In this document: positions 1 to 64,000 of the stretch, one piece after another | How positions within the stretch are numbered: position 1 is the first letter of the stretch | How the letters are laid out: each line of letters begins with the position of its first letter | Assembly (NCBI GenBank): GCA_029204225.1 | Contig: MU832152.1 | Location: forward strand, 1 to 64,000 | DNA from: Diphasiastrum complanatum | Taxonomy: Eukaryota > Streptophyta > Lycopodiopsida > Lycopodiales > Lycopodiaceae | DNA length: 64,000 nt | Direction: 5' to 3' | Position numbers and translations under genes: made by a program | The notes under the pieces: generated by a model | Told to the model about the DNA's origin: nothing | The model's input: only the letters and a program-made list of their open reading frames with translations | Databases searched by the model: none

Positions 1-89
1 TAAACTTAGTTAGCAGCTAACTTTTTCTTGACTTGACGTTGGGAGGAGGATTGCAATTTGCAACCAATCAGCTTTGGAAGTATCATCAA

Positions 90-535
90 TTGACAACCTC
101 TATTTTGAATCGCAGCTCGAAGCCCTTGTCCATCCTTTCTTTGATGAATTGCGAGATCCAAACACCCGTCTACCCAATGGTCGAGCATTGCCACCTCTGT
201 TCAACTTCAAACCTTTAGGTATTGCCAAGTTGTCACTGCAACCTTTCAAATGTCTAAACTGGGCCTGCATAATCTGTGTTGCTCTATCTGCTTGGATCCA
301 TCATAAATTTTTAATGTTCATTCGAATCAACTTACTAGCCTCAGCTGTAATAATAATTTTTTACCTTTGCCAAATATTTTTTTTATTCAATGTATTTTGG
401 AGTTATTTCCGGGTAGTGTCTTTTGGTGTTTTCTGTATTTCTTTTCTGCAGTACATCAATGGTGCTTCTCCCAGATCTTCTGCATCGTCTTATCCCTGAA
501 CATGCATATAAGCAGGTTCCATTTTTGGCATTGTA
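90..535 (+). pseudogene. Shaggy/GSK3-type protein kinase, C-terminal exon remnant
   Basis: Translation near 110-216 gives [20 protein letters not shown] and then [13 protein letters not shown], the conserved C-terminal end of plant shaggy-related (GSK3) Ser/Thr kinases. A second block at 452-535, after an acceptor-like ttttctgcag, gives INGASP and, one frame over, [14 protein letters not shown] before a stop. The ~235 bp between the blocks sits where these genes have an intron. An extra C within GASP shifts the frame, the block before LEALVHP has lost codons, and the donor does not fit a clean GT. The kinase core is absent or lies outside the window. I read it as a truncated, decayed genomic duplicate rather than a processed copy, since the intron is kept. 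The family call is confident; the pseudogene status is an inference. Confidence 0.75.
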
Positions 536-3025
536 AGTTCTAGTGATCAATGAGGAACTGCCTGAGATATGTCATCAGCACAAACAAGAAAAGTGTGATC
601 TTTATCAGCGGTTGGATATAGCCTTTGTTGCGCTGCTCTTTCTGGAGAAATTTGGTCAGGAAAGGTTCAGAAGTTAAGACATTGCAGTTGCTAGGAGGAC
701 TTCTCCTCATAAGCATTCAGGTTGCTCTCTGAGCTTAGTTCTGTCAATTTATGCTTTAATAGGTTGAAGCATTTCACCATCGTGCAAGCAAGGACTCGCT
801 GAAGTGTTGTGCATGATCAGACACTAGACTTTATCATCCTCTGTTCATCTGGAGTAGCATCTATACGCGGGACTGCTTTCTTTAGGCATTTGGTACTGTT
901 TGTAGAAGTATTTTGGATATTAATTAGATTCCTGAACTCACTCGGTCCTTTCTATTGGAAAATCATGGCAAAGAACCAAAAGATAAAACATGCTGTACCG
1001 GATCATGGATTGTGAATGCACTACAGTATATTCACTAGGCTGATAATGAATCAAATGTGCGATATTTCATACTGAGCACAATGGTTTATGCATTCTTGTG
1101 TGTAGTTTTACCAAGGGCGGTTAATTCTGGAGCCTTCTATTATACTGGAATTTTCTCTTCTCAAATTGCTTGAAACATATGGCAGGCTAGCTGATGATCT
1201 TGAAGCTGGTAGCTTCTGGAAATTATTTTACTTATATTGCTTTCAGATTTCCGTGAATTCTAGATGTATAGTGTGTGATTCTTTTCCCCGTTGCCTCTAG
1301 AGAAGGTACACATCATTTGACAAACTGGTGTGAAAATAAATAGAAAAAGTTGATGCATATACAGTTACTGAGTCTGTCATCCAACATACAGCTGTCATTG
1401 TTGGGCAGTGAGGTCGACCATCAAATAGAAGAATTTTGTGCTTCTGGGAAATCAATGATTAACCTTTCTAAAATTATCTTCTAAAGGTCAATATGCCAAC
1501 AGCAAGGCACTATTCTTCTTCAGCATGTCCATCTCTGTTGCCCCCACTGATCCTCCCACTTGTCTTTAGCTGCAAAAAGATGTGCTCTTGCACTTTGAAA
1601 CATACTGGATGATGAATGTTTGTGCTTGTGACCAGCACCTACTCTAGAGTGCCGATGAGGTGAGTAGGAATGTCGTAGGATTTGGTTCATGCTATGCACC
1701 GTGAAGTTGATGGTCTAAGACTTTGTGGTTGGACTCCCTAGAATTGAATATTATAACATCGATATGCTGGCTGGCTTTTGTAGCCTTGTTGACAGATCAG
1801 TCACTCCTATTTAAGATTTGAGTACTGCTTCCCCCAGTGCATGTCTGCTCAGACACCACATATGTCATATTACTTTAGCCAAAGATATGATCATTCAAGC
1901 TAGTTAGTCCTCTAATTAACAGAAACGGTATGTAACTTTATCAGAAAGTTGGGCTACAATAGAACTGTTGACATCACATTGAAATAAACATGGGCAATTC
2001 TTTTCATACAAAGTAGGGAATACTTATTATGCAATTTTATACTTCATTTTATGAGATGTATGACCTCCAAAAATGATCTTAGGACATGCCAGATAAAATA
2101 TGAAGTTCATTTGTCACATAATATGGAGCCTCCAAAAAGCTTTGTAACTTGTAACACAATACAGCAGCTCTTATTATTAACTCTCTTGCAGTTTAATTGT
2201 TTTTTTCAGTGGTGAGTATTCCTTCATAATGAATATACATATACAAGAAGTGGTATGACTTATTAGTAGGTGATCTTGTTTGTTGCTGTACTAATTGTCT
2301 AAGGTCTATGGAAAGGCATAAAAGGCCGTGCCCTTTCACCTTAAAACTGCTTGAGCACTTATTCAGCATTTTTTGTAGGCAGCATGGCTTCAAATTAAGT
2401 ATTCACTATCCACAAGTGATAACAAAACAAAAAGTGACTGTTTCTTTTGCACTTTGAGATACTCCATTGAAAATTCACTTCCATGAATGTGACCTTAACT
2501 ATACCTGCTTGACATTGAAATATGGGCTGTTTGTACTCAAATGAACACACTATTGGATCTCTGGCTGATGCCAAATTCCAAGTAAAAATTCTAGAGGACT
2601 GAGATTTCTTGCCTGCATGCCCTTTTTCATCGACCTTATGGACTAGTATTTTGATATTTCTCAAATAAATCACAACCACCTTGACTCTAGTGTCATCAAT
2701 TATACAAGCATTGGTTCTAATAATAGCTACAATATTGGCCATTCTGACTGCTATAATGCTGGCTCATGAGCTCTTCTTTTCTTGTGCATTATTGATGCTA
2801 AGCTAGCATGAGCGGCAGGTGTAGCTACTACTGTTGCAATGGTACACACATGTGCACGGTTCGTTGTAGCTCGAATATGTCTCATGACTCGAATTAGAGC
2901 CTTCCAATCATGCCAAGATTTGCCATGAATTGGCTGAGTGAGCTAATTGCAAAAGAAATATTAAGTTTGGGACATATCATTGCATACATGAGAGTTCCGA
3001 GTATCGATTGATATGGATACTCTTT
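536..3025. other. Unassigned DNA; first ~480 bp may be the old 3' UTR of the kinase remnant
   Basis: No coding region is convincing on either strand. The longest open frame (2395-2742, minus) matches nothing I recognise. The stretch directly after the stop at 535 is probably former 3' UTR. Confidence 0.4.
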
Positions 3026-3141
3026 CATTTGCTCCTTCTTACCCAAGGGAGTTGGCTCAATTGGTTAGCTTGACATCCAAAGTTTCTTTGGTCTCAAGTT
3101 CGAGCCTTCCCTTGGAAACCAAGAAGCATTTGCTCCTTCTT
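3026..3141. repeat. 15-bp target-site duplication flanking the tRNA-like insert
   Basis: CATTTGCTCCTTCTT occurs at 3026-3040 and again, without mismatch, at 3127-3141. The flanking bases differ on both sides. Confidence 0.8.
3041..3126 (+). mobile_element. tRNA-like retro-insert (minimal SINE or tRNA retropseudogene)
   Basis: The 86-bp insert contains an A-box-like TGGCTCAATTGGTTAGC (3053-3069) and a B-box-like GTTCGAGCC (3098-3106). Its ends pair as an acceptor stem (CAAGGGA at 3044-3050 with TCCCTTG at 3108-3114). CCAAAG/CTTTGG makes a hairpin in the anticodon-arm position. It is bounded by a perfect 15-bp direct repeat, CATTTGCTCCTTCTT, at 3026-3040 and 3127-3141. An RNA polymerase III-type head between a target-site duplication is what LINE machinery leaves. 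There is no long SINE body and only a short A-rich end. I cannot assign an amino acid. Confidence 0.65.
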
Positions 3142-3589
3142 GTGCCTTGTCTAAGGACATTGGTCCTTTGACAATCGCAATCCTGGATCCATTGATGAGT
3201 GAGCTTCTTTACAATTAATCAAATTATATGTGATAAGCATTTGTTCAGCTATGTAAATCAACTATCTTGTTCATTCTCTATGGATCTAAATTCCTAGACA
3301 GTAGTGAGCTTCACTCGGATTGGCCACGTCGAATTCAAAAAACAGCATCTGCTTAACATCCTTTACAAGGTCGACACTGTAGCTAAAAGGTAGTGTTCAT
3401 CACATGTAAGGTGATAATTATAAAGGAATGTTGCACTAATTTGAAATAAACATTTGAATCGGCAATGCTTGGTCTATAACCGTGATGGATGAGAAATGTG
3501 TTGATCCTTTGAAACCAAGCCCTTGTTGATTATTTGAAGCCATGAAGTGCCTTGTGTAGTTTGCCGTTGGAATGCACCCTGTAGATATC

Positions 3590-4419
3590 TTGTTCAATAA
3601 CTCCGTTCAGATAGGATGTTTGCACATCGAGTTGATGTACTTCTCGGGATCTGAGAGAATCCGCGTGCCACTAGTCGACATACCTTCCTTTGATCGATAC
3701 TCCCATCAGCCTTGTACTTGATCTTAAAGATCCATTTGTAATTGATAAGATTGTTGCTGATAGGTAATGCGACAAGTGACCATGTCTGGTTCTTGATCAG
3801 GAAGGCATACACTCTATCCATTGTCTCTCTCTAGAGATTTGAGTTAGGTTGGATGAGTGCCTCTTCGATTGTAGTAGGTTCTTGAGTGAAATAGCAGGCA
3901 GATTCATGAATGTATCGCGTGGGCTATGTGCGCACTCTGGTCGATCTTCGTGGAGGTGGCGTTAGCTGATGATCCAGTACTAGGTTTTATTGCTCATGAG
4001 TAGCAACAACATTTTTTTTAGACTCATTGTCGAATAGTTGTTCCGACTGTCGACATGCTTGAACTAGTGGCTCGAATGATTGTGTTGATGGCATGAGTTA
4101 TTGAAGGCTCGTATGAACTCTACCCTTGTCTTTCAAGTCGATGAACTAATTCTCGATAAAAATAATATCCCTACTGAAAAAGATCTACTCAGTATTGGGG
4201 TCGTACAACAAGTAGGTGTTCAGAAGAAGTGTAACCAATAAGGATGGATATGAGACTTCGGAAGTCCAATTTTTTTCTTGTCTCTTTTGGGATCTGCACG
4301 TAGGCGATACAACCAAATACTCGAAGATGCTTCACTGATGATTTGGATCCTGTCCAAACTTCATAAGGTGTCTTACCTGAGAGGGCCTTAGTCGAACACC
4401 TATTTTGGATGTCAAACAT
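3590..4419 (-). pseudogene. Ty1/copia pol fragment (integrase C-terminus and start of reverse transcriptase)
   Basis: Read on the minus strand, 4419-4189 encodes an integrase tail with the copia signatures SGKTPYEVWTG and VKHLRVFGCIAYV. About 300 bp on, 3900-3594 gives EPTTIEEALIQP, TWSLVALPI and NYKWIFKIKYKADGSI followed by ARGFSQ, the start of copia reverse transcriptase. The catalytic YVDD part and RNase H are missing, and stops separate the pieces. The upstream end is abutted at about 4411 by an unrelated plus-strand copia piece, so the junction is a chimeric breakpoint. Confidence 0.8.
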
Positions 4420-4617
4420 TCGTCCCTACGATTGTTATTTGCATATGCAGTTGCTTATGACCTCAGGATCCACATTGTGGACGAGAAGACGACCTTCTTG
4501 CATGGCGAGTTAGACGAAGAGGTCTATATGGATCAACCCCCAGGATATGTCTCAAATTCACTTTCTGATTATGCATGCAGAATGCATAGAAGTATCTACG
4601 GTCTGAAACAGTCAGTT
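4411..4617 (+). pseudogene. Ty1/copia reverse transcriptase fragment, duplicate of 29301-29508
   Basis: About 205 bp encoding VKHSSLRLLFAYAVAYDLRI, ELDEEVYMDQPPGYVS and MHRSIYGLKQS (copia RT core). It matches 29301-29508 in Copia-2 almost base for base. It begins abruptly against a minus-strand integrase fragment and ends abruptly, so it is a small displaced patch, not a separate element. Confidence 0.8.
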
Positions 4618-4832
4618 CGGATCCATGTGCTCTCATCGCGAGGTTGATGAATAAAGAAATGAAATTCTATTGGAAGTAACGAGTATGCAACCAACTCATG
4701 GGATCACTTGAGCATGAGGCTTACACATCCATGATTGGGGGCCCATTCAAGGGATGCATATGGGACGTGAAGTGTCAATGTGACACCATCACCTTTTTTT
4801 TCTCTCTCTCTCTTCCTGCACATGAACAAAGT

Positions 4833-4891
4833 TTACGATGCTCACCAAACCCTAAACTTTGAAATGTATAAAAAATACCACATTAACTTAA
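4833..4891. repeat. 59-bp repeat next to a CT microsatellite, copy 1
   Basis: Starts TTACGATGCTCACC and runs to the (C)n/(CT)n tract. Nearly identical to 11537-11596, which is also followed directly by a CT tract. Confidence 0.75.
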
Positions 4892-4899
4892 TCCCCCCC

Positions 4900-5619
<720 letters not shown>

Positions 5620-6300
5620 TGTAGGGCTTGTAGATCAGTCGATGAGTAGCCCTTCCCCTTGTCAAAGAGGGTTAGAACACTAGATAGGTACCTAACTATG
5701 TCAAGTTGCTAGATTTAGATGCATTCTACTCTTTTTCCTAACTCTACTCCCCATTAACACTACTTCCACTAACTCTAATCCACTTAACACCACTTCCGCT
5801 AACTCTAACCACATGCATTCATCTTGATAGAGGGTGAATAGAGAAAGAGAGAGAGAGAGATAGAGGTAGAGAAGAGGGTAGAGATGGAGGTTAGCTCAAA
5901 TGCTCAATGTCATGGTTATGGAAAAACCTTAACTAGCACAAAGCAAAAACAATGGAAACTCAAAACAATAAGCAAATCACAATAAGAACATAAGCAAGAT
6001 TGATTAGCAAATGATGATACTTGAGCTCTCAAAATAGTAGAGTCTCCTCCTCTCAATTAAGCATAGAAATGGGTTACAAATGGTGCCTTTTTATCTTTGG
6101 GGTGGCCCTTGCCCCTTGCTTCCTATTGGCTACTTGCAAAAGATGGGATTGTAATCCATACCATCCACAAGAAACACAAATGAATCTATGGTGTAGGAAG
6201 AAACACACCCCACCTACCACCATTTGACTTTTGACTAATCCCAAAAAACTTAGTAAATTAACTTAAGCTTAACTTTGGCCTTCTAATATTATTTTAATTA
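5620..6300 (-). mobile_element. Gypsy LTR copy, solo or truncated
   Basis: Starts TGTAGGG at 5620 and is colinear with 47852-48530, the LTR beside the minus-strand gypsy element. Shared blocks include aacactagatagg, cctaactctac, a GA-rich stretch, ggttagctcaaa, gagtctcctcc and ggcccttgcccc. No gypsy internal sequence follows. Its right part overlaps the start of the ~550-bp repeat described at 6204-6761. Orientation is taken from the gypsy element at 42038-47851. The end is not exact. Confidence 0.6.
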
Positions 6301-6761
6301 TGTGTCTCCTTGAGACATATCTTTGTGCAAGTCTGCATGTGCACGTGAGGAAAGTGGTGGCTCACGCGCTTGCACGTTTGGATCTTGCTGATTGTATGGC
6401 AACGTCTGGTTGAATTCTTTGATGGTCATGATAATGTGAATTCGACTCATCCTACACAAAAGAAGTGCAATAAGGGTCAAGAACATTGGAAAATCCTCTC
6501 TAGTTATGAAGATCGCCAAAAACATACAAGATAAATGTGCAATATAATGAGCAATGTTAAGTTTGCTAACATCGAGTGCAGTGAAAGATAGATACATAAA
6601 ACTCACCGAAGAACTGACTTTGGGCCGCACAAATAATGACTCTCTCTCAATCTATCTGTACATGCGAATGTGTGATATAGTAATATATCGTTCTCGTCGT
6701 AATGCATATTTACATCGTGTACGTGGGCATGGTATTCTCTGGTTTAGCCAAGCTGGCGGTG
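6204..6761. repeat. Repeat B, copy 1
   Basis: About 555 bp from aaacacaccccacctacc to ggtttagccaagc, nearly identical by eye to 9320-9870. Its first ~100 bp continue the LTR copy at 5620. It ends exactly where a copia integrase sequence begins. Confidence 0.85.
6298..6630 (-). CDS. Unrecognised ORF in repeat B, copy 1 (110 aa)
   Basis: The frame stays open in both copies of repeat B although the copies differ at many bases and by an in-frame 3-bp change. The protein has a central hydrophobic stretch (FPMFLTLIALLLC) and a polar C-terminus (EPPLSSRAHADLHKDMSQGD). I recognise no family. It may be an exon of a captured membrane-protein gene or chance coding within a repeat. Confidence 0.3.
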   Translation of the reverse strand: MRPKVSSSVSFMYLSFTALDVSKLNIAHYIAHLSCMFLAIFITREDFPMFLTLIALLLCRMSRIHIIMTIKEFNQTLPYNQQDPNVQAREPPLSSRAHADLHKDMSQGDT

Positions 6762-9056
6762 AGTGTTTTTCAACAGAGTTTATAAACTTTTGCAAGAATT
6801 AGGGGATCAAGAGACAAACCACTACACCCTATTCACCACAACAGAACGGAGTTGTAGAACAGAAAAACAGATCCATTGTGCAAATGGCTAGGGCAATGCT
6901 TAAGAGCAAGGGTTTGCCAAATACTTTTTGGGCAGAAGCATGCAACACAGCTACTCTTATCTTGAATCGGTGTCCTACGAAGTCCGTGGAGGGTAAGACA
7001 CCTTACGAAGCTTTTACTGGAAAGAAACCTAATGTTTCTCATTTACGAGTATTTGGTTGTGATGCTTACGCTCATGTACCTAATGAAAAATGAAAGAAGC
7101 TGGATGCAAAAGCTGTTAAGTGTATTTTCCTTGGATATGATGAAAGAGCCAAGGCATACAAGATGTATGACACAGATGCACAAAAGATCGCGATTTCCAG
7201 AGATGCTACTTTTGATGAGATGGGTCAAAATGATCAAATAAAATTGACAATTGATCTCTTTGATGATAAAGCTAAAGTGCAAGTGAAGGAAGAAGTTGGT
7301 GTCGATATGGAAGAGCCAATGGAAAAAGACAGGGTCAATAATGAGATTCCTAGGAGAGGGCCTAAGTGGTACTTGTCAGTAACAAGTGATGCTAATCAGG
7401 GAGATACTCCCGAATCAAGTGAGCAGGGAGACCTTAGAAGATCAAGTAGAAATCGAAAACCTCTTGCAAGATTAGAGATGAATCTAGCCCTAATGGGTTC
7501 TGTGCTCAAGGCTCAAGAACCAAAAATTTTTGATAAAGAAAAGGAGCACAAGGAGTGGCGTGAAGCTATGGAAATAGAAATGGAAGCTATAACAGAAAAT
7601 AGGACGTGAACTTGGTTGAGCTACCTGATGGTAAGATGCCTATCACTTACAAATGGATATACAAGATCAAATATGGAACTGATGGGCAACTCAACAAGTA
7701 CAAAACACAGTTGGTTGCGAGAAGATTTGAGCACCAGGAAGGTATTGATTTTGAGGAAACCTTTGCACCCGACGGCTAAGATGGTAACTATATATTCTAT
7801 CATTGCTATTTCTGTTTTCTATGGTTGGAAGATCCAGCAAATGGACGTTAGATTTGCTTTTCTTAATGGAGTGCTGGATGAAGAGGTGTACTTAGTACAA
7901 CCTCAAGGATCTGTTGAGCCAAGGAGAGAGCATCTCGTTTGTAAGCTCAACAAAGCCATTTATGGATTGAAGCAAGCACCACGGGCGTGGTACTCTTGCA
8001 TTGATGAACACTTCAAGCGAAGGGGAATGGTAAAGAGTGATGCTAATCCTGATCTTTACATTCTAAGGCAAGACTCAGATATAGTCTTCGTTGTTTGTAC
8101 GTGGATGATTTGATTATTACAGGAAGTAATGAGAGCTTAATTGATAAAATAAAATTAGATCTTTCCAATGCTTTCGACATGAGTGATCTAGGATTGATGC
8201 ACTATTGTCTTGGCATTGAAGTATGGCAAAAGGACGACATGGTCTTTCTTAGACAAAGCAAATATGCACGAGATTTGCTTTATAAGTTCAATATGCAGGA
8301 TTGTAGGCCCTTGAGTACACCTATGGATGTCAACATGAAGCTTACTACATATGATGAATATGAGAAAGTGGATGCTTATTTGTATAGACAGCTCGTGGGT
8401 AGTTTGATTTATTTGACACACACACGACTTGATATTTCTTATGCTGTTGGTATTGTTAGTCAATTTACGCAAGATCCTAGTCAAGCACATTGGAAGTATG
8501 CTAAACGTATTCTCAGATACATTCGAGGGACATTGAATTTTGGTTTGAAGTATGATCAACCTAAAGTGTCAATGTTGGTAGGTTATATAGATGCCGATTG
8601 GGCAGGTAATATTGATTACAGAAGATCTACTAGTGGTCATACATTCAGTTATGGTATAGCTGCAATTTCATGGAGCAGCAGAAAGCAACCTACAATAGCC
8701 TTATCATCTACAGAAGCTGAATATCGAGCACTCAGCAATGCTACACAAGAAGCGGTATGGTTACGAAAATTGCTTGTGGATTTAGGTCAACCACAGGTGG
8801 ATGCGCCTACTATATCTTGCGATAATCTAAGTTGTATTCAGCTTGCCAAAAATCCAGTTCTACATGCTCGAACCAAGCACATCGAAATACACTACCATTT
8901 TGTTCGAGAGAAAATTCTTGATTGAGCCATTGATCTTTTTTTTGTAAATCTGAAGATCAAATGGCAGATATTTTTACAAAGTCATTAGGTAGATGTAGAG
9001 AAGTTTCGTACTCTATTAGGAATAGGAGAATATAATTTTATCACTGAGGGAGAGTG
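6762..9056 (+). pseudogene. Copia-1: Ty1/copia pol, 5'-truncated, with frameshifts
   Basis: The sequence enters in the integrase core (GGECFSTEFINFC, PYSPQQNGVVEQKNR) and continues through the integrase tail (GLPNTFWAEACNTA, SHLRVFGCDAYAHVP), reverse transcriptase (YKWIYKIKYGTDGQ, QMDVRFAFLNG, YGLKQAPRAWY, then YVDDLIITG at 8095) and RNase H (DADWAGNIDYRRSTSG, ALSSTEAEYRALSNA, ARTKHIEIHYHFVRE), ending at 8925. Defects are a TGA at 7091, a shift near 7607, one near 7780 and one at 8095. The 5' LTR, gag, protease and integrase start are gone. A polypurine-like gagggagag at 9047-9055 precedes the 3' LTR. Confidence 0.9.
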
Positions 9057-9318
9057 TTAGAAATCAATGATAAACTTCATTGTTACTGTTTATGAGGTAC
9101 ATTAATGTTGACAGCTGTGACCAGCTGTCATTAGCCGTAGGCTAGTCTATTAGTCTACTCGTAGGTTTTTTCTCTCTATCAGGGGTTCAGGGTTTATTTG
9201 TACATTTTACATTCTGTATGAGGAAGTGTGATAGAGTGACAGTGCGTGTTCTTCTTCCGCCTTCTTGTGGTGATTGCTTATGGTGAATGCTTGATGTTGC
9301 ATATCTAATTCTTGACAG
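9057..9318 (+). mobile_element. Copia-1 3' LTR
   Basis: Starts TGTTAGAAATC directly after a polypurine tract and ends TTCTTGACA, so it has the TG...CA ends of an LTR (262 bp). After it comes GAAACACACC, the sequence that also precedes repeat B copy 1, consistent with a GAAAC target duplication. Confidence 0.75.
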
Positions 9319-9319
9319 A

Positions 9320-9870
9320 AACACACCCCACCTACCACCATTTGACTTTTGACTAATCCCAAAAAACTTAGTAACTTAACTTGAGCTTAACTTTGGTACT
9401 CTAATATTATTTTAATTATGTGTCTCCTTGAGACATATCTTCATGCAAGTCTGCATGTGCACGTGAGGAAAGTGGTGGCTCACGCGCTTGCACGTCTGGA
9501 TCTTGCCGATTGTATGGCAACGTCTGATTGACTTCTTTGATGGTCATGATAATGTGAATGCGAGTCCTCATCCTACACAAAAGAAGTGCAATAACAGTCA
9601 AGAACATTGGAAAATCCACTCTAATTATGAAGACCGCCAAAAACATACAAGATAAATGTGCAATATAATGAGCAATGTTAAGTTTGCTAACATCGAGTGC
9701 AGTGAAAGATAGATACATAAAACTCACCGAAGAACTGATTTCGGGCCGCACAAATAATGACTCTCTCTCAATCTCTCTGTGCATGTGAACGTGAGATATA
9801 GTAATACATCGTTCTCGTCGTAATGCATATTTACATCATGTACGTGGGCATGGTATTCTCTGGTTTAGCC
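9320..9870. repeat. Repeat B, copy 2
   Basis: Second copy of the 6204-6761 repeat, beginning right after the Copia-1 3' LTR and diverging after ggtttagccaagc. Contains the second copy of the conserved minus-strand ORF. Confidence 0.85.
9416..9784 (-). CDS. Unrecognised ORF in repeat B, copy 2 (122 aa)
   Basis: Homologue of the ORF at 6298-6630, same frame, with a longer N-terminus. A hydrophobic core (FPMFLTVIALLLC) lies between a basic, Ser-rich start and an acidic end. A further open minus frame (9831-10106) lies upstream and might be a preceding exon. No family recognised. Confidence 0.3.
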   Translation of the reverse strand: MHREIERESLFVRPEISSSVSFMYLSFTALDVSKLNIAHYIAHLSCMFLAVFIIRVDFPMFLTVIALLLCRMRTRIHIIMTIKEVNQTLPYNRQDPDVQAREPPLSSRAHADLHEDMSQGDT

Positions 9871-10439
9871 AAGCCTCTGATCCAATCTATGATGGCCAGC
9901 CTCACCATTTGAAGAAGAAGAATGTGAACCTGCCATTTGCATCGGTCCACCTTGTTAAGTAACAATGGATCAAAAACAAAATTAGAAAGCATTAACATAT
10001 TGAATACACATATTACAAAATAATCGCTAAGCTTGACATACATATTACTAGCTAGGATCATGTTATCAGTTTTTTCATCGACATACACCACATAACCCAA
10101 AAACATAATTTTGTTGGCTTGTAATTTAATTACCCTTGGGGTTTGTAGTAAAAGGTTTGAGAAAACTGGATCTAGGGCAAGGGTTCTAGGGATCTAGGGT
10201 AAGGGGCTTATGGTTTAGATTCAAGAATCTAGTGAAGGGGGCTAAGAGAGTTTAGAGCTTAGAGTTAGAATTTAAAGCAAGGTATCTAGGAAAATGATTT
10301 AGTGTAATGGGTAATGAGTTTAGGGTTTAGCGGTACATTGTGATTAAAGCTTTGGTTATGTAGGTTTTTTAGACTCCATGTTTTTTTGTATATTTTGATT
10401 AAAGCATAGGAGGCGTCAAATTTATGGGCGACTATAAAA
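9871..10439. other. Non-coding; G/T-rich degenerate ctaggg/tttaggg words at 10130-10335
   Basis: Words such as gatctaggg, ttctaggg and tttagggtttag recur. No gene is seen apart from the unrecognised minus frame at 9831-10106. Confidence 0.35.
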
Positions 10440-10730
10440 AGGTATACAAGAGTCAGAATGGCCATCAGAATTAGCAGATCTACTAGATTCAGTATAGTGG
10501 TGTGTTTTTCGAAGGTTATTCAGATGGCCAATCCTCCAATACATCTGTGCAGATCTAAGACTTGCATCAGATCCTAATTAGTCTTGTAGATCCAAAGCTT
10601 TTATAAAACTATGCATGCTTGTTGTACTTTGTGTAGATTTGTTGTTTTCAAGAATAGATATAAACAAGAATTTTCCACAATGCTCATTACCTAATGAAAT
10701 TGGGCTTGAGCATAGAATTCCAATACTCCC
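10440..10730 (-). mobile_element. Probable 3' LTR of a minus-strand copia element
   Basis: On the minus strand AAGGGGGAG (polypurine tract) is followed by TATTGGAATTC, the typical start of a copia LTR. The far end is not determined, so the left coordinate is approximate. Confidence 0.45.
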
Positions 10731-11530
10731 CCTTAATGTGGATCCTGAAAATATTCAGTCTTCAGATTTAGCTGATTGTTAAATCTGAGATAGTGCTCCT
10801 TGGTGAAGTAATCTTCTGCCATAAACTATGTCCTGTAGTAAACCAAAGAAATTACTCTTGTGCTTTGGTTGTCACAATAGATGGATGTTGAATGTGATTG
10901 GAAAAATTCGATATCTGCAAGTAGGTTTGTCAGCCAAATTGCCTCCTTGGTAGCATTTGAGGCGACTAAAAAATCCGATTCTGTGGACGATAATGCTACT
11001 GAGGACTGTTTTTGACTGTGGGAGATTGGGCCTTGATTGTATAGAAATACAGATCCAGAAGTCGATATTATGATGTTGAAGTCGTCTACCCACTTTGCAT
11101 CTGTGTATCCTATGAGAATATTGGTTGATGGGTCGATTTTCTACTGATTGGCGAAAATTGGTTGTGTCGGATTGAAAAAATGTACTCTAGTGCTAACATG
11201 CATTTAAGATCTTTCATCAAAATCAGATTGTGACTGAGTAATAATGTATCATCTACATAAAGAGTAGTGATAATGAAAGGATCCGATACAGACTTTAAGT
11301 AAATATTTGAGTCTATCAAGTCTGAATAGAAACCATTCTCCTTTAAAACTGCAAGTGTGTGTCCTCTTCCATCTTGCACTAGTCAGCATCAATGGATGAC
11401 TTTTCCTCTGAAACAATGTTGAGTTTCTGCATAAAGTAGCAAGCCGGATCATTCATGAATAAGGATGGAGGCTGTCTGGATCAATTCGATCTTCTATGTT
11501 GAAATTCGATCCTTGATATTGTTAGAGCTG
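10731..11530 (-). pseudogene. Copia reverse transcriptase/RNase H fragment, degenerate
   Basis: Minus-strand frames give DSNIYLKSVSDPFIITTLYV followed by DDTLLLSH (the YVDD catalytic loop of copia RT, 11379-11240), an upstream piece at 11452-11249 and RNase H-like remnants at 11093-10872. Frames are broken several times. The upstream end stops at about 11530 beside the 59-bp repeat copy. Confidence 0.7.
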
Positions 11531-11536
11531 ATGAGG

Positions 11537-11596
11537 TTACGATGCTCACCAAACCCTAAACTTTGAAATGTATAAAAAATACTACATTAACTTAAT
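11537..11596. repeat. 59-bp repeat next to a CT microsatellite, copy 2
   Basis: Matches 4833-4891 with essentially one substitution (aatactac against aatacc-ac) and is followed by T(n) and (CT)n at 11597-11623. Confidence 0.75.
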
Positions 11597-11623
11597 TTTT
11601 TTTTTTTCTCTCTCTCTCTCTCT

Positions 11624-13060
11624 AGAGTTCGACCAGAGACCACGGGGGCTTCTCATAGTGGTGGCAAGAGATATTTTCAGGCCCAATTTGAATACACTTT
11701 AAAGAGAAGTTCATTCCTTGCATCAACTTCTCATGGATCCTAGTGCTTACTAAGATCAAGTTGATCACAACCAACAAGGAACAAGTTTCAACAAACCACC
11801 TTTTGTAATAGAGCTCTCTAGTTCTGATACATATTGATCGGATTTGTAATCAGTAACTTTTGTACTACAAGAATGTTTTCTAATTTTTCTTCCCTTATAT
11901 CTTTTTCCTATATTTTAACAACAATCCTTAGAAGATTCCAATCTAAGTATCAAAAATATCCTATCAATCCTATTTCGAGAAATAGTTCCTTCACCTATAC
12001 ATATTATGGATTCCTCTTGGAATCACTGTTGTAGATGTTTCTCGTAGATAGCTTTCTATCCACCTACTTCTCCCTCTTTTAATAGGAAACTACACAAATT
12101 TCTAGTAGGTCTCATATCAATCTAGATATGGCCTAGGAGAAGTCCTAAAGAAGAACTTCAGAAATCTTGAAAGTAAAAAATATGTGTTGGATCAACGTAA
12201 CTTAATACGGGTAATGTTCCAATACATGCACCAGAATGACATCCAAAAATTTTCTTTGTTGGACAGAGAATTTTTTACCTATTAGAAAATTGACCCGTAC
12301 AATCAAAAAAAGATTATTGATTAGCCAAGGAAGAATAACCATATATTAGAACAAAAATTGATTAACCATTCATGTGACATCGTCCAAGTTCTTCGGGTAA
12401 TAATAAATACATGTCATGAAATCAGGTTAATTATTACTAAGAAATTTACTAGTATATTCTTAGAATAAAAAAATATCTTTTAGGAATCTCAAATTTTGTA
12501 AATTTGAGATATCAATTAGGGATCATGACCAACACCTCTAATTTCTGCCAAAATATCCTTTTGTAACCAATAGTAATTGGCATCATTCAAGATATACGGC
12601 CTTATGATGGTGGTCGACCCGATCTAGCTAGTTTCAGATCTCCCCTTTGGAATTGTTTGCATCCCATACCACCACACAAGATACACACATAGTGTATAAT
12701 ACATAATATCAGAATTTTTTTGATGCAAATGTTGTTTTCTAGTTGCGAATGTTTTTGAGTTGGGTGAATGCTTTCCCTATTCATTAGTGTTTTTCACAGC
12801 CGCAAGTGATTTTCCTAGTTGTGAGCTATTCGGGTGGTGTGAGCCCTATCAAAGTAGGCACCTATCAAATGTTAGCAAGAGTTTAGAAACACTTACATTA
12901 AGTGTGTCGATTTGAGAATGGTTTGAAGCAAGAAAAAATTAGAAGTGTTTCAAAAATGTGAGTGTTTGCTCTTTTATATTGTAGGTCCCACTGTCGAGCT
13001 ATCACACATTCTTAAGACTTGTGAGCCTATTAAGGCAAGGAAAGAGGGGAAGAGAGAAAC
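11624..13060. other. Unassigned AT-rich DNA
   Basis: No coding region is supported. Part of 11850-12600 has an organelle-like feel in base composition, but I could not match any plastid or mitochondrial gene. Confidence 0.3.
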
Positions 13061-13527
13061 TAGGAATGAAAGCACATGGGACCTGCTATCCATTAATCTA
13101 ATCCTTGGTTGCTTTTGTCGAAGACAAAGCAAAATGTTCCAGAGCAGAAGAGAGGACGACAAGAAACTCAACAACATATGTTTTTGCAGATCTATGTTGT
13201 TCATCAAACTCAAAAATTTGGGAAGTAGTACTTGATTCGGGAGCCATTTCACATTTTGTTTCCTCGAAACAAATTTTATCTAAGTACAAGAAGACAAACT
13301 ATTCGAGGTTCATTATTCTTGGAGACGGTTCTAAGCACGTGGTTGATGGAACTGGTGTACTATGGCTGGACATGAATCAGGGAGACAAGAAACTAGAGGA
13401 AGTTCTCTATGTCCCTACTCTTGATAAAGATATTCTATTTGTAGCTAAGATAGTCGATACAGACATGTTAGTAACCTTCACAAAGAACTCTTGTAAACTG
13501 TTCAAGGAAGATTCTTATAGCATTAGG
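13061..13527 (+). pseudogene. Copia-X part 1: gag end and protease, interrupted by the H3-carrying transposon
   Basis: The frame at 13105-13536 contains VVLDSGAISHFVSS, the DSGA retropepsin motif of copia protease, then FIILGDGSKHVVDGTG and EEVLYVPTLDKDILF, which lead into the GAG-pre-integrase domain. It breaks off after KLFKEDSYSI where the left terminal repeat of the 8.3-kb transposon begins. Its continuation is at 21788. Closely similar to the corresponding part of Copia-2 at 27450-27760. Confidence 0.85.
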
Positions 13528-13555
13528 GGATATTAGAATTCAAAATGGGCCCTTT
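13521..13555 (+). repeat. Left terminal inverted repeat
   Basis: Begins CATTAGGGGATATTAG and ends CAAAATGGGCCCTTT. It is the inverse complement of 21753-21787 (29/35) and of 31526-31560 (34/35). Confidence 0.75.
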
Positions 13556-13966
13556 GTCAAGATGCTGTTTTTGACTTCGCACGCTTTCAACGCTTATGTG
13601 TCCCAATAAATGGTGTCCATCTGTGACGAACTGTAACAGTGGTTGACAGACGAAAATTGTATTTAACTTTCCTGGCCAAATTTTCGTGATTTTCAAATAT
13701 CCTGTCGGTCAGAACAAACAATTGTGATTGGACCACAGTTACTGCCCGAATACTCTTATGTTGCCCGTCATTGTTCACTCGAGGTTTATTTGACGTCAAT
13801 AGTCATAAACTATGGTTAACTAATCCTAGTAGTTAAGGAACTTCTTGTCATTCATAGGTATACCTCTCATTTTCTTAATTCTATCTCTCATTTTCTTGTC
13901 ATTCTTAGGTTTACCTCGCAATGTCTACATTCTCTCTGATCTCAGCTTGCGTACTTGTATTTTCGA

Positions 13967-14161
13967 CTAATGGCTACACATAATCAAAGACCAAGAGGAA
14001 CCATTGATGCAATCAATATTTGCAATGAAAAAAATGCAGAAGATCAATGGATACCAAGAATATATCAAAAATATCAATGGATTTTGATGCATCCCTCTGC
14101 AAAAAGCTCTTTCCGAAAAAGAAAAAGATCGGATAACATATATAGAAGCTCTTGGAGATAA
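13967..14161 (+). CDS. Small basic ORF near the left end of the transposon (unrecognised)
   Basis: Starts MATHNQRPRGTIDAINICNE and ends in a Lys/Arg/Ser-rich stretch (SSFRKRKRSDNIYRSSWR). It could be a short DNA-binding protein or a first exon. No homologue is recognised and no support beyond the open frame. Confidence 0.25.
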   Translation, partial: LMATHNQRPRGTIDAINICNEKNAEDQWIPRIYQKYQWILMHPSAKSSFRKRKRSDNIYRSSWR

Positions 14162-14549
14162 CAGTGAAAAGAAATGACAACAATCTTGCAATGGTTGAGG
14201 TCGAGGAAGATCGGGTCTCAATCACATTCGATCAGAACTAGACATGTTGCAATTCGATCTACCTCAGTACTATCAATTTCGATTGAATGGTATAAAGGTA
14301 CGTTATGCCATATAAAAATATTTATTTTTTTCTATTTCTAAGTGAATCAGTTTCATAAAATATATAACTAAAACAATTTCTCTTGTGCAAGTAAGAGTAA
14401 GGCAGGAAGAGCATATAAAATGCAAAGACATTGGAACATCCATCAAAATTGAAGACCATAGATTATGAACTATGGAATTTTGTATTATGTAATGCAATTT
14501 TTTTGTATACATCATTTTTGAAAATATATGAACCACTTTTTTTATGAGG

Positions 14550-14702
14550 CTCTTTCATTTCTATGATCTCCATTTCCATGGTGCAAAACACAATGTAATT
14601 GCAACTGAATAATATGAGTTTTTGATAGCAAGATTCATTGTCTCCTGCAGGAAATGCACTATCTCCATTGGGGAGATCTTCAGTCACTTGAACTCCAGTG
14701 AT
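14550..14702 (-). pseudogene. Duplicate terminal exon of the Ulp1-like gene
   Basis: Minus-strand reading gives SPMEIVHFLQETMNLAIKNS, colinear with SPMEIMHFRQETIKLVIENS at 15301-15205. The downstream text also matches (EMEIIEM against EMDLEIIDS). An in-frame stop precedes it. This is a tandem, diverged exon duplication ~600 bp downstream of the first copy. Confidence 0.6.
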
Positions 14703-15129
14703 CACTATAATCGACGCTTGCCATTGTTGAAGTCTCGTATATATCGGTTGTATTTTTGGTCTTCATTGCCTTGGTCTGTATTGTCCTTGTCTTGGCATAT
14801 TTGGATATGTTCCGATGATGATCTGATCAAAGCTTTGCTGCAACAAATCTAAGTGAACTAATGTCGCATTTTTGGATTGGTTGTGGCAAAGGTTCGATCA
14901 AATCATCATTCTGAACTTATCCAAAAAAGACCATGGTAAAGGCAAGGCAGACCAAGGCAATGAAAAACAAACATGTCAAAAAATAGTAGAAATTGAAGAT
15001 GAATGAATCATAATCTGAATTGATAAGAGGAAAATTAAGAAGTAAGAACAACCATAATAAAACTGTAAGTATATTTCTATTAAAATTTTCTGTACATGTG
15101 TCTCATCCACATCAAGTGAGATGAATATT

Positions 15130-15885
15130 TAAACAAAATCAACTATCTATGATCTCTAAATCCATTTCTCCAGTTGGAAGTAGCTTGGGTGGAGAACACT
15201 AGGCCACTGCAACTGGATATGAATTTTCAATCACAAGCTTTATGGTCTCCTGCCTGAAGTGCATTATCTCCATTGGGGAGACCTTTGGGCATTTAAAACT
15301 GTAATTAATCAAAGATCAGTTAATAGGAATTTGTATATGAAAAAAACAAAAACACAATTAAAAGTAATTAATTGAATATTACCTCTTCTAGATTTGGAAG
15401 TCCATCTTATAATGCAAGCCAATTAAAAAAGTGTTTGGCAGTGCATACGGTATACCAACCACAGCTGACAGAATCAACCTGCTGGGAGTACTGTAGAATC
15501 CAAATTTGAACATTATGAGATATCGGATCAACGCGTAGGATGTAAGACTAAAATCTACAATGGAAACAAGCCCGCGTCAAACCGATATCAAAATTTTTTG
15601 ATTGAATATCGGATTAGCGCACACGTTGGGAAAATAAACCAATCAATAACTACAAGGGCGCATTGAACCGATATTGAAAAATTTATACCTCTGCATCAAC
15701 CATTTTTAGCTTCGAGTATGCTTTTGCATTTGGTACTGGAAAGAGTTCCAGTATTTTCTATATATGGGTCCTGGCAATTGTGTGTGTGTGTGTAATAGAT
15801 TTCATCTTCAAACAAACTGGATTACACACACCCTCATCATTGACGTACATGGACAACACATATAAGCTCCAATGATAACTGAAAT
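15130..15885 (-). pseudogene. Ulp1/C48-like cysteine protease, multi-exon, decayed
   Basis: Three exons can be read. The first (about 15885-15689) has HWSLYVLSMYVNDEG, the catalytic His-Trp of SUMO/adenain-type proteases, and ends AYSKLKMVDAE before a GT donor. The second (15490-15383) has YSQQVDSVSCGWYTV, with the conserved Gln and the nucleophilic Cys in QxxDSxSCG, and ends LPNLEE before GT. The third (15301 down) has FKCPKVSPMEIMHFRQET. The Asp expected after the His (usual LHLDSL) reads KMKS, so the catalytic triad is broken, and stops occur at THI*K and LAL*D. Ulp1 domains are common cargo of plant and fungal DNA transposons. The N-terminus was not found. Confidence 0.6.
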
Positions 15886-16388
15886 CAGAAAATAAGAAAT
15901 TTTTGAGAATCAATGTGAAATCGAAATTCATATGAAAAATTCAATAAAATAAAATCTGAAAAATAGACACTTTGTTATGTATGGCAGCACGCAAATTGGA
16001 GTCCCCAGTCTGACGTATTGGAGCATATCATTGTGCATACTTTTGAAATCAAGAAAATTAAATGCTGCCATAAATTGAAGGGAAAACAATGTAGCATCTT
16101 TAAACAATGGGATCTAAAAGAACTCCATCCATTACTTAATTGCCCCACCTCCTACATTGTCCCCTAGCATTTTATCCCTACTTTCTAATTCACCAGTATC
16201 TAAACTAGAAAGGGGGAGACCAGCATTGGTCTTCGGCATCCTAAAACTATATCGAGGACTAAACCTTTAATATACGTGTTTAACAATTGGTCATACTGTA
16301 CATATTGAGAACTATTTACAAAGGCAAGTGCAGGGGGTGACAGAAGTAACACTGATAAAGCACATAAAGAATTGTCATTCAAAATTGA

Positions 16389-17193
16389 TTATACCTTTAC
16401 ACTAACAAAATCATCTAAATCACTTCCAACAACAGGAGGAGGAGAACTAATATTTACGAGTTTAGGAGGAGGAGGAGATTTAGGAGGTGGAGATTGGTTA
16501 AGAGAGGAAGATTTAGCAAGAGAAGTTAAAAATGGAGTGGAAGGAGAAGAAGGAGTCTTAGGAAGAGAATTAGGAGGAGAATGCCTAGAAGAAAGAATAG
16601 TATTCAGAGGAGATGGCTTGGAAAAATCCCTCGCTTTAGATGGAGGGTCGAGAGAATCTTTTTCTTTGAAACACTCCCGTTCTGTATATGAATAACAAGC
16701 CGGGTTGGTTGAGATTGCTTTCGTTTTCTCCTCTCTGAATCTTGTTTCAGGAGGAGAGGAGGGAGCAGGTCTAAAATATTCAGCAGACTTGTCATATGTG
16801 TCCCAAAGCCTGAACACAATGTTGAAATCCTTGGGCATGATGGTCACCCTCTTGGCATGGACAGCTGCAACAACAGTATCAAAATTTTTTTTATCTGAAA
16901 ATCCTCACATGCTGTTTGCAGTGTCTCAATTGCCGTTACCGTCCATCTCACATCTGCAGATAGACTTCTTGTCACCTGCTTGATGGACCTCTGTATGTGA
17001 GATTTCTGAGTCAGAAGATTATTTGTCTTCTGAAGCTTTCGAATATCCTTGAGCCAGGGTGGGTCTCTTCTTCTGCCCCTTGGCCTAGGAGGAGGTGGTG
17101 GTGGACGAGGTGGTGGTTGTGGATTTCCCTGACCTGCACCTGAAATTGGTATTTCACCTGAATGCCCTCGTGCTATCTGCTTGGTGCATGCCA
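16389..17193 (-). pseudogene. Histone H3-like protein with Pro-rich N-terminal linker and long Pro/Ser-rich C-terminal tail; one frameshift
   Basis: From the ATG at 17193 the protein starts MACTKQIARGHSGEIP, against MARTKQTAR of canonical H3. A poly-Pro linker (residues 25-38) and an Arg patch follow. From residue 48 (LKDIRKLQKTNNLL) to TLQTACEDF it aligns without gaps to the H3 alpha-1/loop-1/alpha-2 region (LREIRRYQKSTELL to ALQEACEAY). One base is missing after ACEDF near 16890. In the next frame DKKNFDTVVAAVHAKRVTIM then PKD matches the end of alpha-2 and alpha-3, with HAKRVTIMPKD identical to H3. The H3 C-terminus is replaced by FNIVFRLWDTYDKSAEYF and ~110 Pro/Ser-rich residues ending in SDLDDFVSVKV. 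There is no loop-1 insertion, so it looks derived from canonical H3 rather than CENH3. The missing base may be real or a sequencing error. Confidence 0.85.
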
Positions 17194-18541
17194 TTACTGT
17201 GTAGTAGCGGATCAGCACGCGATAATGTTAATTTCAGGATCAAACCTCAGGTCGGACGTGTCGAAGCGATACCTGAGCTAAACAATTCCATTAGCGGGTA
17301 GCAGATGGGCACGAGCGACTAGGAACGGATTGAAGAAAGTTGTTTTCGAGCATGCTGAATCGATATCGCATGGATACAAATAACTATAAGCAAAAAAATT
17401 TCTATGTCGTCGATCAGTATATATATAGAGAAAATCAGAAATGATTACAAACGTGGTGGCTCGTATTACGATGATGATTAGTCCATATCAAATTAACCAG
17501 AATTAATTTCAAATAAGTAGGGCAATTAATCACACTTCTACCATTTAATGCTAAAATTGACAATGTTAAGCTTTAAATATAAGACCTTTTTTATATCCAA
17601 TAATTATAATTTTGGAAGATTCCAAAGGCCAGATTTTCACCTGATAGCTAATCAACGTGCCTATAAAGAATTTGACAACCATAGTATGTATTCACGCATG
17701 CTCATCCGATATTGGACACAATATGAATGATAAGAGCTTGATTTGATAACATAACTTTGGCCAGTATGAAGGGTCTTCCGAATCAAGCTTTGATCATGAA
17801 TATAGAGTCCAATAGTTTCAAAAATTTCGATAATATTTTGGTCTTGGAATAGCGATTCGACGCGCGTAGTCCAAATGCAGCAAATACATCGTCTGCCAAG
17901 CCCGCTGATCCGATATCCCATACGCAGAAAAATCATACTGGAACGCATAATGAAAGACTAAAAATGTTTTGAATGAACATTATCTCAAAAGAAAAAATTT
18001 CGTCTTTACGGTGCTTAAATAGGACGAGAGATTGTAATAATTCTCCTCATTCACGTTTTTCAATGATATCCATAAATCAATTGTTTATAATTTTTTTAAT
18101 GATTATTCTAGGAGGCTACTGATTGTCTATTTAATGTATTTCGGCGCAGGGCTAATGATGATTCTTTGAATCTAGTACTAGACCAGTTAATGTATTTCGG
18201 CGTAGGAACAAATTAGTTATTTGACAAATGTATGGCTGTGATCAACAGGAATTGGCTATAAATATGTGTCCCACTTTCCATATTTCGATTCCGTAATCTT
18301 TTATTCTGAACTCTCTAGCCATATTGTTTTTCTTCATTCTCCTGATATCGAATCGACCCGCGCCATCCCTTGTTGTGCATGCTCGTATTCATTCAAGTGC
18401 GCTGAATCGATATCAGCCACTTCCGACCAGTGCTTTTCGAAAAATTCATTCTCGGCTTTACCATATCAGATCAGCGCGCCCACTTTGCTTTATTCCTCTA
18501 CCGATATTTATCTAACGCATTGAACCAATATCGGATTCAAT
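17194..18541. promoter_or_regulatory. Divergent intergenic region with repeated GATATCGGATCA-CGCG-like motifs
   Basis: Between the H3-like gene (-) and the orphan ORF (+), variants of GATATCGGATCAGCGCG recur in both orientations: about 17202-17222, 17357-17375, 17704-17716, 17900-17919, 18342-18365, 18399-18418, 18462-18480 and 18510-18535. More lie at 15517-15537, 15571-15590, 15604-15624 and 15657-15676 beside the Ulp1-like exons. Likely binding sites for an element-encoded or host factor. Function is inferred. Confidence 0.5.
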
Positions 18542-18952
18542 ATGGCTAGTTCCTCCATGGCCTCAGATGACAAACTTATGGATTTTTTTAATACCTGTGA
18601 CATTCCATCAGACAAATTAGAGTATTTTGCTAGTATTTTTTTTGCTCCCTTCGATAATAATCCATATGCAACCACTATGGCCATCAAATCATTATCAGTT
18701 TGTTTAGGAGGCCATAAGTACGCAAGAGGAACATATAAAATAATTTTTGTGAAGAGAGATTTGGCTATTAAGATATTGGGTTATACTCCCAATGAGACTA
18801 CGAAAAGATCATTTGCAATGGCCCTTTATTCGGGTTACATTGACATGAGCAAGAGGAAAAATTTAGAATTTTTGGATCCATATGAAAAAAGATTATTCCT
18901 TCATGACAATACCATCCGTCTGAATCTTGAAGAGGATGATGATGATAATTAA
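18542..18952 (+). CDS. Orphan 136-aa protein with acidic C-terminus
   Basis: An intact ORF starting MASSSMASDDKLMDFFNTCD and ending LNLEEDDDDN. It has a Ser-rich start, a mixed helical-looking middle (VKRDLAIKILGYTPNETTKR) and a strongly acidic tail. No signal peptide or zinc motif is seen, and I recognise no domain. Its start lies 30-80 bp after two copies of the dispersed motif, and it is divergent from the H3-like gene. An acidic tail next to a histone gene suggests a chaperone-like partner, but that is speculation. Confidence 0.5.
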   Translation: MASSSMASDDKLMDFFNTCDIPSDKLEYFASIFFAPFDNNPYATTMAIKSLSVCLGGHKYARGTYKIIFVKRDLAIKILGYTPNETTKRSFAMALYSGYIDMSKRKNLEFLDPYEKRLFLHDNTIRLNLEEDDDDN

Positions 18953-18981
18953 ATGATTTTCTGTAATAGATTTTTGATATA

Positions 18982-21381
18982 TTACAAGGATCTCTCTTTT
19001 GTAATGAATTTGAATGCCTTTCGAAATATCGTAATATTTGGCAAGTTTTTAGCTTGATATCTATATTGTGCTCTTCTGTAAAACCACTGAAAAAGTTGAA
19101 CTAAATATTTATTTCTTGAATTGTGTCCTCCAGGATTTGTTGCTCTATGAAATGCTCCCCTTGCTTGCCAATGAGATTTTTCCATGCCTTGTGATGACCA
19201 GATACTTAAGCTCCCATATTCTTTTGCAAAATAAGTTGCATGATGAAGAAGGATTGGCTGCAAACAATAGTTTTGATTAGTTACATTAGTAGAAAATATA
19301 AGTCTGAATGAGAAAAGTACTAGGTAATGATATAGATTAGCACCATGTAATGAGTAACGTTGTCTTTTTCCCAACAATCATGTACAATTTACAAATGTGG
19401 TGCAATGATTTTGCAAAGTCCTCATATCTTCTGATGATAGGTTTTCTTTCCTGATAATACCTATGAGTTTGTTTAAGTTGGTCCACACTTGTCCCTTTTC
19501 CACTCGATTACTTCCTTCCGATGTTCGTGTGGCTTGAACAATTTCTCTCCAAATTTCATATCTGACACTTGATTCTTTGCATGTGTGATTGGATAAGAAT
19601 CTTCTTGCTTTAGCACCTCTAATTGATGGCTTAGGAACGTTTCCTTTTTTCCCTGAGAGTAGCAATCCTTCATGCAATAAAGACATGGATGCTTTGATGT
19701 TGCCCAATGAGAGACATTATACATACATTTTAATGTTTTCAAATCCCCTGCAAGGTGCCATTGAATTTGAAAACTTCCATGGTTTTCGACTTTAAATTTC
19801 TCACTTTCCAAATGTCTCTTTATAATCTTGCCATAATTTGTTCTTGAAAATATCCATGATAGTATTTTATGGTCCTCTTTCAAGACCTGTAGAGAAACAA
19901 GTAATGCATGACATGTCAATAAAAACTGGCAAGGTATGAATTGTTAATATAGATATTCTAAATGAAGATTGAAATGTATACCTGTAATGCTGCCAACCAC
20001 CATATGTGATTTTCCGATTGAACACTAAACGTTCGATCATCTGTATCTGAAATTTTGTTCATCAAAGTGACACTCACACGTTCCAACTTCTGACCCTTGA
20101 TGATTTCAGATTCATCCAATTTTATTACAATAATGATCTTTCCAATTACTTTATGTTCGTCTAGTTTATAGAATCAAATAATGTATTTTAGAACATTTTC
20201 AATATCAAGGAAAATATTATTGCAGTCGTTGTAATTGAGCTCACCATATTCTGATTTGTATAATTCAATTATATGAAGTGGTTGGCGAACTACTTTGAAC
20301 ATTCCGTCATTATAAAAAATTTCTAGCTAATCTTACTCGATATGGACGCGAAAGATTAATTTTCTTCACTATCACTGGGGAAAAAGCTTCTTTAACTATT
20401 CTAAAAAAAGTAGAATAAGCATTTCTGCTAATTTCAGATACATCACATGCACCCAAGTATGATTGAACCTTAATCAAAAAAGTCTCTACAATTTCATTTT
20501 TCATTTTTTCAAACCGAGCATTTTTTATCATTTCCTTTGCTAACTTTCTTGGTAAAACATGACTTAAAGATGATCCAATGCATGAACGATATGTTAAATA
20601 GTTCTTTGCCACCAGACACGGTCTGCACAAACATATGAAACTCAAATTATGTTTAATAAATAAATAATCCATGTTATCAAGTGCAAATCAAACTTAAATG
20701 ACATATACAAATCAAATAAACAGTTCAGATGACAACATATTTCAATGCTCGAATTCTTTTTTTCTGATTGCCACTATGTGTAGATAGGTCATCAATATTC
20801 TTCATCGGTACTCTCTTTCTTTTCCTCTTCATCATTGCCTTATTGATAACTTTTAAATCAACAACAGATTTTAAACTCTCGGATTGCAACTTTTCCATGG
20901 ATTCTAACATTTCTTGGTTTGATCCTCGAAGAGTTGTGACAGTTGCATTTAACTCTGACATAGCATTCTTGAGTGCATTGTTTTCAGCACTAGTGTGTTG
21001 CACATAATGAAGCAATTGTTGATTTGCACATTGCAATTGTTGATTAGCAAACTGTAATTGTTGATTCAGACAAGCTATTCTATGCATTCCAATATCACGC
21101 AACCTTTGACAATATCCAAGTAATCCACTATCTCCTTCACATACATATTTAAGAAAATGAGTTACGGACTTAAAATCTGGACACAAATCGGTAGCTGGAT
21201 CATTAAGATAAATTGATCCATCCACCCACAAATCTATATTCATATGATTATTCATTCTCAATTCTCTAACTATTGCTGTAGCATTCTCTACAACTTTCGC
21301 ATTTTTCTTGATAATTGTAGTGCATTCCATCGGAAGAGCAACATGGAAATGGAACATTGCCATTGTTAAAGCTATAATCAT
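18982..21381 (-). pseudogene. Transposase-like multi-exon gene of the TIR element
   Basis: Exons read on the minus strand: (1) 21381-20735, with Gln-rich coiled-coil repeats (NQQLQFANQQLQCANQQL) and a basic KRKRKR segment; (2) about 20639 down, after TTTGTGCAG, starting RPCLVAKNYLTYRS; (3) about 20290-19990, containing IIIVIKLDESEIIKGQKLER (candidate first catalytic Asp) and ending WWLAALQ before GT; (4) about 19889 down, with WHLAGDLKTLKCMYN (candidate second Asp) and TSKHPCLYCMKDC; (5) after TTGTTTGCAG near 19261, GSLSIWSSQGMEKSHWQARG. The GD-x-K, SK-x-PC-x-YC and SQGMEKSH combination is typical of large eukaryotic transposon proteins with an RNase H-like core, whose family I cannot name. 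A TGA near 20180 and another near 19380 suggest decay. Confidence 0.65.
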
Positions 21382-21752
21382 GTAAATGAATCTACCTACA
21401 GTAAATCAATATGAATAGATCTAGCATTCTTTACTTTTGTAATGTTTATGTCGCATTGAAAAATCGTCCTGCCTCATATTTACTATAAGCATACAGTGAT
21501 TACAAAAGTTTTGCCTCTCCAGCTTCAGTTTTTGCATTGAGCACACCAAGATTTTCAGTCTTAAAGCTCTAGTCCCAAATTTTGGAATGAGCATGAAGAG
21601 AAGTTATCACATCTCATGCTAAACTAACTATGCTCTGAAGTTAACCATACTAGTTAAACGTCGGGCAAGGCCGAAAACTCAGAAAACGGCGACCAGAAGT
21701 TACCGGTTTGCATTCTCTCTCTACGTAACCTCTCTCTAAAGTGAAATTTCTT

Positions 21753-21787
21753 AAAGGGCCCATTTTGAGCCCATATTTCCCCTAATG
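21753..21787 (-). repeat. Right terminal inverted repeat
   Basis: AAAGGGCCCATTTTGAG through CCCCTAATG, inverse complement of 13521-13555 with six differences. Confidence 0.75.
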
Positions 21788-22338
21788 CCTAGTTGCTAAA
21801 GGCAACAGAGAAGGAAATTTGTATCACCTGAACATTCAATCAAGAATCGAACAAGCCAATCAAACTTAGGAATCAACAGATATATTGTGGCACAAGAGGC
21901 TATGTCACATGAACATGGAAGCCTTGTACCAAGCCAACAAAAGTCAGAGAATCAAAGGAGTCGAAATCAAAAGTAGAGATATTCGAACTACCTGCGAATC
22001 CTGTCTTAAAGGCAAAATGTCTTGAACACCTTTCAGTAAAGAAGTTTATAAAGCAACCAAGGTACTGGAAATTATGCATTTAGATATTTGTGGACCATTC
22101 GGAGTGTTGTCATTGGGTGTTTATTGATGACTTCAGCAAGTTTGCTGTAGTATACTTTATTTGTACAAAATCAGAAGCCTTTGAGAAATTCGTTGAGTAT
22201 GCGAATTGGGCTGAGAAGCAAACAGGCAGCAAGTTGAAGCAAATTCGCAAAAATCATGGAGGTGAGTACATTTCCAATGGATTCAAAGCTTTCTGTACTG
22301 ATCGAGGTATTATGCACACAAAGACAACATCAGTGTAA
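21788..22338 (+). pseudogene. Copia-X part 2: GAG-pre-integrase and integrase core
   Basis: Starts LVAKGNREGNLYHLN, the continuation of the protease part at 13105-13527. It then reads through a degenerate zinc-finger region to VFIDDFSKFAVVYFI (first Asp of the integrase DDE core), RKNHGGEYISNGF and CTDRGIMHTKTTSV, where homology stops at 22338. Close relative of Copia-2 (27770-28310). The second Asp (TDRGGEY in Copia-2) has become Asn-His (KNHGGEY), so this integrase was already inactive. Confidence 0.8.
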
Positions 22339-24440
22339 GCATTAAAAAAACATAAAGTGATTATCAACTGAGGTTTTTTATGATCCAGAGCTACCTAGAA
22401 GGCATAGCAATATATTTTGCATGTCATTGATAAAAAGAAAGCTAAAGTGGTTCATTGATGTGTATATGGTAGACAAAGTACATAAAAAAAGAGATGCAAT
22501 CTTTAGCATGAAATGAAATGAACCACTTACCATAAGATAGTATCCGAAGAAGGAAGACTTGGTAGGGCACAATCACAAGAGGAGAAGAAGAATGAGCTCT
22601 CTTCAGAAAGTGTTGTGGGAGAAATGGTCGAAACTGCAAGGTATATATAGTGGTATTCGGTGGGGTTTCATGGAAGGTGTCTTTTTGCCTTGTAAGAGAA
22701 GTAACACATCTTGTCCATCCATTATGGCTAAGCTTAAAACTTGTTTAGAGCTAATCTTGAAAAAAAGGAGGGAGATTTGAATTGATATGGTGCAAGATGG
22801 GGGTAGTATAAGTTAAGGACCTTTAACTTGGAATTTTTGACATTTGGTCATTGTCCGGTCGTAATGGCATAGAGAGACTCTATTAAATGAAGAAGAATCC
22901 ATGAGAGAGTAGCACAAATTTCACATAGTCCCCCTTGAAGAAGTCAAGACCAAATCCTTTGAATCCTTTTGTATTACAGCATAACAGGTTCAACTGAAGT
23001 TGAAAAAAAATTATAGTACAAAGCACCATAAAGTGAAGGAAGTTTTAGATTCCCAGTTGTTACCTGCCAACATCCCGCAAAACACAGCCGCACGAGTTAG
23101 TTTAGTGAGGAAGACAGGTGTCATAGCTGAGCATCAGTTGTCATCCATGTTTGAAACAAGATTCGCTATCAGCTTAATTCGAAAGTACATTCATTAGTCC
23201 AATCTTCCTTATCATGCATTTTATCACATCGTAGGTCTTGCCCTAATGTCATCGTATCAGGGCATCCACCATAGTGATCAGTATAAGACAAATATTCCTA
23301 TTATTATATAACAATTTCATAGCTTAAAATGACGAAGCCATAGTCAATCACAACAAGTGAAAAGGGTATAGTTTGTCCACAGGAGTGGGTAGTAGGGCAT
23401 ATCCATGCCATCTTGTACCCATCACTACCTGTGACTCATTTGGCACCTGATGGACTCTATGTACAAACGCTTGGGCAAATCCATGCCATTCAAGCTAACC
23501 TGGGAAAATCCATGGCATTCAGACTTACCAAACTCTGAACCAATTCAACAAATTAAGATTCCAAAAACTGTTAACTCATTAACTTGCTATAGTCCATTAT
23601 TGTGTTATAAAGCAACAAGTAAAGTGTGTAAGTTCTCATAGGTATCAGGGTGCCTCTGTAACATGCTGACCCCGAAGACTAGTATCTTTGATCCATGCTT
23701 TCCAGTGCCACTATACAAACACTTTAAATTGTGAATACGTACGAGCCCTAGCTTATTATCATTTACGTGGGTATGGTTGTTTAAATAGGGTTTACTTTGG
23801 TCATATGTATTGATAGTACTTCTTAAACGATTATGTATTTGTAATGTTTATTCGTACTTTGTAGGGTTTACTTTGCTTTTAAGGAGATACAAAATATAGA
23901 TGTTTGCAAGCCAAATACGATTTTCCCTCTGAATGTCATTTTTGAAAATCCGGACAAGTGCAAAGCGGGTTTGTAGCAATGTGCACATCACACCAAGTGT
24001 TTGAATCAACCAAGGAATCCGTCTTGATTACAAATATTTGATGTTTCTCTTTTTCCAATACTTTCACTTTTGATGAAATCATACTTGAATGTGTGTAGTA
24101 GATTCTTCTTGAGAGGTCAATATGATCGTTTCTTCCACTTGGTTACGACACAAGTCCTAATACCATTATGATTAACGAGCAACGAGTCTCAAGTTACTTT
24201 CACACATCCTTAGTGTCTCAAGACAAGCCATCGATTTGTAAGAGCGAAGTGTCTATTTGCCAAGGTCCACTTATTTTGCCATGAGGGATACATTAAGAAT
24301 GTCAAGCCGGGAACTTCGTTGTTTGTGATACCGTATTTAAACAAGTCAACAATTTTTCACATATTCCCTAATGAAAATTTGCTAATAAATTTTTGTTTAT
24401 ATTTGCAATCTAAATAACTTGATAATTTGTCATTGCAATG
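22339..24440. other. Unassigned DNA
   Basis: About 2.1 kb separate the Copia-X breakpoint from the next LTR. Short open frames at 22559-22780, 23000-23197 and 23450-23641 carry no recognised motif. Confidence 0.35.
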
Positions 24441-24885
24441 GTCATTGGAGCTTGTACATTTTGTCATTATATGTAAATAGTGAGGGTGAATGCAACCCTG
24501 TTTGTTGGAGATAAATTCCATAACACACACTCACAAGGCCGCAAAATCGCTTGTAAATAAAGTAATGGAGATCTTCTATATGCCAACCACAAGGGTATAT
24601 AAAGAACTCCAACTTAGAATTTGCTTCGAACAGGAACATAGATCATGCTACATAGTAACACAGACTGAAAACACTCTCCACACCAAGCTCACGTAGCAAC
24701 TGTATTTCTCAAAATGAAATTACACAGTACATATAGTTGTTCACTCAGGCAACCCATGCATGACCCAGGTTGTCGTTGGCGGCACGCGTGTCCCGTCGAC
24801 TTGCCTTGTGGCGAGGCCAACTGATCCTTATCAACTGACAACGCCCATAGTACAGTAGCACAATGATTCTATTTTAATTCTAACT
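24441..24885 (-). mobile_element. Copia-4 3' LTR, left end approximate
   Basis: On the minus strand GGGAGAGAG (polypurine tract) is followed by TTAGAATTAAAATAG at about 24885, directly downstream of the Copia-4 RNase H. The distal end is not fixed. Confidence 0.45.
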
Positions 24886-25020
24886 CTCTCCCTTAAAGTA
24901 GAGTCTACTTTTTTATACAGTCATATACATAGCTTTAAAGTCAACAAACTTTAAGTACAGAAAGCTTTGATATAAACTTATCAAACTTTTCTCCAACAAG
25001 TGGCTTAGTGAAAATATCAG

Positions 25021-25389
25021 CTAGTTGTTCTTCTGTACTACAATGAACAACATGAATTTCACGATCAACAGCCTCTCACGTATAAAGTGATACTGAATCT
25101 CAATGTGTTTGGTTCTCGCATGGAACACTGGATTCTTTGCTAGCTGATTGCCACTCTGATTGTTGCTATGTAATGTCATAGGATTTTTGTGCTTCATGCC
25201 AACTTCCAAGATTTGTCTCAACCATATAGCTTCCTGTGCTGCACTACACATTGCCTTATACTCTGCTTCTGTGGTGGATAGAGCAATTGTACTTTGCCTC
25301 TTACTAGACCAGGAAAAGCAACTACCAGAAAGCTGGAATTCATACCCTGTGGTGGATCTACAATCATCATAGTCACTTCCCCAATCCAC
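25021..25389 (-). pseudogene. Copia-4 RNase H (distal part of an interrupted element)
   Basis: Reads WGSDYDDCRSTTGYEF, SCFSWSSKRQSTIALSTTEA then EYKAMCSAAQEAIWLR and HARTKHIEIQYHFIRE, the complete copia RNase H C-terminal half. It begins exactly where the 5' LTR of Copia-2 starts. The upstream half is at 30646-31524 on the same strand. Confidence 0.85.
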
Positions 25390-26419
25390 TGAAAAAACGA
25401 AATGCTTCCAACTACAAAGCCTTGCTAGCTTTTAGCCCTTAGCCCAACGAAGACATTCACGAACTTGAAGATCTGGAGACATGAAGCACGAAAGGTTTTG
25501 CGAACACGAAAGTCAAAGAAGACAAAGACGAACAATTCGCGAACACGAAAGATCCACAAATGAGATTCCTTTGCGGTCCAGTACGAGAGAAAGGCATACA
25601 AGCAAAACCAAAGTCATTTTGCCCTCACGCTCCAAAGAATACCAGCTAAGATCATGCAAGTACCTAGAAGTACAGATATCTGATCTGATGGTATGACGTC
25701 AGCAGATACACTTTAGGTCGTGGCTAATCTGCCACTCTTGTAACTCCCTGACTAGTTGCTTAATCACTCTAATTTTAGATTTACAAAGAGCGGCCATACT
25801 TATTGGATGATACTTGACATATAGATCAATAGAATACACATACAATGTAATGTAATAGTCTGATGCTAGTAAGCGACGAAAAATACAGAATACTTGTTCG
25901 CCTGCGTGCGAAGACAATTTTGTCTAGGATCAGAAGATCCAACTGTCCGCTAGTAAAGCGAGACAATTACTCATGAGAGAACCGCGTTTCTCTCACGCCA
26001 ATGCACTGTGTGGGTATGCACGTAGTGCTCAAAGAATCAGAGAAAAGAAATCAATAGATGATATTGTAGCCTTTGCGCACATATCAATTCGCGTTGTGTC
26101 TGATCTCGAATGCAAATGTTTTTGCTGTTAATCGCGTGTCTGAGTTTCTTCTTGTTCATTTTGAATTCCGCATTTTGGTTGAAAGTATGTTGAATGATGT
26201 ATTAATTTTATGAACATAGATCAGTAGTGACTGACTACACTCTGGAGGACTGTAGGAGTGATTCAACTGGCAGTGTCCAACGATTGCATCTGAACTCCAT
26301 CCGAGCCGAGGAGAGTCGTGACTGATTTGGCTTCGCGAAACTTTCGCGAATTCGACGAATTCATCAGTCATCACACATCCCCAATAGTGGATCACAGCCC
26401 ACTCTGTCAAATTCTGACA
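25390..26419 (+). mobile_element. Copia-2 5' LTR
   Basis: The start is fixed by identity to the 3' LTR stub. The end is taken at TTCTGACA, ~10 bp before GCTATCAGATC, which resembles the initiator-Met primer-binding site TATCAGAGC. The right end is uncertain. Confidence 0.5.
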
Positions 26420-26500
26420 TAGCCAAAGAAGCTATCAGATCTAGGAGGGCAAGCATTCAGACAATCAACCATCAACAAGGAAATAGACTTCAAGAAGCAA

Positions 26501-27499
26501 TGGCTTCAATCAGCAGCATGAAAAGCAAGATCTGCATGATACTTGATTCTTCAGGATCTAACTTCCTAGCTTGGAAAGTTAAGAAATCTTTGATACTTAA
26601 GGGTGAATGACTCTTCCCCTGGGTGGATGGCACACAAGAAATGCCTACAACAACAGGAAAGGAGCTACGTGAATGGAGGGAGAAAAACGACAAGGCAGTA
26701 GCCTTGCTATCATCTTCCATCGAAGATAGTCTCACACTTGACCTGGCTACACTCTCCAAGGCCAAAGAGATGTGGGATGCATTAGTCACCAGATTTCAGA
26801 CAAAATCAAAAAGTCAGATCATGATGCTGGAAGATCAGCTGACAAATTTGCAATGGAAAAGACCTCACCTCTTTCATAAGAAAGATGAAAGATCTGTTTC
26901 TATCACTACATAACTCTGGAGCAAAGAATGCAGTGTTAGCTAAGAAGCAGCTCCTATACCTGTTGAGAGCCTTACCCAGATCTTTTTAGATGACACGAAC
27001 CCTGCTCGCGAAAGATTCTGCCATGAACCTCAAAAAGGCGATTGTCGAGCAATTTAAGCCTAAGAGGGAGTCCAATCAGAGGCAGGATCGTGATCAGCAA
27101 GCAGAGGGAACAAGCAAGGGCAACTGGAAGACCAAAGGGAGGTCGAAACAACAAGGTGTAGACAAGAAGACCTGTGTGAGATGCAGAAGAGATGGGCATA
27201 CAATAGATACCTGCTGGCTCAATTCCAAGATTGAGTGTATCCATTGCCATAAGAAGGGTCACGCAGCCATTGATTGCCGCCAGAACCCAAGGAACAAATC
27301 AGCACAAAATAGACAAGAGAACAACAATAGTTCATCCTATGTCGAGGAGCCCAAGAGCTCGAAGATGGGCAAAGAAAAAACGAACAGAAGTTGTTCGACC
27401 GCCTACATCTGTGAAGATGTGTGTGCAGCATCAATGTCTGACACGCATGAGGTGATCCTAGATTCAGGAGCCACCTCACACTTCATGACATCACGATGA
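26501..27499 (+). pseudogene. Copia-2 gag and protease
   Basis: From ATG 26501 (MASISSMKSKICMILDSSGS) the frame gives a UBN2-type gag (LAWKVKKSL, AKEMWDALVTRFQ, LEDQLTNLQW), interrupted by TGA at 26608 and a shift near 26910. The frame at 26990-27499 has two CCHC zinc knuckles (CVRCRRDGHTIDTC and CIHCHKKGHAAIDC) and then EVILDSGATSHFMTS, the retropepsin active site, before TGA at 27497. Confidence 0.85.
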
Positions 27500-27502
27500 A
27501 TC

Positions 27503-30500
27503 ATGTCTGATTTCAAAAGTGCAAATCCCTCAAGATTTATAGTTCTTGGAGATGGATCTAGACATCAAGTGAACGGTAGTGGTTCACTATGGCTCAACAC
27601 CAACGACAGAGATAGGCGACTCGAAGACGTTTTGTTTATGCCTACTCTGCAACAAGACTTGCTCTCTATAGCAAGAATAGCAGATGCAGGGATGCGTGTG
27701 ATGTTTTCTAACGAAGCATGCAACGTGATTGATGCCAGTATCAGTACTCTCATCGCTCAACGCAGAAGGAAAGGTAACCTATATCATCTGAAGGTACGCC
27801 TACCTGAAGATCAGGTGCATTAGACTCATGACGACTTGCTAGACAGTCTGTGGCACAGAAGACTCTGCCACATGAACTACAAGTCATCATGGAGCAATAA
27901 CAGGGGTCAGCATCTCGAATGCAACCAGTTCGACCATCTGTGATGCTTGTTTGAAAGGCAAGATGTTGCACACTCCATTCGTCAAAGACTCCTACAAAAT
28001 GACAAAGATTTTGGAGCTAGTGCATTCTGACACTTGTGGACCATTCAACGTGATCTCAGTAGGAGGTTCGCAGTATTATATAACCTTCATTGATGATTAT
28101 AGCAAATTTGCCAGAGTGTACTTTATTCAGAATAAATCTGAAGTGCTCGATAAATTCACAGAATATGTGAATTGGGTAGAGAGATGTACAGGTAGCAAGG
28201 TGAAGCTGATCAGAACAGATCGAGGTGGTGAATATATCTCAAATCGCTTCACTGACTTCTGCAATGATCATGGTATCATTCACAGAAGAACTGCAACCTA
28301 CACACCGCAGCACAATGGTGTTGCTGAACGAAAGAACAGGACCCTAATGGAAGCAGCCAAATGCATGATGGCCTACTCGAAGACTCCAAGGGCACTATGG
28401 GCTGAAGCAGTAGCTACAGCCGCATACATCCAGAACATGACAAGTAAGTCTGGTGTTCCTCACATGACACCACATGAGCTATGGTGGAATAGAAGCCCAA
28501 CCTGTCTCAGGTCAGAATCTTTGGCTGTGTAGCATATGCACATATTCCTGATAAGCTTCGAAAGAAGCTTGATGAGAAAGCCGAGCATGGATTTTTGGTA
28601 GGTTATGACAACAATTTGTTATACTACAGAATCTACATGCCAGACACGAACTCTGTGAAAATAGTGAGAGATGTCAAATTCAATGAGAGCAGGACAATGG
28701 CCAATGACGATCCTGTCAACTATGAAGTTCTGGAGAGACAGTACTATGACCTGCCGCCAGTGATAGAGGGAACAATAGAAGAACACGAAAACAAAGATTT
28801 TTAAGTCGTCTCTCATTTGAGCGATGAATCTGACGAAGAAAGATTCGAGAGACAACCTGCCGCTGTAGTTCCTGTAAACCAAGATAGTTCCGGAGCGAGC
28901 AGAGTAGACAAGGACAAAGACATAGCTGTTTCAGGAGGATCTCCCAGAAGGTCGACAAGACCACAAAGAGCGCCAACAAGATATGTGCCAGACAGCTCAA
29001 CTTTTACATCAGAAGAGTCTGCGGGTTCAATGGCAAACCACAGACTTTTGAGGAGGTGATTGAAGGTCCAAAAAAGGACAGATGGATCCAAGCCATGAAC
29101 GAAGAGATGGAGTCATGAGAAAGAACCAGGTATGGACGTTGGAGCCATTACCACATAAGCGCAAGACTGTCAAATACAAATGGGTTTTCAGACTCAAATA
29201 TGAACCATATGGGAACATCACAAAATACAAGGCAAGACTGGTAGCGAAGGGTTTTTCTCAGAGATACGATATTGACTACTCTGAAACCTTCTCTCTTGTC
29301 GTCAAACATTCGTCCCTACGTCTGTTATTTGCATATGCAGCAGCTTATGACCTCAGAATCTACATTGTGGACGAGAAGACAACCTTCCTGCATGGTGAAT
29401 TAGATGAAGAGGTCTACATGGATCAACCCCCAGGATATGTCTCAAATTCACTTTTTGACTATGCATGCAGAATGCATAGAAGCATCTACGGTCTGAAACA
29501 ATCAGCCTGACAATGGTACAAGAAGAAAGATCAAGCTCTGAAATCATTAGGATTCAAGCCTCTGTTGGCTGATTCCAATGTATATGTCAGAGTTACAGAT
29601 GAGCAGATCATCATTGTGGTTGTTTATGTGGATGACACTCTGATACTTTGTAGGAGTGAGCAACTAATAGCTAAAGTAAAGGCAGATATCTCAAAACATT
29701 TCGAGATAGTGGATCTGGGAGAAGCCAGGTGTTACCTAGGCTTGCAAATTGAAAGAGACTACGAGGGAGGTAAGTTATACCTTCACCAGTCCAGATACAC
29801 TCAGAAGATCCTAGAGGACTTTGGGATGCTGAACTGCAAAGGAGCGAACACTCCAATGCTCGCAGGGATGGTGCTGACGAATGGTGATTGTCCAAAGACT
29901 GAGAAAGAGAGAGAACAGATGCAGCTCACACCTTACAAGAAGTTGATAGGATCAGTGATGTACCTTGTAGACAGCACATGTCTTGATATTGCTTATGCAG
30001 TATTCATGATGAGCCAATTCTGCACGAATCCAAGCTCGACACATTGGAAGATTGTAAAACAAATTTTGCAATATCTTCAATTAATGAGGAATTATGGCTT
30101 GTGTTATTGTCATGGTGCAGGTTTCAGGATACTTTCCTACAACGATGCTAGTTGGGCATCTCTCAAGGATGACTATAAAAGCGTCTCAGCAGGATGCACC
30201 ATTGCATCAAGAGCAACAGTTCTCTGGGTCAGCAAGAAGTAGACCATTGTAGCCCAATCATCCTGTGAAGCAGAGTACGTAGCAGCAATGAAGATAGCCA
30301 ACGAATTAATTTGGCTAAGGTAGTTCCTAGACGAATTGAGCGAAACAAGGAACGAGCCTTTGGTCTTGCAGATGGACAACACCTCTGTAATACACCTGAC
30401 AAAAGGTCCCATGTTCCATTCCAAAATGATGCACATTGCGATCAAGTACCACTTGATCAGGGACCTAAGTGAGAAGAAGATGTTACAGACCACCTTCATT

Positions 30501-30612
30501 GGAACGAGAGACATGGTTGCTGACATGTTCACCAAAGCCCTGGACAAAGGACTCTTTGAGAGACAAAGGAGCAGTCTCGGGATCGTAAAGCTATCATGCT
30601 TTGAGAGGGAGC
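27503..30612 (+). pseudogene. Copia-2 pol: integrase, reverse transcriptase, RNase H
   Basis: GAG-pre-integrase 27503-27823 (GNLYHLKV). Integrase core 27951-28532 has all expected landmarks: FIDDYSKFARVYFI, RTDRGGEYIS and YTPQHNGVAERKNRT. Integrase tail and linker 28530-29040. Reverse transcriptase 29082-30240 has KYKWVFRLKYEPYG, VDEKTTFLHGELDEEVYMDQ, YGLKQSA and VYVDDTLIL. RNase H runs 30100-30600, with SCEAEYVAAMKIANELIWLR, TKGPMFHSKMMHI and DMVADMFTKALDKG. Stops and shifts occur near 27824, 28530, 28803, 29508 and 30240, so it is non-functional. It is the best-preserved copia in the window and the likely source family of 4411-4617, 13061-13527 and 21788-22338. Confidence 0.9.
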
Positions 30613-30645
30613 TGAAGAAACGAAATGTTTCCAACTACAAAGCCT

Positions 30646-31524
30646 AATCAAGCTCCCTACTAACTGCCTATACAACATAGCATCAAATGACTATGACTCA
30701 TCAAGCTTAGAAAGCTTTTTACCTAGTTCAATAGGAGTATTCACTGGTTTGCAATCCTACAACCTAAACCTGTGCAGCAACTCTTTGACATACTTCACCT
30801 GTGTTAAACCCACTTCGTGTCCTTTTTGCCACACCTCTACTCCAAGGCAAAAATGCATCAAGCTGAGATATGTCATCTCGAATTGTTCCATGAGGTCTTT
30901 CTTGATCATGTCTATCATCTCTTGATTATTTCCCGTAATAATCAAGTCATCAACATAAAGAGCAATCAAAGCAACCATACCGTCAAAGCATAAGACATAT
31001 AGATTTGGATATGAATGTGTTCTCACCATCCCCTTTGAGCGAAAGTAGGCATCAATCCTACTATACCACGCACGTGGTGCCTGTTTAAGACCATAAAGCG
31101 CTTTCTTCAAGCGACATACTTTATTCTCTTGTCCTTTCGCTACAAAGCCTTCAGCTGGATCCATGAACACCTCTTCTTCTAACTCACCATTTAGAAAAAT
31201 AGATTTCACATCCATTTGATGCAAAGGCCAACCAAAATGTGAAGCTAAAGCAACAAGCAGACATAGAGTATTCCACTTACATATTGGCACAAAGGTCTCC
31301 TCATAGTCGATGCCTTTACTTTGTGCATACCCTTTGATCACTAATCTTGCCTTGTGCTTTGCTATACTTCCATCTGCATGGTACTTAGTCCTGTATACCC
31401 ATTTGCAACCAATGGGTTTCTTGCCAACTGGTGGTTCTACTAAGTCCCATGTGCTATGCTTAGCAATTGACTCCATCTCCTCTCCCATGGCCTTGACCCA
31501 ATGTCATCATCCTTCGCTTCACCA
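30646..31524 (-). pseudogene. Copia-4 reverse transcriptase (proximal part of the interrupted element)
   Basis: The frame 31488-30757 is uninterrupted for 243 aa and covers the copia RT: GCKWVYRTKYHADGSIAKHK, ARLVIKGYAQSKGIDYEETF, HQMDVKSIFLNGELEEEVFM, YGLKQAPRAWYSR and YVDDLIITGNN. Downstream, after a stop, the copia continuation LYRQLVGSL is legible (30700-30650) up to the Copia-2 junction. The upstream end abuts a 35-bp sequence nearly identical to the transposon terminal repeat (31526-31560). Confidence 0.9.
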
Positions 31525-31525
31525 T

Positions 31526-31560
31526 AAAGGGCCCATTTTGAGTTCTAATATCCCCTAATG
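31526..31560 (-). repeat. Third copy of the transposon terminal repeat
   Basis: AAAGGGCCCATTTTGAG through CCCCTAATG, one mismatch in 35 to the inverse complement of 13521-13555. It abuts the Copia-4 RT. No second end of an element was found nearby. Confidence 0.65.
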
Positions 31561-33055
31561 GGAAGTTTATACAAAAGATTGTTTCAATAGTCACTTACAC
31601 AAAGCATGCTGCAATGAAATGGTCGTTGGGGACCTTTATACTGTGAGAAATTGGCAAAAATCTAGCTTGGTATTTTTATGAAAGAAGTTTGTAAGTGAAT
31701 CTCACATGTGTGGAGGATGTTCCCACATGTGGAGAATTGTGAATAAAATTAAAAATGTTAGATATAGGAGTCTTATGTTTTTTGTATCAAGCATCTAGGT
31801 GTAGGATGTTGATAGGGTCAAATTTGGCATAGATGGCAAATTATCCATTTCCAATTGTAATGCCACTATTGAGTCAAAATAGAGTAGGAGGCCAAACTCG
31901 AGCCAATTAGAGTGTAGACAAGTGTAATGCTTTTGTTTTATGAAGTTTAAGAGGTCCAATAGGATTTAGAGGTGGAACCATGAGTGGTCCAATAGAATTT
32001 GAGATATGCTTGAAAATGGTTTAATAGAATTTAGAGGTGAGTGGATCAATGGTCCAATAGGATTAAGAGGTGGCAAAAGTGTGGTCCAATCATGATTGAA
32101 CATTGTGGTAGCTCATGGATCTATTAGTATCATTGTACTTCTCATTTGGATCTAATTGATTTTGAGATTGAGTGGATTTTGTGAGTGATTGGTTTTCTAG
32201 CTTTCTCTCTCTACCCGAGAGCTCATGATGATTTTCTCTCTCTACCCAAGGAGAGCAACTTATTTTTACTTAGATTAGTTTTGGAACACTTCCCACACGT
32301 GTGAGTGAGAGTTGGAAGTGATTGAATGCATGTAGTAGTGTGTTTTTGCCACAGAATCAAAGATAGATCTTGAATCTCAATCTAGTCTTGATCTCGGTGC
32401 ATCTACACACCTTAGGAGATCACAAGTACATGTTGTGGACGGTCCACACATGTGAAATCAACATATACTCTATTACCAAAATTTCACACCTCAAGTCTAT
32501 GGGAAATGACCTTGTTGATCTTACAAAACGTTCTCTTTAAACTTATATATAACATGAAATGTAGATAGTAAACTATGTATTCACAACATGATGTTAAGCT
32601 TAACAAACAAGTTCAAAACTTAAACAATTGTGAAAATGTATCACAATAGTCATAATTCCAATAGATATGCAATATTAAAATCAATGGATCAAACTTTTAT
32701 ATTGACCCAATAGATTGAAATAGTTTCTTACTCGATTCGACCCATCGATCTAGGAAATGATTGATTTATATTTCAATTCAACCCGACCCAAGTTTTGACC
32801 CAAGGCCTATTTCAACTCAAGGTCATTCCAAACTCAGTCTTTAGAGTATTTCTACAGACTGTCCAATGTGCATAATTTCTAAGTCTGTTTGTAGGTCTAA
32901 GAAAAATTGCCTAGAAAAGTATAAATTGTACAAGCGTCGGGTGATTGTGGTGCAATGGAAGAGGAAAATCAAGCACTTGAGAGAGCTGTTGTCGAATCTT
33001 CTGAAGGCATCGAAGGTGTTGGATCACTAAATCATTTGGTTGGTCTTTCATATCC
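31561..33055. other. Unassigned DNA
   Basis: No coding region recognised. Words such as cacatgtgtgg and cacacgtgtgag recur. Possibly old LTR sequence. Confidence 0.3.
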
Positions 33056-33059
33056 TTAA

Positions 33060-33400
33060 TTTGTAAGTGGTCACTATGGATGGGAAGTCCACAAATGTTT
33101 TGGGCTTATTTTCAAGTGATGGAGTTGTTCATAATTGCTCTCATCAATCAAGGCCGAGTGCAGAGCACTCACTTTGCATACAAGGAAGCTTTTTGGATCA
33201 AGGGGCTTCTTGTTGAGATTGACATGGTAGAACTAGAGACATTCATTATTGTTTTGATGTACTATTTGATGAGCTCAAAGTATAGCTCATATTGTCATTT
33301 GCCATGTTTGGAGCAAAGATCTCTTACTATTCAAAAAGAATTTTTGACAAGGAAGTTCTACTTCAACATTTATCTTTTATGAATTGAGATTGATTTCTTT
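33060..33400 (+). pseudogene. Highly degenerate copia RNase H
   Basis: In one frame MDGKSTNVLGLFSSDGVV resembles the DGKSTSGYVFSLGSGVVSW block of copia RNase H. In another, KEAFWIKGLLVEIDMVELET resembles the EA-x-WLKGLL-E-GM block that follows it. Order and spacing fit. Frames are broken. Confidence 0.5.
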
Positions 33401-34265
33401 GACAAGTATTTTGGGCAAAGATGTGTTTTTCAAGCTCATATCTTAAATTGAGATAAAGAAGAGAACTTTTGTAAATAGCAACTTTGTGTGTTAAACTTTT
33501 AACTAGGGCCATGCAAAAGGTTATTTTTTCAGCTTAGGAACTTCACTCGACACTTTGGCTCAAGTCCCAAGTGGCAAAACTCACAAATTAGCTAGGTGTT
33601 AGATCACTTGCACATTTTAGCTAGTTAATTCTACACCATATATTCACATCAATGGTCATAATAAACTTCATGCGGAGGCTTTAAGGTCACCTAGGGCTTC
33701 TTCCCCTTGTTGTAAATAAGAGTTTATATCCCCTATATATGGTTTTAGTCATTTTCTACTAGATATTGATTATCTACAACAAGCTTTTGAAGTTGCAAGG
33801 TGACTAGTTGAGTTTGAGACTAGCTCCATTATTTGCAAATACAATTAAATATACTCCATGTTTTGCCATCAAACTTTGATTAACCATTGATGGATGTTGA
33901 CTTGTTGGTTTTCTAAAGTACCTAAGCTTAATGCTTTCCATTTATAAGATTCACATTTTGCTTTTAGATGTTACACATGTAATTATGCTCACATTGGCAA
34001 GCTTAGGTTTCTATGTTGCTTTGTCCAAATCAAAATAAAGGACACGTTGTTGAAAGACCAAAAAAGCATAGAAGCATGCAAACTGTACAGTTTACACACA
34101 CAAATCCTATATGAGAAGCTGTCGACAAACATGCTAGAAGCAAGAATAAGTAGATTGAAAGTTACTGCAACCCAAACAAAAAGTGTGCTTACCTTGTATC
34201 AAGCATCATTAAGCAAGATGTTTGGCATATTCCTTCAGACCACATGCCTAATGTAATCTCATTTT
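33401..34265. other. Unassigned AT-rich DNA
   Basis: No recognised coding or repeat structure. Confidence 0.3.
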
Positions 34266-34274
34266 TACTTTTTT

Positions 34275-34450
34275 AATGAAAAAAGGGAGGCGCTTCATAG
34301 AACGGAATCTGTGTGCCTCCCCTTTTTTTGAAATTTTTTTTACGTGCACCTTCTGGATGCCAGAAGGTGCATGTAATTTTTTTTACTTTTCTTTACAAGC
34401 ACCTTAGGTGTGAAAGGTAGGTGTAAAAAAAAATTTAGGACAAAAAAAAT
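34275..34450. repeat. Cluster of foldback hairpins
   Basis: Three inverted repeats in a row: aaaagggaggc (34281) with gcctccccttttt (34315), ~23-nt loop; TGCACCTTCTGG (34345-34356) with CCAGAAGGTGCA (34360-34371), 3-nt loop and a stem extending to ~17 bp; and imperfect ttacaagcacctt with aaggtaggtgtaa (34392-34427). A/T runs separate them. It resembles a foldback MITE. Confidence 0.6.
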
Positions 34451-34502
34451 CATTAAAAAAAAGTAAAAATTGAAATCACTGCATGGAAGGCCACGTCTTG
34501 GG

Positions 34503-34507
<5 letters not shown>

Positions 34508-34576
<69 letters not shown>
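34508..34576. repeat. (GA)n microsatellite
   Basis: About 34 perfect GA units. Confidence 0.95.
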
Positions 34577-34577
<1 letters not shown>

Positions 34578-35785
34578 GAATTCATACCAGGATAAAAGAA
34601 ATTTTCAGATATCCCTGAAACGGTCTTTTTACAGGGTTTGTCGGTTGTTTTGTTCTACTGTTTTTAAGGCTTTTGTAAAAGTGAGTTTATGTATGGTTGG
34701 CTTCAAAGCTTTTAATAAGCAATGTCGATGTCAAGAATATGGAGGGAGGAAGAAGGGAGTCAGATCATTCCCAGCTTGCAGGTTGCAGTAAGTGTGCAGT
34801 ACTCACAGTCATGCCCTTAAAAGTAGATATATGGTACTAAGATCATTCTTCTTTTCATCATCACAATTCACAAGCACACATGCTCGTTGCTTAGGAAGTA
34901 AGGATCCACATTGAGCTGAATCCAGTAAAAGGTAGCAGTAAGTGCACTTGCGTCTGCAGCTACAACAACAGCAACATTTTCATGATCATTGCAGATCAGC
35001 AAACGTGAATGCTAGTCTGCAGGCAGCAGCTACTAATGCTGCTGCTTTTGTCAATAGCACTAGCTCAAGCAAACAGTCAGGTAGTTGGCAGAAAGCATCT
35101 GATCAGTTATGGATTGCTGCATGGGCTGTTGCATTATACAGTGGTGGGTTTATACTCTTTTCTTCCTACTGTTCATTATTTCGGTCATTCTTGGATCGGA
35201 TTTTGTGTTATTGCTATTGGGTGGTCTTGTATGTCTGCTTTTTGGATGAGTACTGGGAAATCGGAATGGGATGCATGATTTCTTGGGTGCTTTGATATGT
35301 CACGTGCCTGACTATGGCAGTCTGCAGACACAGCTGCAACAGCAATAACAGCATTCATTTCAACCTCCACTGTCGAATGGATTCCGCGTGCAACTGGTTT
35401 TTGATAGCTGATCATGACCAAACCATTGAGCAGCATGACCATGTTTCTTCATGCCATTCATCTTGAAGCTTGTTGCTTGGTGCACTTTGCAAATCCCCAG
35501 AAAAAGAAACGGATCAGAAATGGACTGTAAAAGTTATCCGTGACCCTGGACGTTGGTCCCACTCTCGCATGCCTCTAACGTGCTTCTTGCGGATCATCTG
35601 TCATCTACCGAGTTAGCTGCTCCTTTTAATCCCATCTCTTATTCATCTCTCTCCAACATCTGAATTTTGAAGATCAAAACCACCAATTGACACAATATTC
35701 ACATACTCATTCAGGCTTTTAGTCTTTAGATTTAAAGCTCTGAAAGTTTCAATAGTGAAAAGAATAGTATTCAAATTTATTTCGG
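34577..35785 (+). promoter_or_regulatory. Upstream region of the peroxidase gene
   Basis: A CT-rich stretch ending tctctctcc (35645-35654) looks like 5' UTR. No sharp TATA box is visible. Two overlapping small frames (35009-35278 and 34942-35295) have no recognisable product and are not called. Confidence 0.35.
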
Positions 35786-37305
35786 ATGGAGCTTACCACG
35801 AAGGCGATAAGCATGAGACAATGCTTCTGGAAGATTGATAATAAGTTGCTTCTGGCATTCGTATTTGCGGTATCGTCTCTTGTAGTTCAGACCGCGGGGC
35901 AAAATTCCACGGCCAATGGATTGCTTGTAGGATTTTATAACGAAACGTGCCCGCAGGCAGAGACTCTTGTCCAAAAAATCGTGCAACTTTTTTTCGAAGA
36001 CGATCGCACTGTTCCGGCTGCTCTATTGCGCCTCTTCTTTCACGACTGTTTCGTACGCGTATGCAATCACTAGTATAAATTATCAATTTCTGTTAACATT
36101 ATCAGATAATCTCAAGATAATTATTATAGTAGTGTAAGCTTCTGTGCCAGGCAATTAAATCAGCAGATTGTTCAGTTGACTGAAGAAAGTAAGTTCCATT
36201 TTTCGCAGGGATGTGATGCATCTATCATGATAAGCTCTAATATGACAAACCGAGCTGAACAAGATGCCAGTCCAAATCTCACAGTTCGAGGTTTGGACGT
36301 AATCAATGCTGCAAAAACAGCAGTAGAGAATGTTTGCCCGGGAAAAGTTTCGTGTGCAGATATTATTGCGCTGGCCACAAGGGATGCAGTTTTTCTGGTA
36401 CTGTTTTGCTCAGCTAGCTTTATTGCATTACTGATTTATAATTCCTATCAAACATAAACTTTCGTGATTGGAGGAGGAAATGTACAAAGTAGCTCACTGA
36501 AGGATTTATAATACTGCTTCTTTCATGATCGCCGTAGCAGGCCAACGGACCACATTGGGATGTGCTTACTGGACGTAGAGATGGCAGAATTTCCTTGCAA
36601 GCGGATGCAGAAAATCTGCCAGGTCCGAGCGATACCGCACAGCAAGGCATTAATGCATTTGCAGCAAAGGGGCTTTCAGTGCTGGACTTTGTTTGTCTAC
36701 TAGGTGATTCATCTCTTTTATCTTCAAATATCCTTGTCTAATACACTTCCTTAAGAGCTAATTGCTTGTTCATGTCACATTGATCCTCACTGTAATCTGT
36801 TCGATGGGTAAAGCGAGGTAGAACAAAGGAAGACACACAGACACAAATAATGGGTTCCATAATCTGCTGTTTTTTTGCAGGTGCGCACACTGTAGGCGTC
36901 TCCCACTGTCGATTTTTCAGCAACCGTCTCTTCAACTTTGCAGGAACTGGCAAACCTGATCCCACCATGAATCCCAGATTGCTCAAGACTCTAAAGCAAA
37001 TCTGCTCCAATCCATGCAAAAGCACCGGCTATGTCCCGACTGTCTCTCTTGATCAAGGAACACCATTCCTATTTGACACAAGCTACTTCAAGGAGCTTAT
37101 TCATGGACATGGAATTCTGAGAATAGATCAGCAAATTGGTGCAGATAACACGACTTCTAAAATTGTGAGAGCTTTTGCCAGCAGATCTGCCCATTTTGAT
37201 TTCAGCTCACATTTTGCTACTTCCATGATTAATTTGGGTAATGTGGAAGTGAAAACTGGATCAGAAGGAGAGATCAGGTTTAAGTGCAATGTCATCAACA
37301 CCTAA
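35786..37305 (+). CDS. Class III secretory peroxidase, four exons
   Basis: Exons 35786-36058, 36209-36397, 36541-36703 and 36881-37305 join to a 349-aa protein. All three introns are GT...AG (150, 143 and 177 bp) at the classic positions of plant class III peroxidases (after FHDCFVR, after ATRDAVFL and within LLGAHT). Residues 1-38 are a signal peptide with hydrophobic core [14 protein letters not shown], so it is predicted secreted to the apoplast. Catalytic residues are present: distal Arg82 and His86 (LLRLFFHDC), proximal haem His211 ([12 protein letters not shown]). The eight disulphide Cys fit Cys55, 88, 93, 134, 140, 218, 250 and 344; Cys254 is extra near the sixth. N-x-S/T sites are present. 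It oxidises phenolic substrates with H2O2, roles usually in wall cross-linking or defence. AAATAAA at ~37374 is a plausible poly(A) signal. Start chosen as the first in-frame ATG giving a signal peptide. Confidence 0.95.
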
Positions 37306-38294
37306 AATTAGCCCATGCATGCTTTATAGGCCAAAGGCTTATCTGCTTCACAAACTCAGCTTTATGATCTTTAAATAAAAGCAGCACTGGATCACAAATC
37401 ACATCCCATTTACCTCATGCTGCCCTCAAAGGTCCCTCAAAGGTGATGTCCATGCACAATGAGATTTTAGAAAGATTCCACTTTTTTCCAACACATTTCA
37501 AAATTGTAAAATATCTCTATAGTGATCATATGTTACTCATCATAAAGATATGAGATTAGTGCTTGAAGTCCACAAATATTTACCATATCTTGGATGTTTT
37601 GTAAAAATATTTCTCTTCTTTGATTTTTCGCTATCTCATTAAGGCATTGTACTTTAGAGAGTCATGAGGGGAAAAAACACAAAGGTCATACTTAGCACAC
37701 AATGTTGCAAGTATAAGTATCAAATCTATATTCTTCTACATACAGTAAAATATAATTACTTATGGATTTGGGACATTTCTTCATTGAACAAAATCATTAA
37801 TCTGTAAAGACAAATGTTTTATAATCTTCAACAAGAATGTTAAATCTAATCTAAGCATGATATTGACAAAATATGAATCATGCATAAGCATTAAGTACAT
37901 TAATAGGATGTACATTAATAGGATGAGACAACAAATTTCATATTTATATATCGATAAAACACATATAATCACCATTTGGCACTTAAATTATATTTAGATA
38001 GATAGTTGGTTATAATTGGATATACAGATGATTGACTTGATGTGGTTTTAGATTGGCTAGGTATAAGGGTTGACACAAAAATTGCTAATGAATGATAATT
38101 AAATTGGAATGATACTTCAAAAATGTCAACTGATATTGGGTGCTACACTACCAGGTTAGTGATATATAGATAGATGCTTGGTTAGTTGATAAAAAGATGA
38201 AGGTAGGTTGATAGATATTATTGAAGTGTGAAGTCTTTGATCTTTTCAGTTAAACAATAAAAAATGTTAATTATTGTAAATAAGAATCAAAGTG

Positions 38295-38325
<31 letters not shown>

Positions 38326-38436
38326 GTTTGAAGCTTCTATTTGATCTTTTTAGTTGGAAATTGTATATCAATTAGACGGTTCGCTAATGGCTAGTAATGC
38401 ATATATAGACTAAGGATTTTGAGAAGTTTTCACATG
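37306..38436. other. Intergenic AT-rich DNA with an AT microsatellite
   Basis: (TA)n at about 38296-38321. The words gatagat and ttggttag recur nearby. No gene seen. Confidence 0.6.
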
Positions 38437-38961
38437 TGTGAAGCTGCAGCAAGTACAAAGGATCAAAAGAATGAATGATTGCACAAGAAGCTAGCTTCTA
38501 ATCCAAAGACAATGAGATAATAATCAAAAGCAAGCTAGTTAGGATCAAGGCGAGAGCATTCGTCACCATCTAAATTACTTTACACATCAAATGGAAGAAA
38601 TGGAAACTTTACTTGAAAGAGTACATTTGTGAGGTACAAATCCTCCTTATTTATACACAAGATGGCCATCTAGAACTCGAGTTAGAGAGAGAGTATTGTA
38701 TGTGCCAAATGCTTCTATCTCTCTACTAGATGACAAAAAGATTGTGGATAAGAATTGGGAATCTCTCTTTTGTGAATCTTAGACCTACAAAAGTAGCTTC
38801 CATGCTTCTTGCTAGGTTCTAGATCTACACATCACTAAAGAAAACAAAAGTAATTTAACTCTAATTAAAAGACTAGTTGCCTAATCTACCTCAAGTTTGG
38901 ACAAACCCCAAAACTTGGATTTCTAAGTTAAATATTATTTTATTCTACAAGTACTTTCACA
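38437..38961 (-). mobile_element. Copia LTR (3' LTR of the minus-strand fragment Copia-3)
   Basis: On the minus strand AAGGAGGAG is followed by TGTGAAAGTACTTG. The other end reads TGTGAAGC on the plus strand, giving a 525-bp LTR with 6-bp inverted ends (TGTGAA/TTCACA). Confidence 0.55.
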
Positions 38962-39059
38962 CTCCTCCTTAAAACAAAATGATATTTACAAAAGTAAGAA
39001 TTTGCATTTCTATCTCCATAGTTGCACTCCACTTTTTGTGCTCCTTTGCTTCATCAAAA

Positions 39060-40455
39060 GTTTTTGGTTCGTGAGCCTTGAGCATAGAACCCATTAGAGC
39101 TAGGTTCATCTCTAATCTTGCAGGAGGTTTCCGATTTCAAACTTGACCTTTTGAGCTGTCCATGTTCGCTAGATTTGGGAGTATCTCCCTTCTAAGCATC
39201 ACTTGTGAATGACAAGTACCATTTAGGTACTCGCCTTGGAGTTTCAGCATCAAGTTTGCCTTTGTCTATTGTATCTTCCACTTCCTTCTTGAACTTTACT
39301 TTCACTCCATCATTGGCAAAAGATTCAATAAAATTTGTTCACCTTGACCCATCTTGTCAAATGTAGCATCCCTAAAAATCATAAGCTTCTTTGATTTCTC
39401 ATCAAGAATATGATTGTAAGCATCACAATCAAGTACTCTCAAGTGAAAAATATTAGGCTTCTTTCTAGTAAAATCCTCATGAGGTGTCTTACCTTCCACT
39501 AATTTTGTAGGACATCGATTTAGGATGTGATTTGTTGTGTTGCAAGCTTCTTCCCAAAAGGTGTTTGGCAAATCCTTACTTTTGGGCATTGCTTTGGTCA
39601 TCTTAGCAATGGATTTGTTCTTTCGTTCTGCAACTCCATTTTGCTGTGGTGAATAAGGTGTTATAGTCTACCACTTGATCCCTTGATCTTTAAAATCTAT
39701 AAATTTTGTCGAAAACCACCCCCATCACATCTCAAATTCTTGATGCAACATCTTGTTTTCTTTTCAATTAATGTCTTGAATTCCCTGAACTTAGCAAAAG
39801 CATCTGATTTCTTGCTTATGAAATAAATCCAAATGCACCTGCTATAGTCATCAATAAAGGTAATAAAATAATAGTAGCCACTAAGAGACCTAGTCTACAT
39901 AGATGATTGTGGACAAGATCAAGGATGCCACTGGCTCTCCTTGCTCCACTTTTAAATAATCTCTATATGTGTTGTTATTCCAAAACGTAGCCTTCACAGA
40001 TTTTTCCTTCAAACAAGATATCAGGTGATCCAATAACTAGATCACTTCTCATAAGAATCTGTAAAATTTGAGCACTAATGTGTCCAAATATTTGATGCCA
40101 AATATTACTTCGACTATCAACAAAGCTTACAATAGCTTGATCAAAAGACCTTGCATTCAATTTGTAGAGTCGATTTTCGTTGACTCTAGCTTCTGTAGCA
40201 ATCACTTTGTAGTGATTCTTGATGTCCTTCACAAGACATCTATCACTATCAAACTCAACCTTGAGCTGTTGATCATCCATCATCCCAACCGATAGTAGAT
40301 TGTTAGCTAAGCCAAGTACATATTGTACGTTGCTTATCCTCTTTATCATCCCGCTAGATAGCTTCACTGGTATCACTCCAAATCCTTTGATGGGTAACAG
40401 TTGGTCATTAGCTTGTCCAACTTCATCACCATTGTGGATTTCTTTGAATTCTAAA
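39060..40455 (-). pseudogene. Copia-3: protease end, GAG-pre-integrase and integrase, deleted and frameshifted
   Basis: Minus 40455-39975 gives IHNGDEVGQANDQLLPIKGF, VKLSSGMIKRISNVQYVLGL then ANNLLSVG and a GAG-pre-integrase segment (ENRLYKLNARSF, WHQIFGHIS). The integrase core is legible only in broken frames (39900-39620). The tail at 39601-39302 has LPNTFWEEACNTTNHILNRC and LVEGKTPHEDF. It resembles Copia-1. RT and RNase H are missing between the integrase tail and the LTR at 38961. Confidence 0.8.
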
Positions 40456-40469
40456 AAACACTCCTGTAA

Positions 40470-41140
40470 CCGTTGTTAGTTTGGATGGGGATCTCTGGTG
40501 CAGTCTTGGCGATGAAAGGTTAGATCAACCTTTTTGTCTGACGATGGGAGATGGGCTGACGATCACCGAACATAATGCCAATGGTGACCATCGAGTCGGC
40601 GTTAATCCTGACCTTGTACATGGTACCTTGGTACAGGAAGTAAAAATGTGACTTCGACGCATCCCAGGTGGCGTAAGCGTGAAGGGCGAGGCCCATGTTA
40701 ATCTCAGAATGGAAAAGTGCCGAGAAAAAACCCATTGCCTCAAGAAGTGGCCCAGTAGTCTAAAGCCATGGTTGAATCAAAGTGTTAGAGAGTAAGGGCC
40801 AAATTGTGTGGCTAAGGGTATCTCACGCTAGATCACCTGCTTGGTGCCAGAGTCTTCAGAGGATGAAGAGGCCATGTTAGCAGTGATAGTTAAAGTGCAA
40901 AAAAGTAGGAAAATAGTAGAAAAGGTAAAAAGAGGTGGAAGCGACAAAAATTGTGAAATACAAGTGTTGGATGGTAAGAACTGTAGTTCAGAGCACAAAT
41001 CTGGGTTTAGAATGTGCAGATGATAGCTTGTATGAAGTTTGGTCACAATCAGAGAACTTGGAAATTCCAGTGAAAAATTGAACAGAGCTTCTCTAGCAAA
41101 GGTGACAAATGACTCGAATTCAGCCCTTATATAGCCGAAT
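40470..41140 (-). pseudogene. Small TATA-containing gene fragment with at least one intron (unrecognised)
   Basis: On the minus strand a strong TATA box (GGCTATATAAGGGC, 41140-41128) is followed ~255 bp later by ATG at 40876 (MASSSSEDSGTKQ). The frame then meets a GT donor (AAGCAG|GTGATC) and a candidate acceptor (GGCTTTAG|ACTACTGG, ~75-bp intron). The next exon reads TTGPLLEAMGFFSALFHSEI, ALHAYATWDASKSHFYFLYQ and MYKVRINADSMVTIGIMFGD to a stop or donor near 40522. I recognise no family. It lies between the copia fragment and the end of the gypsy element, so it could be an extra retroelement ORF or a captured host-gene 5' end. Confidence 0.4.
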
Positions 41141-41144
41141 TTAG

Positions 41145-42037
41145 AGTGCGTATTAGGTAAAATCCACTTTCCCTTGTTCAGTTCCACCCAAATTTTGGTA
41201 GGGGCCTTCTTCACAAAATTCCAAGACCTCAGAGAAGTCTTGGAGAGTTCAAAAGGTGTTCTGCCCTGCAAAGGTTCTGCGAGGGTTCAGACTGTTTACA
41301 AGGGTTCAACTCTTGCAGGAGGTGATTCTCTCACAACATGTTCCTGTGGTTGTATTTTCAAGATCAGACCATGTAGGTAGGCTAATTTCACTACTCTGAT
41401 TTCATTTATGCACCTTACGGTTTAGGGTGATCTTGATGCTCTACGAAGGTTTTGAAGATTCAGCTTCTAGGAACCCTCACATACACTCAAAAATGATGAT
41501 GTCTTAGAACTCTTGCAGAGATTTTCATGGATGCATCTGGATTAGATCTAGTGACTGTCCAAGTTTCAAGAGCTATCTCCCAGGGGATCTCCAAAACTCA
41601 TGAAAAAAGTGCTCTTTTAGAGTGTTTTTTGACGAGATCTTGAGATTCTCTAATTTTTAACTTTTGCAAACTGGTAATCAGCTTCATCCATGTTTGATCT
41701 GACTGTTGGTAGTTCTTTGAAAGTTTTGATGGATATTTGGTAACAGATCCATCAGTTTTGGGTGAATTTTGCCCTTAAATTGTCATAGTTACTAAGATCG
41801 AGGTCTCTGATCTGCAAATTTGGGGGACTTATTGGTATAATCTGATGATCTACTTTCTTCTTGATCCCATCTAGATCTGGATCCCTCTTGGATCCTGATG
41901 GATTTTCTCGATCTTGCCAGATCTGGTTGAATCTTGATGGATCTAACTTTATTTGGCTCGATCTTCTTAGATCTAGTTTTGATGGCCTAGCAGAATAGCT
42001 TTTCGTAATGTGCCACCACCAACCTAGATCTAATTCA
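41145..42037. other. Non-coding 3' region of the gypsy element
   Basis: Downstream of pol on the minus strand. It shares the words tgcgagggttc and aactcttgcag with the 5' leader at 46700-47540. The expected 3' LTR is not found. Confidence 0.5.
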
Positions 42038-45000
42038 CTATGGTGGCCAGTACTTGTGCAACCGGCTACCGTTGATGGGTGTATCGAATGGTGTCCCATC
42101 TAGCTTCTCCAGATTCATGGCTCCATGATTAAGAATTTCCTTGATCCGATAAGGACCTTCGCCTGTGAGTTTTAATTTTCTCTTAATCGCCTTGGTTTTA
42201 TACATCAGGACCAGATCTCCGGAACAAAGATTCTTCTTTTGTAACTTGCGATCATGCTATGCTTTGCGTCTTTCCTTTTCAGCTGCCAGTGCATGCACAG
42301 CTAGTAAGCGTGTTTCACAGAGTTTATGCAGAGCTTTGTGGCATAGTCATAGAGATTTGGATTCATTAAGGCATTGCATTGTGGCAATCCTTAATGAAAG
42401 GACTAAAAACTCTACTGAAATTACAACATCCTGACCATACACCAATTGGAAAGGTGTTTGATCAGTGCTTCCCTTATATGCTGTCCTAAATGCCGACAGA
42501 GCAGTATGCAACTTGTGTTCCCAATCTGATCTACTAGCTTCAACTATTTTTGTGAGCACGCTACACAGGATCTTATTGGATGATTTAGCTTGTCCATTAC
42601 CGCGAGGATAATAAGGTGTACTGGTTCTATGGATCACAAATCATTCCTCCAACAGGACCTTGATGGTCTCATTGATGAAATGACTTCCGCGATTGCTGAC
42701 TATCTCCATCGGGCATCCAAAGTGCACAATGATATTTTCATAAAGGAACTTGGTAGTGGTCCTAGCATCAGCTACTCTTACTACCTTGGCTTCGGCCCAC
42801 TTGGTGAGATAGTCCGTGGCTACGATTATGTATCGAGCTTGGGTACTTCTTGTTGTAGGGTGAATTGGACCGATGTAATCCAATCCCCACTTTTTGAATG
42901 GTGCTTGGGCTAAGACTGGGTGTAGTAGGTTATAATTCAATCTTGTTGGTCTCCTTGCCCTTTGGCACACATCGCACTTCCTTAGGTATTCTTCCGTATC
43001 CTTAGAAATCGTTGGCCACCAGCATATTGATTGCAGGATCTTGCAAACTGTAATGTCGGATGCAAAATGGCCTCCACCCATGCCTTCATGTGAAAGTGAG
43101 ATGATTTGGGTGGTCTCATGGGGAAGAATACACCGCCGAAGAATCCCATCTGGGCCTCTTCGATACAATTGACCGGCAATCAGCTGATAAGGTCTAGCCT
43201 TCAAGATCAATTTTCGCTGATTCGCCTTTGGTAGTGATTTGTCTGGTTGGCCCTGCATTAGATATTCAACAATGTCGGCATCCCATTATGGTACTGTGTC
43301 CATGTAAAATAAGACAACATCGACCAGCTCATCGTCGGGTTTGGTTGCAACCTCTTTTCTCTTGATTCATGACACATGATCTACCATGTAGTGTTGTTTT
43401 CCTTTGCGGACTACTATCCGAAAATCAAACTCCAACAACAGAAGTAACCATCTGGTGATTCTCCCTGTGTTGCAAGTTTTGTTAACGAGGTAGAGCAAGG
43501 GTTGATGGTCTGTATAAAAAGCAAAATGTGTGGCCATCAGGTAGTGCCAAAATTTCTTAACCACATAGATCATCGCCAGTGCTTCCCGCTCTGTGGTTGA
43601 ATAATTCATTTATGTATCATTGAGCTGTCGACTTGCAAATCGGATTGGACAATCCTTTTTGTGTTCTCCTGGCTGGGTTAAGACTACTCCAACTGCATAC
43701 TTTGATGCGTCCGTATGCACATGAAACTCAATGGACCAATTAGGTGGATGTAAGATTGGTGCTAAAACCAATGCATCCTTAAGCTTTTGGAAAGCCTTTA
43801 GGGCTTTCTCGTTCCAATGTGGATCCGTTGTGAGTTTGTAAATTGGTCGGGTTAATTCCACAAAATCTAGAATGAAGATCATACATTAGTTAGCATGACC
43901 CATGAAGATGTAGACTTCACGGATCGTCCATGGTGGTGGTAGATCAACAATGATCTTGATCTTTGATAGGTCTGTGGCGATCCCGTGTGTAGATACTATA
44001 TGGCCGAGAATCAAGCCATGTGTAACCCAAAATTGACATTTTTCTAGATTCAAGGAGATCTAAAAATTGCGGCATTTTTGTAGCACCTTCTCCAAATTGG
44101 ATAAGTGTTCTGAGTTTGGTCCATGCACGCACAGATCATCCAAGAAAATTTTTAGAAATTTTTGCAAATACTCTTTGAATGATGCCTGCATGACTCGTTG
44201 GAAGGTGCTTGGGGCATTGCAAAGTCCGAATGGCATTACCTTATAAGCATAGGTTCCCCATTATGTGGCAAATGTTGTCTTATGCTAGTCTTGGGTGCTA
44301 TCTTCACCTGGTTGTAACCGCTAAAGCCGTCTAAAATCTATAGGCTTCGGCTCCAGCTATTCTGTCAAGGACACTTTCCGTAAATGGTAAAGAAAAATGA
44401 TCCTTTTTGGTGTGATTGCATTTAGCGCCTTCTGATTCACACAGATTCATATTTTGCCATTCTTCTTGGGTACTATAACTATCGACGATACCCATTCTGT
44501 GTGCTCAATTTCATAGATGAAATCTGCACCTAACAGCTTTTGCAACTCCTGCTTGATCAGCTCCGTATAGTTTGGGTTGCAGCGGTAGTAATGACTCACC
44601 TTGGGGACTGCTCCATCCACCAAGGGTATGGTGTGTTGAACTTCTGTTGGTGGAATGCCCTTCAGATCATTGTAACTCCAAGCAAAACAATCTTTATACT
44701 CCATCAACAATGATCGTAGTCTCTTGAATTGTGTGGGCGTTAACTGTTCTCCCACATGCACTATCTTTTCTTCTTCACCTGGCTCAGCAAGGTTCATTGG
44801 CTGTGTTCATGTAGGTCCCTGGAAGACTTGTTTCGCTGGTGCTTGATTTTGATCAGGTTCTCGTTGGGCTTGCGGCGTCATAATTACCACGTCGTCCAAG
44901 GTATAATTCTTGAAAGTTTCAGGAATCTCGTGAACTGATGCTTGTCGATATTTCTCCTTCAGCATATTGATCTTGGCCCGACTGGTCATCTTTTGGTTCT

Positions 45001-45700
45001 TTGTCATCCGAGTAGAGGATGACGTTGTATCTGAGTCCATCTTGATTGACTTCAAGAAATCCAACACCTTCTTTTTGCCCTTTTTTGTCATATTGGTGAA
45101 TTTTCTCATCTTTCATCAGAACTGGCATGACATTCGCCTCGTGGTTGCGAATACCAACATCCACTGTAGCTATAGCCTCTCACTCCATCGGATCACCTGG
45201 TTGTAGCGTTGCTTCAGTTGATTCTTCTTGTTTGCAGGTGCCCTTGGTGGATCGGTCCTTGAGACTTTTGCCATAGCAGACTTTTGTGGCGGTTGAGCTG
45301 GTACCTTTTTGATTCCGTAACGATTTGGATCCATGTGTTGTAGGACTTGCTCATTAGTCAGCTTAGTCTCCTTATTATAAGCTAGAGCATGTTGCCAAGG
45401 TACTAAATCATCATCCACTGGGTTCTCAATAGGTTCTGCTAACAACCATGCTACATTTATCATATTCACCCCAAATGTGATTGGTGTGTCCATAGTGCAA
45501 CACTTGGGTGAAGATGTACTGGGTTCAGGATCTGATTCATATTGACATGCCCGATAGTCAATAGTCGCTAATGCATCCATCCATCTCACGACATCCGTCT
45601 CTGAATCATAGTGACCACCCTTGGCTGACCTTGGGCAATCAATCGTGTGATCTGTCGTGGATGATCCGTCATTAGCCTTGGGTGTAATAGGTTTCACCAC
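42038..45700 (-). pseudogene. Ty3/gypsy pol: reverse transcriptase, RNase H, integrase
   Basis: From the high end: Pro/Lys-rich linker (45700-44807), RT start 44797-44447 (MEYKDCFAWSYNDLKGIPP, SIVIVPKKNGKI), a broken RT palm with FLDDLCVHG as catalytic loop (44150-44120), RT thumb and RNase H 43882-43367 (HTDASKYAVGVVLTQPG, TTEREALAMIYVVKKFWHYL, TDHQPLLYLVNK), integrase zinc-binding and core 43258-42347 (CDVCQRARRPTRLNYNLLHP, WGLDYIGPIHP, YIIVATDYLTKWAEAK, YYPRGNGQAKSSNK) and C-terminal domain to 42038 (GPYRIKEILNHGAMNLEKLD, NGSRLHKYW). Domain order RT-RH-IN marks Ty3/gypsy. Many stops; no chromodomain seen. Confidence 0.9.
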
Positions 45701-45763
45701 CCATGTGGTTGGATCAACCTTTACAGCCTGCTCTCTGTTCTCAAAGGTGAGTTTCCCCGTACC

Positions 45764-46640
45764 CTAGTTGTGTACTACTTGTGCAGTCCTCAACCATGGT
45801 CTTCCCAGTAAAACACGATATGTAGTTGGAGATTCAAATATATCCATGACTACAAAAGTAATCATAAACTGCATGTTTGCTATTTTTACAAGGATATCGG
45901 CAACCACACCCTTTGGTTTTATACAGGATTGATCCGCTAGCTTGATGGCGAATCGTGCTGGCTTCAACCCGTGTAAATCCCACTTTTCATACAAGGGGGA
46001 CCACATGATCACCTCATGATCGGGAGTTAAATCTGCACTGCACTCAGATCGTAGATGTTTGACCCGTTGAATATAGTCCTTCACCCTTTCTCGTTTTTCC
46101 GTCTTGACTTATCTCAGCAAGAGAAACGGGTCTTCTAGGAATTTCTTTGGTTTAAAGCACGTGATGAGAGCTGCTTTAACTGCTTCCCAGGTAGATTTTT
46201 CTTTCTCTGACAAGCTGAAAAATCAATCCTGAGCCACTGCTAATAAGGACATGGAAAACAACATCAACTTTTCTGTAGGTGTCCGTTCACCGTAGATTTC
46301 ACAAGCTTTCTCGTAGATTTGGAGGAAGCGGATAGGATCTGATGATCCGTCGTATTTTGGTATTTCCATCCATGGTGCTCTCCGGACTACTTGCAAGGGA
46401 GTGACAGGTATGGGCTGGCCCATTGGTTCCATTGGCGCTAGTTTCAGCTCTGCCTCTTGTTGCACAGCTGCTAATCTGGGAAGGTGTGGTGCTTGATTTG
46501 CTATCCTTCTTGCTACTGATTGTCCACATCTTAGATTCATCCGATGGTGGGCTCCAAAGTAGTTGGATCTTGCTTGTATAGTGGGATGCAGTCTGTATCT
46601 TAAGGATCTGATCAATCTAATCAGTCGAAAGTGAAATTTA
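45764..46640 (-). pseudogene. Gypsy gag joined to protease by an internal deletion
   Basis: 46615-46223 encodes a retrotransposon gag (APWMEIPKYDGSSDPIRFLQ, IYEKACEIYGE, MSLLAVAQD). The gag continues at 46084 with MKDYIQRVKHLRSECSADLT and then passes without zinc knuckle into a retropepsin tail (KPKGVVADILVKI, YRVLLGRPWLR). The coil, zinc-finger and protease active-site regions seen in related gags (compare 53497-54438) are missing, so ~0.5 kb was probably deleted. Confidence 0.75.
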
Positions 46641-47832
46641 GGCCTTGTACGGTGGTTTTTCCTTGATCACTTTTTACTCCTTGCACTGATTGACCTGAAA
46701 TTTTGACAGTAGCTGGATTTGGTGTAGATCTTTCCACTGATCTACTCTGCAAGGGTTCTCTTGTGCGAGGGTTGGCTGTGCGAGGGTTCTTTAGCTATTT
46801 TTGTAGATAAAAAACTTGATATCTCTCAGATCTTTGGGAAGTAACTCTCACAAGGATCACAGTAGCTGAATCTAGGTCAGCTCTCACTATGGAATTCTCT
46901 ACGAGAGTTGACTCTCACACTAAGTGAAAATTTCACTTTATGCGAGAGTTCAAAACCACTATTTTGGCTTGATCTTTACCAATTCTCTATCCTAACTCTC
47001 GCAGGCTTCATCACTAATGGAAATTGACATTCTGAATTGATTGAGAGGGCCTGCGAGAGTTCTTACGGGAATGATTTGCTGGATCTTCACTTTTTAGTGA
47101 TTTTTTAGTGCTTAAACCCAATTTTCTGCTCACTGGAATCAAACTAAATCTCGCAGGCTCTTTTGCGTCCTTGTCTCTTAGAGATGGACCTTCAGAATCC
47201 TCTACGAGAGTTCCTACTCACTGGAACTAAAAATTTTAATGTCTACAAGGGTTCTCTGGTACTTTCCTGTCTTTTTTTCACTGGGAACTCTCGCACATGC
47301 ACTTAGACATCAAACTAACTCTCCCAAGCTTCTCTGTGTCTTGGTCTCACTGAGATGGAATTTCAGAGGGCTCTGCGAGAGTTTTGGTGAAGATTTGCAT
47401 TTTTTTGAACTTTTTCAAGGGTGTTTTGAATTTTTTATGATTTTTCTCTGATTTTTGCAATATGCTTGGAACTAACTCTTGTAGGCTTCTATGCAGGTCT
47501 AAGACAGTACCCTGGAGCTGCTGCCAGTCATGCAAGGGTTAACTCTTACTGGTTTTGGAGATATTAAAATCTGATGAGATTTTAGGCTCTTTTTCCCTCC
47601 AAAATGCAGATTGGTGTGTTTTTTGAGTTTTTTGGCCAGTTGGTTTGGGTTTCAAGCCCTTAGAGGCTGTTCAAAGCCTCCTCTACCCTCTCACACCTCC
47701 TCCGCTAGTTGTGAATAGTCCAAACACAAAAAAACACAGAAAACTAACTCTAAACTCCCAAAAATCTACCTAAAACTACTCTAAAAAGCAAGAAATAGCT
47801 AAAATGCAACTACACTAGTAAGTGGAAACCTA
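46641..47832 (-). other. Gypsy 5' leader with recurring CTCTCGCAGG/CCTGCGAGAG words
   Basis: Non-coding interval between primer-binding site and gag. AACTCTCGCAGG-like words and their complements recur more than ten times. Two ~80-bp units (47142-47224 and 47311-47390) are recognisably homologous. Confidence 0.6.
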
Positions 47833-47850
47833 TCCCTGATAACGATGCCA
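47833..47850 (-). promoter_or_regulatory. Gypsy primer-binding site
   Basis: On the minus strand TGGCATCGTTATCAGGGA lies one base after the LTR end and resembles TGGCGTCGTTGCCGGGGA, the common plant gypsy primer-binding site. Confidence 0.6.
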
Positions 47851-47851
47851 C

Positions 47852-48660
47852 TGTAGGGTCTTCGATCCGACATAGTAATAGCCATCCCGCCTATCAACAA
47901 GTGTTAGTTCACTAGATAGGCACCTAACTATGCAGAGATGCTACTTTTAGTTAGTTCCCTACTTTTTACCTAACTCTACCTTCACTAACACTACTCACAC
48001 TAACTCTACTTCCCTAAACTAACTTCATCATGATTGTTGGTGAAAGGGAAGGATAGAACAGAAGAGAAAGAAGGAGAAGAGAGAAAGAGAGAGATAGAGT
48101 TGAGGGGGAGGTTAGCTCAAAAGCTCAAGATGCATGCTAATGGAGAAACCATAACTACTAAAACAACAACATAGAAATGGAAACAATTAGAAACACACAA
48201 CAAAAAGCATTAGCATGAGTGCTTAGCAAATGAGGATGCTTATCTCTCCAAATTGGTAGAGTTTCCTCCTTCTCACTAAGCATGGAAATAGAGTACAAAT
48301 GGTGTCTTTTTATAAAATGGGGAAGGCCCTTGCCCCAAAATCCTACTAGCTAATATTCTATCCATTCATCTTGGACCCAACTTGATCCAAGGGTCCACAA
48401 AAAGTACATTGGAAATCACCAGATTCATGTGAGTCCAAAATGAAACCCAACTCTAAAAAAGTAAACTCTAAGTCTGAAATTGACTTTGGGCCTCAAGTTT
48501 TATTTTAATTACAAAGGCCCAAGTCTATTTTATTTTATTTACAAATTAAACTTGCATGCTCAATGGGCCATGGGCTTATACACGTAGGATGCCATGCCCT
48601 CGCAACACATTTTATTGGTCGATTTTATTTATTTACACTTCGTCGGAAATACCCCCAACA
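47852..48660 (-). mobile_element. Gypsy 5' LTR
   Basis: TGTAGGG at 47852 adjoins the minus-strand primer-binding site. CA at 48660 is the probable other end (~810 bp). Homologous to 5620-6300. Confidence 0.6.
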
Positions 48661-48673
48661 GCCTACGCAACAT

Positions 48674-48685
48674 GTGGTATCAGAG
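48674..48685 (+). promoter_or_regulatory. Initiator-Met tRNA primer-binding site
   Basis: TGGTATCAGAGC, the classic plant LTR-retrotransposon primer-binding site, in plus orientation 13 bp after the LTR end at 48660. It implies a plus-strand element starting here. Confidence 0.7.
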
Positions 48686-51007
48686 CTGACTGGCCGGTCA
48701 GCTATGCGGATCTCACAGAAATGGCCATGGTTTGGGGTTCATCAGGACAACTGTTGTGCAAAGTTCTGCCCACAGCGTAAGCACGGGTGCATCTACAGTC
48801 GGGGTGGTCAACAGAACGGGGGACTTGATGAGTCAAGGTACTACCCTTGAGGTGTAAGCACGGTCAGTCCCTGCGGTTCGGGCCTGTTTGCCATCTGCAC
48901 GTAGGACAGACGAGACAAAGTGCTGTCTAGGTAGGTAAAAGCATGGTCTGTACCTTGTGGGGTGCGGGGTGACATATTCGAACTGTACGGGCTAACCATT
49001 GATACAGAGATGTTGCTCAAATTTGGGTGTAAAGCATGGGTGGTTAGCTGTCGGTGCGGGATAGCTGCCGATCGTTTAGCTATAAGGGCTATCGGCTAGA
49101 TTTGGTGGGGCGTGACTAAGGCAATGTGCTGTTTAATGGTGAAAGCACGGACAGTTGAAGGGGTATTCTTTGTGGGTTGATTTTGTGATCGATCTGTATG
49201 GGCACGGCCAGGCAAAGGTCCTTTGGCAGGGCTATCTCAAAGAGGGACCTTGTCTTTGTTACCTGTTAGTAATCCTGCCTGAGTGTCTTGCTTGTATGTA
49301 TTTGTGGTGAGTCTTAGTACTCGTGCTTTGTTTGGTTTGCATGATTGCTTGTGATACAAGGAGCTGATGACTCGAAAAGGAATCTTTCTTTTGAAGGCTG
49401 ACACCATCAAACAAAGAGGACTACATAATCTGTGGGGCGGATTCACAGTTCAAGTACTCACACTTGAACAACAACGAAATGACTCGATGTTTGCAAAGGA
49501 TGGATGGCTAGCCTGTTTCTTGGGTTAGTTTCATTTGCGACGACGCCCACTAGACGCAAGCAAGAAGTCAAAAGTTGGAAAGTGCAATTTCAGGGGAGAT
49601 CTTCTATGGAGTAGTTGGTCTTCATTTTGGGATGGCTATCTTTGAAACTAAAACTCACTGAGCATGGGTGATATCCAGTATCAGTTGGGTTTTTCCTCAA
49701 AGGGGAAAGACTAGGATCCTCAGATTTGGGCAACAAGTTGGATCAAGCCATAATCCTAGTAGATGGGAAGCAAAGTGTTGAAAAGGCTTTTTGTCTGAGA
49801 ACTCTAGTCTAAGTCCGGTCAGCTATTTTTATAAGTGCAGGGGAACTATCACACACACCTCTCTCTTGGGGCAAATTTTGAATGAAAGTTGATCAAAATG
49901 GGGACAAATTCAAGGTGACCTAGCCATACTCGCACGAGGAGACTGACGAACTTTGGACCTAATAAGTTGACAAGTTTTTGTTGTGGAAAGGAAAGCTTGT
50001 TATAGGCTTTCTCTGGACCACTAATGATGAGGAGACATAATGAGTACGCTAACTTGTGTTACGTGTAAAGTAGCTGGCCAACGAAGGAACTGTGAAAGTT
50101 GAGTCTTGCATGAAAGACTTGGTACTTCGAACGGACGTTGAGGGACAATTCGTACTGAAATTGGACTAGTGCAAGCTCTAGTTGCATGTGTCTGATTCAA
50201 AGAGAACTACTTGAAGCCAAGCTAGATGTACACTTCTTGTTTTGACTGTGAGGCAACTGACCAGTGATGGAATTGTGAAAGTCAAGTTTTGCGCAACGGA
50301 CATGGTACTTCAAACAAACGCGAAGAGATAGTTCGTATGCGGGTCAAACTGACGCGACCCCTTGGCTCTTCACAAGGTTAATGGTTACATTTGGGCTGAT
50401 TCAAAGACAACTACTTCAAGCTAAGTGAGAGGTGCATTGCGGAGTACTCAATCTTTGCCTACCTTAAAGAGCCAAAAAGAAAAAGTAGCAAGATCAGGCT
50501 GGGACAAGGAGAGAAATCGAGGTGCAAAAGCAACAAGGCACGAAGTGGACCATAAAGTGGGCAATCAACGATAAATCTTTTGGCTCAGGGAGCCCTGATA
50601 CCTGTGCAGAACTGATCAAACCTGGAGCTCAAGGAGCTCAACACAAAGTGTATCAAGGACAAATCAGGAGCTCAAAGGAGTTCCAAAGTCAAAAAGTCAG
50701 AAGCGCCAGGGGCAAACATTTCACAAAAAGGCCTCCACCAGTTTATAAGGTTCTTGGGTTTTACGTAAGCGATATAAGATCTACGTTTTTTCCAAACAAA
50801 GTGAGATTTTAAAATAGTATGTAATTTTTCACAGAAAGAGTTGAGCCTCCGACTTGTGGCATGCCAGCTACCATGTTAATAAAAAGTGGCCAGTAAATTG
50901 AGTACTGTGCCAAGTAGCTTAAATGTATAGTTATTTTTAATTGGGAGACACCTTTACCTTAATATGACATCTGATGAGAATATCAGATTTTATAAAGGTG
51001 GGGTGGA
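48686..51007 (+). mobile_element. Non-coding internal region of an LTR element (LARD-like), with tandem repeats
   Basis: Begins at the Met primer-binding site and contains no recognisable protein. Five diverged units with core GTAAAGCAYGG occur at about 48778, 48853, 48936, 49031 and 49141. A second tandem pair of ~185 bp lies at 50060-50236 and 50255-50440 (shared words gtgatacttcaaac-like, gattcaaagaraactactt). A purine-rich aaaggtggggtgga (50994-51007) precedes a TGTTGTAAAG LTR-like start. Confidence 0.45.
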
Positions 51008-51512
51008 TGTTGTAAAGTTACCTTTACAAGCTTTACTTCTGGCGCCACTGGCGCCGGTGCCGCTCCCAGCGCCACTGTGACTAGAATCCAGTTGGTGCCA
51101 AGTTCCTACGGCTGAAAATCTTTGATCAGTTCTAGCGAAGTCCAGAGAGCTCGGATCGATGTGCTATCATCTCACACGATCTAGGCATGATTAAAGGAAG
51201 CCTGAGGATCAGTAAATTCTAGAGAGAGAAAATACTAGAGAGAGAAAACATGCTTTACCAGCCTGGGCAGAGCACTTGGTATGAGGGAAGGTGGCGAATC
51301 CCACCAATACTATAGGGGAGTGCAGGTTGTGACTCAGGGCGAGCTCCAACCAAGTCTCAGCCTCCCTTGCTGGAATGTTGTCCTGGCGCCCGCCTTGGCA
51401 TGCCAGCGCTTTGGAGACTAGGGTCGGTCACACACTTGAAATGTAACCTTCTCAGATTTATTAATAAAGTGGGATTTTTCTCAAACTGACTTTGATTACC
51501 TTCTGGGTTTCA
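51008..51512 (+). mobile_element. Possible 3' LTR
   Basis: Starts TGTTGTAAAGTTACC after a polypurine tract, contains ttaataaagtggg (poly(A)-signal-like, ~51459) and may end at gggtttca. No matching 5' LTR is found, so this is tentative. Confidence 0.3.
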
Positions 51513-52500
51513 GTGTTCGGTAAAAGCGCCAGTTGTAAGGCCGCTTCCTGGGACGCTAGCGGTATGTCGTCGGGACCATTCGATCCAAGGCGCCAACGGT
51601 ATGCTGTCAGGACCATTCAGTCCAGGAACTAGCTATCTCCATATCTGTCACGGCTTGTGGTTTTGAGTGTTCCTTGCATAAACGTGAATGGGTTAAGCTC
51701 TTGGGGAATGGCTATCGGCTGAGTTGGATGGCTTGCTTGGGTGGAAGTTACCCGTTTATGGCTGTCCAGTCTGGCGTGGCGCTAGGTTGGCTTCTAGCAC
51801 TTGTGACAAAGCTTTCAGTTGGTTAAGTCTGATGTAAGTCACATGACTTGCTTGGATGTTACTCGTTTGTAATGAAGCTTCAAGTTAGTTAAGTTTGATG
51901 TATGTCGGGCGGCTTGCTTGGAGGGAAGTCACCCACATCGGGACCCCCCATCTGGCATGGCACCAAGTTGGATCTCAATGTTGGTTTTGGAACTTCAAGT
52001 TGGTTAAGTTTGACTGTTGTTGGCGAGTTGGCTGCTTGTATGTCAAGTGGGTTTGGACGACAAGAGTTGAAGGCTGGGAAGCTAAGTCGTGGTTCCCGGC
52101 TCCCTTTGGGATGCTTGCGCAACAAGGGCTCAACTTCACCCGCATTAAACTCAGCAGATCATGGCGAGAATCTTCATGTTTTCGGCAGATCAGCCTGGGA
52201 GTCATCATATCCTCCAGCGTCAGTGATAGTCTCAGGAATGTCAAGTGGAGTTTGATCTGGTGAAGTTGGCATGAGAATGACAGGTTCAGTAGGAACGGGA
52301 TTCTCAACAAGGTTGTACGCATCATCGGGGGAACTAAGTTGTTTTAGAAACTCGTCCCGTCGGGCCTTGTACGTTTCGAGAGGCCCTTGGTGTGGTCTCA
52401 AAAGTCGGCTTAGAGGGGGTTGAGAGGATGAGGGTGAAGTAACTGGGTAAGTAGGAATTAAGGTTTGGCAGAAACTGTTGGAGAGTTTGCGGATCCCAAG
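51513..52500. other. Non-coding, with short local repeats
   Basis: ggtatg(t)cgtc-ggaccattc occurs twice near 51560 and 51600. Words tggttaagt and gacttgcttgga recur at 51700-52020. A minus frame at 52401-52174 is unrecognised. Confidence 0.4.
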
Positions 52501-53496
52501 GCAATCCGAACCCTAGTTAATAAGTGAGAGGGATTTGGCACCCTGCTTGTGTAAGTCCAACCCAATGATCACATAGAGATTTGATTAATTAGAAAGTCAA
52601 TAAAAAGTCTATAAGCCTTTTTTGCGAGACTTTTAATATCGCAGGGCCTAAATGTCAAATTAGTGAATAAGGTTGGGTTTACATCAGAGAAATTACCAAA
52701 ACATACAAAAAAAATCAACAAAACCCTAAAAATACAAAAAAAGAACTTTCGTCCGATTCACTATGCATAGGTGTGATTCAAATCTATCAACTGCCAGATC
52801 GGCGAAGAATAATATCAGAAATAGAAGGTTTCTCAGAGGATCAGTTGTCATATTGTTATATTTTTGTCAAAAAAGTCTCTTCTTTACAAAAATACAAGTA
52901 TTACTCTTGATTCTTCGCCATAACCTTCGTCGAGTTTCTAGATTATTCTATTTATAATAACTTATTATTTTTGAGTTCGGCGAACATTCATTTTATTCGG
53001 ATCATAGGAAATCTCTATTTTTACCCTCGCCAAACTACAAAACTGTGTTTTTATGTGCCAGGAAGCTTCGCCAGTTCTACCTTAGCTTTATGTGTGTCAA
53101 ATTTTCAGTCTAAGAGTTCGGCGAAGGTTATTTCCATAGAGTTTATAAAAAAAAACTTGATCAGAGAGTTTTTTTTTTTTTTTTATCAAAAATAGCACTA
53201 TTGAATCTTTGTCGAGTCGACCTTCGCTTAAGGAACCTTCGCCAGTTATATTTTTAGATTTTGATTTTTCAGATCAAGTCTCTGTCAAATTTTGGGTCAA
53301 ATCTGATACAGTCTGATTTTGATTTTAAGAATTTTTCATTTTGAGAAGTATCGATCGGTTGATCTTAGGAATTTTTTTTATGATATAGGAATTTGATCCT
53401 TGTCAAGTGGAAGAGATCTAGAAGATCTGATCTGATATAGTTTTGATTGAAAATCTAGATCCAATCTCATTGTCTGTTTGATTTGATTTGTAGAAA
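52501..53496 (+). other. Leader of a plus-strand gypsy element with TTCGGCGAA/CTTCGCC words
   Basis: Non-coding stretch before gag. CTTCGCC, TTCGGCGAA and TTCGTCGAG recur about ten times between 52745 and 53245. It ends at gag ATG 53497. Confidence 0.5.
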
Positions 53497-54438
53497 TGGC
53501 TGCTCCTAGAGGTGCTCCTTAGGAAGTCAATCTAATCATTTTTAGGAGAGCACCCCATTTGGATCTACCCAAATACAATGGATCAACAGATCCAGTTAGA
53601 TTTCTTCAGATCTATTCTGAATCTTGTGAAGTCTATGGCGAAGTTTTTCCTCAAGATAAACTTAACTTATTTCCAATGGCCTTAACAGGCGTAGCACAAG
53701 ATTGGTACTATAATCAAGATGAAACTAAATGTACAAATTGGGAAACTGTCAAATGAGCCCTTATCACACGGTTCAAACCTCTGAAGTTTATGGAAGATCC
53801 TTTCTTACTTTTCAGTAAAATTAAAATGGGAAAGCGAGAAATGGTTCGAGACTATATTCAACGGGTAAAATGCCTCAGATCTGAGTGCAAACCTGAGTTG
53901 ATTAATGAAAATGCCATAATTATGTGGTTTTTGTTAGGTCTACTTAAAAGGATCAAACGTGAGCTGAAACGCCATAATGAGTACGCAAGTTTGCAATATG
54001 TTATGGACGATGCAATTTGGAGGAGGATGAAGATTCAAACGATGAGCCGAATATCAATATGTTACCTTATACAGTAGGGAACACCACTACGACATCCACC
54101 ACTATTGCATCAACGAATGTCAATGCTGCAGGCTCAATGAGTTCAAGAAACTCGGGAAGAACCAGCAGAAACAAATGGAAAAGTTGCAGTCGCAATTTGA
54201 TGAGAAGATCAAAGCATTGGAAGATTTCCTTGGACAAGCGAACAAGGAACCTAAGAAGTTTGCAAAGACTTTTCCTACCAGGGAAAATGTCTGGTGTTCC
54301 ATTTGTATGGAAAATCACACAATGAATGAGTGTCCTCAATTGAAAAAACGAATGGAAATCAGTATATGCCATTTGTGTAATTCGCCTGATTATGAGGCTG
54401 CTTTATGCAACTTCAATCCTCGGATAATTAAGCAATGA
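53497..54438 (+). pseudogene. Ty3/gypsy gag, isolated
   Basis: From MAAPRGAP (stop TAG at 53521) the frame reads HLDLPKYNGSTDPVRFLQIY, FPMALTGVAQDWYYNQ, TGA at 53754, then LITRFKPLKFMEDPFLLF and VRDYIQRVKCLRSECKPELI. It ends with a coiled-coil stretch (MEKLQSQFDEKIKALEDFLG) and zinc knuckles (CSICMENHTMNEC, and CHLCNSPDYEAALC without its His). It is homologous to the minus-strand gag at 45764-46615. No protease or pol follows, so it is truncated at ~54580. Confidence 0.85.
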
Positions 54439-55162
54439 TATGCCCATATGGGATATCTAGAACCACATTATGGAGGAAATCTGATAGTTAGACCTCGTCA
54501 ATCTGCTCTTGGATACCCAAAATGATTAGCCTTACCTGCCCCACCCAAGCACCCCATATATCCACCCATGGATGACATTTTGAATGAAAGCCTATGATAT
54601 GCACAAAGTTCTCTTGATAAATAGTGATCTAAGATAGATTTCTAGCTTTCCAAGAAGCTTCTAGTCTTGGCCCAATCAATCCTTATTCAACTTGGATGAT
54701 GGTATAATAGATCTACTTCAAATATCCTAGCAAATCACTCCTCCAAAAAATTGATTCTAGTACAATTTTATTTGACATTTCACACGCACTTAAGATCTGA
54801 ACAAATCAACATTATAGATCTGATCTAATGCTTCAAAAATGAATTGCTTCAATGACTAAAATCACTATTTGATCATTAGCATTCAATATATTGAACCTAG
54901 ATCTAGACAATGCACCAAAAACCTTGAATTTTGGACTAATATGCCCATTTTTGAGTCAAAAACACAAAAGGAAGTTAATTTGAAGGTTGTTGTACGGTTT
55001 CATACATTTGGGACAGTACTTCAGCAGCCCACAAATCGATCTTGACCAAAAATAATGATGATACCTCTCTTCTTGAACTCGCCCTCTCAAGTAAAACTCA
55101 AAAACAACACATTGTCAATGATTTCACAAGAACTATTAATCATTTAGATCACTCTTAGAATT
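54439..55162. other. Unassigned AT-rich DNA after the gag truncation
   Basis: A Pro-rich gag remnant may extend to ~54580. Nothing recognised beyond. Confidence 0.3.
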
Positions 55163-55175
55163 GGCTCTGATATGA
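55163..55175 (-). promoter_or_regulatory. Degenerate Met-type primer-binding site (minus)
   Basis: On the minus strand TCATATCAGAGCC adjoins TGACA, and on the plus strand the next bases are TGTCAATTTTCAG. This fits the end of a 5' LTR starting at 55176 of a mostly deleted minus-strand element. Confidence 0.4.
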
Positions 55176-55668
55176 TGTCAATTTTCAGAGAAAAATGACA
55201 AATATGATTGCACTTATCAATCATTAAGAGTTATTGATTGCTTAATCCAAAGATCTATCAAGTTCTAGGTGTTAGATCTTGATCTAGATGCTTTACACTA
55301 TAATTGAAGCAAGAGCAAGGGATCAAATGATTAAAGACTTGGATGAACGGCCTCACACATGTGGAGGACAGTACCTATATGGCCTATTTACAGAGAGTAC
55401 AGTACTCAAGCTTAGAAATGCATTTCAATCACAAAAACACAAGACAAATGTGGAAAATACAAGCAAGACTAGAATTTGCTAATGCCACATCAACTTCTCA
55501 TTGATTTGGTTGATCCCTTTATAGATCAAGTACATCCACGAGCTGTGTACTGTTCAGCAAGCCTTCACACGTGTGAAGAGTTCCTAATCATCCAAAATAA
55601 AACTTTGTGACATGTGTTTTGTACACCCACGTATGAGTATTTGTCAATAAACTTCTACTCTGGCGGTG

Positions 55669-56303
55669 TTTTGTAAGACCATTGGTAGAAGCTTAAAATA
55701 ATAAAATAACTTAAACTTAGGATTAGAACTTAGACTTAAGAAACTTAAGCTTAGAAATATTCTAAGGCGTCTTAAGTTATCTCAAGTCCCAAGCTAGAAA
55801 CTTTTTTAAAGTTCTAAGTTCTAAGTTAGAAGTTTTTGAAGCTTTAGAATGGCTAGTTTTAAACTAATTCCATAAGTTAGTGGAAGGCCCTTCTTGCTAT
55901 AAGAAGAGAGGCATTTTCCTTGTAAATAACACTTTTAAGATTAAGTTATCTTGCTCTCTATTTTGGAGAATTATCACTCTATTTCATTTGTGTTTCCTTT
56001 GGGAAGGTGCATAGCTTGAGGGAAGGTGCTCGAGCCTCCTCTTGTCTCCTTCTCATTGGTTTGTATTGTGGCATGCGTTTTATTGGTTCTATGTTTAGTA
56101 TTAGCCGCAATCTCATTTTATTACCCTTTGGGTGTTAAGTAGAATTTAGATTAATCTTCTTGCTAGTTGGAGAAGCCTTAGAAAGACTTTGTATTTCTTA
56201 AGTAAGTGGCTAGTTGGGTACCGCCTTAGCCACCTCATTTATTTCCGAGCACTAGCTGGGAAGCCTTAGTGCTCCATTTTGTTTATATTTTCATTTTAAC
56301 ATG
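55669..56303 (+). mobile_element. Possible solo LTR
   Basis: About 635 bp from TGTTTTGTAAG to TTTTAACA, with gctataagaag, repeated aagcttag/cttaag words and tggtaacc directly after. No internal domain on either side. Tentative. Confidence 0.3.
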
Positions 56304-57162
56304 GTAACCAAGAAAAGGAGAAATGACAAGAAACCCATTTTTTGTAATTTTGTAATTTTGTGATTTTTTTTCAAATGCCTATATTTAAAATGCTTTGCAA
56401 ATTTATATTTTCATGCTAAAAAAATATCATTTTTTTGTGAAAAACTAAAATTATACTAAACAAACTAGATATAAAATTTGAACAACATAGTCAATTTTGC
56501 ACATATTTTAGATTAATATATAATAAATAAGATCATTAAGTATAAAAATACTAAAATCAATAAAAAAATCTATTTTACTTATTTGATAAATTTTCTTATA
56601 ACAAATATTTTGTATGAATACAATATAAATTCAAATTAGTATTTTTTTAAACCCTTAATTTTTTAAAATAATAATTTGTATAGATTCAAAAACATTTTTA
56701 GCATATAAATTTAATTTTTGCAATTTAGGTCTATAACATATAAATTTTAATTATAAAAAAATATACTTAAATATACATCTAAAATTACATGACTTTTGAA
56801 AATATTAAAATTATTTAACAAGAATCTTATTTTAGTATCTTCATAATTAATAACTTAAAATTTTATTAAAAAATTTCTACATTTTAAAAGATGAAATATA
56901 TTAACAATTTCAATTATATTCATTAATTTTCTGAGAATATGATTTTTGAACAATTTCAAAACAATATTGTCATTCCAGAACAACATTCATTAAAATAAAC
57001 ATTTAATAATTTATCTTATAGAGTAATATTGAAAAATAAATTTTAAAATATTTGAAAATATTTCAAGTAACAAGTAGTATTAAAAAATGTATATGAATTT
57101 AAAAACTTTGTGATGCCAAAAAAGTTTAATATTCATATATTCAAAATAATCAAATGAGTACA
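56304..57162. other. Very AT-rich non-coding DNA
   Basis: Long A/T runs. Possibly the flank or left end of the methyltransferase/transposase element. No terminal repeat identified. Confidence 0.4.
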
Positions 57163-60151
57163 CTATTCCCAAAAGTCATCAAGATCATTGGCATCTTTGC
57201 GTTTTTCTGGTAGTCCAGCCTCAGTAAAAACCATGGCAACCTCTTCCACGGTTTCCTGTACAATTATAACATTATAATCTTGATCTAGTACATCTGCAAA
57301 CTCCCTTGTGTCACCCACTTTTCCACTAGCGAGAGGTTGTGATTCTTTCGACAATGGAATTACAGAGTCTTCGTCAGATTCTGTAGACTTTCCTACCTCA
57401 ATTAATTCATTTGGCAAAACTGAAATAGACTTCATTCGTATTTTTATAAATTTTACTAAGTTAAAATCTAATTTTATAGCAACAACATGCTTGTCTTTTT
57501 GCATAGCGCATGCGCTTGTAGTGACGCTACTGCTAAACAAATCTAAAACCCAATCTGCTAGATGTAAAAAAATTTCAACAAGATGATTAATTAATTGTTG
57601 TGGCTTTTGATAAGGACAAGCCACGGAACCTGTCATCGGATTTTTCAGTTTCTTTGTTACTAAAAGTTGGAACAAGTTTTCAAAGCTGGTCAATCCGGTG
57701 GTGTTATAGTGCAACATCGAACGTTTGTCATCCAATGAATAATAACCAATGGTTATGTATTCAATCTCGTTGCACAACCGTGCACCACCAGCATTGCGAA
57801 CATTGGGCTTGTACTTACAAAAAAAAAATTAAATTATTAGTTTAAACAATTACCTATGCTATGCTAAGCATAGAAGATTAAAAGTAAAATATTATCTTAA
57901 ACAATGATCTATGCTAAGCATAGAATATTTAAAAATTAATACAAATAAAGTTAAGTTTTAAGAAAGTTAAAGACATACCATACAACATTTTCAATCCTAG
58001 CATTACAAAAAGTTAGAAGAGCTTTTTGCACTGAAGCCCTAAACTCTAAACTCTCCAAATAGGAGAAGTTGTGATTTCAAGAAATCCTTGCATCACACTA
58101 TGGATCTCAGTGAATCTGAATGGAGAATCATCTTTTAGAGATTTTTTCGTCTGAAATCCATAGGGGATGTCTACTATGCAAAGAGTGTAGGGTTTTTTTT
58201 AAAAAAAATTGAAATCTCCTTGCAATCTCCTTCTTCCACAGTGTAAAAACACAGTTGATCACATTTCGGGAGAAAAGTCTTTGTTGAATCCTCCTCGACA
58301 ATAGCTTCACCCCGTGCCAATCTTTCTCTGTCTTTTTTTCTGCCTTCGCTTTAAGAATATGTTGTTTAAATTGTTCTATGAGGACTTTATTTTTCTGGTC
58401 TTCAACCGACTAAAAGAAGAGAGAATGCAATTATACTTAGCATAAGATGTACAAAAGAAATAATAAAAAAAAATTGATTTTAAGAAAGGTAAGAATGAAT
58501 ATAATAAATAATTAGTAAATTAAATCTATGCTAGGCTCGAGATCCTAACAAAGAGAATATGATTACTATGCTTAGCATAAGATATGAATGTCTAAAATAA
58601 AAAATTAATTATATATTTTTATGCTAAGCATGAGTGAAGGGAATACCATATCTCTAAATAATATCAAAAAAGGAGTGAGAACTTCATTTTTACTACTCAG
58701 AGGATAAAGCCTCTAGCACTCCTCAAAATTATTACAGTTCCAACCTTGTTATTAGGGCCTTTCGAACTTTTATGAATAATTTATGTTTGTATTAAAAAAT
58801 AAATTAATGATCAATATTAGAAAAAAAACAAAACAAAACTTGCAATTACTATTAAAATATGTTATTTAAAACATAAAAAAAAAACCAACCTCTGGAATTT
58901 CTTGTCCATTTCAGCAAGAATGAACTGACCATCAACAACCCTCGAGAGGACACTGATTACGAACTCGGAAGAATTTATTTCTTGCATATTTTTTCACTCA
59001 AAAATACTCATCTCTGTTGATATGGGTTTTAATGTGTGAGTGGTGGCAACAACTTTTTTTTGGATTTTGAGCCTCCTTGAGTTGGCTGGCCCTTTATTTC
59101 AAAAAATTTTATCCACAAGCGCCCAAACTTGAAAAATAATATTGTAGAGACAAAATATTAAAGCTTTGTAAATTTTATTTATTAATGGTAAAAAAATTTG
59201 AACTAAACATTCTATGCTAAGCATAACAAAGCAATTGCCTGGCCACTGCGAAATGCACATTGATAAAAATTATCATATTTAATCAGGCTTTGCGTTGAAT
59301 TCTTAGATTCAAATGGCAGGCCTGTTTCTTGGGCACAAAGTGCTTTTAGCTCCAACTGATTAAAATCTCCAGTTTTGAAAACTCTGACAAATTCTTTGTG
59401 AAAAAATCTAATTTTTTATATGACCATCATCTTCATTCGATAGTCTTGGTCAATGTTATGGTCCCACGCAAGAACTTTAGTTTCTTCCACTGTCAATCCA
59501 ACGAACGCAATGACACTAATAGTTCGGAAAGAAACAACATGGGGGTACTCTTGGGACAGTTGCTTTCTAGCTTGTAAACTATGAATGCCTCCCAAAACAA
59601 AAAAAATAATAATAATTTAAAGAAGAAAAATTAAAATCAACAACAGATGAACATTCAGAAGGGTCTACCAAAACAACAAAAGGTGTCACAATTGCTTGTG
59701 TATGATCTTTAGATTTAATTTTTAAGCTATGTACATGTGTTTCATTGGGCTCTCGAACCTCCATTGGTCGATCTCCAGTGGAGCAATGGGAGGACGATCG
59801 CACTGGTCTATATCCAAAATCAAAGTAGTTTTCTAATTTTTTTTTATTTTATGAGTTTCATCTCTAAGTTTAGAGATCTCAGATGAATCTCTCAAAGGTT
59901 GGATGGAGGCTCCGGGCAAAATTAAAGTAGACCTTTTTGTTTTTTTTTTTTCTTTTTTCAGAAGGAATTACTTTGGGTCGTTTGGCCATTGATTTGTTTC
60001 TAGACTTCAATTTTTGTATCCCCTCTTCAGTTTGTACAAGAGTTTCAGATTTTTTTTTTTTAGGAAGAGGGGCTGATCCTGAGGGCGCAGATTTTTTAGT
60101 ACCATCCGTGTTGGAAGAGACAGTGGAAGAAGCTATTTTGCCACGTCCCAA
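57163..60151 (-). pseudogene. DNA methyltransferase-like gene (beta-class N6-adenine/N4-cytosine type), multi-exon, decayed
   Basis: The last exon (57816-57163) reads YKPNVRNAGGARLCNEIEYI, YQKPQQLINHLVEIF and WVLDLFSSSVTTSACAMQ followed by VVAIKLDF. This is the QKP-LD-F-GSGTT-E-D motif X/I block of N6_N4 methylases, with GSG changed to SSV. The preceding exon (about 58190-57980) has YTLCIVDIPYGFQ, a motif IV (DPPYG) with Pro changed to Ile, then TEIHSVMQGFLEI and VQKALLTFCNARIENVVW before GT. Motif IV before motif I is the beta-class order. Upstream pieces include NSSEFVISVLSRVVDGQFIL (59000-58890), a segment with VLAWDHNIDQDYRMK (59490-59430) and a Lys-rich N-terminus from 60151 (PLPKKKKSE, PSEKRKKKNKK) that could be a nuclear signal. 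Stops and homopolymer shifts (e.g. 58190-58210) indicate decay. Head-to-head with the transposase. Confidence 0.7.
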
Positions 60152-60343
60152 AGCCCCTAACTTTGTACCACAAGAAGAAAAGATTAGATCCTTTTAACAA
60201 CAGCATCGAGCACATTTTGTAGACATTGTCTGAGGTTCTGTATGACAAAAAACTGAAGAATAATATTAGAGAACTTCAAATAATTATAATGTAATCTATG
60301 CTCAACATCGCTCATATTTTTATTTTTGTCTTTGCTTAGCATA
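57860..60343. repeat. Dispersed palindrome TATGCTAAGCATA
   Basis: Perfect or near-perfect copies at 57860-57872, 57910-57922, 58431-58444, 58527-58536, 58567-58579, 58620-58631, 59213-59225, 60295-60306 and 60331-60343. All lie in introns or spacers of the methyltransferase gene and the divergent promoter, none in the recognised exons. Confidence 0.7.
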
Positions 60344-60409
60344 GGAATAACAAAAAAAACAATTAGATTTCTGTAATAACGAGTAGTTCTTCTTCTTCTA
60401 TTCATGTAG
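60152..60409. promoter_or_regulatory. Divergent promoter region of the methyltransferase/transposase pair
   Basis: About 250 bp between the Lys-rich methyltransferase N-terminus (-) and the Ser/Thr-rich transposase N-terminus (+). Contains two copies of the TATGCTAAGCATA-type palindrome. Confidence 0.4.
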
Positions 60410-63400
60410 TTGTAACTCAGTACGTAGCCACATTTGAGTCGTCCTCGTTTGATATTCCTAATGAAAGTCATTATTATGAAACCACTCCTTTGGGTTCTTG
60501 TCCTATTACCCTTTCTAATTCCTCGTCAACTACTTTTCCAGAAATGACTCCTTTGACACATGTTACAAATTTGAGTTCTTCGTCTTTTGATTCAGATATT
60601 AGAAAAACAACATTGCAATCGTTTTGACAAATCGAAAGAGTTAGTAAGTGATGATTCACAGGATTCAATTCACTTAGTCACGGATTCAAGTAAATCCCCC
60701 CGTCGACATGAAGTTTTTCACATATTCAAAGAAGGTTCACTTCTCAAGTCCCTAATCCGGTCAAATCTAAAAGAGCTATATTTAATGAAAATCCTTATTC
60801 TTCTAGCACTGCAAAACCAGCTAAGGCAAATCAACAACAACAACCAGATGTTCAGGCAGACATTCCCACACCTTCTCAACCTGTTCGAGCAACTACAAGT
60901 GTCACAGGGTCAATTTACAAATTTGATTTCAAAAGAAAGGAAAGATACAAGAGAGACTTGAAATCTTCACCTATTTTGACAAAACGTCAAAAACAATTGA
61001 TTACAAGATAGAAGATTCGGAAAGTATGCTCCATTATTTGTTGTTCAGCCTCTTGCTTATAGAAATTAAATAACAAAGTGATCGAGGAATTGCGGTCCAA
61101 GTTTTTCTTGCGAAGTAAAGATGAAAAGAATTACTATTTGTGTGCCACAATGAGACCTAACAAAAACTCGTATGCATGTTTTTTAAATGCAACGGAGGTT
61201 TGTCGAAAAGCCTACAAAGTTGTTCATGCAATTGGAAATTCACGTCTTCAAATAATGCACGCACGACTTCAGAAAGAGCCAACATTGCAAGGATCATTGC
61301 AGGGGAGAACCGTGTCTCCGGATGTTTTGAATGCTACGGCTTGGCTAAAGCATTTTGTAGATGTGCATGGAGAGAAATCACCAAATTCATTATATTTTTC
61401 CTTTCCATATAATTTTACAAAATTGGAGATATTTTTTATGTACAAGGAGTTCACTAAGACAAAAAATGTTGCCTATTTAAGTTACTCATATTTTCTTAGG
61501 ATTTGAAAGAGAGATTTTGATTTGGTAAAGATTACTAAAAATCACAAATGACAGTTTGTTCGACATGCGAGTTGTTATAATCTGCCAAACAACTAGCAAA
61601 GACCAATGATGAGAAAGGTAAAAATTTGTTAACTTTCAATAATGTAAAAACTTCATTTTTTTGTTGACTTTTAAATTTTCAAATTATTAATGTTATGATA
61701 TTATTTTAATTTTATTAAAATATTTTAATTGTTACATTTTGTAGTGGATGTTGCAAAAGCGCTTCAAGTGCATAGAGATCAACAAACAATCGAAAGACAA
61801 AAATTGGCCAAACACCAAAAGAACATGCTTGGAATGTCTACAAAAGTATCTGGGCCTTGTCATCGATGGCATGGATCAGAAGAAAACGATATTATCTCAT
61901 TTTGTTAGAGTGCCAAAAAATTTGAATGAGACAAATTTTATTCAAGTTCATCTCGTTGGAGCACTTGTGTTTAATGGCACATTGGAGTCGAAAGTATTTT
62001 TCAATTATCCCAATGTTCGAAATGATCCAAATTTGACCGTAACCATTGTACAAAAGATAATTTGCGAATTTGGTGATAATCTTCCAGAAATATTGTATTT
62101 GCAACTTGACAACACTGCTAGGAAAAATAAAAATCAAATTGTACTGGCTTACTTATCGATGTTGGCAGAAAAAAAAGGTTTCAAGAAATAAAAATAGGAT
62201 TTTTGTTGGTGGGTCACACCCATGATCAAATTGATCAGATGTTTAGTTGTTTTTCCAAAAGACTAAGACGTGAGAAGGCATTTTCTTTACCAGTGCTTTA
62301 GAGCATTGTTGAAGAATCATACATGCCAAAGCCAAATGTGTCATTAATTAGACACACATTTGATTTTCGTGAATACATTAAGGCATCCAATGAAACAAAT
62401 CGTTGTGTTGCTACTATTAATGATATTAGCTTTCAACATCAGTTCAAAATCAAATGCAATGAAACTGGCATCACATTGCTATGGGGCAAACAATTTTCAA
62501 ATGCAGTTTCATGGTTACCTGTTGAAGGAATACGATTTCTGCTCAATATGGCTTCTGGTCAAATCAAGCTTGTTGCGTTGTCTCCCTTGAAGTCCATGCT
62601 AGAAGAACAAAAAGCACAAAGAGAGCATCGTGAGGTTGAACCATTTGCCTCGTTAAATTTTTTGGAATCAAGTATTCAAGCAGCCTATCAATTTTTTGAT
62701 GAGTTTGATCATCATTGGTGGTTGGACTTTTTTGAGGAACAAAAAATCAGTTTGCTCAATCTTGAACACGCATCAACAACTGAAGAATTTCACTAGCCTC
62801 ATAAATTAGGAACTTCAACCACAATTGTCGAACCTTCAAATCTCCCTCGAGATAATGATTTCTTAGAACTTGTGCAAGGTAAGGAATGTGAAATTTATGT
62901 GGGCAAAGTATAAAAGCTGCAAAAATGAAGTGGCGCGGTGATCTGAATGAAATTCAAATTGGAAGCCTTGTTGCACTTCTAGCTTCATAAAACAATGAAG
63001 GACATCCATTCTGGATTGCGAAAGTAATTGGTTTTATTCAAAATAGCAATCAGACAGAACTACTACGTGTCCATTGGTTACGCACCACTTCAACTAATGC
63101 TTTTTTGAGAAGGTACGAACTTGAAATGTTGCAAGTAGATCCAAAGGGTAAGAGAAGAACCAAATAAAGTGATTGCCAAAGAACCAACCGAGGTTTGATG
63201 ATTTGAATTTACAAGATGTAGATGTTTTGGCTTTTAATTTTGAGTTAACATTGACCAATCATCTACAAAAGTCAATTATAGCCATACTTACAAGGTTTAT
63301 TATCAACATTGGACGTGGATTCTGAGGACGATATGCCAGTGGACTCTGATGAAGAAGACGGTTCCTCCACCTCATTGGCTGAAAACGAGAGTGTTCAAAA

Positions 63401-63464
63401 TATGTCAAGTTCTGAATTGAGAGGCATCATGAAAAGTGAAAATTCCTTAGAAAATATACTTTGA
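60410..63464 (+). pseudogene. DUF7869-type DDE transposase-like gene, with frameshifts
   Basis: A Ser/Thr-rich N-terminus (60416-60625; PLGSCPITLSNSSSTTFPEM) leads to NQQQQPDVQADIPTPSQPVR (60820-60890) and a basic segment. At 61078-61506, NATEVCRKAYKVVHAIGNSR and WLKHFVDVHGEKSP are the conserved region upstream of the core. The core at 61845-62290 has LVIDGMDQKKTILSHFVRVP (first Asp), LPEILYLQLDNTARKNKNQI (second Asp) and VGHTHDQIDQMFSCFSKRLR, the hallmarks of DUF7869 proteins. Downstream, 62323-62796 continues and 62930-63165 has GSLVALLAS, PFWIAKVIGF and LLRVHWLRT. An acidic tail (DVDSEDDMPVDSDEEDGSST) ends at TGA 63464. An intron is likely at 61618-61744. Shifts near 61845, 62190 and 62300 indicate decay. 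Family assignment is from memory of conserved words; the catalytic role is inferred. Confidence 0.75.
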
Positions 63465-63871
63465 AAACAATATATACATAATATTATTTAAGTCCTTTTG
63501 TATTTTAATGGTGTTTGGATTTTCAAAAATCATGTGTTGTCTTGAAATGTTATGCAGTATGTAATTATGATGGTTTTATGAAATTTGCGAAAAAGAAACC
63601 TACAGTGCTTCATTAAAAATAGACACTTTTTAACATTTTTTTTTATTGCAAGTTGGAGAATTCTTAACAAAACCATGATTTTGGCCTAAAACTAGGACCA
63701 TTAAAAATATCGAAAAAGGTTACTCTTTTTTAGGTCAAAGTCCCAAAACAAATGTCATCATATTTTTTGCTAGGAAGCTTGTAGAAACTTAAGAAGTGGA
63801 CGAACCTCTACATATCTATACTACATCCGTAAGTGGATCTAGCCACCGCATAGCTAGATTAACTTCCAACA
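63465..63871 (+). mobile_element. Probable gypsy 5' LTR, left end not determined
   Basis: Ends AACTTCCAACA at 63871, one base before a gypsy primer-binding site. The start is not identified. The element would continue beyond the window. Confidence 0.45.
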
Positions 63872-63872
63872 T

Positions 63873-63886
63873 TGGCGTCGTTGCCG
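63873..63886 (+). promoter_or_regulatory. Gypsy primer-binding site
   Basis: TGGCGTCGTTGCCG matches the common plant gypsy primer-binding site TGGCGTCGTTGCCGGGGA over 14 bases. Confidence 0.7.
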
Positions 63887-64000
63887 CTTTTTAAGATTTT
63901 CTACATAGCTTTCTTTTTTTTTCGTTTTTTCGCTCACGTGCTTGTGTGTATGCTTGCTTGTTTTTCCTCTTCACACTACAGCACAAGACTTCTCTCCAGG

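Follow-up and report, generated by a model that had tools for sequence, protein, structure and literature searches.

A histone H3-like gene is part of a high-copy family of DNA transposons with terminal inverted repeats in a plant genome, and this family joins it in one predicted gene to a proline-rich linker and a putative Ulp1-like cysteine protease. The copy from which the family was traced occupies positions 13521-21787 of the window (the whole 64,000-nucleotide stretch of Diphasiastrum complanatum DNA analysed here), where it sits inside a copia pol gene. The family inserts without target-site duplication (TSD), which is mechanistically unusual by itself for an element with terminal inverted repeats.

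Results

The inverted repeats at the two ends of the element match at 29 of 35 positions, exactly as the preliminary description had it, within arms first called as 13520-13555 and 21753-21788 (36 nt, 83%). The termini read CATTA...TAATG, that is, 5'-CA...TG-3'. A search of the 1.74-Gb genome with the ends and the H3, which had been proposed as a check, returned more than 1000 matches to each end (Table 1; up to three mismatches were allowed for the left end) and 702 H3 segments, with none in the reversed controls, and this bears out the earlier view of a multi-copy DNA transposon that carries an H3-like gene. All 20 left ends that were fetched start at the identical base (one of them reads GATTAGGGG), and 18 of them represent distinct places with differing flanks, the shared flanks being those of L014/L020 and L023/L028. 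Nine elements could be assembled from listed end pairs, including the window copy and its probable allele on C14. Six of the nine contain an H3 among the matches listed and are 8.3-11.3 kb long; none is listed for a 2.6-kb element, and the H3 matches listed do not cover two 11.9-kb elements, probably one segmental duplication. Because one copy (L010) spans 11,319 bp end to end, the window copy is internally deleted.

The interruption of a copia pol gene at both ends was confirmed, with Pfam matches to Pol_BBD on the left (9.5e-14) and to rve on the right (6.9e-6, under Pfam's own cut-off), and the junction of the joined flanks is spanned by 40 of 40 listed copia copies. The family shows what is expected of a DNA transposon: sharply bounded inverted repeats, numerous scattered copies at unrelated sites, and an uninterrupted empty site elsewhere. 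The empty sites agree with insertion without TSD, and a duplication of 2-12 bp was seen in none of the seven paired copies, one of which shows a 1-base match. The left flanks of the 18 distinct places revealed no clear site preference apart from A+T richness; AAA precedes the left end at one of these places, and none of seven right ends is followed by TTT.

The H3 gene is a component of the family. Among 150 transposase matches listed, 38 are paired with a listed H3 whose side and strand are those expected, and none is arranged otherwise; in all 38 pairs, some of which lie on allelic contigs, the two genes are on the same strand and 2-9 kb apart. A one-off host pseudogene is ruled out by the number of H3 segments and ends, nearly always in this one arrangement where both are listed. 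Many copies with the same ends do lack the H3: 13 of the 20 left-end loci have no window-family H3 within the ~10 kb fetched. Most of these loci match the window element over its first 0.4-2.8 kb only, which is what broken copies or derivatives formed by deletion should look like.

Table 1. Features of the transposon copy, in window positions
Feature	Position	Strand	Remarks
Left terminal inverted repeat	13521-13555	+	begins CATTAGGGGATATTAGAATTC; 1022 genome matches, reversed control 0
Gene A remnant	13970-14312	+	begins MATHNQRPRGTIDAINICNEK; internally deleted in the window (tblastn against longer copies)
Probable last exon of H3-protease gene	15202-15297	-	begins FKCPKVSPMEIMHF
Ulp1-like exon, Q...C motif	15410-15496	-	SQQVDSVSCGWYTV
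Ulp1-like exon, HW motif	15791-15892	-	YHWSLYVLSMYVNDEG in the window; DHWSL in most listed copies
Ulp1-like protease, first segment	15970-16322	-	degraded, with stops; single frame with H3 in L036
Proline-rich linker	16389-16766	-	continues the H3 frame; L036 has a linker of this kind in its 417-codon frame
H3-like gene, loop 2 and helix 3, second frame	16767-16880	-	begins HAKRVTIMPKDF; past the frameshift at the A run
H3-like gene, tail and helices to about codon 99	16898-17194	-	begins MACTKQIARGHSGEIP; Pfam Histone 7.4e-11
Gene C ("orphan" ORF)	18542-18952	+	begins MASSSMASDDKLMDFF; shorter than the 344-codon frame of L010
Transposase-like exon, putative last E	18982-19377	-	GSLSIWSSQGMEKSHWQ
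Transposase-like exons	19312-20399	-	candidate D1 IIVIKLDES, D2 HLAGDLKT, CxxC HPCLYC
Coiled-coil-like ORF	20725-21381	-	same strand; perhaps 5' exon of the transposase gene
Right terminal inverted repeat	21753-21787	-	ends CATATTTCCCCTAATG; 1241 genome matches, reversed control 0

Profile matches clearly predict an H3-type histone fold over helices 1-3, which upholds the earlier call of an H3-fold gene inside the element: the Pfam Histone match of the window copy (Table 1) rises to 1.4e-20 in copy L027, and the copy on C14 matches PDB histone H3.1 at 8e-16. In PDB, H3.1 scores best, slightly ahead of fission yeast Cnp1. The fold was correctly recognised, but the frame in the window is not intact; a run of A close to codon 100 interrupts it, and the gene continues in another frame. 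The C14 copy (L009), which is 99.6% identical to the window copy over 9.9 kb including the flanks and is probably its other allele, has the H3 in an open 279-codon frame. Since other copies (L021/L034, L031, L032/L033, L035 and L046) break near the same codons, the frameshift in the window H3 may be an error of sequencing or assembly.

The H3 of the window family is 37% identical to host H3 over 132 aa. Its tail has an ARTKQ-type start, in which K4 is kept in 23 of 23 copies, and the K9 position is glycine in the same 23 of 23. Three copies read in intact frames (L009, L027 and L036) have no lysine from after K4 to the first helix, so that of the modifiable tail lysines K4, K9, K14 and K27 they retain K4 alone. 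The same genome holds two more H3-like lineages (L062-L067 and L011 among them), 35-45% identical to the window-family H3 and to each other; around the second-lineage H3 of L011, a search for inverted repeats gave no convincing ends. In all three transposon H3 lineages the N-terminal helix has a W-L start and is two residues shorter.

A fusion gene is seen in copy L036, in which one uninterrupted frame of 417 codons comprises the H3, the linker and the start of the protease. The first protease segment also lies downstream of the H3 on the same strand at 17 of 20 H3-centred loci, a few of which are alleles or duplicates. The Ulp1-like protease reported earlier is therefore part of the H3 gene and not a separate one. 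Its motif order DHW ... NS ... Q..SCG may correspond to the H-(D/N)-Q-C catalytic order of Ulp1 / peptidase C48. The putative protease is recognised by this motif only: Pfam (C48 included) and PDB gave no match, and a genome search with PF02902 (C48) gave three matches, none at the places listed for these elements.

Relatives of the transposase-like gene occur at at least 150 places. By eye, it appears to carry motifs of the CACTA/Transib/RAG1 group, with C(2)C and H(3)H before the putative last E (HPCLYC; HHATH...GMEKSH). The window copy reads HHATY where L024 has HHATH and L010 has HHAIH, and the stretch following its CxxC is deleted. The earlier identification is thus supported by motifs but not by profiles: nothing convincing was found in Pfam or PDB, the best Pfam match being a Borrelia protein family under its cut-off, and hhalign against a RAG1 sequence aligned this 29-residue motif stretch without significance (E 0.098, probability 0.6%). 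Pfam scans of the element ORFs contained no hAT transposase or dimerisation domain and no MULE transposase, nor did any family for capsids, packaging or polymerases pass its own cut-off. The first part of gene A is present in 19 of the 20 left-end loci, and the "orphan" ORF is present as gene C in shortened form.

For the selection test, 35 loci with an H3 alignment were reduced to 23. Seven loci were set aside as members of the two further lineages (L062-L067, L011), and another five because they were the window copy itself or came from an identical or nearly identical place. In the fusion gene, replacement and silent changes numbered 120:90 among shared and 216:90 among single-copy changes (Fisher p = 0.0019), and 105:83 against 232:96 (p = 0.0008) in 21 copies, without two near-identical pairs; some of the shared changes may be due to recurrent deamination. 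The replacement/silent ratio per site of the H3 was 0.55 for shared and 0.88 for single-copy changes (23 copies), and for the H3 alone the test was not significant (p = 0.098 with 23 copies, 0.071 with 21). Constraint, which had been suggested as a check on the H3, is indicated for the whole fusion gene and falls short of significance for the H3 taken alone. The copies also bear CG/CHG methylation scars of host silencing, as the C-to-T share of cells in 15 of the 20 left-end loci (two duplicates and three lacking part of the stretch were dropped) was 12.3% in CG, 10.4% in CHG and 2.4% in CHH, with 0.9% for A>G/T>C. Heavy deamination at CG and CHG means that the host does silence these elements in the end.

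Discussion

We propose, with a confidence a little short of even, that the H3-protease fusion may act against silencing of the element. Its histone portion would associate with host H4 and be built into nucleosomes, or else compete for silencing enzymes. Because the tail keeps K4 and is without K9, nucleosomes containing it would be unable to sustain the H3K9-methyl/CHG-methyl loop used on transposons in plants. The protease part may strip SUMO from silencing factors or release the histone from the fusion. Family membership, the fixed arrangement, the open fusion frame in L036, the tail, the methylation scars, the constraint and the two further H3 lineages argue for such a role, as does the parallel of VANDAL/KIU elements, which join Ulp1 to the anti-silencing protein VANC (PMC13317346). 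Against it stand the eventual silencing by the host, the many copies without H3 or with stops, the non-significant test of the H3 alone, and a protease without a Pfam C48 or PDB match. If the proposal is true, transposons can fight silencing by supplying its substrate, an unmodifiable histone, and not an enzyme, and automatic annotation of such a genome may list very many "histone H3" genes. Direct tests are opened, namely a chromatin map of the transposon H3 and whether loss of K9 breaks CHG methylation. A bolder version, possible but on balance doubtful, is that one group of plant DNA transposons inserts without TSD and owns, as its core accessory gene, an H3 variant (K4 kept, K9 lost), fused in the window family to a SUMO-protease-like domain. 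On element DNA this variant would replace or poison the H3 of the host and so prevent maintenance of the H3K9me2/CHG-methylation loop, and the several lineages would stem from one old acquisition (shared W-L, two-residue-shorter N-terminal helix).

The H3 might instead serve transposition, as an anchor that holds the transposase complex on nucleosomes or H4 or as an aid to target choice, while the protease processes a polyprotein. The common strand and 2-9 kb spacing of H3 and transposase in all 38 listed pairs (some allelic) would suit this, and TSD-free insertion suggests an unusual integration complex. We consider it unlikely, however, as the two genes are not fused, the 18 distinct left flanks show no clear preference past A+T richness, and H3-less copies have moved, perhaps with help in trans.

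We also find it improbable that the element took up its H3 from the host and merely carries the gene along (transduplication) without any function for itself. Gene capture by transposons is frequent, many copies are broken (stops in 29 of the first 60 listed H3 copies), and all extra copies are reported to be inactivated in Pseudocercospora fijiensis and relatives (PMC6710886). Nevertheless, three diverged H3-like lineages persist, hundreds of copies far from host H3 hold one fixed position, and replacements in the fusion gene are rarer among shared than among single-copy changes, at both p values given above.

That the H3 is a CENH3-like mimic, placing element DNA in centromeric chromatin or competing there, is very unlikely. 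The W-L start and the two residues fewer of the N-terminal helix are also those of human CENP-A, and several transposon H3s read like plant CENH3 at the LIP and RW positions. However, CENH3 and CENP-A carry a longer loop 1, and this two-residue insertion is in none of the three H3 lineages; moreover, listed copies occur on every one of C1-C23, a tree of the H3s did not resolve the deep branching, and H3.1 is a better PDB match than Cnp1. A virus-like element whose histone packs its DNA in a particle is scarcely credible: size, terminal repeats, a protease-like gene, several genes of no assigned family and the histones encoded by some large DNA viruses are reminiscent of one, but in the Pfam scans of the ORFs none of the families for capsids, packaging or polymerases reached its cut-off, and a transposase-like gene with precise insertion fits a transposon.

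Among known systems, the nearest are H3-carrying hAT transposons of fungi, reported as H3L of Pyrenophora tritici-repentis (PMC3538342) and in P. fijiensis and five relatives (PMC6710886), where the H3 is discussed as a captured passenger. In the accessible texts, they likewise have terminal inverted repeats, a transposase, a diverged or decayed H3, tens to hundreds of copies and deleted forms; in contrast, an 8-bp TSD is reported for P. fijiensis and C. zeae-maydis, and no protease fusion is described. Here we found a plant genome, no TSD, a Ulp1-like fusion, a 37%-identical H3 without K9 and three H3 lineages. An hAT identity is rejected, as there is no 8-bp TSD and no hAT transposase or dimerisation domain in the scanned ORFs.

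The Arabidopsis VANDAL/KIU Mutator-like elements join VANC to Ulp1, and the VANC-type protein renders related elements hypomethylated (PMC13317346). They resemble the present family as plant transposons in which Ulp1 is joined to a chromatin-directed protein; as far as that text goes, they differ in being Mutator-like, in having no histone and in a partner that recognises short DNA motifs. The Pfam scans, with no MULE transposase, do not place our element among them. The CMCT group (CACTA/EnSpm, Mirage, Chapaev, Transib with RAG1, Plavaka, ESTA and Lanisha; PMC12730594) shares the 5'-CA...TG-3' ends and, by eye, the C(2)C and H(3)H motifs, but the TSDs of 2-5 bp given there contrast with 0 of 7 paired copies here, and the profile match to RAG1 was not significant. 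TET/JBP-carrying fungal DNA transposons, whose cargo is proposed to be anti-silencing (PMC12730594), also bring chromatin-related cargo in several lineages; that cargo, so far as described there, is a DNA-demethylating enzyme, whereas ours is a structural histone.

The absence of a TSD also has a parallel. Spy DNA transposons have terminal inverted repeats and no TSD, and insert between AAA and TTT, a target rule not seen here. PIF/Harbinger and ISL2EU are the relatives of their transposase (PMC4482050), and our element gave no Pfam match of either type.

The preliminary description knew of no plant DNA transposon with a histone gene, and none with an H3 was found in the PMC literature (a search without most subscription papers and bioRxiv); fungi do provide a precedent. 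The H3 gene in a DNA transposon is thus known already from fungal hAT elements; new here are the plant host, the protease fusion, the absence of a TSD and the two further H3 lineages.

Structure of the element and its insertion site

The ends of the element, CATTAGGGG and CCCCTAATG, are complementary at 29 of 35 positions in our recount, as the preliminary description had reported, and an inverted-repeat search returned 36 nt at 83%. The claim that the element interrupts a copia pol gene also held at both ends, with Pol_BBD on the left flank and a weaker rve match on the right (Pfam). Because the copy on contig C14 (L009) is 99.6% identical to the window copy across 9.9 kb, flanks counted, C634, the contig of the window, is probably the other allele of this place. 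The window also contains a solo copy of the family's left terminal repeat and, outside the element, a relic similar to the HW-motif protease exon, an older relative (see the table).

Insertion proceeded without a target-site duplication. In the 20 left ends fetched (18 distinct places) the starting base is the same and the flanks are unrelated, and none of seven paired copies had flanking direct repeats of 2-12 bp, a single matching base being found in one. When the joined copia flank was compared with other copia copies, the match spanned the junction in 40 of 40 listed, with a base count equal to that of the query stretch in 38 and off by one base in two. Four of these copies, read directly, show neither duplicated nor lost bases at the insertion point.

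Positions of the element, its parts and related loci
Feature	Position	Strand	Remark
Element with inverted ends	window 13521-21787		ends CATTAGGGG...CCCCTAATG
Gene A remnant	window 13970-14312
H3 frame break	window 16860-16925		at a run of eight A
Transposase E stretch	window 18982-19377		retained; HHATY in place of HHATH
Protease exon relic	window 24339-24535	+	~71-77% identical to the HW-motif protease exon
Solo left terminal repeat	window 31526-31560	-	exact across 35 bp; no matching interior adjoining
Second H3 lineage	L011 4171-4570
Third H3 lineage	L064 98-741		MDRKKQTRRD...
Element on C3	C3:74360848-74372714		11,867 bp; transposase listed
Element on C3	C3:74409153-74421019		11,867 bp; transposase listed

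Family size and arrangement

The genome-wide search with the ends and the H3 that the preliminary description had proposed found 1022 left and 1241 right ends (at most 3 mismatches, 1.74-Gb genome; reversed controls 0) and 702 matches to 36 bases taken from the region of the third H3 helix (control 0). With the window H3 as protein query, at least 150 matches of 73-100% identity were obtained, 150 having been scored among 7659 first-look candidates. The lists of ends (133 left, 128 right) and of H3 matches cover part of the genome's copies, and C14 and C634 in them are probably alleles. Of the listed ends, 15 left and 17 right ones have a listed H3 no more than 12 kb away with the side and strand expected, and two left and no right ends have one in a different arrangement. 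Of 150 transposase matches listed, 38 had an H3 from the list within 10 kb, sharing their strand and lying on the side expected (about 0.2 expected by chance; the 38 pairs include some allelic contigs), and none of the 150 had one nearby in any other arrangement. Nine end pairs from the lists span 2.6 to 11.9 kb, six of them with a listed H3 inside. At 13 of the 20 fetched left-end loci, no H3 of the family lies within about 10 kb, which speaks against a strict one-to-one rule. These 13 loci appear to be deletion derivatives or broken copies, because most of them align with the window element only across its first 0.4-2.8 kb. The anatomy of the H3-carrying element and its status as a family are solid.

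Two elements of equal length lie 48 kb apart on C3, probably as a segmental duplication. Near the left end there is a further gene, gene A, whose 336 residues were stitched from several copies (L019, L016 and L023); its first part is present at 19 of 20 left-end loci, and against Pfam nothing rose above the cut-off (best DUF924, E 0.0056).

The H3 domain and its fusion partner

The H3-fold gene of the preliminary description was confirmed by Pfam Histone (1.4e-20, copy L027) and by PDB, where the C14 copy matched H3.1 best (8e-16). The element H3 is 37% identical to plant H3 over 132 aa; a canonical-H3 search found the host's own H3 at 13 loci, 97-99% identical to plant H3. These host genes, together with the CHG methylation scars described below, indicate a land plant. 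The commonest tail is MARTKQT(A/T)RGHSGGIPIS. All 23 copies have Lys at codon 5 (K4) and Gly at codon 10 (K9), and codon 3 is variable (Arg in 11 of 22). A frame break around codons 98-106 recurs across several copies. L035 has the break and L036, which is otherwise identical to it across the aligned H3 codons, does not, so a slip of the assembly may explain some of the breaks.

The canonical-H3 search also returned a second H3 lineage, transposon-like, at L062, L063, L065-L067 and within L011, which is 47-59% identical to H3 (BLAST) and has a long proline-rich N-terminus; a 36-base pattern for it matched at 214 places genome-wide. A third lineage, returned by the same search at L064, is 54% identical to H3, has a long C-tail and numbers at least 150 copies (76-100% identity, up to 210 aa), many of those listed being open over about 340 codons. 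Pairwise, the three lineages are 35-45% identical, and all have a W-L N-terminal helix shorter by two residues.

In L036, one stop-free frame of 417 codons extends from upstream of the H3 start, crosses a proline-rich linker and reaches ILVLPYI, with which the protease part begins. The exons after this segment bear DHWSLYVLSLYVNDEGVCNPVCLKMNS and QQVDSVSCGWYTVCNAKHF, which we take to be the order H-(N)-Q-C that Ulp1-type proteases show; no profile confirmed it in Pfam, PDB and genome searches. The putative Ulp1-like protease of the preliminary description is not a separate gene in L036, where its start shares one frame with H3. The first protease segment lies downstream of H3 at 17 of 20 H3-centred loci and at all seven left-end loci with H3.

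Constraint and methylation scars

In copies chosen by similarity, single-copy changes in H3 comprised 84 replacement or stop against 38 silent (per-site ratio 0.88), and changes in at least two copies, for which recurrent deamination may account, 61 against 44 (0.55; single versus shared p = 0.098). With three protease segments added, the counts were 216:90 and 120:90 (p = 0.0019). Removal of two near-identical pairs gave 89:40 and 56:42 for H3 (p = 0.071) and 232:96 and 105:83 for the H3-protease gene (p = 0.0008). These sequence comparisons suggest weak-to-moderate constraint on the H3-protease gene.

Fifteen of the 20 left-end loci were compared with their majority sequence: C-to-T (or G-to-A) changes affected 12.3% of CG, 10.4% of CHG and 2.4% of CHH cells, and A>G/T>C changes 0.9% of A/T cells. 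Because this decay is strong at CG and CHG and weak at CHH, the copies must have been methylated at CG and CHG. The pattern in L009-L028 is a fossil of methylation in the genome. In plants, CHG methylation is coupled to H3K9me2.

The transposase

The transposase-like gene shares its strand with H3 and is the closer of the two to the right end. Candidate motifs read by eye are D (IIVIKLDES), D (HLAGDLKT), CxxC (HPCLYC), HxxxH (HHATH) and E (GSLSIWSSQGMEKSH). The last stretch resembles the RAG1 segment that bears that protein's last catalytic residue, and hhalign aligned it with RAG1, but at no better than E 0.098. The group of CACTA/EnSpm, Mirage, Chapaev, Transib (with RAG1) and related transposons (CMCT) is marked by the motifs C(2)C and H(3-4)H together with, mostly, CA..TG ends (PMC12730594). 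We did not assign the element to this group, because the group makes a target-site duplication of 2-5 bp, whereas the element makes none; it may be a sister or offshoot.

Comparison with known systems

The preliminary description knew of no plant DNA transposon with a histone gene, and we found none in the literature searched; in the main text of a 2026 review of plant gene capture, a word search did not find "histone" (PMC13317346). However, the lack of precedent does not extend beyond plants. An H3-bearing transposon is not new in kind, because fungal hAT transposons with an H3 inside are on record (PMC3538342; PMC6710886).

The reading that we judge likeliest, with confidence a little short of even, is that the H3-protease fusion would act against silencing. 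We favour it because the H3 tail retains K4 and lacks K9, the copies bear CHG scars, H3 is fused to a protease-like part and constraint is weak to moderate. Among plants, the nearest functional parallel is found in the Arabidopsis KIU elements, which couple Ulp1 to an anti-silencing protein (PMC13317346).
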